DNA of 64,000 nt from Janthinobacterium agaricidamnosum (lineage in GTDB: Bacteria > Pseudomonadota > Gammaproteobacteria > Burkholderiales > Burkholderiaceae_D), in assembly GCF_003667705.1 (NCBI RefSeq), contig NZ_CP033019.1, positions 2,604,001-2,668,000 of the forward strand, written 5' to 3'. Below, in pieces: positions 1-64,000 of the stretch. Within the stretch, counting starts at the first letter, position 1. Each line of letters opens with the position of its first letter. The notes under the pieces are model-generated. The model was not told where the DNA came from. It saw nothing but the letters and a program-made list of their open reading frames with translations, and made no database searches. The translations under genes were made by a program, and so were the position numbers.

Positions 1-1273
1 TCAATACGACGATCACGCCCAGCTGCGCCGCCAGCTGGCGCGCCGCGCCCAGGCGGTCGGCCTGCACCTCGGCCACCGTCATGTCGAGCAGCCGGGCCGC
101 TTCCAGCGGATGCGGCGTCAGAATCGTCGCGCCCGCGCCCGTGCGCACGGCCAGCGCCGATTGCAGCTCCGGCTCTGCCGCCATCAGGTTCAGCGCATCG
201 GCATCGAGCAGCAGCGGGCTGTCGCTGTCAATGGCACGCTGCAGCAGTTCCACCGTATCGGCGTCGTCGCCCAGGCCCGGCCCCGCCACCAGCGCGGCAA
301 AGTGCAGGCCGGAGAAATCCACGTCCTGCGCGCGGCGGCACATCAGCTCCGGCTGGCCGCTGTCGAAGGCGGGCGGTGCATCGGGAAAGGCGATATACAC
401 TCTTCCCGCGCCCGCATGCAGGGCCGTGCGGGCCGCCAGGATGGGCGCGCCGGCCATGCCTTGCGCGCCCCCGATGACGGCCACGCTGCCGTAGCTGCCC
501 TTGTGCGTATTTTGCCGGCGCGGCTGCAACTGGCGCGCGAACAGGTGCAGGCCGCCCAGCTGGGCCCTGGCTTCCGGCAGCAGGGACGGATCGATGGCCA
601 GCGCCGCCACTTCCACTTCGCCCGCGTAGTCGCGGCCATTCGCCGTGTGCAGGCCCGGCTTGTCGCCGATGAAGGTGAGCGTGTGCGTGGCGCGGATGGC
701 GACGCCGTCGATGGCGCCCGTGTCCGCGTGCAGGCCGCTGGGCACGTCGAGCGCCAGCACGGGGCAATCGAGATTGTTGACCAGCTGCGCCATGTCGCGG
801 CATTCGCCTTCCAGGGGGCGCGACGCGCCGATGCCGAACAGGCCATCGATGACCAGGTGCCACGGCGCGGCGCCCACGGCGGCCGAGGCCATGGACGTCG
901 CCGCATCCATGAAGCGCGCGGCACTGTTGCGGGCGCGGTTCAGGGCCTGTTCGCGTTCGGGCGACGTGGCCGCTGCTTCGGGCGCCAGCCATATCAGCAC
1001 CTCGGTGCCACTGGCGGCCAGGTGCGCGGCCGCTTCCAGCGCGTCGCCGCCATTGTCGCCGGGGCCGGCCAGCACCAGCACGCGCCGGTGGCCCGCCTCG
1101 TCGCCATCCTCCTGGGCGTGCAGCAGCTTCAGGGCGGCGCTGGCGGCGGCCTGGCCCGCGCGCTGCATCAGCAGCCCTTGCGGCAGGTCGCGCAGGGCCG
1201 CTTGTTCGATGGCGCGCAGTTCGGCGATGGAGTACAGCGCAAGGGTGCTACCGGCAAAGTCGATCGGGGTCAT
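1..1273 (-). CDS. nnr: Bifunctional NAD(P)H-hydrate epimerase / ADP- or ATP-dependent dehydratase, 3' end outside window
   Basis: Reading the minus strand from an ATG at 1273 gives an open frame that runs off the left edge (about 424 codons visible). Residues 1-215 resemble the YjeF N-terminal epimerase domain, with the glycine-rich stretch [11 protein letters not shown] near residue 72. From about residue 235 the sequence resembles the ribokinase-like dehydratase domain, with [17 protein letters not shown] and a PGLGDDADT motif. Fused proteins of this family repair hydrated NADH and NADPH in the cytoplasm: the epimerase interconverts the R and S hydrates and the dehydratase regenerates the cofactor. 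The gene is divergent from the oxoprolinase gene across 130 bp. Both domains are recognisable, so the call is firm; only the last part of the dehydratase domain is missing. Confidence 0.93.
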
Positions 1274-1366
1274 GGGGTGTTCCGTTAGTCAGCATGCCTT
1301 CAACATAAGGCCGAAGCGGGCGAAAGGCAAGGCGCGCACGCCTGAAACGCGTCCCTGTTTGGCGGC

Positions 1367-1372
1367 TACAAT
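1367..1372 (+). promoter_or_regulatory. Possible -10 element for the oxoprolinase gene
   Basis: TACAAT lies 31 bp before the ATG at 1404 in the divergent gap between nnr and the hydantoinase gene. No convincing -35 box is present at the right spacing, so this is a weak promoter call. Confidence 0.3.
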
Positions 1373-1403
1373 AGCCATCTCACATAAGCACGGGGGCAGG
1401 ACG

Positions 1404-4400
1404 ATGGACTGGCAATTCTGGATCGACCGGGGCGGCACCTTTACGGACATCGTGGCGCGCCGTCCTGACGGCAGCCTCGCCACGCATAAACTGCTGTCGG
1501 AGAATCCGGGCCAGTACCGCGACGCGGCGCTGGCCGGCATGCGCCAGCTGATGGGCCTTGCGTCCGGCGCGCCGCTGCCCGTGGAACAGGTGGGCGCCAT
1601 CAAGATGGGCACGACGGTGGCGACCAATGCACTGCTCGAACGCAAGGGCGAGCCCACCGTGCTGGCCATCACGCGCGGTTTTCGCGACGCCTTGCGCATC
1701 GCCTACCAGAACCGTCCGCAGCTGTTCGCGCGCCAGATCATCCTGCCGGAACTGCTGTACGGCGACGTGATCGAGATCGATGAACGTGTGGGCGCCCATG
1801 GCGAGGTGGTGACGCCGCTCGACGAGTCGTCCGCGCGTACGGCGCTGGCACACGCGCATGCGCGTGGCGTGCGCGCCATCGCCATCGTGCTGATGCACGG
1901 CTACCGCTACCATGCGCACGAGGCGCGGCTGGCGCAGCTGGCGCGCGATGCCGGTTTTACGCAGGTGTCCGTGTCGCACGAGGTCAGCCCCATGATGAAA
2001 CTGGTGGCGCGCGGCGACACCACCGTCGTTGACGCCTACCTGTCGCCGATCCTGCGCCGCTACGTCGACCAGCTGGCGATGGAGCTGCCCGGCGTGCACC
2101 TGCAATTCATGCAATCGAACGGCGGCTTGACGGATGCGCGCGCCTTCCAGGGCAAGGACAGCATTTTGTCCGGCCCCGCCGGCGGCATCGTCGGCATGGT
2201 GCGCGCCAGCGCGCTGGCCGGCTTCGACAAGGTCATCGGCTTCGACATGGGCGGCACGTCCACCGACGTGTCGCATTACGCGGGCGAGTTCGAGCGCGTG
2301 TTCGAGACGCAGATCGCCGGCGTGCGCATGCGCGCCCCCATGATGAGCATCCACACGGTGGCGGCGGGCGGCGGCTCCATCCTGCATTTCGACGGCGCCC
2401 GCTACAAGGTGGGACCGGACAGCGCGGGCGCCAATCCCGGCCCCGCCAGCTACCGGCGCGGCGGCCCGCTGGCCGTCACCGACTGCAACGTCATGCTGGG
2501 CAAGCTGCAGCCCGCCTTCTTCCCCCGCGTCTTCGGCCCCGACGCGAACGAAGCGCTGGACGCGGCCACCGTGCGCGCCCAGTTCGAAGCGCTGGCGCGC
2601 ACGGTGGACAGCACGCCGGAACAGGTGGCCGAAGGCTATGTCACCATCGCCGTGGGCAATATGGCCAACGCCATCAAGCAGATTTCCGTGCAGCGCGGTC
2701 ACGACGTCACCGACTATACGCTCACCAGCTTTGGCGGCGCGGGCGGCCAGCACGCCTGCCTCGTGGCCGATGCGCTGGGCATGCGCACGGTCTTCATCCA
2801 CAGCCTGGCGGGGGTGATGTCGGCCTACGGCATGGGCCTGGCCGACCAGAGCGCCATGCGCGAACGGGCCATCGAGGCGGCCCTGGCCGTGGACCTAGCG
2901 CGCCATTTCGAGACCTTGGGCGCGCAGGCGCGCGACGACTTGCTGCGCCAGGGCGTGGAAGGGGAGCGCATCGCGCTCGTGCATCGCGTGCACCTGCGCT
3001 ACGAAGGCACGGATACGGCCCTCGTCGTGCTGTTCGACACGGCCGCCGGCATGCAGGCGCAGTTCGAAGCGGCCTACAAAAAACGCTTTTCCTTTTTGAT
3101 GCCGGCGCGCGCCCTGATCGTCGAAGCCATTTCCGTGGAAGCCATCGGCGCGTCCGATGCGCCGGAACCGGCCGCGCCCGCGTATGCGCCCCGTGAAGGC
3201 GCTCTGGCGCCCGTGCAGACGGTGGCCATGTACTGCGCCGGCGCCTGGCGCGACAGCGGCCTGTATGGGGCGGACAGCCTGCGTCCCGGCGATACTATCG
3301 ACGGCCCGGCCATCGTCAGCGACGCCAACGCCACCACCGTCATCGAACCTGGCTGGCGCGCGGAAGTGACGGCGCACGGCCATTTGATCTTGCGCAGAGT
3401 CGTCGCCGTGCCGGAGCGTGTCGCCATCGGGACCAATGCCGACCCTGTGATGCTGGAAATTTTCAATAATCAGTTCATGTCGATCGCCGAGCAGATGGGC
3501 CTGCGCCTGCAGAATACGGCCCATTCCGTCAACATCAAGGAGCGGCTCGATTTCAGCTGCGCCATCTTCGACGCCCAGGGCCACCTGATCGCCAACGCGC
3601 CGCACATGCCCGTGCACCTCGGTTCCATGGGCGAGAGCATCCGCACCGTCATGACGCGCAATGCGGGCGCCATGCGGCCCGGCGACGTCTTCATGCTGAA
3701 CGACCCGTATCACGGCGGCACGCATTTGCCCGACGTGACGGTGATCTCGCCCGTGTTTGACGAAGCGGGCGAGGCCATCCTGTTCTATGTCGGTTCGCGC
3801 GGCCACCATGCCGATATCGGCGGCACCACACCCGGCTCCATGCCGCCCGATTCCACGCGCATCGAGGAAGAGGGCGTCCTGATCGACAATTTCAAGCTGG
3901 TCGACGGCGCCACCGGTTTGCTGCGCGAAGCGGAAACCCTGGCCCTGCTGGCGGGCGCCAGCTGGCCGGCGCGCAACCCGCAGCAGAATTTGGCCGATCT
4001 GCGCGCCCAGGTGGCGGCCAACCAGAAGGGGGCCGAGGAACTGCATAACATGGTCGCGCATTTCGGCTTGCCTGTCGTGCAAGCCTACATGGGCCACGTG
4101 CAGGACAATGCCGAGGAAGCCGTGCGCCGGGTCATCACCACTTTGAAGGATGGCAGCTACGCGCTGGACCTGGATAACGGCGCGCGCATCCAGGTGGCGA
4201 TCAAGGTGGACGTGGCGCAGCGCAGCGCCGTCCTCGACTTTACGGGGACGTCCGTCCAGCTGCCGAACAATTTCAATGCGCCGTCCGCCGTCTGCATGGC
4301 GGCCGTGCTGTACGTGTTCCGCACCCTGGTCGACGACGAGATTCCCCTGAATGCGGGCTGCCTGAAGCCATTGACCGTGATCATTCCGTCCGGCTCCATG

Positions 4401-4976
4401 CTCAATCCGCAGTATCCGGCCTCCGTTGTGTCGGGCAACGTGGAAACCTCGACCTGCATCACCAACGCCCTGTACGGCGCGCTGGGGGCGATGGCCGCCT
4501 CGCAGGGCACGATGAACAATTTCACGTTCGGCAGCGATAAATATCAGTATTACGAGACGATATCGGGCGGCTCGGGCGCCGGTCCCGGCTTCGACGGCAC
4601 GGACGTGGTGCAGACGAACATGACCAATTCGCGCCTGACGGACCCGGAAATCCTCGAGTGGCGCTTCCCCGTGTGCCTCGACAGCTACGGCATCCGCGCC
4701 GGTTCCGGCGGCGCGGGGCGCTGGCACGGCGGCAATGGCGGCGTGCGCCGGGTGCGCTTTCTGGAACCGATGACGGCGGCCATCCTGTCGAACAACCGCA
4801 TTGTTCCGCCGTTCGGCATGGACGGCGGCGCGCCAGGCGCGCTGGGGAGCAACTACGTCGAGCGCGCGGACGGCATGGTGGAGCAGCTGGCGCATATCGG
4901 CAAGACCGCCATGCAGCCTGGCGACGTGTTCGTCATCGAGACGCCGGGCGGCGGCGGTTACGGCAAGACGGAATAG
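1404..4976 (+). CDS. 5-oxoprolinase-type hydantoinase (fused A and B subunits)
   Basis: A 1190-residue protein with the full-length fused architecture of ATP-dependent 5-oxoprolinase. The N-terminal [18 protein letters not shown] is the acetate-kinase-like nucleotide-binding start of hydantoinase A (residues 4-180). The main A domain follows to about residue 490 ([13 protein letters not shown] near residue 284), and the hydantoinase B domain spans about 690-1185 ([25 protein letters not shown]). The family opens 5-oxoproline to glutamate at the cost of ATP; some members act on hydantoins, so substrate is inferred. The ATG at 1404 follows GGGGGCAGG at a good distance. An upstream in-frame extension exists but reads like antisense of nnr. 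The 3' end overlaps the convergent AraC gene by 19 bp. Confidence 0.9.
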
Positions 4977-5911
4977 GCCAGGTCAGCACTGGTGCCGCTC
5001 AGCTGCGCGCGCACTTGGCCCACGTCGCGCATGGGTGCGCGGCCGAACTGGCGGCTGTATTCTCGGCTGAACTGCGACTCGCTGGCGTAGCCGACCCGGT
5101 AGCCGGCCGTGCCCGCGTCGATCTGCTCGACCAGCATCAAACGCCGCGCTTCCTGCAGGCGCAGCAGCTTCTGGTACTGCATCGGCGTCATGGCCGTAAT
5201 CGTCTTGAAGTGGTGGTGCAGCGAGGACATGCTCATGTTCGCCATGCCGGCCAGGTGCTCGATGCGCAGCGGCTGCGCGTAATGGTGCTTGATCCAGTCG
5301 ATGGCTTGCGCCACTTGGTGCGACTGGCTGCTGGCCAGCGCCATGTGGCGCAGGCGCGCGCCGACGGGACCGTTCAGCAGGCGGTAGGTCAGTTCGCGGC
5401 GGATCAAGGGCGCCAGCGTGGCGATGTCCTCCGGCTTGTCGAGCAGGCGCACGAGGCGCAGCATGGCGTCGAGCAGTTCGGCCGACACGTCGCTGACGGA
5501 AATGCCGCGCGTGGCGGGCAGGATTTTCTGCTGCGCCGCGCCGGCTGCGCCGCTGGCGCTTTCGCTGTCGAGCAGCGCGGCCACGTCGGCGATGTCGATG
5601 CCCAGCACCACGCACAGGTGCGGCTGCTCCACGCTCGCCTCCACCACGCGCACCTGCACCGGCAAGTCGACGGACGTCAGCAGATACTGCATGCGGCTGT
5701 AGTGGAAGGTTTCGCTGCCCAGGGTGACGTCCTTCGCGCCTTGCGCGATGATGGCCACGCTGGGGCGCGCCGCATGGAACAGCGATTCCGTGACGGACGA
5801 CTGGCGGTGGAAGGTCAGGTTGCCGATGGCCGTCGTGAAGTCGCCCGTGCGCGGCGCGTGGCGGATGATCAGGGCGGCGATTTCATCTTGCGGAGTAAGT
5901 GGCGTGGACAT
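4958..5911 (-). CDS. AraC-family transcriptional regulator
   Basis: 317 residues. The N-terminal ~190 residues match the AraC-type N-terminal ligand domain often found in regulators sited next to oxidoreductases ([20 protein letters not shown] at the start). The C-terminal third is a double helix-turn-helix domain: [19 protein letters not shown], then the second helix pair around [20 protein letters not shown]. The gene is divergent from the alcohol dehydrogenase gene, with a 178-bp intergenic region that carries symmetric repeats. That pairing suggests it controls the dehydrogenase in response to an aldehyde or alcohol, which is inference. It converges on the oxoprolinase gene and overlaps its end by 19 bp. 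Confidence 0.9.
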
Positions 5912-5968
5912 GGAGGTCAGTATGCGTGAGGCGAGGGAGGGCAGGGGCTGATCTTACGCAGATTTGGA

Positions 5969-5995
5969 GGATCGTGCAAAGGTCTTGCAGGATCG
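5969..5995. promoter_or_regulatory. Candidate AraC-regulator operator in the divergent araC/adh gap
   Basis: Two GGATCG direct repeats (5969-5974 and 5990-5995) bracket an inverted repeat TGCAA-N5-TTGCA (5975-5989). The element sits between the two divergent starts, where an autoregulating AraC protein would be expected to bind. Binding is inferred from position and symmetry only. Confidence 0.4.
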
Positions 5996-6089
5996 CGGTA
6001 ACGGCGGACGGGCATCTCGGGCACACTTGTGCAATCGCATGCACGGCACGCGTCACCCCTCGCCACACATTACAGATACAGGAGTTTTT

Positions 6090-7136
6090 ATGACCACCAT
6101 CGCCAAAGGCTACGCCGCACTGGGCCCGACTTCCGCACTGCAACCGTTCACGTTCGAGCGCCGCGCCCCGCGCGAAGACGACGTGGCCATCTCGATCAAA
6201 TACTGCGGCGTATGCCATTCCGACATCCACCAGGCGCGCGACGAATGGGGCGGCGCCGCCTTCCCCATGGTGCCCGGCCATGAAATCGCCGGCGTCGTCA
6301 CGGCCGTCGGCGCCAATGTGAGCAAGTTCAAGGTGGGCGACCACGTGGGCGTGGGCTGCTTCGTCGATTCCTGCACTACCTGCAAGACACGCAACGTGGA
6401 TCTGGAGCAGTACATGCCAGGCCTGATCCAGACCTACAACGGCCTGGAAGCGGACGGCAAGACGGCCACGCAGGGCGGCTACTCGGACAGCATCGTCGTC
6501 AAGGAAGGCTATGTGCTGTCGATTCCCGACAACCTGCCGCTGGACGCGGCCGCGCCGCTGCTGTGCGCCGGCATCACCCTGTATTCGCCGCTGAACCACT
6601 GGAAGGCCGGCCCCGGCAAGCAGGTCGCCATCCTGGGCATGGGCGGCCTTGGCCACATGGGCGTCAAGATCGCCCACGCCATGGGCGCCGAAGTGACGGT
6701 GCTGAGCCAGACCCTGTCGAAGCGCGAAGACGGCCTGCGCCTGGGCGCCGACCATTACTACGCCACCAACGACGCGGAAACGTTCAGCAAGCTGGCCGGC
6801 ACCTTCGATCTGATCATTTGCACGGTGGGCGCGGCCATCGACTGGAACCAGTACATCAACTTGCTGAAAGTCGATGGCAACATGGTCATCGTCGGCATCC
6901 CGGATGGCGCCGTGCCGCCCGTGAACGCCTTCGGCCTGGTGGGCGCGCGCCGCAGCCTGTCCGGCTCCATGATCGGCTCGATCAAGGAAACCCAGGAAAT
7001 GCTCGATTTCTGCGGCAAGCACAATATCGTGTCCGACATCGAGATCATCCGCATCCAGGATATCAATGAGGCGTTTGAGCGCGTGGTCAAGAGCGACGTC
7101 AGGTATCGTTTCGTCATCGATATGGCATCCCTGTAA
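6090..7136 (+). CDS. Zinc-type NAD(P)-dependent alcohol dehydrogenase (cinnamyl alcohol dehydrogenase / YahK-like group)
   Basis: 348 residues, normal length for the medium-chain dehydrogenase family. Catalytic zinc ligands are visible in [10 protein letters not shown] (Cys) and [10 protein letters not shown] (His, Glu). The Rossmann motif is [11 protein letters not shown] near residue 188. Members reduce aldehydes to alcohols in the cytoplasm with NADPH or NADH. Oddly, the structural-zinc lobe, normally four cysteines (C-x2-C-x2-C-x7-C), reads [15 protein letters not shown], so the third and fourth ligands are Arg and Met. The ATG at 6090 follows CAGGAG. The divergent AraC gene is the probable regulator. 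Confidence 0.9.
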
Positions 7137-7156
7137 CACCCGGCCCGCCTGTGTTT

Positions 7157-7260
7157 GTTGGATTACGCGCTTTGCGCTAATCCAACCTACGCCTGTCCAG
7201 CGGTCCGGTTCGCCTGATTAGTGCGGTAGGTCGGATTAGCGCGTACGCGCGTAATCGGAC
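7157..7260. repeat. Inverted pair of REP-like palindromes (BIME-like)
   Basis: The first hairpin (7157-7186) has arms GTTGGATTA and TAATCCAAC with an inner GCGC stem. The second (7226-7260) carries nearly the same sequence in the opposite orientation, starting GTAGGTCGGATTAGCGC. Two similar palindromes in head-to-head orientation directly after a gene is the usual layout of bacterial interspersed mosaic elements. The pair lies between adh and gcd and may also end transcription or shield mRNA. Confidence 0.7.
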
Positions 7261-7343
7261 AACCCCGCCAGTTCCCCATTCCCGCCCAAAATCAAGCACC
7301 CATGTCAATTTTTCTTTCCTTGCATCAAAAATCGGCATAAAAT

Positions 7344-7364
7344 GAAACCGTACAGTACAGTTTC
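7344..7364. promoter_or_regulatory. Palindromic operator candidate upstream of gcd (TetR type)
   Basis: A 21-bp near-perfect palindrome of the form GAAAC-n-GTAC-n-GTAC-n-GTTTC lies 72 bp before the gcd start, right after a possible -10 (TAAAAT, 7338-7343). Two GTAC half-sites with flanking GAAAC/GTTTC are typical of TetR-family operators, and a TetR gene follows gcd. The link between the two is inferred. Confidence 0.55.
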
Positions 7365-7424
7365 ACTACGTAGATTTAAAAAACCAGCCATCCCCGGCGT
7401 GCTTGCCTGGGCAGGGGAGGCGTC

Positions 7425-7451
7425 ATGGATAAAAAATGGACACTTCAGTAA
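7425..7451 (+). other. Eight-codon mini-ORF overlapping the gcd start
   Basis: ATG at 7425 lies five bases after the strong ribosome-binding sequence GGGGAGG (7414-7420) and encodes MDKKWTLQ before a stop at 7449-7451. It overlaps the gcd ATG at 7436 in another frame through a run of six A. The best ribosome-binding site is thus placed for this mini-ORF. Translational coupling, slippage on the A run, or a missing A in the assembly would each explain it. Confidence 0.3.
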
Positions 7452-9862
7452 ATAAAGGAGCGCCGGCGATCCCGGCGGTCTTCAGGGGCAAGCGGCTTGC
7501 CCTGACGGTTTTCGGCATCTTTCTTGGATTCTCCGGCCTGGCCCTGGCGGCGGGCGGCATCGAACTCATCACCATTGGCGGTTCCTGGTATTACCTGCCG
7601 GCCGGCCTGGGCCTCATCCTCGCCGGCGTGCTATATCTGCGCCGCAAACCGCTGGCCAGTGCCGTCGTCGCCGCGCTGCTCGTCGCGACACTGATCTGGG
7701 CCGTGTGGGAAATCGGCTTTGCCTTCTGGCCCATGGTGCCGCGCCTGGCGCCTTTCCTCGTCATCGGCCTGGTGGCCGCCTTGCTGCATCCGTGGCTGGC
7801 GGGGCGTTCACACAGTGGCCAGTCGCGCGGTTTCGCTGCCCTGTTTGCCGTCGTGCTGGCGGCCGGTTTCGCCTCGATGTTCAAGCCGCATGGCGTGACG
7901 GAGGCCACGGCGCAGCCGCAGCAGGATGCGGTGGCGGCCATCAATGACGGCAGCGCCAACTGGGCGCATTACGGCTATGGACCGTCGGGCACACGCTTCG
8001 CGCCGTACACGCAGATCGGCAAGGCCAACGTCGACCAGCTGCAGGTGGCGTGGACCTACCGCTCGGGCGAGCTGGCCGAAGGGGCATCCGAATCGCAAAA
8101 CACGCCGCTGCAGATCGGCGACACCATTTATACCTGCACGCCGACGAGCAAGGTCATCGCGCTCGACGCGGACACGGGCAAGGAACGCTGGACCTTCGAT
8201 CCGAAGCCGGCCAACACGAAGACGTGGAACCGCTGCCGCGGCGTGGGCTACTACGAGCCGGTGAAAGTGACAAAGCCGTTCCAGTTCGAGGGCATGCAGG
8301 CGGCCAGCGCGCCGGTGGCGGGCGCATGCGCGAAGCGCATCGTGCAGGTGACCATGGATGCGCGCCTGATCGAGATCGACGCGCAGACGGGCAAGCGGTG
8401 CGAGGGTTTTGGCGACAAGGGCTCCGTCGACCTCACCGTCGGCCTGGGCAAGGTCAAGATGAACGTGCCGTACTACGCCTATACGTCCGCGCCCACCGTG
8501 GCGCGCAACCTGATCATCCTCGGCGGCTGGGTCTTCGATGGCCGCTCGACCGATGAACCGTCGGGCGTCGTGCGCGCCTACAGCGCCGACACGGGGGAGC
8601 TGGTGTGGGCGTGGGACCTCGGTAATCCGGCCATCACGAAGCTGCCGCCGGAAGGGCAGACCTACACGCGCAGCACGCCGAATATGTGGTCGGCGCCCGC
8701 GTTCGACGATGCGCTGGGCCTGGTCTACCTGCCGACGGGGAACGAGCAGCCGGACTTCTGGGGCGGCAAGCGTCCGCCGCTGACGGAGAAGTATTCGTCG
8801 GCCATCGTCGCCCTCGACATGGCCACGGGCCGCGAGCGCTGGACGTATCAAACCGTTCACCACGATATCTGGGATTACGACGTGGCCGCGCAGCCCGCCC
8901 TGTACGACGTCCCGGACGGCAAGGGTGGAAAAATACCCGCGCTGGTGCAGCTGACCAAACGGGGCCAGATCTTCATGCTGGACCGCCGCACGGGCAAGCC
9001 GATTGCGGACGTGGTGGAAAAACCCGTGCCGCAAGAGCATGCGGCCGGCGACTGGGTATCCAAAACGCAGCCATATTCGACCGGCATGCCGGCCCTCGGC
9101 GCGGAAACGCTGACGGAACGCGACATGTGGGGCGCCACCTTCTTCGACCAGCTGGTTTGCCGCATCAGCTTCCGCAAGCTCAATTACCAGGGCGAGTTCA
9201 CGGCGCCGAGCACAAAAGAGACGCTGATCTACCCGGGCTACTATGGCGGCTTCAACTGGGGCGGCGCTGCCGTCGATGAAGGCAACGGCTATATGTTCGT
9301 CAACGATATCCGCATGCCGCAGGTGGTCAGGCTGGTGCCGCGCGAAACGGTGGACGTGGCCAAGCTGACGTCGGGCCACGGCGTGGGCAGCACCTATCCG
9401 ATGGATGGCACGCCGTTCGTCATCGACCACAAGGCCTTCAATTCGCCGCTGGGCATACCGTGCCAAAGCCCGCCCTGGGGCGTGTTTGCCGCCATTGACC
9501 TGAAAACGCGCACGAAAGTGTGGGAGCGCCCGGCCGGCACGGTGCGCGATGCCGTCATTCACGGCGTGCGCGCAAGCCTGCCCATCCCGCTGGGCATGCC
9601 GACCCTGGGCGGCGGCGTCAGTACGGCGTCCGGCCTGGTGTTTTATGCGGGCACGCAGGATTACTATTTGCGCGCCATGGATATCGCCACCGGCCGTGAA
9701 GTGTGGAAGGCGCGCATGCCCGTCGGTTCGCAAGGCACGCCGATGACGTATGTGTCGCCCAGGTCGGGCCGCCAGTACGTCGTGGTGGTCGCGGGCGGCG
9801 CCCGCCAGAGCCCGGACCGGGGGGATTACGTGATAGCATACGCGCTTCCCAAGACACAGTAA
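7436..9862 (+). CDS. gcd: Membrane-bound PQQ-dependent glucose dehydrogenase
   Basis: 808 residues, close to the ~796 of E. coli Gcd. The first ~145 residues form about five membrane segments (ALTVFGIFLGFSGLALAAGG, then several more). The rest is an eight-bladed quinoprotein propeller in the periplasm: WAHYGYGPSGTRFAPYTQI opens it, and VHHDIWDYDVAAQPAL holds the conserved active-site Asp region. The enzyme oxidises glucose to gluconolactone and passes electrons to ubiquinone. PQQ synthesis genes are not in this window. A TetR gene follows 11 bp downstream and a palindromic operator precedes the gene, suggesting local control. The start is uncertain: ATG 7436 is poorly spaced from the ribosome-binding site, which fits ATG 7425 better. 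Confidence 0.93.
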   Translation: MDTSVNKGAPAIPAVFRGKRLALTVFGIFLGFSGLALAAGGIELITIGGSWYYLPAGLGLILAGVLYLRRKPLASAVVAALLVATLIWAVWEIGFAFWPMVPRLAPFLVIGLVAALLHPWLAGRSHSGQSRGFAALFAVVLAAGFASMFKPHGVTEATAQPQQDAVAAINDGSANWAHYGYGPSGTRFAPYTQIGKANVDQLQVAWTYRSGELAEGASESQNTPLQIGDTIYTCTPTSKVIALDADTGKERWTFDPKPANTKTWNRCRGVGYYEPVKVTKPFQFEGMQAASAPVAGACAKRIVQVTMDARLIEIDAQTGKRCEGFGDKGSVDLTVGLGKVKMNVPYYAYTSAPTVARNLIILGGWVFDGRSTDEPSGVVRAYSADTGELVWAWDLGNPAITKLPPEGQTYTRSTPNMWSAPAFDDALGLVYLPTGNEQPDFWGGKRPPLTEKYSSAIVALDMATGRERWTYQTVHHDIWDYDVAAQPALYDVPDGKGGKIPALVQLTKRGQIFMLDRRTGKPIADVVEKPVPQEHAAGDWVSKTQPYSTGMPALGAETLTERDMWGATFFDQLVCRISFRKLNYQGEFTAPSTKETLIYPGYYGGFNWGGAAVDEGNGYMFVNDIRMPQVVRLVPRETVDVAKLTSGHGVGSTYPMDGTPFVIDHKAFNSPLGIPCQSPPWGVFAAIDLKTRTKVWERPAGTVRDAVIHGVRASLPIPLGMPTLGGGVSTASGLVFYAGTQDYYLRAMDIATGREVWKARMPVGSQGTPMTYVSPRSGRQYVVVVAGGARQSPDRGDYVIAYALPKTQ

Positions 9863-9873
9863 GAGTTTGCTTC

Positions 9874-10509
9874 ATGCCCCAGTTGCGCACCGTTCCCGCT
9901 TCCCCGAGTACCCGAAGCGAGGAGCGGCGGCGCAAGCTGCTGGCGGCGGCGGCGGGCCTCTTCCTCGCCTCCGGCTACGACGGCGTCAGCATGGACGCCA
10001 TCGTGGCCGAGGCGGGCGGCTCGAAAGCCACCGCCTACCGCTACTTCGGCAGCAAGCAGGAACTGCTGGTGGCCGTGGTCGAGTACCTGTGCGCCGACTT
10101 CATCATCGCGCTGCGCCAGCTCGATACGTCGCAGGCGGGCCTGGAGCAGGGTTTGCAGCTGATCCTCGATGAACTGGTGGCGGTCGTCACCAGCCCCCGC
10201 CATGTAGACTTTTATCGCCTCGTCGTCACGGGTGCGGCCGCCGTGCCGGCCGTGGGCCAGACCTGGTACGAGCACGGCCCGCAAGTGTGGCACGCATTGA
10301 TATTGCGCCTGCTGGAGCAGCAGCGCGCCCAGGGCCGCATCGCGCCCGACACCTCGTTTTCCAATCTGCCGCAGATCCTGTTCGACGCCGTCTTCTCGCA
10401 CCTGACCACGCGCACCGTAATGCTGGGGCGGGGCGGCGATGCCGCCACGTTCCGGCCCTTGATCGCGGAGCTGATCGAGCTGGTGGTGGCGAGGGTGGAG
10501 CGCAGGTAA
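9874..10509 (+). CDS. TetR-family transcriptional regulator
   Basis: 211 residues. The N-terminal helix-turn-helix covers about residues 15-65: LLAAAAGLFLASGYDGVSMD, then AGGSKATAYRYFGSKQELL, the classic TetR recognition helix. The C-terminal ligand-binding half resembles the AefR-like group. It begins 11 bp after the gcd stop and is probably co-transcribed with gcd. The palindrome at 7344-7364 is the natural candidate binding site, making this a likely autoregulated repressor of the gcd unit. The ligand is unknown. Confidence 0.88.
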   Translation: MPQLRTVPASPSTRSEERRRKLLAAAAGLFLASGYDGVSMDAIVAEAGGSKATAYRYFGSKQELLVAVVEYLCADFIIALRQLDTSQAGLEQGLQLILDELVAVVTSPRHVDFYRLVVTGAAAVPAVGQTWYEHGPQVWHALILRLLEQQRAQGRIAPDTSFSNLPQILFDAVFSHLTTRTVMLGRGGDAATFRPLIAELIELVVARVERR

Positions 10510-10589
10510 GCGGCGAAAAGAGACTTGAGCCCATCGGGCAGCATGCTTTAGCCATAGCATCACTCCTGCCAAGAACCCGCCGGTCATCC

Positions 10590-10619
10590 TGTCGCTGACT
10601 GTCGTGTCGCTGACTGCCG
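10590..10619. repeat. 15-bp tandem duplication
   Basis: Two back-to-back copies of TGTCGCTGACTGTCG / TGTCGCTGACTGCCG, one mismatch, in the gap after the TetR gene and just before a truncated copy of the dispersed repeat. It marks the edge of the small acquired-looking segment at 10.6-11.4 kb. Confidence 0.6.
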
Positions 10620-10624
10620 TGTAC

Positions 10625-10650
10625 GTCCGCTATCGCCCCAAACCGGAAGT
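10625..10650. repeat. Truncated copy of the ~50-bp dispersed cassette-type repeat
   Basis: GTCCGCTATCGCCCCAAACC followed by GGAAGT joins the left and right ends of the repeat seen complete at 36370-36423, with the middle deleted. It flanks the hypothetical gene at 10728-11252 on its 3' side. Confidence 0.5.
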
Positions 10651-10727
10651 TCAGGAAGCGTCTAAGCGATCATTCAGCCTGTAAATTTAGCCGCGCTCAC
10701 GCTTTGGGCGGCGAGCTGACAAACTAA

Positions 10728-11252
10728 TCAGTCCAAGCAGCTAACATCATCAAGAATCCAATTTCGGCGACCTTGCTGCCATTCAGAAAGCGAGTCAGGC
10801 GAAATGTAAGATGACCAATTCTCGATATATTCGGCGATGGCTGCCGACGTTTGGTCATTAGTACGTTCGAGGTACGACAAAGTCTCATTAAGCCCAGCGC
10901 CGATGAAATACCACCCATCTAGCTCACCAATGTCCTGATTAAGGTACTGCGCCCTCCATATATTCACCGTATCGCTTGGCTCTGCGCAGCAGTAAAGCAG
11001 AAATGCGCAGTGGTAGATACATTCGGAAAACGCCCCATTGTCCTTCACAGTTCCGTCCCACAGCGCATTCCGGAATGCAATCTCTTCATCGAAGAGACGA
11101 AGCAACAATTGCCGGAATTGCTGGGGTTTTCGATCAACGATGAATCCATACATCGCCAATCGGTCATCAGGGTTTCGAAGACGCGCCGCCAAGGTGGGAG
11201 GTATTGCGCCAGTTTCCAAGACTTGGATGAGTTCGTGCTGGATGAGCTTCAT
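10728..11252 (-). CDS. Hypothetical protein, flanked by dispersed repeats
   Basis: 174 residues from the ATG at 11252 (start MKLIQHELIQ), preceded by GGGAAG at 7 bases. An upstream extension to 11339 lacks a good ribosome-binding site. The protein is acidic, soluble and mostly helical by composition (RKPQQFRQLLLRLFDEEI, CIYHCAFLLYCCAE), with no motif I recognise. It stands alone between copies of the same repeat that separate the genes at 35.8-39.5 kb, and base composition is lower in GC than in neighbouring housekeeping genes. Small solitary proteins in such settings are often immunity-type or of unknown role; no function is assigned. Confidence 0.7.
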   Translation of the reverse strand: MKLIQHELIQVLETGAIPPTLAARLRNPDDRLAMYGFIVDRKPQQFRQLLLRLFDEEIAFRNALWDGTVKDNGAFSECIYHCAFLLYCCAEPSDTVNIWRAQYLNQDIGELDGWYFIGAGLNETLSYLERTNDQTSAAIAEYIENWSSYISPDSLSEWQQGRRNWILDDVSCLD

Positions 11253-11366
11253 TGTCAGCTTCCCGGTTGGTTCAGGTGTTCCTTGCGGTGTTCGCTGGAA
11301 CAAAGTGTTGGGCGAAAATTTTAAGAAAACTTCCACCATGGCTGCGGTGCCGCAGTAGTATTTAAA

Positions 11367-11395
11367 TGTCCGCTGCTGGCCGCCAGCGGCCCACG
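11367..11395. repeat. Short copy of the dispersed cassette-type repeat
   Basis: TGTCCGCTGCTGGCCGCCAG and the following CGGCCCACG match the left half of the repeat family found at 36-39 kb. It forms a small hairpin (CCGCTG/CAGCGG). It lies on the 5' side of the gene at 10728-11252. Confidence 0.5.
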
Positions 11396-11402
11396 AGCAT
11401 AA

Positions 11403-11760
11403 CGAATTATCAAGCGAGAAAAGTCACGCATTGTCACCTCAACGTGAATGGCCGTTTGTGGCGGCGGATTCTATCGGTGGTCGCAGCACCTTGGAGTACG
11501 CTAAAGTCAAGCGGCCAGCGCAAGCTTCTGCTTGGGCCAGACGCCAGACGCCATGTCGCGCCGATTCTGATGGCAACTGCATCATCAGCATGCAAAATCG
11601 CCGGTCCCATCGAGCGCTCCCGGCAGAAGATGGGCCAGGCTGTTGTCGCCAACTGTGACGTTATCACGCGCAGAAGCAGGCGCTCTGCCGCGGCTGCTCC
11701 GGCCGGGGCGATGGACTCGTTCCGCCCCCGGGTCGCGTTGCGCCAGGGGCGAATGATATA
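11403..11760. other. Gap without a supported gene
   Basis: Several open frames cross this stretch on both strands, but none has a ribosome-binding site, recognisable composition or motif. I see nothing assignable here. Confidence 0.5.
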
Positions 11761-11793
11761 GTGGCGGAAATGTATACACTGAAAGAAACTACC

Positions 11794-12096
11794 ATGAAAA
11801 ACGATGCAAGCACTCGCCCGCCAGCCAGCCAGGCACCTGCCAGGCTCAGCAAAGGGGACTTCGTCACCGCACTGCGCAAGCAGTTGCAAGAAGAAGGAAA
11901 GGCCGGCAAGTCCAGCGTGGACGTACGCGCTGCGACCCTGCACACGGACGTTGGCGTGTATCCGGCGCGCGGCCACTCGATGCCGACCTGTTGCACGGTG
12001 ATGTATGAAGAGATGCAGCCCGGTGACGAGATTCTGCTGACGCCATCCGGCGGCAAGGGACCGACGCTGCTGGTACGGTATAAACTCCCGCGCTGA
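11794..12096 (+). CDS. Small conserved-looking hypothetical protein
   Basis: 100 residues from ATG 11794; an in-frame ATG at 11770 would add eight residues and has GGCGGA closer to it, so the start is open. The N-terminal third is polar and low-complexity (STRPPASQAPARLS). The C-terminal part is compact: VDVRAATLHTDVGVYPARGH, a MPTCC cysteine pair, then EEMQPGDEILLTPSGGKGPT and a basic end. I recall similar small proteins with the MP-CC and QPGDE blocks in proteobacteria but cannot name a function. It is monocistronic here. Confidence 0.65.
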   Translation: MKNDASTRPPASQAPARLSKGDFVTALRKQLQEEGKAGKSSVDVRAATLHTDVGVYPARGHSMPTCCTVMYEEMQPGDEILLTPSGGKGPTLLVRYKLPR

Positions 12097-12265
12097 TCGA
12101 ACCTTGCCCTGCGCCGTGAACAGGTGTTCACGGCACCGCTCTGGCTTGCGGCGGCAAGCGGCGGACATTGGCACAGCAGTTGTTGACCATCCATTTCACA
12201 TGCGGCTGGCGCTGGCAGCACCATCCATCACTGCGCAAGAATGGCGTTATCGCACCAGAGACTGC

Positions 12266-13156
12266 TCAGCGGATGTTCAGTGCCGGTACCTTTGAAAACG
12301 CTTCCGCGATGAAGTCCATGAACACGATGGCCCGCGTTGGCAGCAGCCTGTTTGCGACATAGACGATTTGAACCGGGACGGGCAGGGCAGTGTGCGCCGT
12401 CAGGAGCAGCTGCAAATTGCCATTCCTGAGTCCTTCCTCGAACAGCCACTGCGGCCCATGTCCGATACCGAGTCCCGCATTGACCAGTTCGCGCACGGCC
12501 TCGGGTGAGTTTACCCGTACCTTTCCCGATACTGCTACTTCCGTATCGCGGAAGCGCCATGTGGCACCCGACGACAGCAGGGTGTAGATCACGCAATCGT
12601 GCCCGCGCAGATCATCGGGCGTGACCGGCACGCCGCGTTTGGCGAGATAGCCCTTGCTGGCGACAAACACGCGCTCGAACAGGCCGATGCGCCGCGCGCG
12701 CAGGGCGCTGTCTTCCAGATGGCCGATCCGAATTGCCAGTTCCGCTCCTTCATCGACCAGACCCACATAGCGATCATTGATCTGGAGATCGAGCGCCAGG
12801 CCGGGATAGCGCTCCAGGAAGGCGGGGACATGCGGCAACACAAATGCATGCGCCAGAGCGGTCGGACACGCGACGCGCAGCAATCCGGACGGATCGACGT
12901 TCTCCCTGAAGGACGATTCGGACTCGTCGACGGCGTCAAGGATGCGCCGCACTTCCGCATAGTAGCGTTCCCCTTCGGGCGTGAGGGCAAGCTTGCGCGT
13001 TGAGCGGTGCAGCAGCCGCGTCTGCAGATGCTCTTCCAATGCCGCCACATGACGGCTGACGTTGGGCTGCCCCAGGCCCAGGTCGCGGCCGGCAGCGGAG
13101 AAGCTCCCCGTCTCCACAGCGCGCGCGAAGCATGTCATCAAAAGAAACCGGTCCAA
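12266..13156 (-). CDS. LysR-family transcriptional regulator
   Basis: 296 residues from a TTG at 13156, chosen because GGGGAG lies seven bases upstream and the resulting start (M)DRFLLMTCFARAVETGSFS matches the usual LysR beginning; the ATG at 13189 would extend into the divergent promoter. The winged helix (residues 1-60, LGLGQPNVSRHVAALEEHLQ) is followed by a substrate-binding domain of the CrgA-like group (GLLRVACPTALAHAFVLPHV). It is divergent from an SDR oxidoreductase gene 144 bp away, which is its likely target. Confidence 0.9.
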   Translation of the reverse strand: MDRFLLMTCFARAVETGSFSAAGRDLGLGQPNVSRHVAALEEHLQTRLLHRSTRKLALTPEGERYYAEVRRILDAVDESESSFRENVDPSGLLRVACPTALAHAFVLPHVPAFLERYPGLALDLQINDRYVGLVDEGAELAIRIGHLEDSALRARRIGLFERVFVASKGYLAKRGVPVTPDDLRGHDCVIYTLLSSGATWRFRDTEVAVSGKVRVNSPEAVRELVNAGLGIGHGPQWLFEEGLRNGNLQLLLTAHTALPVPVQIVYVANRLLPTRAIVFMDFIAEAFSKVPALNIR

Positions 13157-13185
13157 AGTTACTCTCCCCGATTCATGCAATTGGA

Positions 13186-13200
13186 GCATGAATTATATGC
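13186..13200. promoter_or_regulatory. Candidate LysR binding site in the lysR/SDR gap
   Basis: GCATGAATTATATGC has the dyad GCAT-N7-ATGC and fits the T-N11-A pattern of LysR operators. It is placed between the two divergent start codons. Support is by position and symmetry only. Confidence 0.35.
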
Positions 13201-13300
13201 AAAGATACGATCTTATCGAATTTCAAGCATGGGCGCATAGTTCTTCCCACGGCAGGTCAGCCAATGCTGGCTGACCCTGAATCACCTACAGGAGAATTTT

Positions 13301-14053
13301 ATGTCCCGCTTGCAAGGAAAACGTACTCTTATCACCGGCGGCACCAGCGGCATCGGCCTCGAAACAGCCAGGCAGTTTCTCGCCGAAGGCGCACGCGTCA
13401 TCGTCACCGGCGTCACTCCGGAATCGATCGAGAAGGCCAGGAAAGAACTTGGCGCCGAGGTTCTCGTGCTACGCGCCGATTCCGCCAATGTCGCCGCCCA
13501 ACAGGAGTTGGCGCGCGCCGTCCAGGCGCACTACGGCCAGCTCGATATCGCCTTTCTCAACGCCGGCGTATCCGTCTGGACGCCGATCGAAGCGTGGACG
13601 GAGGAAATGTTCGACCGATCGTTCGACATCAACGTCAAGGGTCCCTATTTCCTGATCCAGGCGCTGCTGCCAGTGTTCGCGAACCCCGCATCGGTGGTGC
13701 TCAACACATCGGTCAGCGCGCACGTGGGCTCGGCGCATTCATCGGTATATGCCGCAACCAAGGCCGCATTCCTGAACTTGTCGAAAACGCTGTCGGGCGA
13801 ACTGCTGGCACGCGGCATTCGCGTCAACGCCGTCAGTCCCGGCCCCGTCGAAACGCCGCTGTACGACAAGCTCGGCATCCCGGATGCCTACCGCGATCAA
13901 CTCAACAAGGACATTGTCGCAACGATTCCGTTCGGCCGCTTCGGCACGCCGGAGGAAGTGGCCAAGGCGGTGTTATACCTCGCTTCCGACGAGTCCCGCT
14001 GGACCGTCGGCTCCGAAATCATCGTTGACGGCGGCCGTACGCTTAACGGCTGA
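13301..14053 (+). CDS. Short-chain dehydrogenase/reductase (SDR)
   Basis: 250 residues, the classical SDR length. The cofactor motif TGGTSGIG is at residues 12-19, NAG near 90, and the catalytic set is Ser in LNTSVSAHVG and YAATK (Tyr-x3-Lys) near residue 150. The C-terminus DGGRTLNG is typical. An Arg after the second strand (TGVTPESIEKAR) gives no clear NADP/NAD preference. The substrate is unknown. The ATG follows AGGAG. The divergent LysR gene is the likely activator or repressor. Confidence 0.9.
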   Translation: MSRLQGKRTLITGGTSGIGLETARQFLAEGARVIVTGVTPESIEKARKELGAEVLVLRADSANVAAQQELARAVQAHYGQLDIAFLNAGVSVWTPIEAWTEEMFDRSFDINVKGPYFLIQALLPVFANPASVVLNTSVSAHVGSAHSSVYAATKAAFLNLSKTLSGELLARGIRVNAVSPGPVETPLYDKLGIPDAYRDQLNKDIVATIPFGRFGTPEEVAKAVLYLASDESRWTVGSEIIVDGGRTLNG

Positions 14054-14083
14054 CGTCACACAACTGCCGAACTATACGGATGC

Positions 14084-14116
14084 GCCCGCTCCGAATGCGT
14101 GAGCGGGCTTCATTTT
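14084..14116 (+). terminator. Intrinsic terminator after the SDR gene
   Basis: Stem GCCCGCT (14084-14090) / AGCGGGC (14102-14108) followed by TTCATTTT. It lies 30 bp after the SDR stop and before the convergent REC-TPR gene. Confidence 0.6.
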
Positions 14117-14212
14117 GAAACAGAGTATTCAAATTGCGCAAACGGCGGCGAAGGGACGGCCCACCTTGTCGAAAGGCTTGTTGTCGATTGACAGGCAGGG
14201 CACAGGCAAGAG

Positions 14213-15838
14213 TCAGGTCGCAATACCATACTTGTGCTGCGTAGCCGCATACTGCTGCTTGAGCGACTCCAGCTGCGGATGCCTGGGGTCGATCTTGCGG
14301 ATCACCTGCATCTGGTGCTGCGCCTGTTCAGCGAGCGGGGCTTCCCAGCCCAGCATGTTGAGCTGGCGCAGGATGGCCTCGACGGAGGCGAACAGCACGG
14401 GCAGGTTGCCCGGCGTCTTGCGCAGGGCCTGGCGCAGCACGAAGACGGCGCCCTTGAGTTCTCCGCTTTCCGCCTTGCTGGCCGCATCCTGCATCAATTC
14501 CTGCACCTGGTTCGTGATCTGCTGGCCCATGCCTTGCGCCAGGTCGTGGCGGCCCGCTTTTTCAAAGACGTCGACGGCCGCTTCCATCGTCACGTCGCTG
14601 TCGGCTTCGTTGACGAGTTTCATCATGACGTCGGACGCGGCCTGTTCCAGGTTGTTCTTCAGGCAGCTTTGCACGAGGCCCACCTTCAGCTGCGTCGACA
14701 GGCCCCGCGCGTCGTCCAGGGCGGCGGCGGCCAGTTGCAGTTCGGTGGCGGCGGCGATGTCGTTGCCCGACAGTTCATGCAGCATGGCGGCCGAGATGGC
14801 GCGGCATGCTTCCACGTTGGCGCTGCCCCGCAGGGAGCGCTCCATGTCGCGCAGCACGCCGCTCGCTTGCGGCGCGTCGCCCTTTTTCACCAGCGTTTTT
14901 ACCAGGTTGACGTGGTCTTCCGGGTCGCGGAATTCGGAGTACTTCGCTTTCGTCACGACCTGCTTGTAGGCCCGTTCGGCCGCGCCGATGTCGCCCGTGT
15001 CGAAGGCGATGCCGCCCAGGTGGCGCAAGCGGCGCACCATGTGCGGCGAGATGGCCACCGCGTCCTCGAGGATTTTCTTGGCCTGCAGTTGCTGGCCCAT
15101 GGCTTCGTGGTTTTGCGCCAGCAAGTCGTAGGCGGCCATGAAGCGGGGATAGGTCTCCACCAGTTCCAGCAGCGCTTCCTGCGCATCCTCGTGGCGCTGC
15201 TGTTCGAACAGGGTGCGCGCCAGGCCCAGGTGCGCCCAGGCCATGGGCCGCGTTGCCAGCATGTCGGCGTAGAGCTGTTCCGCTTCCTTCCATTCGTCCA
15301 GGCTGATGTGCAGTTCGGCGCGCAGGCGGGCGAAATCGGCCGCCAGGCGCGGGTGCTGCAGTTCGGCCGCGCGGCAGCTTTTCACGGCTTCGCGCAGGTC
15401 GCCCTTGTCGATCAGCTGATACGTGGGCAGAAAAACGGCGCGCCGCTCGATGGCGCGCGCGATGCGGCCGCTCAGCACGTCGACGGTGAACGGTTTTAAT
15501 ATGTAGTCGGACGGGGTCAGCTCCGCTGCGCTGATCACCTTGCTGTGGATGGCCTCCGAGGTCAGCATGATGAAGATCGTCCACAGGCCGATCAGCTTAT
15601 GGTGGCGCAAGTCTTCCAGCAATTGCTGGCCATCCTGGCCATCCGTGCCGCTGCCAAGGTCGTATTCGCACAGGATGATGTCGAACGGTTTCTTCATCAG
15701 CAAGCGGATGGCCGTGCCGGCATTGACGGCATATTCCACCTTGGTGATGGCGGCCTGGTTCAGCATATTGTGCAGATTGCCCCGCATGCTGGGGTTCGGG
15801 TCGACGATCAGGACAGATAAGTCGCTAGTTTCTGGCAT
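14213..15838 (-). CDS. Receiver domain-TPR protein with Glu at the phospho-acceptor position
   Basis: 541 residues. Residues 7-125 form a CheY-like receiver: LSVLIVDPNPSMRG, then IILCEYDLG, MLTSEA (Thr93) and ILKPF (Lys115). By alignment with CheY, Glu58 occupies the place of the phosphorylated Asp, and the usual acidic pair is reduced to Asp13. Residues ~135-540 are tetratricopeptide-like helices (WAHLGLARTLFEQQRHEDAQ, LRHLGGIAFDTGDIGAAERA). Proteins of this layout act as adaptors in signalling or type IV pili-related regulation; no DNA-binding or enzymatic output domain is present. The Glu may mimic the phosphorylated state. It is a single-gene unit convergent with the SDR gene. Confidence 0.85.
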   Translation of the reverse strand: MPETSDLSVLIVDPNPSMRGNLHNMLNQAAITKVEYAVNAGTAIRLLMKKPFDIILCEYDLGSGTDGQDGQQLLEDLRHHKLIGLWTIFIMLTSEAIHSKVISAAELTPSDYILKPFTVDVLSGRIARAIERRAVFLPTYQLIDKGDLREAVKSCRAAELQHPRLAADFARLRAELHISLDEWKEAEQLYADMLATRPMAWAHLGLARTLFEQQRHEDAQEALLELVETYPRFMAAYDLLAQNHEAMGQQLQAKKILEDAVAISPHMVRRLRHLGGIAFDTGDIGAAERAYKQVVTKAKYSEFRDPEDHVNLVKTLVKKGDAPQASGVLRDMERSLRGSANVEACRAISAAMLHELSGNDIAAATELQLAAAALDDARGLSTQLKVGLVQSCLKNNLEQAASDVMMKLVNEADSDVTMEAAVDVFEKAGRHDLAQGMGQQITNQVQELMQDAASKAESGELKGAVFVLRQALRKTPGNLPVLFASVEAILRQLNMLGWEAPLAEQAQHQMQVIRKIDPRHPQLESLKQQYAATQHKYGIAT

Positions 15839-16173
15839 GGTTCAGCTCTCGTTCATCTGTTCGGTCATTTGCGGGAACTCTTCTTATATGTAGCTGCCTG
15901 GCAGTATTGTTTTTTATCAGCATACTGCAAAGCCGCCCGACACTGCCAGCAAAATGCATGCAATCGGGTGCCGTGCGCAAGGGCAGGCGCGTGCAGCGCC
16001 GTCCGGCGTTGTATTTCATGACACGAGCGCCCCTTGCGACAGTGCGGGCGCCTGTTTTTCCGGCCATTCCCTGACTACCGTGATAGTATTCTAAAATGCA
16101 ACACCTGTTGCATGCCGCACCACGTCGCGGCAAGGCATGCGCAAGGCTTTAACGGGCGCTTTATCCCTCTCTG
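15839..16173. other. Divergent gap with an inverted repeat, no gene
   Basis: No supported coding frame. It contains GCATGCC (16110-16116) / GGCATGC (16134-16140), a 7-bp inverted repeat with a 17-bp spacer shortly before the GGDEF gene, and an AT-rich TTCTAAAAT that may be part of a promoter. Confidence 0.4.
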
Positions 16174-17253
16174 GTGTCGATACCCGTCATGCGCGTTCCT
16201 GAACTGTCTACCTTGCGGCGCATTGCCGTTCCCCTTGCCTTTGGCGGCAACAGCGAACAGCAGCATACGTATTTTGCGGAATTGCACCGGGTCGGCCTGA
16301 TCACGCAAGTGATGGGCATCATCGCCTTCAGCCTGGCCTGGCTGCTGATGCCGCCGGCCTACCATCCGAACCTGACGCACGCCGTGCTGGCCTTGCTGGG
16401 CATGTTGGCGAGCCTGGCCGTGCGCGCCCGCTGCACCACCTTGCCCGTGCTGACCATGACGGGGGCCTGCGCCGTGCTGGCACTGACCTTCGGCTTGCGC
16501 ACCATGGCCGATGCTGTCCACCACGCCAGCTTCTGGGTCTTGCCCGTGGGTGTCTTCATGACCCTGGCCATCGCTTCCATCTTCAATGGCGGTCTCAGCT
16601 ACCTGGCCGTGGTGGCCGGCGTGTGGTGGAACGTGGGCCACGGCCTGTATCCCGTCAACGCTGGCTTGCCCGACCAGCCCTGGGTGCCGTTGATGATCGC
16701 CGTCAGCGTGCTGTTCGGGCTGGCGCTGAACGTCAGCTTCAGCTTATTGCGCCTGCGTAACTATCACGCCAAGGTGGAATTGACGCGGCTGGCCTTCCAA
16801 GATAGCCTGACGGGCTTGAACAACCGCCGCATGTTCACGCAGCGCGCCCAGCAGATGCACGGTGCGCATCAGGGCGGCATGCTGCATTTCCTGATGATCG
16901 ACATCGACGATTTCAAGATCATCAACGACCAGCAGGGCCACGACGCGGGCGACGCGGTGCTCATGCGCACGGCCGCCATCATCGCGGACAAGGCGCAAAG
17001 CCATCTGTGCGGACGCCTGGGCGGCGAGGAATTCGGCATCGTCTACGCGGGCGACCGCGAGGCCGTGCGCGCCTTCGCCGGCGCCCTGGTCGCCGCCGTC
17101 AGCCAGGCTTTCCATGCGGCACAGTTCGTGTCGATCAGCGTGGGCGTGGCCGAGCTGGACCGGGACAAGGAGCTGAGCCACAGTTACCGCCTGGCCGACG
17201 AGGCGCTGTACCTGGCCAAGCGCCAGGGGAAGAACCGCTATGTGATTGCCTGA
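16174..17253 (+). CDS. Membrane diguanylate cyclase (GGDEF domain)
   Basis: About 359 residues from GTG 16174, or 354 from ATG 16189; neither has a strong ribosome-binding site. Residues ~40-190 contain about six hydrophobic segments forming an integral-membrane sensor. The GGDEF domain occupies ~200-359: LTRLAFQDSLTGLNNRRMF at its start, DIDDFKIINDQQGHDAGD, and the active signature GGEEF in CGRLGGEEFGIV. No RxxD inhibitory site is seen before it. The enzyme would make cyclic di-GMP from two GTP at the inner membrane and is predicted active. It is a single gene followed by purL. Confidence 0.92.
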   Translation: MSIPVMRVPELSTLRRIAVPLAFGGNSEQQHTYFAELHRVGLITQVMGIIAFSLAWLLMPPAYHPNLTHAVLALLGMLASLAVRARCTTLPVLTMTGACAVLALTFGLRTMADAVHHASFWVLPVGVFMTLAIASIFNGGLSYLAVVAGVWWNVGHGLYPVNAGLPDQPWVPLMIAVSVLFGLALNVSFSLLRLRNYHAKVELTRLAFQDSLTGLNNRRMFTQRAQQMHGAHQGGMLHFLMIDIDDFKIINDQQGHDAGDAVLMRTAAIIADKAQSHLCGRLGGEEFGIVYAGDREAVRAFAGALVAAVSQAFHAAQFVSISVGVAELDRDKELSHSYRLADEALYLAKRQGKNRYVIA

Positions 17254-17346
17254 TCCTGTTGTTGCAAGTTGGCAAAAACTGCCGGTTTCAGGGGCAAAAT
17301 GGCCGCAAAGCCATAAGTTCCGGTAATAAAGCAGGGGTAAAACGGG

Positions 17347-17352
17347 TATAAT
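17347..17352 (+). promoter_or_regulatory. Possible -10 element of purL
   Basis: A consensus TATAAT lies 86 bp before the chosen purL start. The -35 region at the matching distance is poor, so the promoter is moderately supported. Confidence 0.4.
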
Positions 17353-17437
17353 GCGCGCAAAGGAAATTTGCCGTACGAAAGATATTGTCATACCTACCTT
17401 TAACCCGCAGCCACGCTGCATCAACCACCTTCCAATC

Positions 17438-20400
17438 ATGTTGATACTGCCGGGTTCCAATGCCCTGTCCCATTTCCGTAGCCACCGTCTGTTAAGCCAA
17501 CTGCAAGCCGTCTCGCCTGCGATCGTTGCCGTGCAAGCACGCTATGTCCATTTCATCGATGCCAGCGCGCCCCTCACGGCCGGCGACAGCACGCGCCTTG
17601 GCGCCTTGCTGACGTACGGCGAGCCGGCCCAGGCCGACAATACGGAAGGCGCTGCCGAAGAATTCTTCGTCATCCCCCGTTTCGGCACGATTTCGCCGTG
17701 GGCTTCGAAAGCCACCGACATCGCGCACAACTGCGGCATGGCGCACATCAAGCGCGTCGAACGCGGCATCGCTTTCCGCATCAACCTGAAATCGGGCATC
17801 CTGGGCAGCGCCATCGGCGCCGGCAAACTGACGGACGAGCAAGTACAGGCCGTGGCCGACCTGCTGCACGACCGCATGACGGAATCCGTGCTGCGCAGCG
17901 CCGACGACGCCAAGGACTTGTTCCGCACGCTGGAAGCGCGTCCGTTGGAATCGATCGACTTGCTGGGGCAGGGCAAGCGCGCGCTGGAAACGGCGAACAC
18001 GGAACTGGGTCTGGCGATGTCGGAAGACGAAATCGACTACCTGGATGCCGCCTTCACCAAGGCCGGCCGCAATCCGACGGACGTGGAACTGATGATGTTC
18101 GCGCAGGCGAATAGCGAGCATTGCCGCCACAAGATCTTCAACGCCAACTGGACCATCGACGGCGTGGCGCAACCGAAGTCGCTGTTCGGCATGATCAAGA
18201 ACACGCACGAACTGCAGCCGAAAGGCACCGTCGTCGCCTACAGCGACAACTCGTCCATCATGGAAGGCGCCACGGTCTCGCGCTTCTACCCGCGCGGTGC
18301 GAACCACGAATACGCGGCATCGACGGAGCTGACGCACACCCTGATGAAGGTGGAAACGCATAACCACCCGACGGCCATCTCCCCATTCCCTGGCGCCTCC
18401 ACGGGCGCGGGCGGCGAGATCCGCGACGAAGGCGCGACGGGCCGCGGCGCCAAGCCGAAGGCTGGCTTGACCGGTTTCACCGTGTCGAACCTGTCGCTGC
18501 CGGACGCCGTGCGCAGCTGGGAAACGGCCGCTTCCGTGACGGCGCCGCTGGCGGGCCGTACGGATGCAGATCAATACGGCAAACCGGAACGCATCGCGTC
18601 GCCGCTGCAGATCATGATCGAAGGCCCGCTGGGCGGCGCCGCGTTCTCGAACGAATTCGGCCGTCCAGTCCTGGGCGGCTACTTCCGCACGTATGAGCAG
18701 AACGTCGGCGCAGATAAAGACGCCGTGTTCGGCTACCACAAGCCGATCATGATCGCGGGCGGCATCGGCAATATCTCGGCGCAGCACACGCACAAGAACG
18801 ACATCCCCGTCGGCAGCCTGCTGGTGCAGCTGGGTGGCCCGGGCATGCGCATCGGCATGGGCGGCAGCGCCGCCTCGTCGATGACCACCGGCAGCAACAC
18901 GGCCGACCTGGACTTCGATTCCGTCCAGCGCGGCAATCCTGAAATGGAACGCCGCGCCCAGGAAGTCATCAACGCCTGCTGGCAAATGGGCGCGGACAAT
19001 CCGATCATCTCGATCCACGACGTGGGTGCGGGCGGCTTGTCGAACGCGTTCCCGGAAATCACCAACGACGCCAAGCGCGGCGCGATTTTCGACCTGCGCA
19101 AGATCCCGCTGGAAGAATCGGGCATGGCGCCGAAGGAAATCTGGAGCAATGAATCGCAGGAACGCTACGTTCTGGCCATCGCGCCGGAAAGCCTGCCGCT
19201 GTTCAAAGCCATGTGCGAACGCGAACGCTGCCTGTTCGCCGCCGTGGGCGTGGCCACCGAAGAACGTCAACTGAAGTTGATCGACCCGGAACTGGGCAAC
19301 GAACCGGTCGACATGCCGATGGACGTCTTGCTGGGCAAGCCGCCCAAGATGCAGCGCGATGTGGTCCATGTGGCCAACGATTTCCCGGCCATCGACCTGA
19401 CGGGCATGGACCTGGTGGACGTAGCGCAAAAAGTGCTGCTGCTGCCGACCGTGGCCGACAAATCGTTCCTGATCACCATCGGCGACCGCAGCGTGGGCGG
19501 CATGACCGTGCGCGACCAGATGGTGGGACCGTGGCAAGTGCCGGTGGCCGATTGCGCCGTCACCACCATGAGCTTTGAAGGTTATCTGGGCGAAGCGATG
19601 GCCATGGGCGAACGCACGCCGCTGGCCGTCATCGACGCGGCAGCTTCCGGCCGCATGGCCGTGGGCGAAGCCGTCACCAACATCGCCGCCGCCGCGATTG
19701 CCGACATTTCCGACATCAAGCTGTCCGCCAACTGGATGGCCGCCTGCGGCCAGCCTGGCCAGGACGCGGCCCTGTACGACACGGTGAAAGCCGTCGGCAT
19801 GGACCTGTGCCCGGCGCTGGGCATCAGCATCCCCGTCGGCAAGGATTCGCTGTCGATGCGCACGACCTGGAAAGACGAGAACACGGGCGCGGCGAAATCC
19901 GTCACGTCGCCGGTGTCCCTGATCGTTTCCTCGTTCGCGCCAGTCACGGACGTGCGCAAGTCGCTCACGCCGCAGCTGAAAACGGACCAGGGCGATACGT
20001 CCTTGATCCTGATCGACCTCGGTCGCGGCAAGAACCGCCTGGGCGCCTCCGCCCTGGCGCAAGTCATGGGCCAGCTGGGCAATGAAACGCCGGACGTGGA
20101 CAGCGCGGAAGACCTGAAAGGCTTCTTCGCCGCCGTCCAAAAGCTCAACAGCGACGACAAGCTGCTGGCCTACCATGACCGTTCGGACGGCGGCCTGTAC
20201 GCCACCCTGACGGAAATGGCCTTCGCCGGTCACACGGGCATGTCCGTCAACCTGGACATGCTGACCATGGAAGGCGAGCATTCGAGCGACTGGGGCGACG
20301 CCAAGAACTGGACGGGCCAGGTGGCGGAACGCCGCAACGAGCTGACCCTGCGTGCCTTGTTCAGCGAAGAGCTGGGCGCCGTCATCCAGGTGCGCGCGGA

Positions 20401-21475
20401 AGAAAAGTCGCTCGTCATGGACGTGCTGCGCACGTTTAATTTGGGCGCCTGCAGCCATATCATCGGTAAATTGAACGACCGCGACGTGATCGAATTCACG
20501 CGCGACGCCAAGCTGATTTACACCCAGCCGCGCGCGGACCTGCACCGCCTGTGGAGCGAAACGAGCTGGCGCATCGCCCGCCTGCGCGACAATCCGGCCT
20601 GCGCGGACGCCGAATACGACCGCCTGCTGGACGTGCAAGACCCGGGCATGTCGCCTATCGTCACGTTCGACCAGAACGACAACATCGCCGCGCCATTCAT
20701 CGCCACCGGCGTGCGTCCGCGTGTCGCCATCCTGCGCGAGCAGGGCGTCAACTCGCACATCGAGACGGCCTACGTGATGCACCAGGCAGGCTTCACGGCC
20801 GTCGACGTGCACATGAGCGACCTGATTGCGGGCCGCGTGAAACTGGACGACTTCCAGGGCGTCATCGCCGTGGGCGGCTTCTCGTACGGCGACGTGCTGG
20901 GCGCGGGCGAAGGCTGGGCAAAAACGATTCTGTTCAACGCCAGCCTGGCAGAACAGTTCGCGCGCTTCTTCAACCGCACGGACAGCTTCGGCCTCGGCAT
21001 CTGCAACGGCTGCCAGATGATGAGCAACCTGAAATCCATCATCCCCGGCGCCCACGCCTGGCCCAAGTTCACGCGCAACAAGTCGGAGAAATTCGAAGGC
21101 CGCTTTGCCATGGTCGAAGTGATGGATTCCCCATCGATCTTCTTCAACGGCATGGCCGGCACCCAAGCCGGCATCGCCATCGCCCACGGCGAAGGCTACG
21201 CCGACTTCTCGCAAACGGGCGACATCACCCAGGTCACGAAAGCCATGCGCTTCGTCGACAACAAGGGCGCCGCCACGGAAGCCTACCCGTACAACCCGAA
21301 CGGCTCGCCGGAAGGCATCACCTCCGTCACCACGCCAGACGGACGCTTTACAGTGTTAATGCCGCACGCGGAGCGCGTGTTCCGCAGCGTCCAGCAGTCG
21401 TATCACCCTGAAGCATGGGGCGAGGATTCGCCATGGATGCGCATGTTCAGGAATGCACGGAAGTTTGTGGGGTAA
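17438..21475 (+). CDS. purL: Phosphoribosylformylglycinamidine synthase
   Basis: 1345 residues, the large single-chain form of gammaproteobacteria and betaproteobacteria. It converts FGAR to FGAM with ATP and glutamine in step four of purine synthesis. The start [19 protein letters not shown] is the usual one; the open frame extends further upstream without support. Visible parts are the N-terminal PurS-like region, the two synthetase halves ([20 protein letters not shown] near residue 305; [11 protein letters not shown] near 800), and a C-terminal class I glutamine amidotransferase from about residue 1090, with the nucleophile Cys in [13 protein letters not shown] near 1189. It is a single gene with its own terminator. 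Confidence 0.97.
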
Positions 21476-21536
21476 TTTAGTTAGCTTTCAGCGCGGCACC
21501 TTGGGTCAAGGCGCTGTTGCTGGGTAGGAATGAGAA

Positions 21537-21568
21537 AGCCGCTGTCGGGAGATAGCGGCTTTTGTATT
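21537..21568 (+). terminator. Intrinsic terminator after purL
   Basis: Stem AGCCGCT (21537-21543) / AGCGGCT (21554-21560) followed by TTTTGTATTT. It lies 62 bp after the purL stop and marks the left edge of the AT-rich island. Confidence 0.75.
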
Positions 21569-21607
21569 TAAATGCCTAATTTTCTATTTCTGTGTTAATA
21601 CTGAAAA

Positions 21608-23446
21608 TTAATCAATAAGTGTTCGGCCAAAAAGCAAGGTTGTGTAATTGCTTCTATCGCAACAAGTGTCATTTTTTGAGATATCTTTAAGGTCTTTGAG
21701 ATATACATTTCTCTGTACTAGTGCTTCTATGTTGGCCTGTTCAATCGTTCGTGGCCCACCCGGTCGACCAAGCATTATGGATAGTATATTTAATATTATA
21801 TCTAGATAATAGTGAGCACATTGTACAATTTCACCTAATCCATCGGTGCTCTTTCCATTGTGAACAATTTGGTTTCTTGTTCGATAAATTCTATTAATAT
21901 CATATTTTATTCTGTCTGAAATATTTTTATTATGGATTGATATCTTTCCTGCTGATTGACACCATTTTATGCAGGAAAATATTCTTTGTCTCAGAAGAGG
22001 ATTGCAGTCTAGTTTTCTCAAAAATTCCGTCATCGGGGCCTCGTATTCTTTTATGGATATTGCTGCGGCGAATCCATAATGATTTTCGCCCATATTTAAT
22101 TCTGGAAATTTTTCAATAGCCTCATTCCAGTGAGTTAAATGCGAGTCCACTATTTCCGACCAAAGTTCTGCGAATTGGTATGATATCCATCGTCCACTTA
22201 TATATGGTTCAACTGCATCCATTATCTCTTTTATTTTTGATGTATCACCTTTTCGAACAAATAGCGTCTCGAAAGCAATCCAAATATTTAATAATTGAGA
22301 TTCATCCTCTGGTGCAGAAAGAGCCGTTCCGTGTAGTTCAAGTGCACGGATAAACCTATTTACACTTCCAGCCTCCGACATGCGGAAAATAGAAGAGAAC
22401 TGTAAAAGCGTCTCTTTCTCAATCCCTGTTGGGTCATGTGGGACTCGCAGCACTGGTGGTCTGGGTCGATTGGAGTGAACAGGTGAACCATCTTTTCCTT
22501 CAATTGATACTACAGCTGGATTTTCGATAAGGAAACGTTGGCTATGAATCGAAAATTTTAAAAGATCATCTAATAAGCGCAACCTGCGTTCAGATATTTG
22601 TCTTGCTGATTGAGGGTCAAGTGCTTGAACCTTCTCGAAGCACACAATTGACTCCCATTCATGTTCATTAAAGAACCGTTTTGTTGTCGCAGGAAATTTA
22701 TCCAAAATATTCTCAGCATCAGCCGATGTTCTTTTTTGAATGGTGCTGCCTATCGATGCAAAAGTTTCTGATACTCCGCTGGCAATTCCTGATATTCCAA
22801 AATATACTGTGTAGGAATGTTTTTTTAAGTCGAAATTTGAGAAGAATTTCTCTAGGCGACTTTTGGCATCCATTGGAGTTTTTGTTTTATCAAGAAATGA
22901 TACGTTAAGTAGGTGATATATTGTTTGTGCCGGATATCCGGCATCTCGTATGCCTGCAATAAATCCTTCTGTGAGTTTTATTAATTTATCTTTTTCTTTT
23001 CCTCCCGACGTTATTATTTTTATTATTGCTTCTGATGAATGATCGAAATAACGTTTCTGTGCTAATCTATTTTTGAGTATTTGAGCGGCTTCTAGTTGAT
23101 TATTTATATCATTATCCGATAGGAGTGACTCACTGATATATGTCATTCTATCGCCAATTAATTCTGTCGCGATTGAATCTTCACGTAGTGATTCTCTTAA
23201 TTCATCCAATAGAAGTCGAATGTTAGCGCTAGTTGAGCTATGAGGGGTCTCCTTCTGTTGCCTAATTAAGTAATTTATTTCTCTGCAAATTGTAAATGGT
23301 GCTGCTCTGTCTGCTCGGCATAAAAGGCTACTGGTGTGAAGGAGTAGCTGCCGAGCTCGTTGAACAAACAATAGTAATGGCATTGTCTCATTTTCTTCGC
23401 AGCCCCATGTTTTTGCATGTGTAGATAAAACTCTATTAATCGCCAT
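21608..23446 (-). CDS. Large AT-rich HEPN-motif protein, candidate RNase or defence protein
   Basis: 612 residues, coded in DNA far richer in A+T than anything else nearby and with many rare AT-ending codons, so recent acquisition is likely. The N-terminal ~380 residues are helical and unrecognised. From about residue 390, NIWIAFETLFVRKGD resembles the start of Apea-like HEPN domains, and RTRNQIVHNG contains Arg524-Asn-x3-His529, exactly the R[N/D/H]x3H signature of HEPN ribonucleases. HEPN proteins often cut RNA in toxin-antitoxin, abortive-infection or CRISPR systems, but many are only structural. No antitoxin partner is adjacent; the gene sits alone between purL and a broken amj. ATG 23446 follows AGAGG. 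Function is inferred from one motif. Confidence 0.75.
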   Translation of the reverse strand: MAINRVLSTHAKTWGCEENETMPLLLFVQRARQLLLHTSSLLCRADRAAPFTICREINYLIRQQKETPHSSTSANIRLLLDELRESLREDSIATELIGDRMTYISESLLSDNDINNQLEAAQILKNRLAQKRYFDHSSEAIIKIITSGGKEKDKLIKLTEGFIAGIRDAGYPAQTIYHLLNVSFLDKTKTPMDAKSRLEKFFSNFDLKKHSYTVYFGISGIASGVSETFASIGSTIQKRTSADAENILDKFPATTKRFFNEHEWESIVCFEKVQALDPQSARQISERRLRLLDDLLKFSIHSQRFLIENPAVVSIEGKDGSPVHSNRPRPPVLRVPHDPTGIEKETLLQFSSIFRMSEAGSVNRFIRALELHGTALSAPEDESQLLNIWIAFETLFVRKGDTSKIKEIMDAVEPYISGRWISYQFAELWSEIVDSHLTHWNEAIEKFPELNMGENHYGFAAAISIKEYEAPMTEFLRKLDCNPLLRQRIFSCIKWCQSAGKISIHNKNISDRIKYDINRIYRTRNQIVHNGKSTDGLGEIVQCAHYYLDIILNILSIMLGRPGGPRTIEQANIEALVQRNVYLKDLKDISKNDTCCDRSNYTTLLFGRTLID

Positions 23447-23471
23447 TTTCGCCTCTTAATTATTTTATTTA

Positions 23472-24130
23472 TTAAAGTTTATTCGCGAAACCCACAATCA
23501 CCACCGTCGACGGCACCAGCAAAAACTGCGCAATCAGCGTTCCTGCCAATCGAACCCCCACCAGCCACACCACCGCGCACCCGAATTGCGACTCTTCGAT
23601 CTTGCCTTCGATGACGTCATCCGTCATGCCCGAGATATGCGGGTCGATGAAGATGGCCATCATGATGGTGGCGCCGCCGTTGATGATCGATGAAAGCGTG
23701 CTGGAGGTGACTCGCACGCTCTGGTCGAGCACGCCTGCGTACAGGGCGGCGGTGTAAGGTGGACAAAGATGCGCCCACCGTCCACAGGGCCGTGGCGATG
23801 ACGATGGAGACGGAGACGCCCGATTTTTGGCGCAGGCCCGTGACGTTGGCGGGCTTGGGCAGGCTGGCGGAGGTCTTGAGGTAGGACAAGCCGCCCTTGA
23901 AGACGGCGTGCAGCAGCAGTTTCGGCACCGACCTGTGTACCTGGAAATGCTCGACGGCGCGGCAGAAGGCGCGCTGGAATGAATTTAAGGGGCGGCGACA
24001 GCAGCATTGGAATGCTGAACAGGGCCAGCCGCCGCGTGCGGATGCCGGCGATGCGCACGGAGTAGGCCAGGGTGGCGATGAAGGGGATGATGAACGCCAG
24101 TGCGTAAATCAGCAGCAATTGCTTGTCCAT
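23472..24130 (-). pseudogene. amj: Broken lipid II flippase gene of the Amj family
   Basis: Three different minus-strand frames each contain a recognisable part of Amj (formerly DUF2837), in the right order. MDKQLLLIYALAF...AYSVRIAGIRTRRLA starts at 24130. SVPKLLLHAVFKGGLSYLKT follows in a second frame near 23920. SVRVTSSTLSSIINGGATIM...TDDVIEGKIEESQF...LVPSTVVIVGF ends in a third frame at 23472. At least two frameshifts and an internal deletion after the first ~35 residues separate them. The intact protein (~270 residues) would be an alternative to MurJ for flipping lipid II. The HEPN gene lies immediately downstream, so the insertion and the decay may be linked. Confidence 0.8.
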
Positions 24131-24348
24131 CACAACCTTGCAGTATGGAAAATGTAATTCCATGCTGCCATGAAATTATTTATTTTTCAACTGCAAATAA
24201 GTTAATTTTCCTGTGATGGGAGATTTGTGGTGTTTTGGCTGGCGCGCAGTGTATTGCCAGCCCGGTACAGAAACCGGGGTACACTCTGCCGTTGGGTGAC
24301 GGCGGCAGCGTAACTGCGCTACATGCGTTCGTCTTATTCGGGACGGAA

Positions 24349-24377
24349 TTGCAAAAAATGCAAAAACTTATTAAAAT
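24349..24377 (+). promoter_or_regulatory. Sigma-70-like promoter of the GH20-like gene
   Basis: TTGCAA (24349-24354), a 17-bp spacer and TAAAAT (24372-24377) lie 27 bp before the start codon at 24405. Confidence 0.5.
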
Positions 24378-24404
24378 GAAAATTCTGCTTTGATAAGGAA
24401 TGCC

Positions 24405-26441
24405 ATGCGCCAGCTCGCTTTCAGCCGTATCGCCGTACTCATGGGCACTTGCCTGACAGGGCTGGCCATCGCTGCGCCCACTGTGCACTTGTCCGCCAGC
24501 CCGGACGTGGTGGCCAAGGGAACGAGCACCTCGATCGCCTGGGATGCGCTGGGCGCCGAATCGTGCGCTGCGTCGTGGTCGCCGTCGCTGCCCCTGACGG
24601 GCTCGTACACGCCGCCGGCGCTGCAGGGGGCCACTAGCTATACGGTGACGTGCCAGGGTGGCGGTGCCAGCGTGTCGCAGCAAGTGATGGTGCAGCTGGC
24701 GCCCGTCTGCGTAACGAATTGCTTTACCAAACGCTGGATCTATTTTTATGGCGGTATTGCTTGGGGTAAAAAAACCGCGAACGCGGACTTCAACAAGTTG
24801 TCGGCGCTGATCGTCAACGCGGCAGCGCTGGGCTATAACGGCATCGTCGTCAATATCGGCGGCGAAGACTCATATATTTCCGACTCGCGCGATTCGCCCG
24901 ATTTCGCCGGCAATCTGGCGGCGATCAAGCAACTGGCGCTGGAGCAGCAAATAGAATTGATACCGATGGGCGGCCATCCGCACATCCCTGCGCAATTGCA
25001 GCCGGAACTGTCGGAGGCGCTTGCCGTGGAAAAGACGCCGTTTGTCGTCACCCAGGGGCGGGCGGTACCGGCCGTGCGCTGGCTGGCCAACGACAATTTC
25101 AGCAACGGCAATGGGCCATGGGACTTGATGGACCCCGGCACGGTCAGCTTCGACGGCGGTACCGACCACCTCAAGACGGGCAACGTGCCGGGCAAGGGTG
25201 CGATCCGGCTGTCGCAGCCGAATGTGTTGCTGCCTGACGGCAGCGTGAAGACGCAAACGCGCTTGCATCGGCGGTTTGTCAATTTGAAGGCGCACACGGC
25301 TTACCGCGTGTCGTTCTGGCTGCGCACGGCGAACTACAAGGCGCCGCTGAAGGTGCAGATCTATGACGATGCCGTCAAGGTACCGCTGTACCTGAATTTG
25401 TATCCGATGGGGCGGGGTACGACGAATGGTGCCTGGAACGCCTTGCCGAACACGGTATTGCCTGACCAGGATTGGACGAACTACAACTTCGATTTCAATA
25501 CCGGCGCCAATACCAGCATCCGTTTCTACCTTGGCGCCTGGAGCAATGCAAAGAATAACGAGGCGGGCCAGGCCTGGATAGACGACATGCAGATCCGCGA
25601 AATTGGCCTCGCGCATACAATCACGCGCGCGGGGCTGCCGATAGTCGTCACTTCGGCTGATGGCACGGTGCAATACTCCTCGGTGAATGGCAAGGATTAC
25701 GTGGCTGGCATCGAATCGCTGGCAATTCCCGCCACCAGCGCCATCCCCGATGGCAGCAACTTGCTGGTGTCGTGGTACCAAGAGGCGAAGAACATGATGC
25801 CGGTCTGGACCTCGCCCGCCAGCGCTTGTCCGCCGCAATTCATGGCCTTGCAAAGGCAGGGCTACGAAAAAATCAAGGCGCTGTATCCCACCAGCCAGAA
25901 GTTCTTCATCAATTACGACGAGTGGCGCATCATGAACTGGGACCCGACCTGCCAGTACGCGAGCGCGGGCGCCTACCTGGCCGGCACGATGACGGCCATG
26001 CAAGCGATGGTCAAGCAGGTCAATCCTGGCGTGGAACTGTATGTGTGGAACGACATGTTCGATCCCAACATGAATGCCATCGACAAGTATTTCATGGTCA
26101 ATGGCAGTCTGCTGGGGGCTGCCGACGGCATCGAGCCGAATACCGTCATCGTCAACTGGACGCAGAGGAATGTGTACGTTGACCCGCCGGCCATCCCGCT
26201 GCAGCAGTCTTCGTTGAAATTTTTCCACGACCGCAATCTCAAGCAGGTGATTGCCCTGTATTACGACGACTTGCCGCTGACGGACGAATGGCTCGACAAT
26301 CTGGATGCGGCCGAAGCAGACGGCGTGACGGGCGTCGATGGCTTCATGTACACCACCTGGGTCGACAATGGCAAATATGACGACCTGGCGGCAGTCGCCA
26401 GCAAGATCAAGGCGCGCGCCAAGGCCCGCTGGCCGCAGTGA
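24405..26441 (+). CDS. Secreted multidomain protein with a GH20-like TIM-barrel region
   Basis: 678 residues from ATG 24405, which follows AAGGA. Residues 1-25 form a signal peptide (AVLMGTCLTGLAIAA). Residues ~26-105 look like an Ig-type domain (VHLSASPDVVAKGTSTSIAW, then GSYTPP). Residues ~110-220 start a barrel (FYGGIAWGKKTANAD). A carbohydrate-binding jelly-roll-like insert spans ~225-400 (RVSFWLRTANYKAPLKVQIY). The barrel resumes with FFINYDEWRIMNWD, where the Asp-Glu pair resembles the catalytic pair of GH20 hexosaminidases. A periplasmic or extracellular glycosidase is the best guess; substrate and activity are inferred. It is a single gene in its own orientation. Confidence 0.7.
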   Translation: MRQLAFSRIAVLMGTCLTGLAIAAPTVHLSASPDVVAKGTSTSIAWDALGAESCAASWSPSLPLTGSYTPPALQGATSYTVTCQGGGASVSQQVMVQLAPVCVTNCFTKRWIYFYGGIAWGKKTANADFNKLSALIVNAAALGYNGIVVNIGGEDSYISDSRDSPDFAGNLAAIKQLALEQQIELIPMGGHPHIPAQLQPELSEALAVEKTPFVVTQGRAVPAVRWLANDNFSNGNGPWDLMDPGTVSFDGGTDHLKTGNVPGKGAIRLSQPNVLLPDGSVKTQTRLHRRFVNLKAHTAYRVSFWLRTANYKAPLKVQIYDDAVKVPLYLNLYPMGRGTTNGAWNALPNTVLPDQDWTNYNFDFNTGANTSIRFYLGAWSNAKNNEAGQAWIDDMQIREIGLAHTITRAGLPIVVTSADGTVQYSSVNGKDYVAGIESLAIPATSAIPDGSNLLVSWYQEAKNMMPVWTSPASACPPQFMALQRQGYEKIKALYPTSQKFFINYDEWRIMNWDPTCQYASAGAYLAGTMTAMQAMVKQVNPGVELYVWNDMFDPNMNAIDKYFMVNGSLLGAADGIEPNTVIVNWTQRNVYVDPPAIPLQQSSLKFFHDRNLKQVIALYYDDLPLTDEWLDNLDAAEADGVTGVDGFMYTTWVDNGKYDDLAAVASKIKARAKARWPQ

Positions 26442-26515
26442 CGGGCAATGGTGCGCTGGCGTGCCTTGGCTGCCTGCATTCCGGGCAAGCGGCCTCAACC
26501 GAAGTCACGGCACGA

Positions 26516-27043
26516 CTAGCTTTTGTCCCACCACGGCGGCGTGCCCGACGACCAGGGGCACGCCATGTCCATTTCGCGTATCCTGTAGCGGATCTCGATC
26601 ACCTGGCCGGGGCTGAAGGGACCGCGCTTCCAGTCGCCGGAATCAAAGACGTAGCCTTTGCCCTTGATGCAATGAGTGGTCGGATTGTTGCCGATGGGGC
26701 CGGTCGAGTGCAGGGTGACGCGCACTTCGCCGTTGGCGTCCAGCGGGGCGTCGCCGCCCGTGAACAGTGGATCCGAGCCGACGTCGCAGACAGTGGTGCT
26801 GCCTATCTTGCTGCAGCGCTTGATGTACGTTTGCTGGCGCGCATTGGCCAGGTAATCGTCATGCCGCATCGGCTTGCCGTCGTCATAGGTAAAGCGCAGG
26901 ACGACTTGCGTGGGCTCGCTGGCAGGATGGCGCGTGGTGCTGGTGCAGGCGGCGCTGACCAGGGCCAGCAGGGGCCAGGCCAGCAGGCGCAGGACGCCGC
27001 GCAGCAGCGTCGAGATCGGGTTGTTGCCGGGTGAGTGTTGCAT
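26516..27043 (-). CDS. Predicted exported or lipoprotein, unknown function
   Basis: 175 residues. The N-terminus is a hydrophobic export segment (LLRGVLRLLAWPLLALVSAA) ending at Cys33, a weak lipobox. The mature part is short and beta-rich, with a paired Cys (KRCSKIGSTTVCDVGS) that may form a disulphide. No family recognised. It converges on the GH20-like gene and opens a run of minus-strand genes. Confidence 0.7.
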   Translation of the reverse strand: MQHSPGNNPISTLLRGVLRLLAWPLLALVSAACTSTTRHPASEPTQVVLRFTYDDGKPMRHDDYLANARQQTYIKRCSKIGSTTVCDVGSDPLFTGGDAPLDANGEVRVTLHSTGPIGNNPTTHCIKGKGYVFDSGDWKRGPFSPGQVIEIRYRIREMDMACPWSSGTPPWWDKS

Positions 27044-27106
27044 GTGCCGTTGCCATCTGTCTCATGATCGGGGCGCCGATCATAGCATGTGGCGGCAGCG
27101 GTTCGG

Positions 27107-27499
27107 CTAGGGCGCGCCGCGATTCAATTCCTGCAGCACTTTCTTGCACAACACCCCATAGCCCACGCCCGTGCCGCGCTTGTGTGCGGCCAAGTCAACT
27201 CTGGCGCTGATGTCATCCCACGCCACGCTGCCAGGCAAAGGGCGCAGATCGTCGTCGAGGTCCATTTCGAAATGGATGAAGCGGCCATCGGCGCTCAGCA
27301 GCTTGCCGCAGACGAGGGGGAGGTCGGGGAAGGCCAGTTGCAGGTCGAGCATGATGGCCGTGTCCAGCGCCACGCCATGGCTGGCCGCGCACTGGCGCAA
27401 GGCGTCGGGCAGGGGGCGGGCGCGCCACCAGGCCGCCGTCTGTTTGATGGCGGCCAGGGTCAGCGCGTTTTGCTGTTGCACAGAATATTGCTTGCTCAT
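27107..27499 (-). CDS. Hypothetical protein
   Basis: 130 residues from ATG 27499 (MSKQYSVQQQNALTLAAIKQ); a GTG nine bases upstream is an alternative. Soluble, with a helical first half and an acidic stretch (FIHFEMDLDDDLRPLPG) in the second. No signal peptide and no recognised family. It lies between two exported proteins on the same strand, with short gaps that allow co-transcription. Confidence 0.65.
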   Translation of the reverse strand: MSKQYSVQQQNALTLAAIKQTAAWWRARPLPDALRQCAASHGVALDTAIMLDLQLAFPDLPLVCGKLLSADGRFIHFEMDLDDDLRPLPGSVAWDDISARVDLAAHKRGTGVGYGVLCKKVLQELNRGAP

Positions 27500-27532
27500 G
27501 GCTGTCACCCATGCGGAAGGCGGCTTGCTGCA

Positions 27533-27982
27533 TCAGCGCGATGCCAGGCTCATGCTTTGAACATGGGCGGGCACGATGTCGCCGCTGGCCAGTTTTTCGG
27601 CCGGCACCACCATCAGCACTTCGCCGCCCACCCTGCCATTGTCGCGCAAGTCGATGCGCATGGCCATTTGCCGGTCGAGCGCCACGAAGCTGTTGCTGCC
27701 GCTGGCGACGATGCGGTGTTCTTCCTGGTCATCGATGCGCGCATACATCATGGCGCCGATGCTGCTGGCGTTGCGCAGGTACAGCACTTGTCCGTTCGAC
27801 AGCTCATAGCCGCCGCGGAACGGAGAAAATTCTTGCGCGCTCATGAAGTGCCTGTGGGCGGGCAGTTCGATCGTCTGCATGCGCCCGCCTGGAATGACGA
27901 CGGTCTGGCTGTCGGGAAGCGTTTGTGCATTTGCCAGCAGGGCGCAGATGCCCAGGGTGCCGGCCAAGATCCATGTTTTCAT
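27533..27982 (-). CDS. Small exported protein, unknown function
   Basis: 149 residues from ATG 27982, with AAGGA 13 bases upstream. The signal peptide MKTWILAGTLGICALLANAQ is followed by a beta-rich periplasmic domain containing PGGRMQTIELPAHRHFMSAQ and NGQVLYLRNASS. The remaining open frame further upstream reads poorly and is not believed. No known domain recognised. Confidence 0.72.
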   Translation of the reverse strand: MKTWILAGTLGICALLANAQTLPDSQTVVIPGGRMQTIELPAHRHFMSAQEFSPFRGGYELSNGQVLYLRNASSIGAMMYARIDDQEEHRIVASGSNSFVALDRQMAMRIDLRDNGRVGGEVLMVVPAEKLASGDIVPAHVQSMSLASR

Positions 27983-28168
27983 TTTTTTACCCATCCTTGA
28001 ACTTTGGTGCCGTCCGCTGCCGGCGCGGCGATATTGTTGTCGATGCCAGGGAAATCGCGCCGGGTGGCCCGCGTGCGCCGTGGTGACCTTGGCAAGGCGG
28101 GAGCGCCCGGTCTTGCCAGTGTAGGCAGGCAAGATGCCGCGCACATCATCCGATCGGATGACACGGCC

Positions 28169-28903
28169 TCATGCATCCAACACGGTCAGGTGCGCCGTCG
28201 CGCCGTGGATCAGCGCGATCAGCTCGCCCTGGCGCCGCGTGTCGGTCTTCAAATAGGTGTGGTGCAGATGCGTCTTGACGGTATTGACGCTGATGCCGCC
28301 GCGCGCGGCGATTTCCTCGATGGTGGCCCCTTGCGCCAGTGCCTTGCCCACTTGCGCTTCGGCTTGCGTCAAGTCGAACAGCTGCCGCAAGGCAGTGACA
28401 GACGTGCTCGCTTGGGTGGGATCGCGCGCGATCAGCAGCGCGCATGGGGGCTGGCAATCGGCAAGCGGTGTGACTGTCAGGGCCAGGGGACCTTGCTGCC
28501 TGCGGGCCAGGCGCAGCGACTGGCATTGCGCTGCGCCGCCGGTGCTGCCGATGACCATGCGCACGGCGCGCGCCAAGTCGGGCGGCGCGGCGTGCGCCAG
28601 TTGCGCCGCATGCAAGGCGTGGCCGGCGGGCGTGGCGAAACGCAGTCCCAGGTTGGCGTCGAGCACCAGCACGATGGCGCCCATGGCGTCGAGTGCCGCC
28701 AGCGCGCAATGGCTGGCCAGTTGCGCTTCGCGCAGGCGCTGCTGCAGGCACAGGGCGCGTTGCAGATGCGGCAAGAGTTCCTGCCATTGCTGGCCGCTCA
28801 GGTCAGCGCTGTCGAGCTGCGGCCAGTCGCCCGCGCCACAGGCCGAGTCGTACATGGCGGCGATCAGTTTCCCCACATCCGCCGTTGCTGTACCTGTGTC
28901 CAT
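28169..28903 (-). CDS. LuxR-type transcriptional regulator
   Basis: 244 residues from ATG 28903. The C-terminal ~60 residues are a LuxR/FixJ helix-turn-helix: LTQAEAQVGKALAQGATIEE, then ISVNTVKTHLHHTYLKTDTR. The N-terminal region (MDAMGAIVLVLDANLGLRFA) has PAS-like character, but no autoinducer or receiver domain is clear. It is divergent from the vWA/PP2C/kinase operon across 276 bp and is therefore a possible regulator of that unit, although only position supports this. Confidence 0.85.
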   Translation of the reverse strand: MDTGTATADVGKLIAAMYDSACGAGDWPQLDSADLSGQQWQELLPHLQRALCLQQRLREAQLASHCALAALDAMGAIVLVLDANLGLRFATPAGHALHAAQLAHAAPPDLARAVRMVIGSTGGAAQCQSLRLARRQQGPLALTVTPLADCQPPCALLIARDPTQASTSVTALRQLFDLTQAEAQVGKALAQGATIEEIAARGGISVNTVKTHLHHTYLKTDTRRQGELIALIHGATAHLTVLDA

Positions 28904-29179
28904 GCTTGCCCCCAATCCTGACTACATCAATGTGCCGCAGGCGCGCAGGTGCGGAACTGGGTAAGGGCGGTGTTGCGCAGCGATTCGTCCCACCTTTGTG
29001 AGGAAAGTCTGTTCGCTGCCTTCTGTCCTGGGCAACTATCAAGATAGTACAAAGATATCGGTGCCGCAATGGTTCACGCCTGTCCTTCTGGATAGTGTTC
29101 TGCAGGAAACTCGCGCGGGTAAATCATGGCCATGATGTAAGATTCGCACTATGTCCGATTTCACATTTACCGATTGCCC

Positions 29180-29863
29180 ATGAGTTCAATAATGATTCCC
29201 GACGTCGCCCTGGTCGACAACACCGAACAACGCACGCCGCTGGTGCTCGTGCTCGACTGCTCCGGCAGCATGGATGGCGAACCCGTCGCGCTGCTCAACG
29301 ATGGCCTGGCCTTGCTGGAACAGGAACTCAAGTCCGATGTGATCGCCGCCAAGCGCGTGCGCATCCTCGTGATTCAATACGGCGCCCACGATGAAGCCGT
29401 GGTGGCCAGCACCTGGTGCGACGCCATGGATTTCACGGCGCCCCGGCTTGAAGCGAACGGCACCACGCCGACCGGGGCGGCTGTCGAACTGGCCCTGGCC
29501 GAGATCGAGCAGGAAAAGCAGCGCTTCCGCGCGGCGGGCGTGGCGTACACGCGGCCGTGGCTGTTTTTGATGTCGGACGGCGAGCCGACGGACCGCTGGC
29601 AGCGCGGCGCCGAGCAGGCGCGCGCGGCTGAACAGGCGAATAAAGTGGCGATCTTCCCCATCGCCGTGGGCGACCATGCGAACATCGATACGCTGGGGCA
29701 GTTTTCCAGCCGTGGCGAACGGGGCGTCAAGCAGCTGAAAGGCTTGCAGTTCCGCGAGCTGTTCCTGTGGCTGAGCGCCAGCATGCAGGTGGTGTCGCAG
29801 TCGCGCCCCGGCGCGCAGGCGCAGCTGGCGTCGACGGACGGCTGGTCTGTCGTGAGTACGTGA
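29180..29863 (+). CDS. TerY-like von Willebrand factor A protein
   Basis: 227 residues from ATG 29180; ATG 29192 is also possible. A complete metal-ion-dependent adhesion site is visible: DCSGSM (Asp-x-Ser-x-Ser) near residue 25, Thr in NGTTPTG, and Asp in MSDGEPTD. The sequence LDCSGSMDGEPVALLNDGLA matches the TerY/YegL type. There is no signal peptide, so it acts in the cytoplasm. It is the first gene of a five-gene run, 14 bp ahead of a PP2C phosphatase. In TerY-linked triads the vWA protein is thought to work with the kinase and phosphatase encoded beside it. A LuxR gene is divergent. Confidence 0.9.
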   Translation: MSSIMIPDVALVDNTEQRTPLVLVLDCSGSMDGEPVALLNDGLALLEQELKSDVIAAKRVRILVIQYGAHDEAVVASTWCDAMDFTAPRLEANGTTPTGAAVELALAEIEQEKQRFRAAGVAYTRPWLFLMSDGEPTDRWQRGAEQARAAEQANKVAIFPIAVGDHANIDTLGQFSSRGERGVKQLKGLQFRELFLWLSASMQVVSQSRPGAQAQLASTDGWSVVST

Positions 29864-29877
29864 AAGCCCGTTGATCC

Positions 29878-30632
29878 ATGGCAATAGCAAATCAGCATTG
29901 GCGCGTGTTCGGCGCGTCCGTCACGGGCAAGGCGCACCTGGATAAGGACATTCCTTGCCAAGACGCGCACGCGCACGCCGTCGTGAACGACGTTTTGGTG
30001 GCCATCGTCTGCGATGGCGCCGGCTCGGCCAGGCTCAGCGAGCAGGGCGCGCAGTTTGTTGCCGCGCAAACCGTGCAGGCGCTGGCCGGACGGCTGGAGC
30101 AGGGCGCCACCGTGCAGGATCTGCATGACGGCGCGCTGGCGGGCACCCTGGCGCAGATCCGCGCCGCGCTCGACGACATCGCCCGCGCCGCCAATGCCAC
30201 CTTGGACGACTACGCCAGCACGGTGGTGGGCGTGGTGATGGGCGCGGATGCCGGCTTCTTCTTCCACCTGGGCGACGGCCTGGGCGTGGCGCAACTGATG
30301 GACGGTGGCGAACTGATCTCGCTGCCCGCGAACGGCGAATACGCCAATGAAACATATTTCATCAGTGGCGAGCGCTGGCGCGAACAGTTGCGCCTGCTGG
30401 CGATTCCGCAAGCCGTGCGCGGCGTCGTGCTGATGTCGGATGGCTGCATGCCCTTTGCCATGAGCAAGAACAATGCAGCGCTGTACGCGCCGTTCATGGA
30501 TGCCGTGCAAGGCTATCTGCGCACGGTCGAGAGCAGCGAGCTGGGCAATACGGCGCTGGCGTCCACCCTGGCCGACCCGCGCACGCACCAGATCACGGGC
30601 GACGACAAGACCCTGCTGCTGGCCTTGCGCGC

Positions 30633-30636
<4 letters not shown>
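29878..30636 (+). CDS. PP2C-family protein phosphatase (YegK-like)
   Basis: 252 residues. Metal-binding acidic motifs of the PP2C fold appear in order: QDAHAHAV (Asp near 29), IVCDGAGSA (46-53), VVMGADAGFFFHLGDG, VVLMSDG and ITGDDKTLLL near the C-terminus. The family removes phosphate from Ser and Thr with Mn2+ or Mg2+. The stop overlaps the kinase start (ATGA at 30633-30636), implying translational coupling, and the natural substrate would be the kinase or its targets. It is cytoplasmic. Confidence 0.9.
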
Positions 30637-32993
<2,357 letters not shown>

Positions 32994-33002
32994 AGGAATA
33001 GC

Positions 33003-34349
33003 ATGAAAATCAAGATCCTATGCGCCATGTTGGGCGCCTGCTTGTTGTATCCGGGCATGGCGCAGGCGGACATCGTGCAGCGCCAGGTGCTGGCCAGCAT
33101 GGCCAGCGAGCAAGATAGCGAAGGCGGCGATGTGTTCACGATTGCCGGCACGACGGCCTGCGGCGGCAAGCAGATTCGCATGGATGCCCGCTCGGTCAAT
33201 CTGGACGAGGCGCCGTACGACGCGCTGAAAGCCGATCTGGCCCGGCACATCCGCAGCAAGACGCCCATGCTCGTCACCCTGAAAAAATGCCCAGAGGATG
33301 CAAGCGTGCCCATCGTGCGCCAGATCGCCGCCTGCACGCCAGCCGCCTGTGCCGATGGCCGGGCGCGGCTGTACCTGCACGCAGGTTTCTACCCCATCGA
33401 GCAGGAAAAAGCGCCCAACGTACTGCTGTTGCCCTTGCCGAAAGGCAAGCTGTCAGGCACATGGAAGGTCGATATTTATAGCGTCGCCGACCACAAGTTG
33501 CGCCTGTCCGGCCAGGTCAACCGCGCCGATTATGCCTCCGGCGAGCTGGTGGGCGGCTATGTGACGTATTTCCCCAATGGCAAGGTCGAGAAACAGGTGG
33601 CGCAGGATGGGCAAGGCCGGCAACACGGCATCGGCAGCAAGTACTATCCCGACGGCACGCTGGAGCTGCGCGGCAATTGGCGCCATGGCATGCCAGAGGG
33701 CGAGCACCAGCGCTATCACGCGACGGGCAAGCTGAGCGAGACGAGCAGCTACCGCGACGGCCAGCGCCTGGACGGGCCAGTGCAAACCTTCGATGAAAAT
33801 GGCAAGCCCAGTACCAGCTACACTTTACGCAGCGGCAAGATGGAAGGCGAGATGCTCACGTATTTCCCGAATGGAAAAGTCTCCAGCCGCTCGGAAATGC
33901 ACGATGGCAAGTCTAATGGCTTGACGACGAATTACTACCCCGATGGCGCCGTGCACGCCAGGATGACGCAGGTCGACGATTTGCCGGTCGGGGAAGCGCT
34001 GGAGTTCTATCCCGACGGCAAGGTGCAAAGCCGCCAGCGGTACGGCGACAAGGGCGGGCTGCTGAGCCTGCAGCGCTACAGTCCGCAGGGCGTGCTGGTG
34101 CTGGAACGACGCTGGGATGCGCAATGGCGCGAGCAGGGCACGTCGCGCTCGTGGTACGAGAACGGCAAGCCCGAGCAATCGATCGAGTACGTGAATGACC
34201 GGCGCGACGGCTGGAGCCGCAGCTGGCGCGAAGATGGCAGCCTGAAAAGCGAATGCCAGTATGTGGCCGGCAAGGCCCGGGGCGGTTGCAGCGAGCCGTT
34301 GCCATCGCAGGAACTGGAACGCAAGGAGCAAGCATGGCGCGCATTGTGA
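33003..34349 (+). CDS. Secreted MORN-repeat protein (YwqK-like), first paralogue
   Basis: 448 residues with a signal peptide (ILCAMLGACLLYPGMAQA). An N-terminal ~150-residue domain of unknown type (TACGGKQIRMDARSVNLDEA) contains several Cys. After it come about ten MORN_2-type units with the pattern YYPDGTLELRGNW...GMPEGE and YFPNGKVSSRSEMHDGKSNG. Such repeats are annotated as YwqK-family antitoxin-like in many genomes, often on little evidence. Being exported, this one more likely acts in the periplasm or envelope. It begins 9 bp after the kinase gene, with AAAGGA before ATG, and is part of the same operon. Confidence 0.85.
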   Translation: MKIKILCAMLGACLLYPGMAQADIVQRQVLASMASEQDSEGGDVFTIAGTTACGGKQIRMDARSVNLDEAPYDALKADLARHIRSKTPMLVTLKKCPEDASVPIVRQIAACTPAACADGRARLYLHAGFYPIEQEKAPNVLLLPLPKGKLSGTWKVDIYSVADHKLRLSGQVNRADYASGELVGGYVTYFPNGKVEKQVAQDGQGRQHGIGSKYYPDGTLELRGNWRHGMPEGEHQRYHATGKLSETSSYRDGQRLDGPVQTFDENGKPSTSYTLRSGKMEGEMLTYFPNGKVSSRSEMHDGKSNGLTTNYYPDGAVHARMTQVDDLPVGEALEFYPDGKVQSRQRYGDKGGLLSLQRYSPQGVLVLERRWDAQWREQGTSRSWYENGKPEQSIEYVNDRRDGWSRSWREDGSLKSECQYVAGKARGGCSEPLPSQELERKEQAWRAL

Positions 34350-35689
34350 AGCACGTGCTTGGCGCCACGCTGCTGTGGCCGGCGCTGGCCAGCGCCGAGA
34401 TCGAGCAGCGCCAGGTCGTCAGCGCCATCGCGGCGGCGGCCGGCGGCGATGTGCTGACCCTGGCCAGCGACAGCGGTTGCGGCGGGCGCCAGGTGCGCAT
34501 GGATGCCTTGTCCGTGCACCTGGACGCAGCGCAATACGCGGCCATGAAGCAGCAACTGGCGCCGTTGATACGCGAGGCGACGCCCTTGCTGATGCGCATC
34601 AGATCGTGTCCGGCACCCGGTGCGACGCTCGCCATGCCCGAAGTCAGCAAGCTGGGCGGCTGCGAGCCGCAAGCGTGTGCCGACGGCAAGGCGCGCCTGT
34701 ACCTGAATCACAATCTGACGCGCGGCGAAGTGAAGGAACATGCGCGCTATGCGCTGGTCGTTCCGCTGCCGCCCGGCAAGACGCCGGGCACCTGGCAAGT
34801 CGAGATCTATCACGTGCGCGAAGGCGAGCCGAAGCGGCTGACGGGCCAGGTCGACGCCCCCGATTACCTGCGCGGCAAGCTGGTGGGCAACTACAGCATG
34901 TATTACCCGCATGGTCAGCTGGAAATGCTGGTGGAGCAGGACGGGCGCGGCGTGCAGGAAGGCGTGCAGACCCGCTATTACCCGGACGGCCAGGTTTCCA
35001 TGCGCGGCACGTGGCGCAATGGCGTGCAGGAGGGCGAGGAGCAGACTTATCACCAGAGTGGCAAGCTGATCGAGTCACGCACCTACCGCAACGGCGCCCG
35101 CGCCGATGGTGTGGTGGAAACGTTCGATGAGCACGGCAAGCTGCGCACGCGCATGACGCGGGTCAAGGGCGAGACGGACGGCGAGCTGCTGCTGTTCTAT
35201 CCCGACGGCACCGTGGAAAGCCGCAGCCTGTATGTCAACGGCATCAGGACGGGACCGGGCACGGAATATTTTCCAGATGGCAAAGTGCGCAGCACGGGCA
35301 GTTATGTCGATGGCAAGCCTGCCGGCGAAAGCGTCGAATATTATCCGGACGGCAAGGTGGCCAGCCGGCGCACGCACAGCGGCCATTACGTGCTGCGCAG
35401 CGAACAGCGCTTCAGCCCCCAAGGCGTGTTGCTCGTGCAGAAACAGTGGAACGAGGGCGGCCGCGAGGAGGGCGCATTGCGCTCTTGGTACGCCGATGGC
35501 AAGCCGAAGCAGCTGATCGAATACGTCGATGGCGAGCGCCAGGGCTGGACCCGGCACTGGCGCGCAGATGGCAGCCTGGAAAGCGAATGCCGCTATGTGG
35601 CGGACGAGCCGCAGGGGGAGTGTATGGGTGCGTCTGCCAAGATGTCGTACACGGAGGATGGCATCGCGCCGATGATACCGGAACCGTGA
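34334..35689 (+). CDS. Secreted MORN-repeat protein (YwqK-like), second paralogue
   Basis: 451 residues from ATG 34334, which follows AAGGAG and overlaps the previous gene by 16 bp. The signal peptide (KHVLGATLLWPALASA) and the layout repeat those of the preceding gene: Cys-containing N-terminal domain (SGCGGRQVRMDALSVHLDAA) and about ten MORN_2 units (YYPDGQVSMRGTWRNGVQEG, YFPDGKVRSTGSYVDGKPAG). The two are clear paralogues by tandem duplication. It is the last gene of the vWA/PP2C/kinase operon; no terminator is obvious after it. Confidence 0.85.
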   Translation: MARIVKHVLGATLLWPALASAEIEQRQVVSAIAAAAGGDVLTLASDSGCGGRQVRMDALSVHLDAAQYAAMKQQLAPLIREATPLLMRIRSCPAPGATLAMPEVSKLGGCEPQACADGKARLYLNHNLTRGEVKEHARYALVVPLPPGKTPGTWQVEIYHVREGEPKRLTGQVDAPDYLRGKLVGNYSMYYPHGQLEMLVEQDGRGVQEGVQTRYYPDGQVSMRGTWRNGVQEGEEQTYHQSGKLIESRTYRNGARADGVVETFDEHGKLRTRMTRVKGETDGELLLFYPDGTVESRSLYVNGIRTGPGTEYFPDGKVRSTGSYVDGKPAGESVEYYPDGKVASRRTHSGHYVLRSEQRFSPQGVLLVQKQWNEGGREEGALRSWYADGKPKQLIEYVDGERQGWTRHWRADGSLESECRYVADEPQGECMGASAKMSYTEDGIAPMIPEP

Positions 35690-35884
35690 GCAGGGAAGGT
35701 TATTGCCGTTCGATCACTGATGCGTGGCCTGCCTTTTTTGCGAGACAGGTACAGGTACAGGTACGGGAATGACACTGGTTGGCGTCCACGGTTCGTCCGG
35801 TCGCAGCACTGTGCTGCTGGCGTAAAACACCGCTGCCAGCCCGGACGAGACCTTGGCGCATGGCCGTTTGTGCCGGACCGGGCC

Positions 35885-35919
35885 TTTTGTGGTCGGCAGG
35901 TTCCGCCCCGTTGCAGACC
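35885..35919. repeat. Dispersed cassette-type repeat, copy 1
   Basis: Partial copy containing GGTCGGCAGGTTCCGCCCCG, matching the right half of the family. It bounds the small-gene array on the left. Confidence 0.6.
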
Positions 35920-35926
35920 CTCGCGA

Positions 35927-36364
35927 TTAAGACGTCTGATAGAGTCGTCTACGCTTCAGCGCCAAGTCAGCTGCCGGTATTTCAGTATTTAAATATACAG
36001 CGATTGAGAGTAAAGCAAATACTGCGCAGACCTCTAGTCTACTTTCGAAAGTAGCTACTTTTTTAAAAACCATGCCATTACCCACCTCTCCAAGCTCGTA
36101 TATATCGCCATTTTTACCGTAGGACCACCCTCCAGAACCACGTCTGTCTTCGATATCAATCTCCCATTCACGGACAAGTTGAGGGTGTTTATCAAGACAA
36201 TCCACAATTTCTTCAACACTCAAGTCTTGAAGATAGATTCTTATTCCAGATTGAAGTGCAAGTTCTATTCGAGAATCACTACGTTTTTCCCGCCAGTCTA
36301 AGGGGACCGAGCAAGCTTTCAAAACCGACTGATGACGGCTTGGTATTGTATTTTTGGCGCTCAT
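35927..36364 (-). CDS. Hypothetical protein, array gene 1
   Basis: 145 residues from ATG 36364 with GGAGA ahead of it. Acidic soluble protein; LSVEEIVDCLDKHPQLVREW then a glycine-rich SGGWSYGKNGDIYELGEVGN. No signal peptide and no recognised domain. It is flanked by repeat copies on both sides. Size, orientation and isolation resemble immunity-type genes, but that is only a resemblance. Confidence 0.65.
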   Translation of the reverse strand: MSAKNTIPSRHQSVLKACSVPLDWREKRSDSRIELALQSGIRIYLQDLSVEEIVDCLDKHPQLVREWEIDIEDRRGSGGWSYGKNGDIYELGEVGNGMVFKKVATFESRLEVCAVFALLSIAVYLNTEIPAADLALKRRRLYQTS

Positions 36365-36369
36365 TGAAG

Positions 36370-36423
36370 GTCTCCTTCTGGCCGGCAGCTGTCGTTGGCA
36401 GGTTCCGCCCCAAACCGGACATA
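36370..36423. repeat. Dispersed cassette-type repeat, copy 2 (most complete)
   Basis: Runs from GTCTCCTTCTGGCCGGCAGC through GTCGTTGGCAGGTTCCGCCC to CAAACCGGACATA. The ends are loosely inverted (GTCTSCTTYTGG against CCAAACCGGAC). It serves as the reference for the other copies. Confidence 0.8.
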
Positions 36424-36447
36424 ATCCTCAGTGGGTCGAAGTAACGG

Positions 36448-36873
36448 CTAATCGGCTAGCACACTCCTGGCCGGCTCCAAAATATAGGCTTCAAAATCAT
36501 CAAACGCTTCGTTTGAAAGGAAGTACGCATTAAGACACTCTTCGCCGGATTGCACATACTCATCCCAAGGACGTCGTGTTTTGGGTGCGCCATAGACTAG
36601 GGCAGAGCACAGTCCAACAAACTCCCACCCAATGCAAGAGTAAGCCAACTTAACCGCGTCGTTATATGCAGCGACTGCGTCTTTCTCATATCCAAATAAC
36701 GAGCCGATTTTTGCATACGAAATGAACGGCAATGTTTTTAGCCCTTGGTTCATTGTGTTGATCTGTCGTTCTGGTTCCTCGTACTGCCTATACAAACCAG
36801 ATAAGCTCGCCATGATAGTACGAGGCCAATAGAGGCGATCCAATTCTAATAGCGCGTCGTCAACGTAACTCAT
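36448..36873 (-). CDS. Hypothetical protein, array gene 2
   Basis: 141 residues from ATG 36873, preceded by AAGGA. Helical, aromatic-rich protein starting MSYVDDALLELDRLYWPRTI. Later blocks are AKIGSLFGYEKDAVAAYNDA and WDEYVQSGEECLNAYFLSNE. A cytoplasmic protein with no recognised family. It lies between repeat copies 2 and 3. Confidence 0.65.
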   Translation of the reverse strand: MSYVDDALLELDRLYWPRTIMASLSGLYRQYEEPERQINTMNQGLKTLPFISYAKIGSLFGYEKDAVAAYNDAVKLAYSCIGWEFVGLCSALVYGAPKTRRPWDEYVQSGEECLNAYFLSNEAFDDFEAYILEPARSVLAD

Positions 36874-36900
36874 TTTTTTCCTTATTCGCCGTTTCAGCCC

Positions 36901-36945
36901 TGTCTGCTTTTGGCCGTATGCTGTCGTCACCGGGAGCAGGAGCGG
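36901..36945. repeat. Dispersed cassette-type repeat, copy 3
   Basis: TGTCTGCTTTTGGCCGTATG then CTGTCGTCACCGGGAGCAGG; the left half is well conserved and the right half is diverged. Confidence 0.65.
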
Positions 36946-36959
36946 TTGAGTCGAACCAA

Positions 36960-37151
36960 TCAATCGGGAACCCAAATTTTTTTCGGCACGGTTCGCACGT
37001 AAAGAAAAAGTAGGCCTAAGCAGATCCAAAAGCCATTTCTATAGATTCTCTCTTCCGGAAAAGTGAAGTTCAACATCGCACATAACAAAATCAAACCTGC
37101 GATCAATGACGCACCAGCGAAGGCAAGTCGTCGTGCATTATTCTCAGTCAT
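36960..37151 (-). CDS. Small two-helix membrane protein, array gene 3
   Basis: 63 residues from ATG 37151 (MTENNARRLAFAGASLIAGL). Two hydrophobic segments (FAGASLIAGLILLCAMLNF and GFWICLGLLFLYV) with a short loop, then a basic tail. GGAG lies six bases upstream. No family recognised. Confidence 0.55.
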   Translation of the reverse strand: MTENNARRLAFAGASLIAGLILLCAMLNFTFPEERIYRNGFWICLGLLFLYVRTVPKKIWVPD

Positions 37152-37203
37152 CATCCTCTCCCGGGGCACTTCGTTCAGTGCAGTATATGCGAAAGCGTGA
37201 ATA

Positions 37204-37242
37204 CGTCTGCTTCTGGCCGGATACTGTCGGAGGTCAGAATAG
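37204..37242. repeat. Dispersed cassette-type repeat, copy 4
   Basis: CGTCTGCTTCTGGCCGGATA then CTGTCGGAGGTCAG. Its right end overlaps the stop codon of array gene 4. Confidence 0.65.
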
Positions 37243-37575
37243 CACCTTGCGATGTTCCCCAACGCCTGTACCTATTGGCTCAACCATGACCCGCCCGGAA
37301 AAATCAGATGCCACCACCTGGACAGTTGCGGAGGCGTCGTTGCGCCTGTATTCGCAGATAAGCTCGTAAGCCTCAGTGCACGAGACTAAGGCGCACTGGT
37401 GCGAACTTGCGTAAACAATGACGTCCTTCGTGCCTACATATTCCCTAATCAAAGAATCCACCAAATTCACGTCGAGTACGTTCTCTTTTATGAGGTGGTG
37501 ATATCCGTCCGCCGCTGAAACGCGGAAGTAGCAAAACTTTCTCATCAGGGTTTGAATCTCTCGCGGCGTCATCAA
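37234..37575 (-). CDS. Hypothetical protein, array gene 4
   Basis: 113 residues (MMTPREIQTLMRKFCYFRVS); the second Met at 37572 is an equally good start. Contains a small Cys-bearing block (SSHQCALVSCTEAYELICEY). Soluble, unknown. Its 3' end lies inside repeat copy 4, as expected if gene and repeat moved as a unit. Confidence 0.6.
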   Translation of the reverse strand: MMTPREIQTLMRKFCYFRVSAADGYHHLIKENVLDVNLVDSLIREYVGTKDVIVYASSHQCALVSCTEAYELICEYRRNDASATVQVVASDFSGRVMVEPIGTGVGEHRKVLF

Positions 37576-37609
37576 TGTCGATTCAATATGTTGTCATCTT
37601 TGGCGGCAA

Positions 37610-37660
37610 CGTCGGCTTTTGGCCGGTTGCCGTCGTTGGCAGGTTGCGCCCCTTAGCTGC
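37610..37660. repeat. Dispersed cassette-type repeat, copy 5
   Basis: CGTCGGCTTTTGGCCGGTTG, CCGTCGTTGGCAGGTTGCGC, then CCCTTAGC. Near full length. Confidence 0.75.
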
Positions 37661-37719
37661 CTTTCGAAAATCCGAAGTCAGCGATGCCCGGATTTCCTCC
37701 AATAGTTCCGGATATCGTG

Positions 37720-38214
37720 TCAAATTGATAGGCGACGATGAAAGCTCATTGTCCAATTGGTTTCCCAAGTATTGCAGTCATCGGTCGAGAATGCTTGCTC
37801 CCAGCGAAGTTCATCCGGCCCTACCTGACTCCATAAGAATCGAACCGTGATAGGCAAGTTTGCAAAAGTATCTTTTGCAAAAAACGTACCGACGCCGTCT
37901 TTAAATTCGCCCACGACTGGAACATCGATTTGACCAGGAAATCGACCATCAAGCCACCAGATTGACCATTTTTTTGTTGACTGGTCATAAGAGCGCAGTG
38001 CGATTGCTCGAAATTCTCCTTCCGGAAAATGTAGAACATTGTCTTCAAGGTTGCCAAAGCCACCTAAAATCTTCTGTGTCGACATTGCTCCGTCGAACTC
38101 CACCCACTCGTGGCAGTCCGCGAGTCGCTGTTTGAGTCGTTTATGAATCACTGCCCAGTCGCCTATGACAAAGTCAAAGTCGTTCGGCGCTGATGCGAGG
38201 GTTTCCAATGCCAT
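37720..38214 (-). CDS. Hypothetical protein, array gene 5
   Basis: 164 residues from ATG 38214, with AGGAAAAA ahead. Trp-rich beta-barrel-like sequence: FDFVIGDWAVIHKRLKQRL, KKWSIWWLDGRFPGQIDVPV, FLWSQVGPDELRWEQAFS and a final WTMSFHRR. The alternation of short Trp-containing strands recalls the DUF1579-type lipocalin-like proteins; this is a resemblance, not a firm call. Between repeat copies 5 and 6. Confidence 0.7.
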   Translation of the reverse strand: MALETLASAPNDFDFVIGDWAVIHKRLKQRLADCHEWVEFDGAMSTQKILGGFGNLEDNVLHFPEGEFRAIALRSYDQSTKKWSIWWLDGRFPGQIDVPVVGEFKDGVGTFFAKDTFANLPITVRFLWSQVGPDELRWEQAFSTDDCNTWETNWTMSFHRRLSI

Positions 38215-38295
38215 TGTTTTTCCTGACTGAGGATTAAATGGTTATTTTTGCATGGGAAAATTGTAAAAGCTACGGCCCTGTTAAAAATATTCAAC

Positions 38296-38332
38296 TGTCC
38301 GCTATTGGCCGAAAGCGGAACTTCCCGAGACC
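38296..38332. repeat. Dispersed cassette-type repeat, copy 6
   Basis: TGTCCGCTATTGGCCGAAAG then CGGAACTTCCCGAGACC; shorter internal form with hairpin TCCGCT/AGCGGA, similar to the copy at 11367. Confidence 0.6.
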
Positions 38333-38412
38333 ATGTCTACCTCAGCCTCCTGTGTCAAACATTGTTGTTTTGTGTCTGACTTTAATAAGCGCGCTCCAGT
38401 GAGGCTGCCGGA

Positions 38413-39204
38413 TTAATCCACTGCATCGTTAAGCAGCGCATCCATCAGTGAAAAAGCGTGACCGCATCCGGCGCAACATGCGCTGCCAAACAGGAAAGGC
38501 AAGCGAAACGCGATGTCATCCAGCAATGGCAAAGCGTCCGTTTGCGCTTGCAACCAGGCAAAGGCGGCAAGGTGGGGTGAATTGTCGGCAGGGCCGGCAA
38601 TCACCAGCAGCGTTTTCGCTGTTGGCGTAAAGACGGGATCCTCGGCGGCGACCGACAGCCCTTGCGCTACCGGCCACACATAGAGCTCTACGCCGCAGGC
38701 AGGACATGCCAGGCAGAACTCCTCGTTGGCAAAGCCGCCCAGCACTTGCGCCACGCCGGCAAATCCGGCGAATGATGCGGCGGCCTTAAGCAGGTAGATG
38801 CCGCTCACCGTGTCTTCGACCTGCCGCAGGTCGGCGGTTGCCATGACGAGCGCGGCCGGGACTGCGGCATTAAAGGCCGCGGCATAAGGGGATGCCTTCA
38901 ATTCCTTGTCGAAGCCGGCGCTTTCATGAATCGAGGCCGCCAGCGACAGCACGCCGGCGCGCAGGTCCGGCGAAGTCAGCGTCGCCGCCAGGGAAACCAG
39001 GTGCGGGAATGCGGCGACCGAAGCCGGATAAATCGAACCCTGGTGACAAATATGGCCATACAAATCGTCCAGGGCCTCGGCGTCGCTCCGCCGCAGGTCC
39101 TGCAGCAGCGCGGGAATTTTTTCAGCGCCGCCGTAACCATCCGTCAGGCTTGCCCATGCGGCAGAACGCAGATCGAGTGGCGTCGTTTCAGTCTGTTTTT
39201 CCAT
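38413..39204 (-). CDS. Hypothetical protein with zinc-ribbon-like cysteines, array gene 6
   Basis: 263 residues. The first two thirds are alpha-helical repeats (LLQDLRRSDAEALDDLYGHI, ASVAAFPHLVSLAATLTSPD), similar in style to HEAT-like proteins. Two Cys clusters, CLACPACG near residue 165 and CCAGCG near 242, could bind zinc. It is cytoplasmic and GC-richer than the other array genes. I know similar uncharacterised proteins beside immunity genes but cannot name a family. Repeats 6 and 7 lie either side, with the short gene at 39248 also on the 5' side. Confidence 0.7.
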   Translation of the reverse strand: MEKQTETTPLDLRSAAWASLTDGYGGAEKIPALLQDLRRSDAEALDDLYGHICHQGSIYPASVAAFPHLVSLAATLTSPDLRAGVLSLAASIHESAGFDKELKASPYAAAFNAAVPAALVMATADLRQVEDTVSGIYLLKAAASFAGFAGVAQVLGGFANEEFCLACPACGVELYVWPVAQGLSVAAEDPVFTPTAKTLLVIAGPADNSPHLAAFAWLQAQTDALPLLDDIAFRLPFLFGSACCAGCGHAFSLMDALLNDAVD

Positions 39205-39247
39205 TGCATCAACTTAAATGATGGGCGACAGGCAGTCAAGCCTGACG

Positions 39248-39379
39248 CTACGGGACCGTGTACTGCCCGGGGCCGGTCCAGGCGCTGATCCTAAACGGGC
39301 CGGTGATATGGCCTTGATCCCTGTAGTACGTTACCACCTCGGCCGACAAGGATTTCATAGGAAAGGGTTTGATCTTCAT
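39248..39379 (-). CDS. Short ORF of 43 codons, possible gene remnant
   Basis: ATG 39379 follows GGGAAAGACC. The product starts MKIKPFPMKSLSAEVVTYYR and ends RISAWTGPGQYTVP. The ITGPF...WTGPGQY block looks like folded-protein sequence rather than chance, but the length suggests a fragment of a larger gene or a small array gene. It lies directly 3' of repeat copy 7 in gene orientation. Confidence 0.4.
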   Translation of the reverse strand: MKIKPFPMKSLSAEVVTYYRDQGHITGPFRISAWTGPGQYTVP

Positions 39380-39397
39380 GGTCTTTCCCGTGGTTTT

Positions 39398-39448
39398 TTG
39401 TCTGCTTATGGCCGGTTGCCGTCGTTACCCGGTTCCGCCCTAAAACAT
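39398..39448. repeat. Dispersed cassette-type repeat, copy 7
   Basis: TGTCTGCTTATGGCCGGTTG, CCGTCGTTACCCGGTTCCGC, then CCTAAAACAT. Near full length; last copy on the right. Confidence 0.75.
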
Positions 39449-39453
39449 ACATC

Positions 39454-39639
39454 CTACGTTTCACCGGTGATGTATCGATTCGCCACCGCTGCCGCTGACC
39501 TGGCAACCGCTGGCAATTGGGCAGTCACTCTGCCGATAGCCTCAATCATGAAGCGCTGCGCTGAAGATTGTTCTGCAGGGTCATCCAGGTCCACCGCGGA
39601 TGCAATGGCATTAAAAAGTCTCTTATTCAACATTTGCAT
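39454..39639 (-). CDS. Short hypothetical protein, array gene 8
   Basis: 61 residues (MQMLNKRLFNAIASAVDLDD, then QRFMIEAIGRVTAQLPAVAR). Helical and soluble, weak ribosome-binding site. It could be a C-terminal remnant of a longer array protein. It ends 6 bp before repeat copy 7. Confidence 0.45.
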   Translation of the reverse strand: MQMLNKRLFNAIASAVDLDDPAEQSSAQRFMIEAIGRVTAQLPAVARSAAAVANRYITGET

Positions 39640-39713
39640 TCAGTTTCGGTGATTGCGCGATGCCTGCAGCGCTGGGCGCCTCCAGCAAATGGCGTTCCCC
39701 CAAGACACAGATT

Positions 39714-39740
39714 GGGGTCGTACCCTCAGGGTACGACCCC
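39714..39740. repeat. 27-bp palindrome downstream of nadB
   Basis: Arms GGGGTCGTACCCT and AGGGTACGACCCC are perfect complements around one base. No T-run follows on either strand, so it is more like a dispersed palindromic element than a classical terminator. It could still end or protect the nadB transcript. Confidence 0.75.
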
Positions 39741-39779
39741 GGACCTTGCATGGGTTCCATGATGGAAGGGCCTGGTGGC

Positions 39780-41393
39780 TTAGCGGTGCGGCGGCGTCAG
39801 CACGCTGGCGATGGCCTTCGGCAAGGTTTCCGGATAATCGCGGCTGAAGTGCAGGCCACGGCTTTCGCGGCGGGACAGGGCGCTGTTGACGATCATCGAG
39901 GCCACGTCGACGAGGTTGCGCAATTCCAGTAAATCGTGCGTGATGCGGAAGTTGCGGTAGTACTCGTCGATTTCTTCCTTCAAGAGCGCAATGCGGTGCT
40001 GGGCCCGCTCCAAACGCTTGGTCGTGCGCACGATGCCCACGTAATTCCACATGAAGCGGCGCAGCTCGTCCCAATTGTGGGAAATTACCACTTCCTCGTC
40101 CGCATCCGTGACGCGGCTTTCATCCCAGTCGGGCAGGTAGGGCGTGCCCAGCTTTTCCTTGCTTTCGATATCCTGCGCGCAGGCGCGGCCGATGACGATG
40201 CATTCCAGCAAGGAATTACTCGCCAGGCGGTTCGCGCCATGCAAGCCCGTGCACGCCGTCTCGCCGACCGCATACAGGCCCGGCAAGTCGGCACGGCCGG
40301 ACAGGTCCGTCACGACGCCGCCGCACGTGTAGTGGGCGGCGGGCACGATGGGAATCGGCTGCTTGGTGATGTCGATGCCCAGTTCCAGGCAGCGCGCGTA
40401 AATGGTGGGGAAGTGTTCGATGAGGAATTCGGCCGGTTTGTGGCTGATATCGAGGTGCACGTAGTCGAGGCCCCGCTTCTTGATCTCGAAGTCGATGGCG
40501 CGCGCCACCACGTCGCGCGGCGCCAGTTCGGCCCGCTCGTCGTGGGCCAGCATGAAGCGCTGGCCGGCAGCCGCGCCCGCTTCAGGCGGCAGTTTCAGCA
40601 AGCCGCCTTCGCCGCGGATGGCTTCGGTGATCAGGAACGACTTCGCATATGGGTGGTACAAACAGGTCGGGTGGAACTGGATGAATTCCATGTTCGACAC
40701 GCGGCAGCCGGCGCGCCAGGCCATGGCGATGCCGTCGCCGCTGGCCGTGTCGGGGTTGGTGGTATATAAATACACCTTGCCGGCGCCGCCCGTGGCCAGC
40801 ACGGTGTGCTCGGCGGCAAACGTGTGCACCTTGCCCGTTTGCTCATCCTGCACGTACAGGCCGTGGCAATGCGGTTGCGCATTGCGCTGGGTCGGTTTCA
40901 TGCCCAGCTTGTCGGAGGTGATCAGGTCGATCGCGCAATGGTGTTCGAACAGGCTGATGTTCGGGTGGGCGCGCACCTTTTCTTCCAGGGTCACTTGCAC
41001 GGCGTGCCCGGTGGCGTCGGCCGCGTGGATGATGCGGCGCTGGCTGTGGCCGCCTTCGCGGGTCAGGTGGAAACCCAGCTCGGCCGAGGCGTCGCGCGTG
41101 AACGGCACGCCTTGCTCGATCAGCCATTCGATCGCTTCGCGGCCGTGCTCGACGATGTAGCGCGTGGCGCTCTCGTCGCACAGGCCGCCGCCGGCGATCA
41201 GGGTGTCTTCGATGTGCTGCTGGTGGCTGTCGCCGGAGTCCAGCACGGCCGCGATGCCGCCCTGCGCCCAGTTGCTGGCGCCATCGAGCAGCGCGCGTTT
41301 GGAAATGATCGCGACGGTGCGCGTCTCAGCTAAATGCAGTGCAACCGATAAACCCGCCAGGCCACTGCCGACAATCGCTACATCAAATTTCAT
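39780..41393 (-). CDS. nadB: L-aspartate oxidase
   Basis: 537 residues, the family's normal length. The FAD-binding motif [15 protein letters not shown] is at residues 9-23. The substrate and capping signatures [21 protein letters not shown] and [11 protein letters not shown] are present, along with the C-terminal flavin contact [20 protein letters not shown]. It oxidises aspartate to iminoaspartate, the first step of de novo NAD synthesis, with NadA as partner; nadA and nadC are not in the window. Monocistronic here, divergent from the exopolysaccharide genes. Confidence 0.96.
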
Positions 41394-41598
41394 GACATTT
41401 ATCTTCTTTTAGGGGAAGCATACTATATGCCATTTCCCCTCATTCGGTAATGTATTGAGATAAATTCTGCCAGTGAAAGATCGCTGGGGCTGTAGCTTGT
41501 GGCGCATCAATGTCTTCTTGGAACAGTTCGCCATCATGGCAAGACCAGCAGCGGCCCGCCTTGCGCGCCGCCTGGTGCTTTTTGCCGCAGGGGGAACC

Positions 41599-42987
41599 AT
41601 GATCCGCATCTTCAGCCATTATGTCTCGAAAACAGCGTTTATCTTGCTGTTGCTGGAAATCCTGCTCCTGCTGCTGTCGGCCACCCTGACGTCCTTGCTG
41701 TGGCTGGCGGACGGCAGCCGCGTGCTGCGCGTGGGCGATATTTACCTGTCGTCCGCCATCTTTGCGCTGGTCATGGTCCTGAGCATGAGTGCGCTGGGCA
41801 TGTACCAGCACCGCTCGCGCGAAGACATCCGCAACACCTTATTGCGCATCCTGCCTTCGTTCGCGCTGGGTTTTGCCGTGCTCAGCGTCCTGATACGCTT
41901 CATTCCGACGCTGCAATTCGGGCGCGGCAGTGCGATGATCTTCGGCCTGGGCGCCATTGGCGTGCTGCTGGCGCGCCTGGTGGTATTCAAATCCTCGCAA
42001 TCGGCGCTGATGGAAGGCCGGCTGATCCTGGTGGGCGGCGGGGCGCTGGCGCGCGAATGCATGGACTTGGCGGCCAGCAAGATCGGCTTCCATCAATTTA
42101 CGGTGGTCGGCTGCATCGATGTGGCGGGCGAGCAATGCTGCGTGCCGGCCTCGGCCTTGCTGCCGGCCGGACCGTCGCTGCTGGCCACGGCGCAGCGCCA
42201 CGCCGCGCATGAAATCGTCGTGTCCGTCAGCGACCGGCGCAATGGCGCGTTTCCTGCCAAGCAATTGCTGGAATGCGCGCTGGGCGGCGTCAAGGTGATC
42301 GACGCGGCCACGTTTTTCGAACGCGAAGCATGCCAGATCCGCATCGATTCCTTGCAACCGAGCTATCTGATCTATGGCGGCGGTTTCGACCAGAGTTTTT
42401 TCCGCGCCGCGTCGAAGCGTTTGTTCGATCTGGCGGCCAGCGCGGTTATCTGCCTGGCCACGCTGCCCGTGATGCTGGTGACGGCCCTGTGCATCCGCCT
42501 GGAAGACGGCGGCCCCGTGTTTTACCAGCAAGAGCGGGTGGGGCGCGATGGCCTGCCTTTCAAGGTGCTGAAATTTCGCAGCATGCGTTGCGATGCCGAG
42601 CGCGACGGCAAGCCCATCTGGGCCCTGGCCAACGATGCGCGCATCACGCGCGTGGGCAATCTGATCCGCAAGCTGCGCATCGACGAACTGCCGCAGATGC
42701 TCAATGTGTTTCGCGGCGAAATGAGTTTCGTGGGCCCCCGTCCCGAGCGCGCGTATTTTGTCGAGCAATTGAAGGAGCAGGTGCCGTACTACAACATTCG
42801 TCACAACATCAAGCCTGGCATCACGGGTCTGGCGCAGGTGCGCTACCAGTATGGCGCTTCCGTCGACGATGCCGTCAAGAAGCTGCAATACGATCTGTAT
42901 TATGTGAAAAACAATAGCCTGTTCCTCGACTTGCTGATTTTGCTCGACACGGTGCAGGTGGTACTGTTTGGCAAGGGCAGCCGATGA
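41599..42987 (+). CDS. Exopolysaccharide initiating sugar transferase of the XrtA/PEP-CTERM type (EpsB-like)
   Basis: 462 residues from ATG 41599, preceded by GCAGGGGG. Four N-terminal membrane helices are followed by a Rossmann-like CoA-binding segment (RLILVGGGALARECMDLA) and a fifth helix (LFDLAASAVICLATLPVMLV). The bacterial sugar transferase domain has KVLKFRSMRCDAE, RKLRIDELPQMLNVFRGEMS and FVGPRPERAYF. It would transfer a sugar phosphate to undecaprenyl phosphate at the inner membrane to start exopolysaccharide assembly. Its stop overlaps the prsK start by 4 bp, which ties it to the PEP-CTERM regulatory genes. Confidence 0.88.
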   Translation: MIRIFSHYVSKTAFILLLLEILLLLLSATLTSLLWLADGSRVLRVGDIYLSSAIFALVMVLSMSALGMYQHRSREDIRNTLLRILPSFALGFAVLSVLIRFIPTLQFGRGSAMIFGLGAIGVLLARLVVFKSSQSALMEGRLILVGGGALARECMDLAASKIGFHQFTVVGCIDVAGEQCCVPASALLPAGPSLLATAQRHAAHEIVVSVSDRRNGAFPAKQLLECALGGVKVIDAATFFEREACQIRIDSLQPSYLIYGGGFDQSFFRAASKRLFDLAASAVICLATLPVMLVTALCIRLEDGGPVFYQQERVGRDGLPFKVLKFRSMRCDAERDGKPIWALANDARITRVGNLIRKLRIDELPQMLNVFRGEMSFVGPRPERAYFVEQLKEQVPYYNIRHNIKPGITGLAQVRYQYGASVDDAVKKLQYDLYYVKNNSLFLDLLILLDTVQVVLFGKGSR

Positions 42988-45086
42988 TGCGGGCACAGTC
43001 GGCCTGGCTGGCGGCGGCCGATGCGGCGGCGCTCAGCCATGGTCTGGCATCGCTGGCTTTTTTCGTGCTGGCGCTGCTGCTCATCAGCAATTGGCGCGCG
43101 CGGCAGAACGTGCGCGCCTTGCTGGTCGCGTGCCTGGCGACGGGAGTCTGGGCCACGGGCACGGTGGTGCTGGTGCTGCTGGGGCAACGCATCGCGCTGG
43201 CCGGCGATGCGCTCGAATTGCTGCGCACCCTGGCCTGGCTGGTGTTTTTGCTGCTGCTGATCGAACCGTCGCGGCCCCGCCTGCGCCTCGTGCTGGCCGG
43301 CATCGTTCTCACGGCGCTGGCGCCCTGGCTGCTCTCCGTGGCTTCCTCCTGGCTGGCGCTGCCTTTGCCGGCGCGCATCATCGCCAGTGTCTGCCGTTTG
43401 CTGCTGGCCGTGCTGGGCATGTTGCTGGTGGAACAGTGGTACCGCAACACGCCGCCCTTGAAACGGTGGGGCATCAAGTTTGCGTGCCTGGGCGTGGGCG
43501 GGCTGTTTGCCTACGATTTCTATCTGTACAGCGATGCCTTGCTGTTTCGCGCGGTCAACGATGACATCTGGGCCGCGCGCGGCATCGTCGACGCCCTGTG
43601 CGCGCCGCTGCTGGCCGTCTCGGCGGCGCGCAATCCGGGCTGGGCGCTGGGCTTGTCCGTCTCGCGCCAGATGCTGTACCGCTCGGCCGCCTTGCTGGGC
43701 TCGGCCATTTACCTACTGGCCATGGCGGCCAGCGCCTATTATTTGCGCTACTTCGGCGGCACCTGGGGTTCCTTGATGCAGATGGCTTACCTGGGCGGCG
43801 CGGCCCTGCTGCTGGCGGGCGTGCTGTTTTCGGGCAGCCTCCGCGCCAAGCTCAAGGTGACTATCAATAAACATTTTTACAATGCCATCTTCGACTACCG
43901 CGAGGAATGGCTGCGGTTTACGCGGGCCTTGTCGGAAGACGGGCCGGCCCTGGGCGAGCGCACGATACAGGCCATGGCGAAACTGGTGGAAAGCCGCGCC
44001 GGCGCGCTGTGGATACTGCGCGAACCTGGCCTGTTTGCCCCGGCCGCCAGCTGGAACTGGCCGCCGAGCACGTGGAGCGAGCCGGCGTCCGGCAGGCTGT
44101 GCCAGTTTCTGGAGGCGCGGCAATGGGTGATCGACGTGCCCGACTGCGAGCACAACCCGCGCCAGTACGGCGGCTTGCTGTTGCCGCCCGCGCTGCTGGC
44201 GCTGCCCGACGTGTGGCTGCTGGTGCCCCTGATGCTGCATGGCCAGTTGTTCGCCTTTGTCGCGCTGGCGCGGCCACGCACGCACATCGGCTTGAACTGG
44301 GAAATCCTCGACGTGCTGAAAATTGCCGGCAGCCAGGCCGCCAGCTACCTGGCGCACCGCGAATCGCTCGATACGCTGACGGTGGCGCGTCAGTTCGAGT
44401 CGTTCAACCGCATGTCGACTTTCATCGTGCACGACCTCAAGAACCTCGTGTTCCAGTTGTCCCTGTTACTGAGCAATGCGGAAAAGCACCGCGCCAATCC
44501 CGCCTTTCAGGAAGACATGCTGGGCACCTTGGACCATTCCGTGCAGAAAATGAAGACCCTGCTGCAGAAGCTGGCGCGCGGCGAGGCGCCGGAAGCGCCC
44601 GCGCCGCTGCTGCTCGACGGTTTGCTGCGCCAGGCCGTGGCCGCCAAGGCGAGCCTGGCGCCGGCGCCCCGGCTGGAAATCGTCGATGGCGAACTGACGG
44701 TGCTGGCCAACCGCGCGCGGCTGGAACGGGTGCTGGGCCACTTGATCCAGAACGCCATCGAGGCCACGGCCAGCGACGGCAAGGTGGACGTGCGGCTGCG
44801 GCGCGAAGAGCATACGGCAGTCGTCGAGCTCGACGATACGGGGCAGGGCATGAGCGAACAGTTCATCCGCGAACGCTTGTTCAAGCCGTTCGACACGACC
44901 AAGACGGCGGGCATGGGCATCGGCGTGTTCGAAAGCCGCGAGTACCTGCGCGAAGTGGGCGGCAGCCTGGAAGTGCGCAGCGAACCGCAGGTGGGCACGA
45001 CGTTTCGCGTGATCCTGCCGCTGCATGCGCCTTTGGGGGCAGCGCCGTCGGCGCTGACCCCGGACTTCCGTTGCCCTATTCACTGA
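42984..45086 (+). CDS. prsK: PEP-CTERM system sensor histidine kinase PrsK
   Basis: 700 residues. About eight N-terminal membrane helices (residues 15-290), a GAF-like domain (~320-455), then the kinase core: FIVHDLKNLVFQLSLLLSNA with the phosphorylated His, and ATP-binding boxes HLIQNAIEATAS, DDTGQGMSE and GMGIGVFESREYLREVGG. This order is that of PrsK, the sensor paired with PrsR in genomes with exosortase XrtA. It starts inside the stop of the sugar transferase gene and ends 15 bp before prsR. Confidence 0.92.
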   Translation: MMRAQSAWLAAADAAALSHGLASLAFFVLALLLISNWRARQNVRALLVACLATGVWATGTVVLVLLGQRIALAGDALELLRTLAWLVFLLLLIEPSRPRLRLVLAGIVLTALAPWLLSVASSWLALPLPARIIASVCRLLLAVLGMLLVEQWYRNTPPLKRWGIKFACLGVGGLFAYDFYLYSDALLFRAVNDDIWAARGIVDALCAPLLAVSAARNPGWALGLSVSRQMLYRSAALLGSAIYLLAMAASAYYLRYFGGTWGSLMQMAYLGGAALLLAGVLFSGSLRAKLKVTINKHFYNAIFDYREEWLRFTRALSEDGPALGERTIQAMAKLVESRAGALWILREPGLFAPAASWNWPPSTWSEPASGRLCQFLEARQWVIDVPDCEHNPRQYGGLLLPPALLALPDVWLLVPLMLHGQLFAFVALARPRTHIGLNWEILDVLKIAGSQAASYLAHRESLDTLTVARQFESFNRMSTFIVHDLKNLVFQLSLLLSNAEKHRANPAFQEDMLGTLDHSVQKMKTLLQKLARGEAPEAPAPLLLDGLLRQAVAAKASLAPAPRLEIVDGELTVLANRARLERVLGHLIQNAIEATASDGKVDVRLRREEHTAVVELDDTGQGMSEQFIRERLFKPFDTTKTAGMGIGVFESREYLREVGGSLEVRSEPQVGTTFRVILPLHAPLGAAPSALTPDFRCPIH

Positions 45087-45101
45087 CAGGAGCTGATACG
45101 C

Positions 45102-46457
45102 ATGGCCAAGCAAAAGTTGCTAGTCATCGAAGACGATCCCGGCCTGCAAAAGCAGCTGCACTGGAGTTTCGACGGTTATGAGGTCTTGCTGGCGGGCGAG
45201 CGCGAGGCGGCGCTGGCGCTGGTGCGGCGCCACCAGCCTGCCGTCGTGACGATGGACCTGGGCTTGCCGCCCGACCCGGACGGCGCCACGGAAGGCCTGG
45301 CTACGCTGCAGCAAATCCTCGCGCTGGCGCCGGACACGAAAGTCATCATTTTGTCGGGCAACCAGGAGCGCGCGCATGCCTTGAAAGCCATCGCGCTGGG
45401 CGCCTACGATTTCCACCAGAAACCGTTCGAGGCCGACATGCTGGGCCTGGTCATCGCCCGCGCGTTCTACCTGCACGCGATGCAGCAGGAAAACCGCCGC
45501 ATGCTGCAGACGCAGGCCGACTCGCCCCTGGCGGGCATCGTCAGCCGCGATCCCGGCATGCTCAAACTGTGCCGCAGCGTGGAAAAAGTGGCGCCCTCGT
45601 CGGCCAGCGTGATGCTGCTGGGCGACTCGGGCAGCGGCAAGGAACTGATCGCGCGGGGCTTGCATGCGCTGTCGAGCCGCCATGCCCAGCGTTTTGTCGC
45701 CATCAATTGTGCGGCCATCCCGGAAAACCTGCTGGAAAGCGAGCTGTTCGGTTATGAGCGGGGGGCGTTTACGGGCGCGGCGCGGCAAACGCTGGGCAAG
45801 ATCGAGCTGGCCCACGGCGGCACTTTCTTTCTCGATGAAATCGGCGACATGCCGATGGCGCTGCAGGCGAAACTGCTGCGTTTCCTGCAGGAGAGAATCA
45901 TCGAACGGGTGGGCGGACGGGCCGAGATCGCCGTCGACGTGCGCATTGTCTGCGCCACGCACCAGGATGTAAAGGTGCTGGCGGAACAGGGCCGTTTCCG
46001 CGAAGACCTGTTTTACCGCCTTAGCGAGATCGTGCTGCGCATACCGCCGCTGCGCGAGCGGGCTGGCGATGCGGCATTGCTGGCCCATCATTTCAAGAAC
46101 AAGTTCTGCGCCAGCGAAGGGCGCGGCAACCTGCATTTCAGCGCCGGCGCGCTGCAGCTGATCGAAAGCTATGGCTGGCCAGGCAACGTGCGCGAAGTGG
46201 AAAACTGCATCAAGCGGGCCGTCATCATGAGCGACGGGCCGCAGATCGCCGCCGACGACCTGGGCTTGCCCGCCGGCGCCCAGGCGGCGCCCCAGGACGA
46301 ATCGCTGAACCTGCGCCAGGCACGCGACGGAGCCGAATACAAGGTCATGGTGCGCGCGCTGGCGCGGGCCGACGGCAATATCGCCAAGGCGGCCGAACTG
46401 CTGGGCGTCAGCCGGCCCACGCTGTACGACTTGATGAACCACCACGGCATCAAATAG
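45102..46457 (+). CDS. prsR: PEP-CTERM-box sigma-54-dependent response regulator PrsR
   Basis: 451 residues. Receiver domain (5-125) with the acidic pair IEDD, the phospho-acceptor Asp in TMDLGLP and Lys in QKPF. The AAA+ domain (~145-370) has Walker A GDSGSGKE, the sigma-54 contact loop GAFTGA and FLDEIGDMP. The C-terminal Fis-type helix-turn-helix is NIAKAAELLGVSRPTLYDLM. It should activate sigma-54 promoters of PEP-CTERM and exopolysaccharide genes after phosphorylation by PrsK. The exosortase and most targets lie outside this window. Confidence 0.93.
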   Translation: MAKQKLLVIEDDPGLQKQLHWSFDGYEVLLAGEREAALALVRRHQPAVVTMDLGLPPDPDGATEGLATLQQILALAPDTKVIILSGNQERAHALKAIALGAYDFHQKPFEADMLGLVIARAFYLHAMQQENRRMLQTQADSPLAGIVSRDPGMLKLCRSVEKVAPSSASVMLLGDSGSGKELIARGLHALSSRHAQRFVAINCAAIPENLLESELFGYERGAFTGAARQTLGKIELAHGGTFFLDEIGDMPMALQAKLLRFLQERIIERVGGRAEIAVDVRIVCATHQDVKVLAEQGRFREDLFYRLSEIVLRIPPLRERAGDAALLAHHFKNKFCASEGRGNLHFSAGALQLIESYGWPGNVREVENCIKRAVIMSDGPQIAADDLGLPAGAQAAPQDESLNLRQARDGAEYKVMVRALARADGNIAKAAELLGVSRPTLYDLMNHHGIK

Positions 46458-46562
46458 TGTCCGTGCACTGATGTGTATCAAATATCAAGATTGTGTAAGG
46501 CGTCGCACATACGCAGGCGCCGCCGTGGCGCATCCTAGCCTCATCAACAACGAGGAGGCGTC

Positions 46563-47006
46563 ATGAATGCGATCAGTTTATTAATGCAGGACCACAAGGC
46601 CGTCAAAGCCCTGTTTGCCCAGTATGAAGGCTTGAGCAACCGCTCATTTGCCACCAAGAAAAAGCTGGCCGACCAGATCTGCCAGGAATTGACCGTGCAC
46701 ACGCAGCTGGAAGAAGAAATCTTCTACCCGGCCGTGCGTCGTCCCATCCACGATGGTGACCTGATGGATGAAGCCCTCGTCGAGCACGCGAGCGCCAAGG
46801 AACTCATCGCGCAAATTACCGCGATGGACCCCGCCGACGACCTGTACGACGCCAAGGTCAAGGTCCTGTCCGAGCAGATCGAGCACCACGTCCAGGAAGA
46901 AGAGGGCGACATGTTTCCCAAGGTACGCGATACGGCCGTCGACCTCGACGCGCTGGGCAAGGAAATGGCCGCGCGCAAGGAACAGCTGACGGGCGTCGCC
47001 GCCTGA
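46563..47006 (+). CDS. Hemerythrin-domain protein
   Basis: 147 residues forming a four-helix bundle. The di-iron ligand pattern is present: His11 (QDHKAVKALF), HTQLEEEIFYP, VEHASAKEL and HHVQEEEGDMFPKV. Such proteins bind O2 or NO or guard iron in the cytoplasm. ATG follows GAGGAGG. Followed by a membrane protein 35 bp on and a 24-residue membrane peptide, it probably belongs to a small stress-type operon ending at the terminator at 48116. Confidence 0.9.
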   Translation: MNAISLLMQDHKAVKALFAQYEGLSNRSFATKKKLADQICQELTVHTQLEEEIFYPAVRRPIHDGDLMDEALVEHASAKELIAQITAMDPADDLYDAKVKVLSEQIEHHVQEEEGDMFPKVRDTAVDLDALGKEMAARKEQLTGVAA

Positions 47007-47041
47007 ACGGCATAAAAAATCAACAACCAAGGGAGTATTTC

Positions 47042-47980
47042 ATGCAAGCTACACAATTGTCCGTATCGGACCTGAACAACCCGGGCGTGTCCTGGGGCGC
47101 CGTGCTGGCGGGCGCCGCCGCGGCGGCCGCCTTGTCCTTCATCCTGCTGATCCTCGGCGTGGGCCTGGGCCTGTCGTCCGTATCGCCGTGGTCGTTCAAC
47201 GCCACGGCCATCGGCATGTCGACCATTGCCTGGCTGGCCTTCATGCAACTGGCCGCCTCCGGCATCGGCGGCTACATGGCGGGCCGTCTGCGCGTGAAAT
47301 GGAGCGCCATTCACACGGATGAAGTGCATTTCCGCGATACGGCGCACGGCTTGCTGGCCTGGGCCGTGGCTACCCTGATCACCGTGGCCGTGCTGGCCGG
47401 CGGCACGCGCGCCGTGCTGAGCGGCGCCATCGATGCGGGCAGCGGCGTGGCGGCGGCAGTTGGCCCGACCGTGGGGGCGGGCGCAGGTGCAGCAGGTGCC
47501 GCCAGCGCCAGGCAAGGCGAGGGCGGCGGCGCCAATCCGCTCGATTATTTCTCGGACATGCTGCTGCGCGCGGCGCCAGCGCCAGCTGCGACCGGCACGC
47601 CAGCGATGGCGAATCCTGGCGCGACCGTCGCCGACCAGCGCATGGAAATCGGCAAGATCTTCGCCACCAGCCTGTCCACGGGCAGCCTGGCCGCCGATGA
47701 CCGCGCCTACCTGGGCCAGGTCGTGGCCAGCCGCACGGGCGTGACGCAGGCTGAAGCGGAAGCGCGCGTCGACGCCGTCTATGCGCGTGCCGTGAAAGCT
47801 GCCGCCGATGCGAAGGCTGCCGCCCAGCAAGCGGCGGAAACGGCCCGCAAGGCCGGCGCCCACACGGCACTGTGGATGTTCGTCGCCTTGCTGCTCGGCG
47901 CTTTCGTGGCTAGCCTGGCGGCAACGTTCGGCGGCCGCCAGCGCGACCATGAGCGTGTGTTGCGCCACGTCACCATCTGA
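47042..47980 (+). CDS. Predicted inner-membrane protein
   Basis: 312 residues. Three hydrophobic N-terminal segments (GAVLAGAAAAAALSFILLIL, IAWLAFMQLAASGIGGYMAG, LLAWAVATLITVAVLAGGTR) are followed by a long Ala/Gly-rich polar region and an Ala-rich coiled-coil (VKAAADAKAAAQQAAETARK). A last helix sits near the end (ALWMFVALLLGAFVASLAAT). Similar proteins are found next to hemerythrin-like or DUF-type stress genes, but no function is known to me. Confidence 0.8.
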   Translation: MQATQLSVSDLNNPGVSWGAVLAGAAAAAALSFILLILGVGLGLSSVSPWSFNATAIGMSTIAWLAFMQLAASGIGGYMAGRLRVKWSAIHTDEVHFRDTAHGLLAWAVATLITVAVLAGGTRAVLSGAIDAGSGVAAAVGPTVGAGAGAAGAASARQGEGGGANPLDYFSDMLLRAAPAPAATGTPAMANPGATVADQRMEIGKIFATSLSTGSLAADDRAYLGQVVASRTGVTQAEAEARVDAVYARAVKAAADAKAAAQQAAETARKAGAHTALWMFVALLLGAFVASLAATFGGRQRDHERVLRHVTI

Positions 47981-48014
47981 ACCCCTACCTATTAGATAAA
48001 TCAAGGAGTCTGCC

Positions 48015-48089
48015 ATGCGTTCCATCCTCTTGCTGCTGTTGGGCATTCCATTACCCATCGTCATACTGATCGCCCTGTTCGTCCGCTGA
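48015..48089 (+). CDS. 24-residue hydrophobic membrane peptide
   Basis: ATG 48015 follows AAGGAG at eight bases. The peptide begins MRSILLLLLGIPLPIVILIA and ends LFVR: one membrane helix with a Pro-x-Pro kink. I recall very similar tiny ORFs in other proteobacteria. It is the third gene of the hemerythrin operon, directly before a strong terminator. Confidence 0.65.
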   Translation: MRSILLLLLGIPLPIVILIALFVR

Positions 48090-48115
48090 CAAGGCCCAGA
48101 CCAGGCCAACATGAG

Positions 48116-48153
48116 AAAAACCGGCGCCCGCTGCAAGGTGGGCGCCGGTTTTT
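48116..48153 (+). terminator. Strong intrinsic terminator of the hemerythrin operon
   Basis: A14-bp perfect stem AAAAACCGGCGCCC / GGGCGCCGGTTTTT around a 10-base loop, with the U-tract built into the right arm. The A-rich left arm makes it bidirectional. Confidence 0.92.
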
Positions 48154-48207
48154 GCGTGAAAGCAGACGCATGTGTAAGATGACGCCATCTTTCCACCGAG
48201 ACTATCC

Positions 48208-48777
48208 ATGAACGTGAGCACCATCCGTCCCTTGCTGAAAACCGCCGCCATCGCCGCCTTTGCCTGCAGCGTGCTGGCCTCGTGTTCCACCCTGATCGGC
48301 CCGCGCGACGTGAATGTGTCGCTCAGCAAGATGCAGCAAGGCCTCGAGCGCCGCTTTCCCATCGATAAACGGGTACTGTCCGTGCTGGACGTCAAGCTGA
48401 CCCGCCCGCAGCTGTCCTTGCAGCCCGAGCGCGAGCGCGTCGCCTTGAGCGTGGACGCCAGCGTGATGCCGCCGTTCATCCGCCAGACCTGGCGCGGCAG
48501 TCTGGCCATGTCGGGCCGTTTGGTGCTCGACGCGCAGCGCAACGCCGTCTACCTGAGCGAAGCGAGCGTGGACAAGGTGAGCATCGACGGCATGGACGAG
48601 GCGCAGCAGCGCCAGTTCGCCAAGGTGGCCAGCCTGGTGGCCGACCAGCTCATGCATGAAACGCCGATCTACACCTTCAAGCCCGACGAATTGCGCTATG
48701 CGGGCGTGCAATTCGTGCCCACGCAGATCAGGACCACGGGCAATGGCTTGACGGTGACGTTCGAGCCGGTGAAGTAG
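48208..48777 (+). CDS. DUF1439-type (YceB-like) lipoprotein
   Basis: 189 residues. A signal peptide ends in the perfect lipobox LASC at Cys26. The body carries the DUF1439 pattern: VNVSLSKMQQGLERRFPIDK, then strand-rich LSLQPERERVALSVDASVMP and a C-terminal LRYAGVQFVPTQIRTTGNGL. The family is a lipid-binding-like fold attached to a membrane; its role is not established. Single gene. Confidence 0.87.
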   Translation: MNVSTIRPLLKTAAIAAFACSVLASCSTLIGPRDVNVSLSKMQQGLERRFPIDKRVLSVLDVKLTRPQLSLQPERERVALSVDASVMPPFIRQTWRGSLAMSGRLVLDAQRNAVYLSEASVDKVSIDGMDEAQQRQFAKVASLVADQLMHETPIYTFKPDELRYAGVQFVPTQIRTTGNGLTVTFEPVK

Positions 48778-48789
48778 CGGTGAAGTAGC

Positions 48790-49026
48790 TTAGGCCCGGA
48801 ATGCGGGAGCGGCGAGTTGCTTGGCCGTGTTATTGCGTGGCGTCGCTTCTTCATGGAACAGGTCGGCCAGGTATTCGCATAGCGCGTCGCCTTGAATATC
48901 GTCTGGAATAATGAAATCGGCGGGGCGGCGCTTGCCTTCCGCACCCAGGTAGAAGGCGCGCCATGCTCCCGGATTGCCCCGGATGGCGATCAGCGTGCCG
49001 AAAATATTGAATCTGTATTCCTGCAT
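48790..49026 (-). CDS. Small DUF7661-like protein
   Basis: 78 residues from ATG 49026. The blocks YRFNIFGTLIAIRGNPGAWR, GAEGKRRPADFIIPDD and YLADLFHEEATP match what I know of the DUF7661 group, compact cytoplasmic proteins of unknown function. It converges on the lipoprotein gene and is divergent from the gene at 49120 across an operator-like region. Confidence 0.7.
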   Translation of the reverse strand: MQEYRFNIFGTLIAIRGNPGAWRAFYLGAEGKRRPADFIIPDDIQGDALCEYLADLFHEEATPRNNTAKQLAAPAFRA

Positions 49027-49053
49027 CAAGCTGCTCCGTTCCCTTGCCCAGGT

Positions 49054-49103
49054 TTGACATTTGTTGTGCTATAGTAATATTTACTTATATAGTAACATTT
49101 ACT
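49054..49103 (+). promoter_or_regulatory. Promoter with two tandem 14-bp operator-like repeats
   Basis: TTGACA (49054-49059) and TAATAT (49075-49080) form a promoter with a short 15-bp spacer. Overlapping and following it are TAGTAATATTTACT (49072-49085) and TAGTAACATTTACT (49090-49103), 18 bp apart. Each 14-mer is itself a near-palindrome (GTAA/TTAC), and they fall on nearly the same helix face. A dimeric repressor controlling the gene at 49120 is a reasonable inference. Confidence 0.55.
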
Positions 49104-49119
49104 GATCCAGGGGCGGACA

Positions 49120-49908
49120 ATGGTCAATATCAGCACGGCGGGAATCCAACCAGGGGCACTGTCTGCCGCGGAAGGCAACAAGGTGTCATCAGGCAAGGCA
49201 GCATCGGACAAGGCCCAGACAACCCAGGCGCCAGCCGGCGTCGGCGCCGTCGCGGACGCGGTCGTGATTTCGACCCTGGCCGGGCGTTTGTCGACGGCCG
49301 CGACGGCGACCAGCGCCGCTATCGAGGGTTACGATCATCGATCGCTGGGCGCATGGGTCAATGACAATATCAGCAGCATCCTGTATCCGCTGGACGCCGA
49401 ACACAAGGCGGCCGCCGCACAGCAGCTGCCGCAACCAAATGACGCGGCATCGGCCAGGTCGGCCGCGGCCGCGGCCGCGTTTATCGATAACAAGGGTCCC
49501 AATCCGTTTGCGGGCTTGTCGCGCGAGCAATTGGCCACCATCACGCACGACGACAGCGGGACATTTACGGTCAACGAGCGGCGCGCCGCCTATACGCAGG
49601 CCTATGATGAAGAGCAGGCGTGGCGCAGCCAGGTCGTGGCGCAAGCCATGCAGGAATACAATACCACCGGCAAGATGACCAATTTCTTCAAGTCGGCGCT
49701 GGCGCATTTCAATGCATTGCCGCAGCTGGAACAGGCACAGTATCCTGAGAATTACGCGAGCGGCCTGCAAGACAAAATCAAGCTCGATTTTAACTATTTC
49801 AATCACGCGGCCGGCGATGGCGCGCCTACGCCGGGTTCGCTGGCCGACATGCAGCGCAATCAGGGCGCCAAGCAAGGCGCAGACCTGTTTGAGCTCCTGA
49901 GCCGCTGA
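49120..49908 (+). CDS. Hypothetical protein
   Basis: 262 residues with no signal peptide or membrane segment. The N-terminal ~110 residues are Ala/Ser/Gln-rich and low complexity (KASDKAQ-type). The rest is more ordered: LAHFNALPQLEQAQYPENYA and KIKLDFNYFNHAAGDGAP. The composition resembles small secreted or flagellar-hook-like accessory proteins that lack a classical signal, but nothing specific is recognised. A distinct AT-rich promoter with tandem repeats lies just before it. Confidence 0.7.
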   Translation: MVNISTAGIQPGALSAAEGNKVSSGKAASDKAQTTQAPAGVGAVADAVVISTLAGRLSTAATATSAAIEGYDHRSLGAWVNDNISSILYPLDAEHKAAAAQQLPQPNDAASARSAAAAAAFIDNKGPNPFAGLSREQLATITHDDSGTFTVNERRAAYTQAYDEEQAWRSQVVAQAMQEYNTTGKMTNFFKSALAHFNALPQLEQAQYPENYASGLQDKIKLDFNYFNHAAGDGAPTPGSLADMQRNQGAKQGADLFELLSR

Positions 49909-50027
49909 TCACTGGAATTGTTCAACGGACATTGTTTCCACGAAGGTTGGCCGACTATAATCCTGCCTCGCATGCCTGGACACAGCATGTTCTCCAACAT
50001 GAAGTGAAAACAATTAAAGGAATCTTC

Positions 50028-52076
50028 GTGAAACGTTCGCTTATCAGCGCCGCCTGCTGCGCTTTGTTCGCCTTATCTTCGCCATCGCTGTACGCCCAGC
50101 AAGCCGTAACTGCTGCTGCACCCGTCTCCGGCATCGACCTGAAAACGCTGGACCCGGCCGTCAGTCCCAGGGATGATTTCTACGGCTACGTCAACGGCGT
50201 GTGGACCCGCAATACGGAAATCCCGGCTGACAAATCCGTCTGGGGCACGTATATCGAATTGCGTGAAATCGCGCAAGGCCAGCTGCGCGGCCTGATCGAT
50301 GCCACCGTCAAGAATCCGGGCAAGCCCGGCAGCGAGGCGCACAAGATCGCCGACCTGTACACGAGTTTCATGAACGACAAGGCGCGCGATGCGGCCGGCT
50401 TCAAGCCCCTGAAGGCCGAGCTCGCCCGCGTCGCCGCCATCAAGGACAAGAAGGACTTGCCGGCGCTGTTTGCTTATTTGCAAGGCAATGGCATCCAGAC
50501 GCCGTTTTCCGCCTATGTGGCGCCCGATGCGCAAGACCCGGAGCGCTACACGGTCAACATCAGCCAGTCCGGCCTGGGCTTGCCCGACCGCGATTACTAC
50601 CTGAAGGATGACGACGCCAAGTTGCAAGCCGTGCGCGCCAAGTACCTCAAGCATATCGAGACCATGCTGGCCATGAGCGGCGACAAGGCCGCGGCCGAAC
50701 ACGCGGCGCAGATCCTCGACATCGAAACGCGCCTGGCGGCCGTGCAGTGGACGCGCGTGCAGATGCGCGATCCCGTCAAGTCGTACAACCGCGTCGATTT
50801 CGACAAGTTCGCGGCACTGGCGCCCGCCTTCGACTGGAAAGCCTACTTTGCCGCCGCCGGCCTGGCGAAAAAGGAAAGCTCGGGCGTGGTACGCCAGCCC
50901 AGCTTCCTCAGCGGTTTTTCCGAGACCGTGGCCGCCGTGCCGCTGGCATCGTGGAAGAGCTACCTGAACTGGCGCATCATCGAAAGCTATGCTTCCTACC
51001 TGGACAGCGCCACCGTCAAGGAGCGTTTCGCCTTCGACGGCACGGTGCTGCGCGGCGTGCCGCAAAGCGAACCGCAGTGGCAGCTGGCGCTGCGCTTCAC
51101 GGATAACGCCATCAGCGACGCCGTCGGCAAGCGCTACGTGGACATGTATCTGCCGCCGGAAACCCGGCCCCGCGTGATGGCCATGTTCGACAATTTCGTC
51201 GCCTCGTTCAAGGAGGGCATCGAGCAGCTCGACTGGATGGGTCCGGAAACCAAGAAGGAAGCGCAGCTCAAGCTGGCAGCCCTGAAGCCGAAGATCGCGT
51301 ATCCCGATACCTGGCGCGACTACAGCAGCATGCAGACGCGGCCGAACGACCTGATCGCCAACGTGCGCGCCTCGCGCGTATGGAGCCGCCAGCAAAACCT
51401 GGCCAAGCTGGGCAAGCCCGTCGACCGCGACGAATGGTCGATGACGCCGCAAACCGTCAACGCCAGCTACAGCCCCGCGCTGAACGCCATCACCATCCCG
51501 GCCGCCATTTTGCAGCCGCCATTCTTCAACGTGAAAGCGGAAGACGCCGTCAATTACGGCTTGCTGGGCATCACCTTCGGCCATGAGATCAGCCATGCCT
51601 TCGATGATTCTGGCAGCCAGTACGATGCCAAGGGCCGCCTGCGCAACTGGTGGACGGCGCAAGACCGCGCGGCCTTCAAGGCGCTGGCCGCCGGCCTCGT
51701 CAAGCAGTACGGCGCCTACAGCCCCGTGCCGGGCTACCACATCAATGGCGAGCTGACCCTGGGCGAAAACATCGGCGACAATTCCGGCCTGTCGATCACC
51801 TACAAGGCTTACCAGCGTTCGCTGGGCGGCAAGCCGTCGCCCGTCATCGACGGTTTGACGGGCGAACAGCGCCTGTACATCGGCTTTGCGCAGAAATGGC
51901 GCGCGAAACTGCGTCCCGAAGCGGCGATCGCCCAGATCAAGAGCGACCCCCATTCGCCGGGCGAATTCCGCGCCAAGGGCACGGTCAAGAACCAGCCCGG
52001 CTTTTATGAGGCGTTCGGCATCAAGCCGGGCGACCCGATGTACCTGCCGCCCGAGCAGCGCGTGATCATGTGGTAA
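50028..52076 (+). CDS. M13-family metallopeptidase (PepO/neprilysin-like), exported
   Basis: 682 residues from GTG 50028, preceded by AAAGGA; the open frame upstream is unsupported. A signal peptide (SAACCALFALSSPSLYA) leads into the M13 N-terminal domain (DFYGYVNGVWTRNTEIPADK). The catalytic domain contains NASYSPALNAITIPAAILQP, the zinc motif HEISHAFDD (His-Glu-x2-His near 520) and GENIGDNSGL with the third ligand Glu. It should be a periplasmic oligopeptidase. Single gene. Confidence 0.92.
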   Translation: MKRSLISAACCALFALSSPSLYAQQAVTAAAPVSGIDLKTLDPAVSPRDDFYGYVNGVWTRNTEIPADKSVWGTYIELREIAQGQLRGLIDATVKNPGKPGSEAHKIADLYTSFMNDKARDAAGFKPLKAELARVAAIKDKKDLPALFAYLQGNGIQTPFSAYVAPDAQDPERYTVNISQSGLGLPDRDYYLKDDDAKLQAVRAKYLKHIETMLAMSGDKAAAEHAAQILDIETRLAAVQWTRVQMRDPVKSYNRVDFDKFAALAPAFDWKAYFAAAGLAKKESSGVVRQPSFLSGFSETVAAVPLASWKSYLNWRIIESYASYLDSATVKERFAFDGTVLRGVPQSEPQWQLALRFTDNAISDAVGKRYVDMYLPPETRPRVMAMFDNFVASFKEGIEQLDWMGPETKKEAQLKLAALKPKIAYPDTWRDYSSMQTRPNDLIANVRASRVWSRQQNLAKLGKPVDRDEWSMTPQTVNASYSPALNAITIPAAILQPPFFNVKAEDAVNYGLLGITFGHEISHAFDDSGSQYDAKGRLRNWWTAQDRAAFKALAAGLVKQYGAYSPVPGYHINGELTLGENIGDNSGLSITYKAYQRSLGGKPSPVIDGLTGEQRLYIGFAQKWRAKLRPEAAIAQIKSDPHSPGEFRAKGTVKNQPGFYEAFGIKPGDPMYLPPEQRVIMW

Positions 52077-52107
52077 GCATGGTTTAAGCGGCTCGCCGCG
52101 CCGGGGA

Positions 52108-52440
52108 CTATTCCTTGGCGTGGTTGAGCGTGTACCGGGGCAGTTCGACCGTCAGGTCTTCGTTTGACACGCGCGCCTGGCAGGACAGGCGCGAGTGGGG
52201 TTGCAAGCCCCAGGCCTGGTCGAGCATGTCTTCTTCATTGTCGCCCAGTGCGTTGAGCGAGTCGAAACCCCGCACCACGACCACGTGGCAGGTGGAACAG
52301 GCGCCCACCTGGCCGCAGGCATGTTCGATGTCTATCTTGTGAAGCAGCAAGGCGTCGCAGATGCTCATTTGCTCGGGCGCGTCGAAGACGGCGCCGTCGG
52401 GAGCGAGCTCGGGATGGGGCAGGACGGTGATTTTTGGCAT
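52108..52440 (-). CDS. fdx: 2Fe-2S ferredoxin of the ISC type
   Basis: 110 residues from ATG 52440, with GAGGAG upstream. Four cluster cysteines are visible: CGQVGACSTCHV (Cys-x5-Cys-x2-Cys) and the distal SCQAR. The acidic LNALGDNEEDMLDQAWGLQP block is typical of adrenodoxin-type Fdx that gives electrons to Fe-S cluster assembly. It is separated from other isc genes here. Transcribed towards the M13 peptidase gene. Confidence 0.9.
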   Translation of the reverse strand: MPKITVLPHPELAPDGAVFDAPEQMSICDALLLHKIDIEHACGQVGACSTCHVVVVRGFDSLNALGDNEEDMLDQAWGLQPHSRLSCQARVSNEDLTVELPRYTLNHAKE

Positions 52441-52501
52441 GCGGGATTCTCCTCGGTTATCTTGCAATACCGTCACCTTGGGCCTTCCCGCCTTGGCAAG
52501 G

Positions 52502-52900
52502 TCAAGCCCCTGCGCGATCCTGTGCGACGATGCACGCGTCGAGATGATCGAGCAATTGCAAGAACACGCGTTTATCCGCAAAGTGATTCATCGTGGCGCT
52601 CGTCAAGACATCGCTGGCCACCGCCGTCACGGCGGCCCTGGCCTGCGCGCAGGCGGCATGCAGCTGCGCGCGATCGAGTTCCAGCAAGGCCGTATCGATG
52701 GCTGCGCGCGTAAAATCGTAGGCATCCATGCCGCAGCAGCCGGCCACGCAATGCGTTTCCAGCCGGCAGATCAGCTGCCACAGTTCCCCCAGCAAGGCAT
52801 CGATGTCGATCGCCTGGTCATAGCGGCCGTCAAGATCGATGAATTCGATCCAGGCGTCGTCGCCGATCTGGATATCGTACTGGCGGTCGCGTTCGGTCAT
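52502..52900 (-). CDS. Hypothetical protein with a Cys motif (DUF6331-like?)
   Basis: 132 residues. ELWQLICRLETHCVAGCCGM contains a Cys-Cys pair similar to proteins I associate with DUF6331, followed by YDFTRAAIDTALLELDRAQ. Soluble, helical, cytoplasmic. It is 61 bp upstream of fdx on the same strand and may be co-transcribed with it. The family call is tentative. Confidence 0.65.
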   Translation of the reverse strand: MTERDRQYDIQIGDDAWIEFIDLDGRYDQAIDIDALLGELWQLICRLETHCVAGCCGMDAYDFTRAAIDTALLELDRAQLHAACAQARAAVTAVASDVLTSATMNHFADKRVFLQLLDHLDACIVAQDRAGA

Positions 52901-52934
52901 TTTTCAACATTCTCCGGGTCGGTGGCATCGCATT

Positions 52935-52962
52935 ATAAAAAAAACCGCCCGAAGGCGGCTTT
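52935..52962 (-). terminator. Intrinsic terminator of the lpxO-like gene
   Basis: Read on the minus strand: GCCGCC, short TTCG-type loop, GGGCGG, then eight T. It lies 24 bp after the stop of the hydroxylase gene. Confidence 0.8.
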
Positions 52963-52985
52963 CCAATGCGGTGCAAGCAAGGCGC

Positions 52986-53885
52986 TTAAATAAAATAGAT
53001 CAGCGCGATGATGCCGACCACCAGCGCCACGCGGGTGACCTGGTAGGCCGTCTTGTTCCACGCCTTGAAGCGGCGGCGGTACTGGCCCATGGTCCAGGAA
53101 ATCTGGAACAATTTACTCACGCCGCCCACCTGGTCGCCCAGTTCGTTGGGCGAGGCGGCGGCCGTCATCAGCGTGCGGCCCAGCCAGCGGTTCAAGCCTT
53201 GCGCCCAGCGGTAGCGCATCGGGCGCTCGATGTCGCAGAACAGGATGATGCGGTCGCTGTCGGCATCGTTGCGGGCCCAGTGGATATACGTTTCATCGAA
53301 CATCACGGCCTGGCCGTCGCGCCAGCTGTGGCGTTCGCCATCGACGTCGATGAAGCAGCGGTCGTCGTTCGGCGTCTGCAGGCCCAGGTGGTAGCGCAGC
53401 GAACCGGCGAACGGGTCGCGGTGCGGGTTGAGCTTGCCGCCTTGCGGCAGTTCCGCGAACATGGCCGCCTTGATGGACGGAATCGATTGCAGCAGCGCAT
53501 AGGTTTGCGGGCACATCTGCTGTGCCGACGGGTGGTTCGCGTCATACCATTTCAGGTAGAAACGCTTCCAGCCATACTTGAAGAAGGAATTGAAGCCCAC
53601 GTCATTGTTCTTTTCGGCCGCCTTGATCTTTTTCATTTCCTGCATGCGCAGCGCTTCATCGCGGATGATTTGCCAGTTCTGCTGCAGCGGCGCCAGTTCC
53701 GGAAATTGATCGACGGACAGATAGGGCGTGGCCGGCACCTTGGAAAAGGTATGCATGAACAGGTTCAGCGGCGCCATGAACGAGGAGTGATCGAAGATCT
53801 GGCGGCGAAACGGCAGGCGCACCTTGCCTCGAAAATGAATATGTAAAACAGAAAACACAAAAATGCCCAGCAAGGCCCACTTCAT
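52986..53885 (-). CDS. lpxO: Aspartyl/asparaginyl beta-hydroxylase-family lipid A hydroxylase (LpxO-like)
   Basis: 299 residues from ATG 53885 (MKWALLGIFVFSVLHIHF). Hydrophobic helices at each end anchor it in the inner membrane. The central 2-oxoglutarate/Fe(II) domain shows the His-x-Asp pair in NPHRDPFAGSLRYHLGL and the distal His in ETYIHWARND. LpxO hydroxylates the 2-position of a secondary acyl chain of lipid A and needs O2. The closest match in architecture is LpxO, but the substrate is inferred. Single gene with its own terminator. Confidence 0.85.
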   Translation of the reverse strand: MKWALLGIFVFSVLHIHFRGKVRLPFRRQIFDHSSFMAPLNLFMHTFSKVPATPYLSVDQFPELAPLQQNWQIIRDEALRMQEMKKIKAAEKNNDVGFNSFFKYGWKRFYLKWYDANHPSAQQMCPQTYALLQSIPSIKAAMFAELPQGGKLNPHRDPFAGSLRYHLGLQTPNDDRCFIDVDGERHSWRDGQAVMFDETYIHWARNDADSDRIILFCDIERPMRYRWAQGLNRWLGRTLMTAAASPNELGDQVGGVSKLFQISWTMGQYRRRFKAWNKTAYQVTRVALVVGIIALIYFI

Positions 53886-54027
53886 ACACAACCTCGTTTT
53901 GAAAGAATGGGGCAATTATAACCAGTTAATGCCCCGGCTACCCCGTGCCACGGTGAAGGAAAGATGAAGCGGCGCGCGCTGGCGCTCTGTCCTACAATGG
54001 CTTTATTTCATCACTGAAGGGGTAACA

Positions 54028-54462
54028 ATGGAAATCTGGCACGCACCGCTCGACCTGGCCGCCCTCAACGCCGCCAGCGAGGGCACGGCCATGCGCCACC
54101 TGGGCATCGAATTCTCGGCCTTCGGCCCCGACTGGATCGAGGCGACCATGCCCGTCGACCACCGCACCATGCAGCCTTTCAAGCTGCTGCATGGCGGCGC
54201 GTCCGTCCTGCTGGCCGAAACCCTGGGCAGCATGGCCGCGAATGCCTGCCTCGACAGCCGCCGGCAGGTCAGCGTGGGGCAGGAAATCAACGCCAACCAC
54301 GTGCGCGGCGTGCGCGGCGGCCACGTGACGGGGCGCGCCACGCCCATCCACCGGGGCCGCGCCAGCCAGGTCTGGGAAATCCGCATCAGCGACGACGACG
54401 GCAAACTGTGCTGCATCTCGCGCATCACCATGGCCGTTATCGACACTCCGGGCGCAGGTTGA
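54028..54462 (+). CDS. Hotdog-fold acyl-CoA thioesterase (PaaI/YdiI type)
   Basis: 144 residues, typical for the family. The core HGGASVLLAETLGSMAANAC carries the catalytic-region His-Gly-Gly and Glu. VGQEINANHVRGVRGGHVTG and WEIRISDDDGKLCCISR are the following hotdog strands. It would hydrolyse an aromatic or hydroxybenzoyl-like acyl-CoA in the cytoplasm; the exact substrate is unknown. Confidence 0.88.
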   Translation: MEIWHAPLDLAALNAASEGTAMRHLGIEFSAFGPDWIEATMPVDHRTMQPFKLLHGGASVLLAETLGSMAANACLDSRRQVSVGQEINANHVRGVRGGHVTGRATPIHRGRASQVWEIRISDDDGKLCCISRITMAVIDTPGAG

Positions 54463-54532
54463 CGCGGCGGTTCTTGACTTGCATCAAGGCACTAAAAGCG
54501 AGCGCGTGGAATCATCCATAACGCTGTTCGCT

Positions 54533-54752
54533 TATAATTCAGTGTGCTGTTGTATTGCGCGGGGTTTCCAGCCGCGCAACTACATTGCCCGAAATTAAAA
54601 GCTGACTGCCCAAAAAACGCCAGTTAGATACCCATCCTGCGCCATGCGGGAAAGGCAACACGACGGCGAGCAGATCGCTGGTTCCAAGTAACTTCCAGTG
54701 GATTACTTGACGTAACCGGCAACAATCAACTTTATACAGGGCAATAACAACA
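54533..54752 (+). promoter_or_regulatory. Possible promoter and long structured leader of the chemoreceptor gene
   Basis: TATAAT at 54533-54538 would give a leader of about 210 bases. Within it are the stem TTGCGCGG/CCGCGCAA (54555-54579) and AAGTAA/TTACTT enclosed by GGTT/AACC (about 54678-54718). No known riboswitch consensus, including GEMM for cyclic di-GMP, could be matched by eye. No coding frame is supported here. Confidence 0.35.
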
Positions 54753-56333
54753 ATGATGTCATTCAATCGTTTGACGATAGGCGCGCGCCTGAGCGCAGGC
54801 TTCGGGCTGCTGGTCTTGCTCATGCTGGTGCTGGCTGCTTTCGCGCTGCTGCGCATCGGCGCCATCTCCGGCGCCATGGACGCGCAAGAAAAAGTGCAGC
54901 TGGAAAAACTCGAACCGCTGTACGTGGCGCGCGAAGCGCTCGACCAGACGGGCCTGGCTGCCCGCAACGCATATATCTTCCATGACCAGGCCGCCGCCGA
55001 AAAGGAGCTGGCCATCCTCGACACCCAGAAAGCGCTGTACCTGGACGCGCTGGCGAAGCTGGCGCCGCAGTTCGCCGGCGATGCGCAATTCGAGAAGGTC
55101 AGCACGGGCCTGAAAACCATGGCGCAGGAATTGCTGCGTCCGCGCCAGTTCCGCGCCACGGGACAGATGGAGCAGTACGGCACTTTCCTCGTCGAGGAGT
55201 GCAGCCCTCTGCGGCGCCAGATCGTGTCCGATATCGATGCCGTCCTGAAAAACGTGCAGCGCGAATCGGAGCAGGCCAGCGTGGCCGCGCGCGCCATCTA
55301 CGGCCAGTCGCTGCGCTGGATCGGCGTGCTGGCCGCGCTCAGCGTGCTCATTTGTATTGCGGTCGCCACCGTCATCACGCGGGGATTGCTGCGCCAGCTG
55401 GGCGGCGAACCGGCGTATGCGGCCTCGATTGCCGGACGCATCGCGCTCGGGGAACTGGCCATCGACGTGCATACGCGCCACGGCGACGACAGCAGCCTGC
55501 TGTTCGCCATCAAGACCATGCGCGACAACCTGGCCGCCATCGTCGGCAAGGTGCGCCACGGTACGGAAAGCATCGCCACGGCCTCGACCGAGATCGCTAC
55601 CGGCAACCGCGACCTGTCGCAGCGCACGGAGCAGCAGGCCGGTTCGCTCGAGGAAGTGGCGTCATCGATGGAAGAACTGATATCCGCCGTGCGCCAGAAT
55701 GCGGACAATGCCCAGCAGGCGAACCACCTGGCGCGCGAAGCGTCGAAGGTGTCGGAGCAGGGCGGCAAGGCCGTGGCCGAAGTGGTGCACACCATGGGTC
55801 TCATCAATGCCTCGTCGAACAAGATCGTCGACATCATCGGCGTGATCGACAGCATCGCCTTCCAGACGAACATCCTGGCCCTGAACGCGGCCGTGGAAGC
55901 GGCGCGCGCGGGCGAGCAGGGGCGCGGTTTCGCCGTGGTGGCAACGGAAGTGCGCAACCTGGCGCAGCGCTCGAGCGCGGCCGCGCGCGAAATCAAGGCC
56001 CTGATTGACGATTCCGTCAGCAAGGTGGGCACGGGCACGGTGCTCGTCGAGCAGGCGGGCGCCACCATGCATGAGGTGGTGGCCGGCATCGGCCGGGTGA
56101 CGGGCATCATGGCCGAGATCAGCCATGCCACGCAGGAGCAGGGCGCCGGCATCGAGCAAGTCAACCGCGCCATCGTCGACATGGACCGCGTGACCCAGCA
56201 AAATGCAGCCCTGGTCGAGCAGGCGGCGGCCGCCGCGCACGAATTGCAGCAGCAGGCGGCGCAGCTGGAACAGGAAGTGGGCATTTTTAAATTGGCCCCG
56301 CCGGCGAACGGCCCTTTGCGCCTGGCGGCCTGA
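54753..56333 (+). CDS. Methyl-accepting chemotaxis protein
   Basis: 526 residues. Membrane helix 1 ([17 protein letters not shown]) is followed by a four-helix-bundle periplasmic sensor (~35-190; [20 protein letters not shown]), helix 2 ([20 protein letters not shown]), HAMP (~212-265) and the signalling domain. The conserved hairpin tip is [20 protein letters not shown] with [11 protein letters not shown]. It should pass attractant or repellent signals to CheA/CheW. The C-terminus lacks a CheR-binding pentapeptide. Two adjacent ATGs (54753, 54756) are both possible starts. Confidence 0.94.
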
Positions 56334-56427
56334 CGCCGATGGCACGGCGGCACGGCGCGCCGGCAGCCATGCGCCAATAGTCGTATTCCGCGCTACAATG
56401 AGCGCTGGATCACCGCCAGGACTACTC

Positions 56428-56964
56428 ATGCAAGTGCGCAGCAGCCATGATCTATCCAGCCCGGACGACGACAAGCCGGCGCCGCCCGTGCTGCAGCTGG
56501 CCCTTGCCGGTCTCGGCTGGGGCTTGCTCACCTGCATGCTGTGCTTTGCGATCCTGTTCCTCACCAAATGGCTGCTGCCGCCCGAATACTGGGGCGCGCA
56601 CACGGGCCTGTCCAAGTTCAAGCGCGAAATGTCGCTGCCGCTGCTGGTGTTCTGGGTCGTCATCTATTCTCCCATCCTGGAAACGTTTCTCGGCCAGCTG
56701 CTGCCGCTGGAAATCCTCAAGCGCCTGGGCGCCAGCCGCCAGCTGAGCATTTTTATCGGCGCCATCCTGTGGGCCATCGTGCATTTCATCAGCGGCGGCT
56801 TGCTGCACGCCATCGTCGCGCTGGGTTCGGGCGCCATGTTCAGCTTTGTCTACCTGCGCTACCGCGCACCCACTGTGGCCGTGGCCTACGCGACAACGAC
56901 CTTTTCCCGCGCCTGCAACAACATCGCCATCCTTGTCGCGGTGTTTTACGGCCTCGACGCGTAG
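56428..56964 (+). CDS. CPBP-like integral membrane protein, possibly truncated by a frameshift
   Basis: 178 residues with about five membrane segments (LGWGLLTCMLCFAILFLTKW, LPLLVFWVVIYSPILETFLG, IFIGAILWAIVHFISGGLLH). The layout and the ETFLG, IVHFISGG and CNN motifs resemble CPBP (Abi-type) intramembrane proteases, but the usual EExxxR is reduced to a single Glu, so activity is doubtful. It ends GLDA-stop at 56964, while the next frame continues immediately with protein-like sequence that has no start codon. Confidence 0.7.
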   Translation: MQVRSSHDLSSPDDDKPAPPVLQLALAGLGWGLLTCMLCFAILFLTKWLLPPEYWGAHTGLSKFKREMSLPLLVFWVVIYSPILETFLGQLLPLEILKRLGASRQLSIFIGAILWAIVHFISGGLLHAIVALGSGAMFSFVYLRYRAPTVAVAYATTTFSRACNNIAILVAVFYGLDA

Positions 56965-57560
56965 ACGCCTTCCAAAACCTGCTGCGCAGCATCGCGCAGC
57001 TGCCGCCGCAGGAAGCGCTGACGGCGGCCCTGCGCGACGACTGGGTGCGGCCCCTGTACATGGGCTTGCACCAGCCCCAGGCGCAGGAGTGCGCGGCGCG
57101 GCTGGCGCAGGCCGACGCCGCCGTCATCGCGCGCCTGCTGGGGCAATTCGACTGGCGCAGCCGCACGGCGGGCGCCTACCTGGCCGCATTGACCGGGCAG
57201 GGCGCCTTCACGGACCAGCTGGGCGGCCTGCTGCTGGCCAGCGAGGTCTGCTACGCGGGCAGCGCGTATTGCCTGGCGCTGGCCGTTTTCGACACGCCCG
57301 CCAGCCGCGACTACCTGCACCGCTATCTGGAACATTACCTGCGCCAGCCGCAGTTGTACTTTGATCAGGAACAAGCCATGGCTGTCATCGCCTGGCTCGA
57401 TGGTCAGCACGGCCGGGATGAGGCGGCGCGCCACGCGCCAGCCTGGGCCGTTTTCGCGGCCAGCCGGCCGGGTCTGGCGCTGGACGATGCGCTCGCGGCG
57501 TTTGCGGCCAGTATGGACCGCTTGCGCGCCCTGCAAGCTCTGAGGGCGCCCGCTAAGTAA
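56961..57560 (+). CDS. Hypothetical helical protein lacking a clear start codon, probable continuation of the CPBP-like gene
   Basis: The frame reads VDAFQNLLRSIAQLPPQEAL from about 56961 and stays convincing to the stop at 57558-57560 (about 199 codons), but no ATG, GTG or TTG occurs until GTG 57045 and ATG 57060. The upstream product stops at exactly this junction, in the adjacent frame. A single-base indel near 56960 would join both into one ~378-residue protein. The C-terminal part is soluble and helical (YLHRYLEHYLRQPQLYFDQE). Function unknown. Confidence 0.6.
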   Translation, partial: VDAFQNLLRSIAQLPPQEALTAALRDDWVRPLYMGLHQPQAQECAARLAQADAAVIARLLGQFDWRSRTAGAYLAALTGQGAFTDQLGGLLLASEVCYAGSAYCLALAVFDTPASRDYLHRYLEHYLRQPQLYFDQEQAMAVIAWLDGQHGRDEAARHAPAWAVFAASRPGLALDDALAAFAASMDRLRALQALRAPAK

Positions 57561-57860
57561 TCCTCAGGAAATTCTTGTGAAGTTTTGCAAGTCAGAAATC
57601 ACAATAATTTCTTGGGGGTTAGTTACTTAGCATCGCTCCAGCCGCCGACGTCCCATCCCCACGCCGTACGGCCACTCCCTCCCCACATCCCGCTTTCATG
57701 ACATTTGCGTGACAAATGGCAGTGTTTCCCCGCCTGATCTGTCACTGCAGGGTGCATGCCGAAGCTGCCTTTCGACGCGGCACGACTTTGTCTTCCATGC
57801 CGGCTTGCGCTGGCATATCCACGCGTGATTTTTTTAAGTTTAACGACAGGAAACTGCAAT
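57561..57860. other. Gap before the RTX gene with an inverted repeat
   Basis: No supported coding frame. It holds CATTTG (57702-57707) / CAAATG (57713-57718), a 6-bp inverted repeat with a 5-bp spacer that might be an operator for the RTX gene, and an AT-rich stretch just before the start. Confidence 0.4.
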
Positions 57861-60800
57861 ATGACTAAGAAATTTGAATCCGCCGCCTTCGCGCAATCTT
57901 CCGAAGCGGCCGGCGTGTCCGCCATTGACGCCTATCTGAACAGCCTGGCGGCCCCGCAGCGTTTCGTGGGCACGGCGAACGCCGATGTACTCACCGGCAC
58001 CACGGGCGCGGACGTGCTCGAAGGACTGGCGGGCGACGACACGTATTACGTCAACCATAGCGGCGACGTGGTCGTCGAGCTGGCCAACGGCGGCACCGAT
58101 ACCGTGTACACCAGCGTCAACTACACGGTGGCCGAGAACGTCGAGAACGTCCACCTGACCGCCGCAGGTCTGACGGTGACGGGCAGCGCCACGACCAACA
58201 ACATCTTTTACGTCGATGTCCCTGGCGGGCACGTGATTGATGGCGGCAGCACGGGCAACGTGGTCAACTACGGCGGCGCAAGCGCGGGAGTGACGGCTGT
58301 CTTTGCGCCTGCGGACGGCCCACTAGTGGCGCGTCCTGGCGCTGACGTAGTGAGGAATGTGGCCAGCATCGTCGGCAGCAAGTTCAATGATGTGCTGACC
58401 GGCAACGAACTCAGGAATTTCCTTGCCGGCGGTTATGGAAATGACATTTTGCAGGGCGGCAAAGGCGACGATGGCCTGTTCGGCGCGATGGGTGACGATA
58501 CCTACATTTTCGCTCGCGGCGACGGCGCCGATAACATCACCGAGATGGTGGAGGCGGGCAGCCGCAACGTCGTCTCCTTCCTGGCAGGCGTCAGCGCCGA
58601 CCAGTTGTGGTTCCGCCAGGTGGGCGCGAACCTTGAAGTGAGCACCATCGGCACGGCCGACAGGATCACCATCAATGGCTGGTATAACGCCGGCTCGCCT
58701 CCTCGCATCGATGAATTCCGCACAGCCAACGGCCGCGTGCTGCTGGGAAGCGACGTGGAAAACCTGGTGCGGGCGATGGCCGTCCTGGTGCCGCCGCCGG
58801 CGGGCCAGCTGACCTTGCCGGCCGGCATCGCCGCCGCGCTGGCACCAGCGCTGGCGCAGAACTGGCGCACGGAAGGGCCGAACCAGCCGACCAACGGCAC
58901 TTTCACCGGCACGGCGAACCCGGACATCATCAAGGGCACGGCGGGCGCCGACGTGATGGCCGGCCTGGGCGGCGACGATATCTATTACGTCAACCATGGC
59001 GGCGACGCTGTCGTCGAACAGGCGGGCGGCGGACGCGACACAGTCTACACCACCGTCAATCACACCCTGGCCGCCAACGTGGAAGAGGTGCATGTCAGCG
59101 CCGCCGGCCTGACGGTGACGGGCAACGGCAACGCGAACGTCTTCCACGTCGATGCCGCCGGCGGCAATGTGCTGCGCGGCGTCGGCGCGAACACTTCGGC
59201 CACCTATGCCGCGTCCAAGGCTGGCGTGACGGCCGCCATGATCGCCGTCAACGGTGACGCCACGGCGCGCCCGGGCAGCGATGTGCTGGTCAATATTTCC
59301 AACGTGACAGGCAGCGCCCATGACGACGTGCTGTCAGGCAACGAACTGGCCAACACCCTGTCCGGCGGCCTCGGCAACGATACCTTGCAAGGCGGCAAGG
59401 GGGACGACGTGCTGACCGGCGGCCTGGGCGACGATATCTATGTCTTTGCGCGCGGCGACGGCGCCGACGTCATCGCCGAGCCCTCGGCCGACGCCAATTA
59501 CGACAGCATCGCCTTTTTGGCCGGCGTGAACATCGACCAGCTGTGGTTCCGCCAGGTGGGCGCGGATCTGGAAGTGAGCACCATCGGCACGACGGACAAG
59601 ATCACCATCCGCAGCTGGAACGCGGCTGCGCCGAACATCGAGGAATTCCGCACGGCCGCCGGCCACGTCATGCGCGGCGCCGACGTGCAGCTGCTGGTGC
59701 AGGCGATGGCGAACCTGACGCCGCCGCCGCTGGGCCAGTTGACCCTGCCGGCCGCCACGGCCGCTGCCCTGGCGCCCGTGCTGGCCCAGGCCTGGCACTT
59801 CAACGGTCCCACGCAGCCCACGGGGCAGCACTTTGTCGGCACGGCGAACGCCGATGTCATCAACGGCACGGCCGGCGCCGACCTGCTCGAAGGCTTGGGC
59901 GGCGACGACACGTATTACGTCAACCACAGTGGCGACTTCATCGTCGAGCGGGGCAACGGCGGCAACGATACCGTCTACACCAGCGTCGATTACACGGTGG
60001 CCGACAATGTCGAATACGTGCGCCTCGCCTCTGCCGGCCTGAAGGTGACTGGCAGCGCCTATAACAACAACGTCTTTTATGTCGATACCCCCGGCGGCAA
60101 TGTGCTCGATGGCGCCGGTGCCGGCAACTCGGTCACTTACAGCGGCGCCAGCACAGGCGTGACGGCCGTCTTCGCGCCCGTTGGCGGTCCCTTGACCGCG
60201 CGTCCCGGCGTAGACGTGCTGTCCAATTTCGGCATGCTGTTCGGCAGCAAGTTCGACGATGTGCTGATCGGCAATGAGCTCAAGAACATTCTCTTTGGCG
60301 GCTTCGGCAATGATATCTTCCAAGGCGGCAAGGGCGGTGACACTCTGGCCGGCCTCGCGGGCGACGACACCTATATCTTCGCCCGCGGCGACGGCGCCGA
60401 CATCATCGCTGAGACGGAGGAGGCGGGCAGCCATGACGTCGTGTCTTTCCTGGCCGGCATCAGCGCCGAGCAGCTGTGGTTCCGCCAGGTGGGCGCCAAC
60501 CTGGAAGTGAGCACCATCGGCACCACGGACAAGATCACCGTGAATAACTGGTTTGCCGATACGGCCGTGCGCATCGAGGAATTCCGCATGGCCGATGGCC
60601 GCGTCTTGTTGGGTAGCAATGTGCAAAACCTCGTGCAAGCGATGGCTAGCCTGACGCCGCCGCCGGCCGGCCAGCTGACCTTGCCTGCCGGCACGGCAGC
60701 CATCCTGGCGCCGGCGCTGGCGCAGAACTGGCGTGCCGCGCAGCAATTTGGCGCGGCCAGCCAGGGCGGATCCGCTGCCTGGCAAGCCGATCCGGCGCAT

Positions 60801-60905
60801 CTGGTGCAAGCGATGGCCGGCTTTGCCGTGCCCGCGGCCGCATCGGCGCCCTGGTCCGGCCACGGCAACCCGTCGACGCAGATCCAGCTGGCGGCAGCGC
60901 AATGA
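57861..60905 (+). CDS. RTX-type calcium-binding protein of three tandem ~310-residue units, type I secretion substrate
   Basis: 1014 residues, no N-terminal signal. Units start near residues 33, 348 and 657. Each has NADVLTGTTGADVLEGLAGD-type nonapeptides, DTYYVNHSGD, a second glycine/Asp-rich block (GNDILQGGKGDD), then LWFRQVGANLEVSTIGT, the haemolysin-type calcium-binding related domain. Every unit ends with the LVRAM...PPPAGQLTLPAG block, so each looks like a whole ancestral protein. A ~55-residue tail, LVQAMAGFAVPAAASAPWSG onward, probably holds the C-terminal secretion signal. No enzyme or toxin domain is seen; a surface or adhesive role is likely. ABC and membrane-fusion genes follow. 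ATG 57861 is weakly preceded by a ribosome-binding site (GACAGG). Confidence 0.87.
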   Translation: MTKKFESAAFAQSSEAAGVSAIDAYLNSLAAPQRFVGTANADVLTGTTGADVLEGLAGDDTYYVNHSGDVVVELANGGTDTVYTSVNYTVAENVENVHLTAAGLTVTGSATTNNIFYVDVPGGHVIDGGSTGNVVNYGGASAGVTAVFAPADGPLVARPGADVVRNVASIVGSKFNDVLTGNELRNFLAGGYGNDILQGGKGDDGLFGAMGDDTYIFARGDGADNITEMVEAGSRNVVSFLAGVSADQLWFRQVGANLEVSTIGTADRITINGWYNAGSPPRIDEFRTANGRVLLGSDVENLVRAMAVLVPPPAGQLTLPAGIAAALAPALAQNWRTEGPNQPTNGTFTGTANPDIIKGTAGADVMAGLGGDDIYYVNHGGDAVVEQAGGGRDTVYTTVNHTLAANVEEVHVSAAGLTVTGNGNANVFHVDAAGGNVLRGVGANTSATYAASKAGVTAAMIAVNGDATARPGSDVLVNISNVTGSAHDDVLSGNELANTLSGGLGNDTLQGGKGDDVLTGGLGDDIYVFARGDGADVIAEPSADANYDSIAFLAGVNIDQLWFRQVGADLEVSTIGTTDKITIRSWNAAAPNIEEFRTAAGHVMRGADVQLLVQAMANLTPPPLGQLTLPAATAAALAPVLAQAWHFNGPTQPTGQHFVGTANADVINGTAGADLLEGLGGDDTYYVNHSGDFIVERGNGGNDTVYTSVDYTVADNVEYVRLASAGLKVTGSAYNNNVFYVDTPGGNVLDGAGAGNSVTYSGASTGVTAVFAPVGGPLTARPGVDVLSNFGMLFGSKFDDVLIGNELKNILFGGFGNDIFQGGKGGDTLAGLAGDDTYIFARGDGADIIAETEEAGSHDVVSFLAGISAEQLWFRQVGANLEVSTIGTTDKITVNNWFADTAVRIEEFRMADGRVLLGSNVQNLVQAMASLTPPPAGQLTLPAGTAAILAPALAQNWRAAQQFGAASQGGSAAWQADPAHLVQAMAGFAVPAAASAPWSGHGNPSTQIQLAAAQ
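57958..60740 (+). repeat. Three tandem ~930-bp repeat units inside the RTX gene
   Basis: Units begin about 57960, 58902 and 59830 and are diverged at the third-base level but aligned along their length. Units 1 and 3 are more alike (DTYYVNHSGD, GASAGVTAVFAP / GASTGVTAVFAP) than either is to unit 2. Confidence 0.85.
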
Positions 60906-60944
60906 CCGCTTACGTTGATCGCTTGAGCACGTAGTTCCACCCCC

Positions 60945-60985
60945 GCGCAGCCGGGCCGGCCTTGCACGTGCCGGCCCGGCTGCGC
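60945..60985 (+). terminator. Long GC-rich hairpin between the RTX gene and its transporter genes
   Basis: Perfect 16-bp stem (GCGCAGCCGGGCCGGC pairing with 60970-60985) and a 9-base loop, 39 bp after the RTX stop and 22 bp before the ABC gene. No T-run follows, so termination would be partial at most. It may lower transporter expression or protect the substrate mRNA. Confidence 0.6.
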
Positions 60986-61007
60986 CATTGATTTCCGACA
61001 TGATCCG

Positions 61008-63202
<2,195 letters not shown>

Positions 63203-63206
<4 letters not shown>

Positions 63207-64000
63207 GCGCCGGCCACCGTCTCGCCGCGTATGGCGAGCTGTTCAAACGCTATGGCCAGGTGCTGCGGCACAGCTGGCAAAGCCGCGCCACGCTGGGCGG
63301 CCCTGTGCTCAGCGAAGACGAGGCGGCCTTCCTGCCGGCCGCGCTGGCGCTGCAGGAGCGGCCCGTGTCGCCGTCGTTGCGCCTGACTGCCAGGGTGCTG
63401 ATGCTGCTGGTCGGCTGCGTGGTGCTGTGGGCCGTTTTTGGCCGGGTCGACATCATCGTCCATGCGGCGGGCAAGATCATTCCATCCGGTAACACCAAGA
63501 CCATCGCTTCCGTCGACGTGGCTGCCGTGCGCGCCCTGCATGTGCGGGAAGGGCAGGCCGTGCAGGCGGGCCAGCTGCTGGTGGAACTCGACAGCCGGGG
63601 GCCCGACGCCGAGCGCGACAAGGCGGCCGGCGACGCCGTGGCGGCCGCGCTGCAGGTGGCCCGCGCGCGCGCGCTGATCGCCGCCGTCGACACCCTGACG
63701 ATGCCGAAGCTGGCGGCGCCGGACGCGATCCCGGCCCTGGAGCGCGCCGCCGCGCAAGCGCACGTGGATGGCCAGTACGCGAGTTTTCGCGCCAGGCTGG
63801 CGCACCTCGACGGCGAAATCGCCCGCTACGCGCAGGCGCTGCCATTGGCGGCCCAGCGGGCCGGCGATTACCGGGCGCTGCTGGCCACGCGCGACGTGGC
63901 CGAACACGCATGGCTGGAGAAGGAACAGGCGCGCATCGACCTGGCCGGCCAGCTGGCGTCGGCCCGCAGCGAGCGGGCGGCCCTGGTGGCGCAGACGAGG
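63203..64000 (+). CDS. Type I secretion membrane-fusion protein (HlyD-like), 3' end outside window
   Basis: About 266 codons are visible from ATG 63203. A cytoplasmic N-terminus (~60 residues, ending ALQERPVSPSLR) leads into one membrane helix (VLMLLVGCVVLWAVFG). The biotinyl-lipoyl half-motif follows (GKIIPSGNTKTIASVDVAAV, VREGQAVQAGQLLVELDSRG), then a long coiled-coil region rich in Ala and Arg. This bridges the ABC protein and an outer-membrane TolC-like channel, not present in the window. Translation is coupled to the ABC gene. Confidence 0.94.

Follow-up and report, generated by a model that had tools for sequence, protein, structure and literature searches.

Five consecutive genes in a 64,000-nucleotide stretch of Janthinobacterium DNA (hereafter called the window) encode a vWA protein, a PP2C phosphatase and a Ser/Thr kinase, followed by two MORN_2 proteins that we call MORN1 and MORN2. 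A triad whose kinase may be fused to TM helices has already been described (PMC7159879); with its TPR/TonB_C arm and MORN pair, the present locus is a variant of the TerY-P-type triad. We consider the chances to be about even that this operon serves as a trans-envelope Ser/Thr phospho-switch, with the MORN proteins acting as ligands or adaptors of the kinase arm in Janthinobacterium. The features of the locus are as follows.

29180-29863, plus strand: vWA protein, 227 aa
29878-30636, plus strand: PP2C phosphatase, 252 aa
30633-32993, plus strand: Ser/Thr kinase, predicted to be membrane-spanning, 786 aa
30633-31592, plus strand: kinase domain, residues 1-320, with 96.5% mean identity across 24 operons
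31617-31670, plus strand: zinc-ribbon motif C329, H335, C343, C346, conserved without exception across the 13 triad kinases that were aligned, E. coli YegI among them
31709-31765, plus strand: hexanucleotide repeat (9.5 copies) in the kinase gene, encoding an Ala/Gln-rich linker
31860-31925, plus strand: single membrane segment, approximately residues 410-431, with an Arg-containing stretch ahead of it and a predicted N-in, C-out orientation
32028-32660, plus strand: predicted periplasmic TPR region of the kinase arm, approximately residues 466-676
32742-32939, plus strand: TonB_C-like domain of the kinase, residues 704-769, strand-strand-helix-strand
33003-34349, plus strand: MORN1, 448 aa
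MORN1 residues 1-22: signal-peptide-like start with a cleavage motif
MORN1 N-terminal domain: four invariant Cys residues
MORN1 residues ~182-420: MORN_2 sheet with a C-terminal Cys pair, model pLDDT mostly >88
34334-35689, plus strand: MORN2, 451 aa (an alternative upstream in-frame ATG would yield 478 aa)

The coordinates and the intergenic spacings of 14, -4, 9 and -16 bp that had been reported in an earlier note on this DNA were reproduced. Both the vWA and kinase genes are present in the same 30 of 40 Janthinobacterium genomes, and in all 30 (window counted) the order vWA-PP2C-kinase-MORN is found on a single strand, with 1 to 3 MORN copies after the kinase gene. This order recurs more than expected by chance and, together with the close spacing, leads us to infer that the five genes constitute one operon. 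A promoter/terminator scan of the operon gave signals near the shuffle mean, an Rfam scan of the window returned zero families, and zero matches were found among the viral contigs searched. Five of the 7 flanking ORFs have no Pfam family match, and a LuxR-type gene match lies near 24 of 29 fetched Janthinobacterium loci, with at least 66% identity in 16 of these.

Judged by their sequences, the first three genes are a TerY-P-type triad and distant relatives of E. coli yegL-pphC-yegI, as the earlier note had proposed from the likeness to the TerY/Yeg triad. The vWA protein (Pfam VWA, 1.6e-10; 42% identity to YegL) has no hydrophobic segment, and its MIDAS residues D26, S28, S30, T96 and D133 are invariant in five of five aligned proteins, YegL among them. 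Similarly, residues D46, G47, D188, D242 and D243 of the phosphatase (Pfam PP2C_2, 8.5e-40; 30% identity to PphC) are invariant among five aligned sequences. The third protein (25% identity to YegI) is an atypical kinase, as evident by a Pfam Pkinase match (1.4e-5, 25.1 bits) that falls under the 31.7 cut-off. Its residues K51, D163, D182 and D184 belong to invariant columns in an alignment of 13 kinases.

Predicted TPR repeats that close with a TonB_C-like domain make up the C-terminal half of the kinase, which the predicted topology places in the periplasm. A hydropathy scan reveals residues 402-435 as the sole hydrophobic span, and one hydrophobic segment past residue 300 is also present in the five Janthinobacterium kinases of loci L112-L115. 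The earlier description of one membrane segment followed by a distal half therefore stands, but it had overlooked the TPR region, the TonB_C-like end and the zinc-ribbon motif. The TonB_C match in the window kinase (Pfam 9.3e-4, 20.0 bits) is under the 24.6 cut-off, and two arm homologues (P0010 and P0013) carry a precomputed PF03544 annotation. In a structure model, this end consists of strands 707-716 and 722-731, helix 733-743 and strand 760-769. PDB fold matches to the arm are confined to its TPR part, and a sequence-profile comparison with the PDB yields a weak match to TonB2 (2k9k, E 0.09). An Enterobacterales-seeded TPR profile matches the window kinase with an E value of only 0.0056. 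TonB itself has an N-terminal membrane anchor with a Pro-rich spacer and works with ExbB/ExbD, whereas the N-terminus of the window kinase is the kinase domain instead of such an anchor and spacer.

The last two genes encode paralogues (49% identity, shared layout) that are probably secreted, Cys-conserved MORN_2 proteins, much as the earlier note had claimed. It was correct that repeats are present, but these belong to the MORN_2 family PF07661 (MORN1 8e-31, MORN2 3.2e-33) and not to MORN PF02493. Among 59 MORN proteins, a signal peptidase motif is present in 57, none has a lipobox match, four Cys residues are found in all 59 and two further Cys residues in 57; disulfide bonding is probable. 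Neither MORN1 nor MORN2 shows a segment in a hydropathy scan over 19 residues, so their predicted secretion rests on the cleavage motif. The N-terminal domain is modeled at moderate confidence, with blocks of ~50-88, and the sheet is similar to known single-layer sheets, for example those of OspA and protozoan MORN1. A weak PDB sequence-profile match to SET7/9 (E 0.0085) was also observed.

Linkage of the MORN genes to the triad, another claim of the earlier note, is borne out within the genus by the 30 genomes described above, and 60 of the 63 matches to the MORN N-domain are found no more than 10 kb from the kinase gene, with the other 3 located away from it. The prediction that the five-gene order would extend across several Oxalobacteraceae genera failed. 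We recovered the periplasmic half of the kinase from 9 of 145 family genomes, of which 8 (own genome included) are Janthinobacterium, and the match from another genus is weak (E 3e-4) with no triad gene across its fetched 19 kb. Conservation in multiple Oxalobacteraceae genera was therefore rejected. The distribution is also patchy at greater distances, with matches in 17 of 399 order genomes at E <= 1e-15 and in 5 of 369 class and 2 of 398 phylum genomes at E <= 1e-50 (own genome included in each). MORN profiles (E <= 0.01) have zero matches in 62 of 62 non-Janthinobacterium loci, several of which are short contigs (smallest 4.6 kb) where genes past the ends could be missed. These include no match in any of 31 close loci, for which 5-17 kb each was fetched. 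The MORN pair was thus rejected as a general triad partner.

Outside Janthinobacterium, the kinase clade is accompanied by the TPR/TonB_C module and not by MORN, which the earlier note had not recognized. A TPR and/or TonB_C module is kinase-fused or encoded by an adjacent gene in 26 of the 31 close loci, and neither was found in the other 5. The module resides inside the kinase for TPR in 4 loci and for TonB_C in 2, and in the gene immediately downstream in 20 and 16, respectively; in addition, an ORF overlapping the kinase gene carries it in L123. Our profiles were seeded from eight of these 31 loci and, in the case of TonB_C, from the window, which therefore do not count as independent evidence (TonB_C: window, L116, L130, L131, L136 and L146; TPR: L129, L130, L131, L136, L137 and L145). 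Pfam results are independent, and Pfam TonB_C scores above cut-off in L116, L129, L130, L131, L134, L136 and L137, with split Enterobacterales proteins among those above it, whereas L139 and L146 fall slightly short. Across 22 loci that are distant or serve as controls, none of 1189 ORFs matched the TPR or TonB_C profiles at E <= 0.01. We excluded from the arm count L084, a same-family kinase (33% identity) whose tail has weak Pfam TPR matches and none to our own TPR profile. The arm search of the protein database scored the 8000 candidates that shared the most words.

Two Azonexus MAGs carry the arm fused to the kinase (L146) and split from it (L139), with 82% kinase identity over 346 aa and 47% arm identity over 404 aa (E 6e-92). 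The existence of one arm in both arrangements suggests that arm and kinase function together. When the profile of the Janthinobacterium arm is compared with that of the fourth protein of Enterobacterales clusters, the E value is 3.4e-6 over 209 columns. These clusters (Proteus, Providencia, Klebsiella, Serratia) have kinases of the same clade (53-60% identity), and the gene that follows encodes an arm of the same type. Unlike in the window, the arm is split off with its own membrane segments and usually carries TonB_C twice, and the clusters have no MORN match.

The envelope parts are the most variable portion of the operon, as evident by pN/pS values of 0.24-0.35 for the arm and MORN proteins, compared with ~0.21 for PP2C and ~0.08 for the kinase domain and vWA. 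In the clade of the window, the arm is a divergent allele with 62-69% identity to the remaining operons, and the MORN proteins show no matching jump. Protein distances over 24 operons are uncorrelated (arm-MORN1 r 0.05, arm-MORN2 r -0.08; r 0.30 and 0.05 when the clade of the window is removed). Strict arm-MORN coevolution was rejected on this basis.

Several known systems resemble this one in part. TerY-P triads are found alongside CoCoNuT systems, and antiphage systems have been reported among TerY-P-like modules in which the kinase terminates in an OB fold (PMC11090510). The triads share with the window a vWA with MIDAS, an adjacent PP2C and a kinase followed by a predicted zinc ribbon. Here, however, the ribbon is not C-terminal, given that the membrane segment and predicted periplasmic arm lie beyond it, and no nuclease or restriction gene is present among the five. 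PADLOC yields only weak matches, to the kinase (PD-T4-6, 7e-5; MkoA, 2e-3) and the PP2C (PDC-M21C, 8e-4), and zero models match the vWA or MORN proteins; the kinase scores 20 bits against MAD6, for which the cut-off is 460. Kinase-PP2C-vWA sets with a zinc ribbon or TM helices are also described beside GAP1-N2 conflict-type GTPase systems. By comparison, the five genes here lack a GTPase, and the main text of PMC7159879 is silent on TonB and MORN.

E. coli YegI is reported to be membrane-bound, to autophosphorylate and to be dephosphorylated by PphC, and according to the same source no condition promoting yegI or pphC expression has been defined (PMC13232886). The E. coli triad is homologous, with a membrane kinase and the same vWA-PP2C-kinase order. 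However, yegJ lies between pphC and yegI in K-12, the tail of YegI is unlike the window kinase tail, and YegI and its neighbors in L075 have zero matches to TPR, TonB_C or MORN profiles. A further parallel is the PpkA/PppA threonine phosphorylation pathway, also with a membrane Ser/Thr kinase that has a periplasmic domain (here predicted) and a PP2C antagonist. In Serratia, RtkS is a secreted, DsbA-dependent protein that binds the PpkA periplasmic domain, and its gene is directly downstream of fha and pppA (PMC6082577). By analogy, the predicted secreted MORN proteins may correspond to the periplasmic regulators RtkS or TagR. P. aeruginosa PpkA has a vWA within its own chain (PMC1262709), and by Pfam the FHA and T6SS families of that pathway, like toxin families, are absent from our five genes and 7 flanking ORFs.

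In the phospho-switch that we favor, the cytoplasmic core (zinc-ribbon kinase, PP2C and MIDAS vWA) would set a phosphorylation state. The kinase would phosphorylate itself and also a target that may be the vWA protein, and the PP2C would undo both. Crossing the inner membrane once, the kinase would present its periplasmic TPR array with the TonB_C-like end as an input arm, which might read a periplasmic protein or cell-wall signal and change how active or stable the kinase is. The two MORN_2 proteins of Janthinobacterium would serve as ligands or adaptors of this arm, comparable to RtkS and TagR on PpkA. Weighing against this reading are the presence of the arm without MORN in other genera, the missing arm-MORN coevolution, the TonB_C match under the cut-off, the 5 close loci with neither module, and the weaker constraint on PP2C, a core member, relative to the kinase domain and vWA. 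More tentatively, we propose an envelope-spanning TerY-P class in Beta- and Gammaproteobacteria, with a conserved vWA-PP2C-kinase core and a periplasmic TPR/TonB_C input arm, either fused or a separate membrane protein, that is swapped and diversified faster than the core. In Janthinobacterium, a disulfide-bonded MORN_2 ligand pair reading the envelope would be added.

It is possible, though rather doubtful, that the MORN pair is instead the output, such that the switch governs how MORN proteins are made, exported or assembled to coat or build part of the envelope, with the arm as their docking site or export chaperone. The terminal position of the MORN genes, their varying number, the likeness to single-layer sheets and the missing arm-MORN coevolution are all consistent with this reading. 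However, because triad and arm occur without a MORN match in the 31 close outside loci, the switch would need a different output there. It seems unlikely that the MORN genes are passengers from a secreted repeat family that settled by chance behind the triad in the ancestor of one genus. Their restriction to that genus would fit, as would a second MORN_2 tandem, which lacks the N-domain, elsewhere in the same genome, but the linkage retained in 30 of 30 genomes, the clustering of N-domain MORN matches near the kinase and, in the window, the 9-bp gap and the gene overlap argue otherwise. Least likely is an envelope-facing TerY-P defense module that would detect attack by phage or by contact at the cell surface and relay it to the cytoplasm: the published CoCoNuT, antiphage and GTPase associations, the patchy distribution, the fast-diversifying arm and the PD-T4-6, MkoA, PDC-M21C and MAD6 matches favor it, but those matches are weak, the vWA and MORN proteins match no PADLOC model, the five genes lack a nuclease or other effector, and the recurrent LuxR-type neighbor argues for a stable site.

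We know of no signal answered by TerY-P or Yeg kinases. A kinase clade with a defined periplasmic arm, both fused and split, offers a handle on the sensed signal and for a ligand search. The five-part combination was not found described in the open-licence literature searched. Through the MORN pair, bacterial MORN_2 proteins also gain a candidate partner that can be tested; here they are labelled in databases as ‘toxin-antitoxin system YwqK family antitoxin’ (the MORN_2/YwqK family). MORN1 and MORN2 share MORN_2 repeats with that antitoxin family, but add the signal-peptide-like start and the Cys-conserved N-terminal domain, and no toxin family accompanies them in the ORFs scanned. A whole-genome search with PF07661 was uninformative, as it stayed silent in the controls too. 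A PF02493 search revealed a different MORN type elsewhere.

The predicted vWA-PP2C-kinase-MORN1-MORN2 operon consists of five genes on the plus strand (29180..35689) with intervals of 14, -4, 9 and -16 bp, just as the earlier note had read them. Pfam assigns the first product to VWA and the second to PP2C_2, gives a partial, sub-threshold Pkinase match for the kinase, and places MORN_2 repeats in both of the last proteins, which are of the PF07661 rather than the PF02493 type. A kinase-profile search of the PDB returned eukaryotic Ser/Thr kinases (best E 1.2e-8), and residues K51, D163, D182 and D184, as well as the zinc-ribbon set C329, H335, C343 and C346, are invariant in an alignment of 13 kinases. 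The vWA protein shares 42% identity with E. coli YegL and retains all five MIDAS positions; for the PP2C and the kinase, identity to PphC and YegI (K-12 locus) is 30% and 25%, respectively.

This make-up is that of TerY-P, in which, according to PMC11090510, a zinc ribbon comes after the kinase and a PP2C and a MIDAS vWA accompany it. The vWA-PP2C-kinase triad is already known: E. coli YegI and PphC act on one another (PMC13232886), and PMC7159879 mentions triad kinases with fused TM helices. Triads of this kind are rare: at E <= 1e-50, searches of 369 genomes of the class and 398 of the phylum found 5 and 2, respectively, own genome counted in each. Open-access literature yielded no description of a triad with the arm, the predicted periplasmic TPR/TonB_C half of the kinase, and the main text of PMC1262709, like that of PMC7159879, mentions neither TonB nor MORN. 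Within the open-access sources covered, we consider this combination provisionally undescribed.

The kinase query matches 32 of 40 Janthinobacterium genomes, and 30 were retained as kinase-bearing after exclusion of G145 and G152, which hold short pieces only. The vWA gene is present in precisely these 30, and the vWA-PP2C-kinase-MORN order on one strand is kept in every one (the window and 29 fetched loci, L043-L071). The proposal that the kinase C-terminal half and the MORN genes co-occur with the triad across the family holds for linkage within the genus but not for breadth, as the C-terminal half was found in 9 of 145 family genomes, eight of them Janthinobacterium; the ninth (G067, E 3e-4) has no triad gene in the fetched stretch. 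Gene number varies: a single MORN gene lies beside the kinase in L067 (gap ~0.8 kb), L069 and L070, three are present in L051, L066 and L067 have an extra one some kb upstream, and L070 and L071 carry two full kinases in tandem followed by one or two MORN genes. In L068 (8707-11051) a frame break at about residue 654 separates the TonB_C-like end from the rest of the kinase, and kinases of similarly short length exist in the protein database (P0097, P0098). G145, which lacks the operon, has a 63-residue piece resembling the kinase C-terminal end (L072:7702-7884), maybe a relic of operon loss. Divergent from the operon is a LuxR-type regulator gene (window 28169-28915, minus strand; GerE 3e-7), matched in 24 of the 29 fetched genus loci, with at least 66% identity in 16.

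Among 63 listed MORN matches beginning within model positions 1-20, all scoring above the point where the listing ends, 60 lie within 10 kb of the kinase and three lie elsewhere (G176:C109; G150 at 4.03 Mb; G092:C32). In a 30-protein tree, a single branch (support 89/91) separates MORN1-like from MORN2-like proteins. For the two MORN proteins of the operon, the nearest NCBIfam model, that of a Leptospira-type adhesin family, scores 53-55 bits, far short of its cut-off of 250. Organism-named relatives of the kinase C-terminal half and of the Cys-conserved MORN N-terminal domain are all Janthinobacterium, except for one MORN record labelled Pseudomonadota only.

A kinase-domain alignment scan of named genomes kept 80 of 91 loci, 18 from Janthinobacterium and 62 from others, and none of these 62 fetched stretches has a MORN profile match at E <= 0.01. 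Thirty-one loci (L116-L146) with best-segment identities of 53-71% were termed close; they include Cupriavidus, Lysobacter, Luteimonas, Salinisphaera, Providencia, Proteus, Klebsiella, Serratia, Stenotrophomonas, Azonexus, Pseudoxanthomonas and others. In Enterobacterales, the gene directly 3′ of the kinase usually encodes a membrane protein of 780-890 aa with TPR and TonB_C matches; that of L142, at a contig end, has 600 aa.

TonB_C matches (Pfam) at close loci
L130, downstream protein: 2.9e-17
L131, downstream protein: 2.4e-11
L136, downstream protein: 1.3e-10
L129, downstream protein: 2.8e-7
L137, downstream protein: 3.9e-12
L134, Stenotrophomonas: 7.7e-20
L116, Cupriavidus, within the kinase itself: 5.1e-12

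Purpose-built profiles, seeded in part by 8 of the 31 close loci, were run against the 1405 ORFs of these loci. They detect vWA in 29 loci, PP2C in 28, and TPR and/or TonB_C in 26, with the TPR module in the kinase at 4 and downstream at 20, and TonB_C in the kinase at 2 and downstream at 16. Neither module was matched in L119, L120, L121, L124 and L126 (5/31), and matches at two loci fell outside the counting rules (L123, where the ORF was probably begun too far upstream; L145, a second copy). The same profiles match 0 of 1189 ORFs at E <= 0.01 in 22 loci used as controls, among them distant triads and E. coli yeg. At L178:4225-6273, a related kinase carries a fused FGE-sulfatase-type domain (PF03781, 6e-45), possibly another input domain.

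The clearest example of fused versus split arms is provided by two Azonexus MAGs, L146 (fused, on one MAG contig) and L139 (split), whose kinases share 82% identity across 346 residues; the arm of L146 matches the separate downstream protein of L139 at 47% identity over 404 residues (E 6e-92). A tree built from 43 kinase domains unites the MORN-bearing kinases (100/99), with the Cupriavidus kinase as their sister (99/96), and places the other fused kinase, from Azonexus, apart with L139 (99/95). On this tree, arm fusion or splitting therefore occurred at least twice. Profile comparison also connects the arm of Janthinobacterium with the downstream protein of Enterobacterales (E 3.4e-6, probability 88, 209 columns). 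That the arm is fused to, or adjoins, this kinase suggests from gene arrangement that the two act jointly.

Across 24 operons (L066-L071, 6 of the 30, omitted), mean identity is 96.5% for the kinase domain, 96.4% for vWA and 91% for PP2C, versus 74-82% by segment for the arm and about 81% for MORN. Outside the window's clade (the window, L043 and L044), the kinase domain and vWA have pN/pS of 0.021/0.27 and 0.019/0.25, PP2C has 0.056/0.27 and the arm 0.091/0.28. Between this clade and the rest, the arm rises to 0.206/0.455 as the kinase domain holds at 0.022/0.26. By these sequence measures evolution is faster in the arm, which in the window's clade looks to have been replaced.

A kinase with a predicted periplasmic arm, a PP2C and putatively secreted MORN proteins resemble the PpkA-PppA layout, in which a kinase with a periplasmic domain is joined by an antagonistic PP2C and a regulator that is secreted. 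In Serratia this regulator is RtkS, whose gene directly follows fha and pppA; it is DsbA-dependent and binds and stabilises the PpkA periplasmic domain (PMC6082577). By analogy, we propose that the arm is the input part of the kinase and that the MORN proteins, with their conserved Cys, serve it as ligands or adaptors. A less probable alternative, in which the MORN proteins are instead an output of the switch, is kept in play by the occurrence of arms without MORN in other genera and by an absence of arm-MORN coevolution, with MORN distances that do not track those of the arm over 24 operons (r 0.05 and -0.08; with the window's clade removed, 0.30 for MORN1 and 0.05 for MORN2).

Other MORN repeats occur in the same genome. 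A second MORN_2 tandem lacking the Cys-conserved N-terminal domain (L093:7688-9798; G000:C1:1465687-1467797) adjoins genes for an ABC exporter and a ClC-type channel (names assigned by eye), and similar matches are present in many further genus genomes. Unlinked to the operon, an open frame of 544 codons contains repeats of the PF02493 type at G000:C1:208698-209030 (L001, L002).
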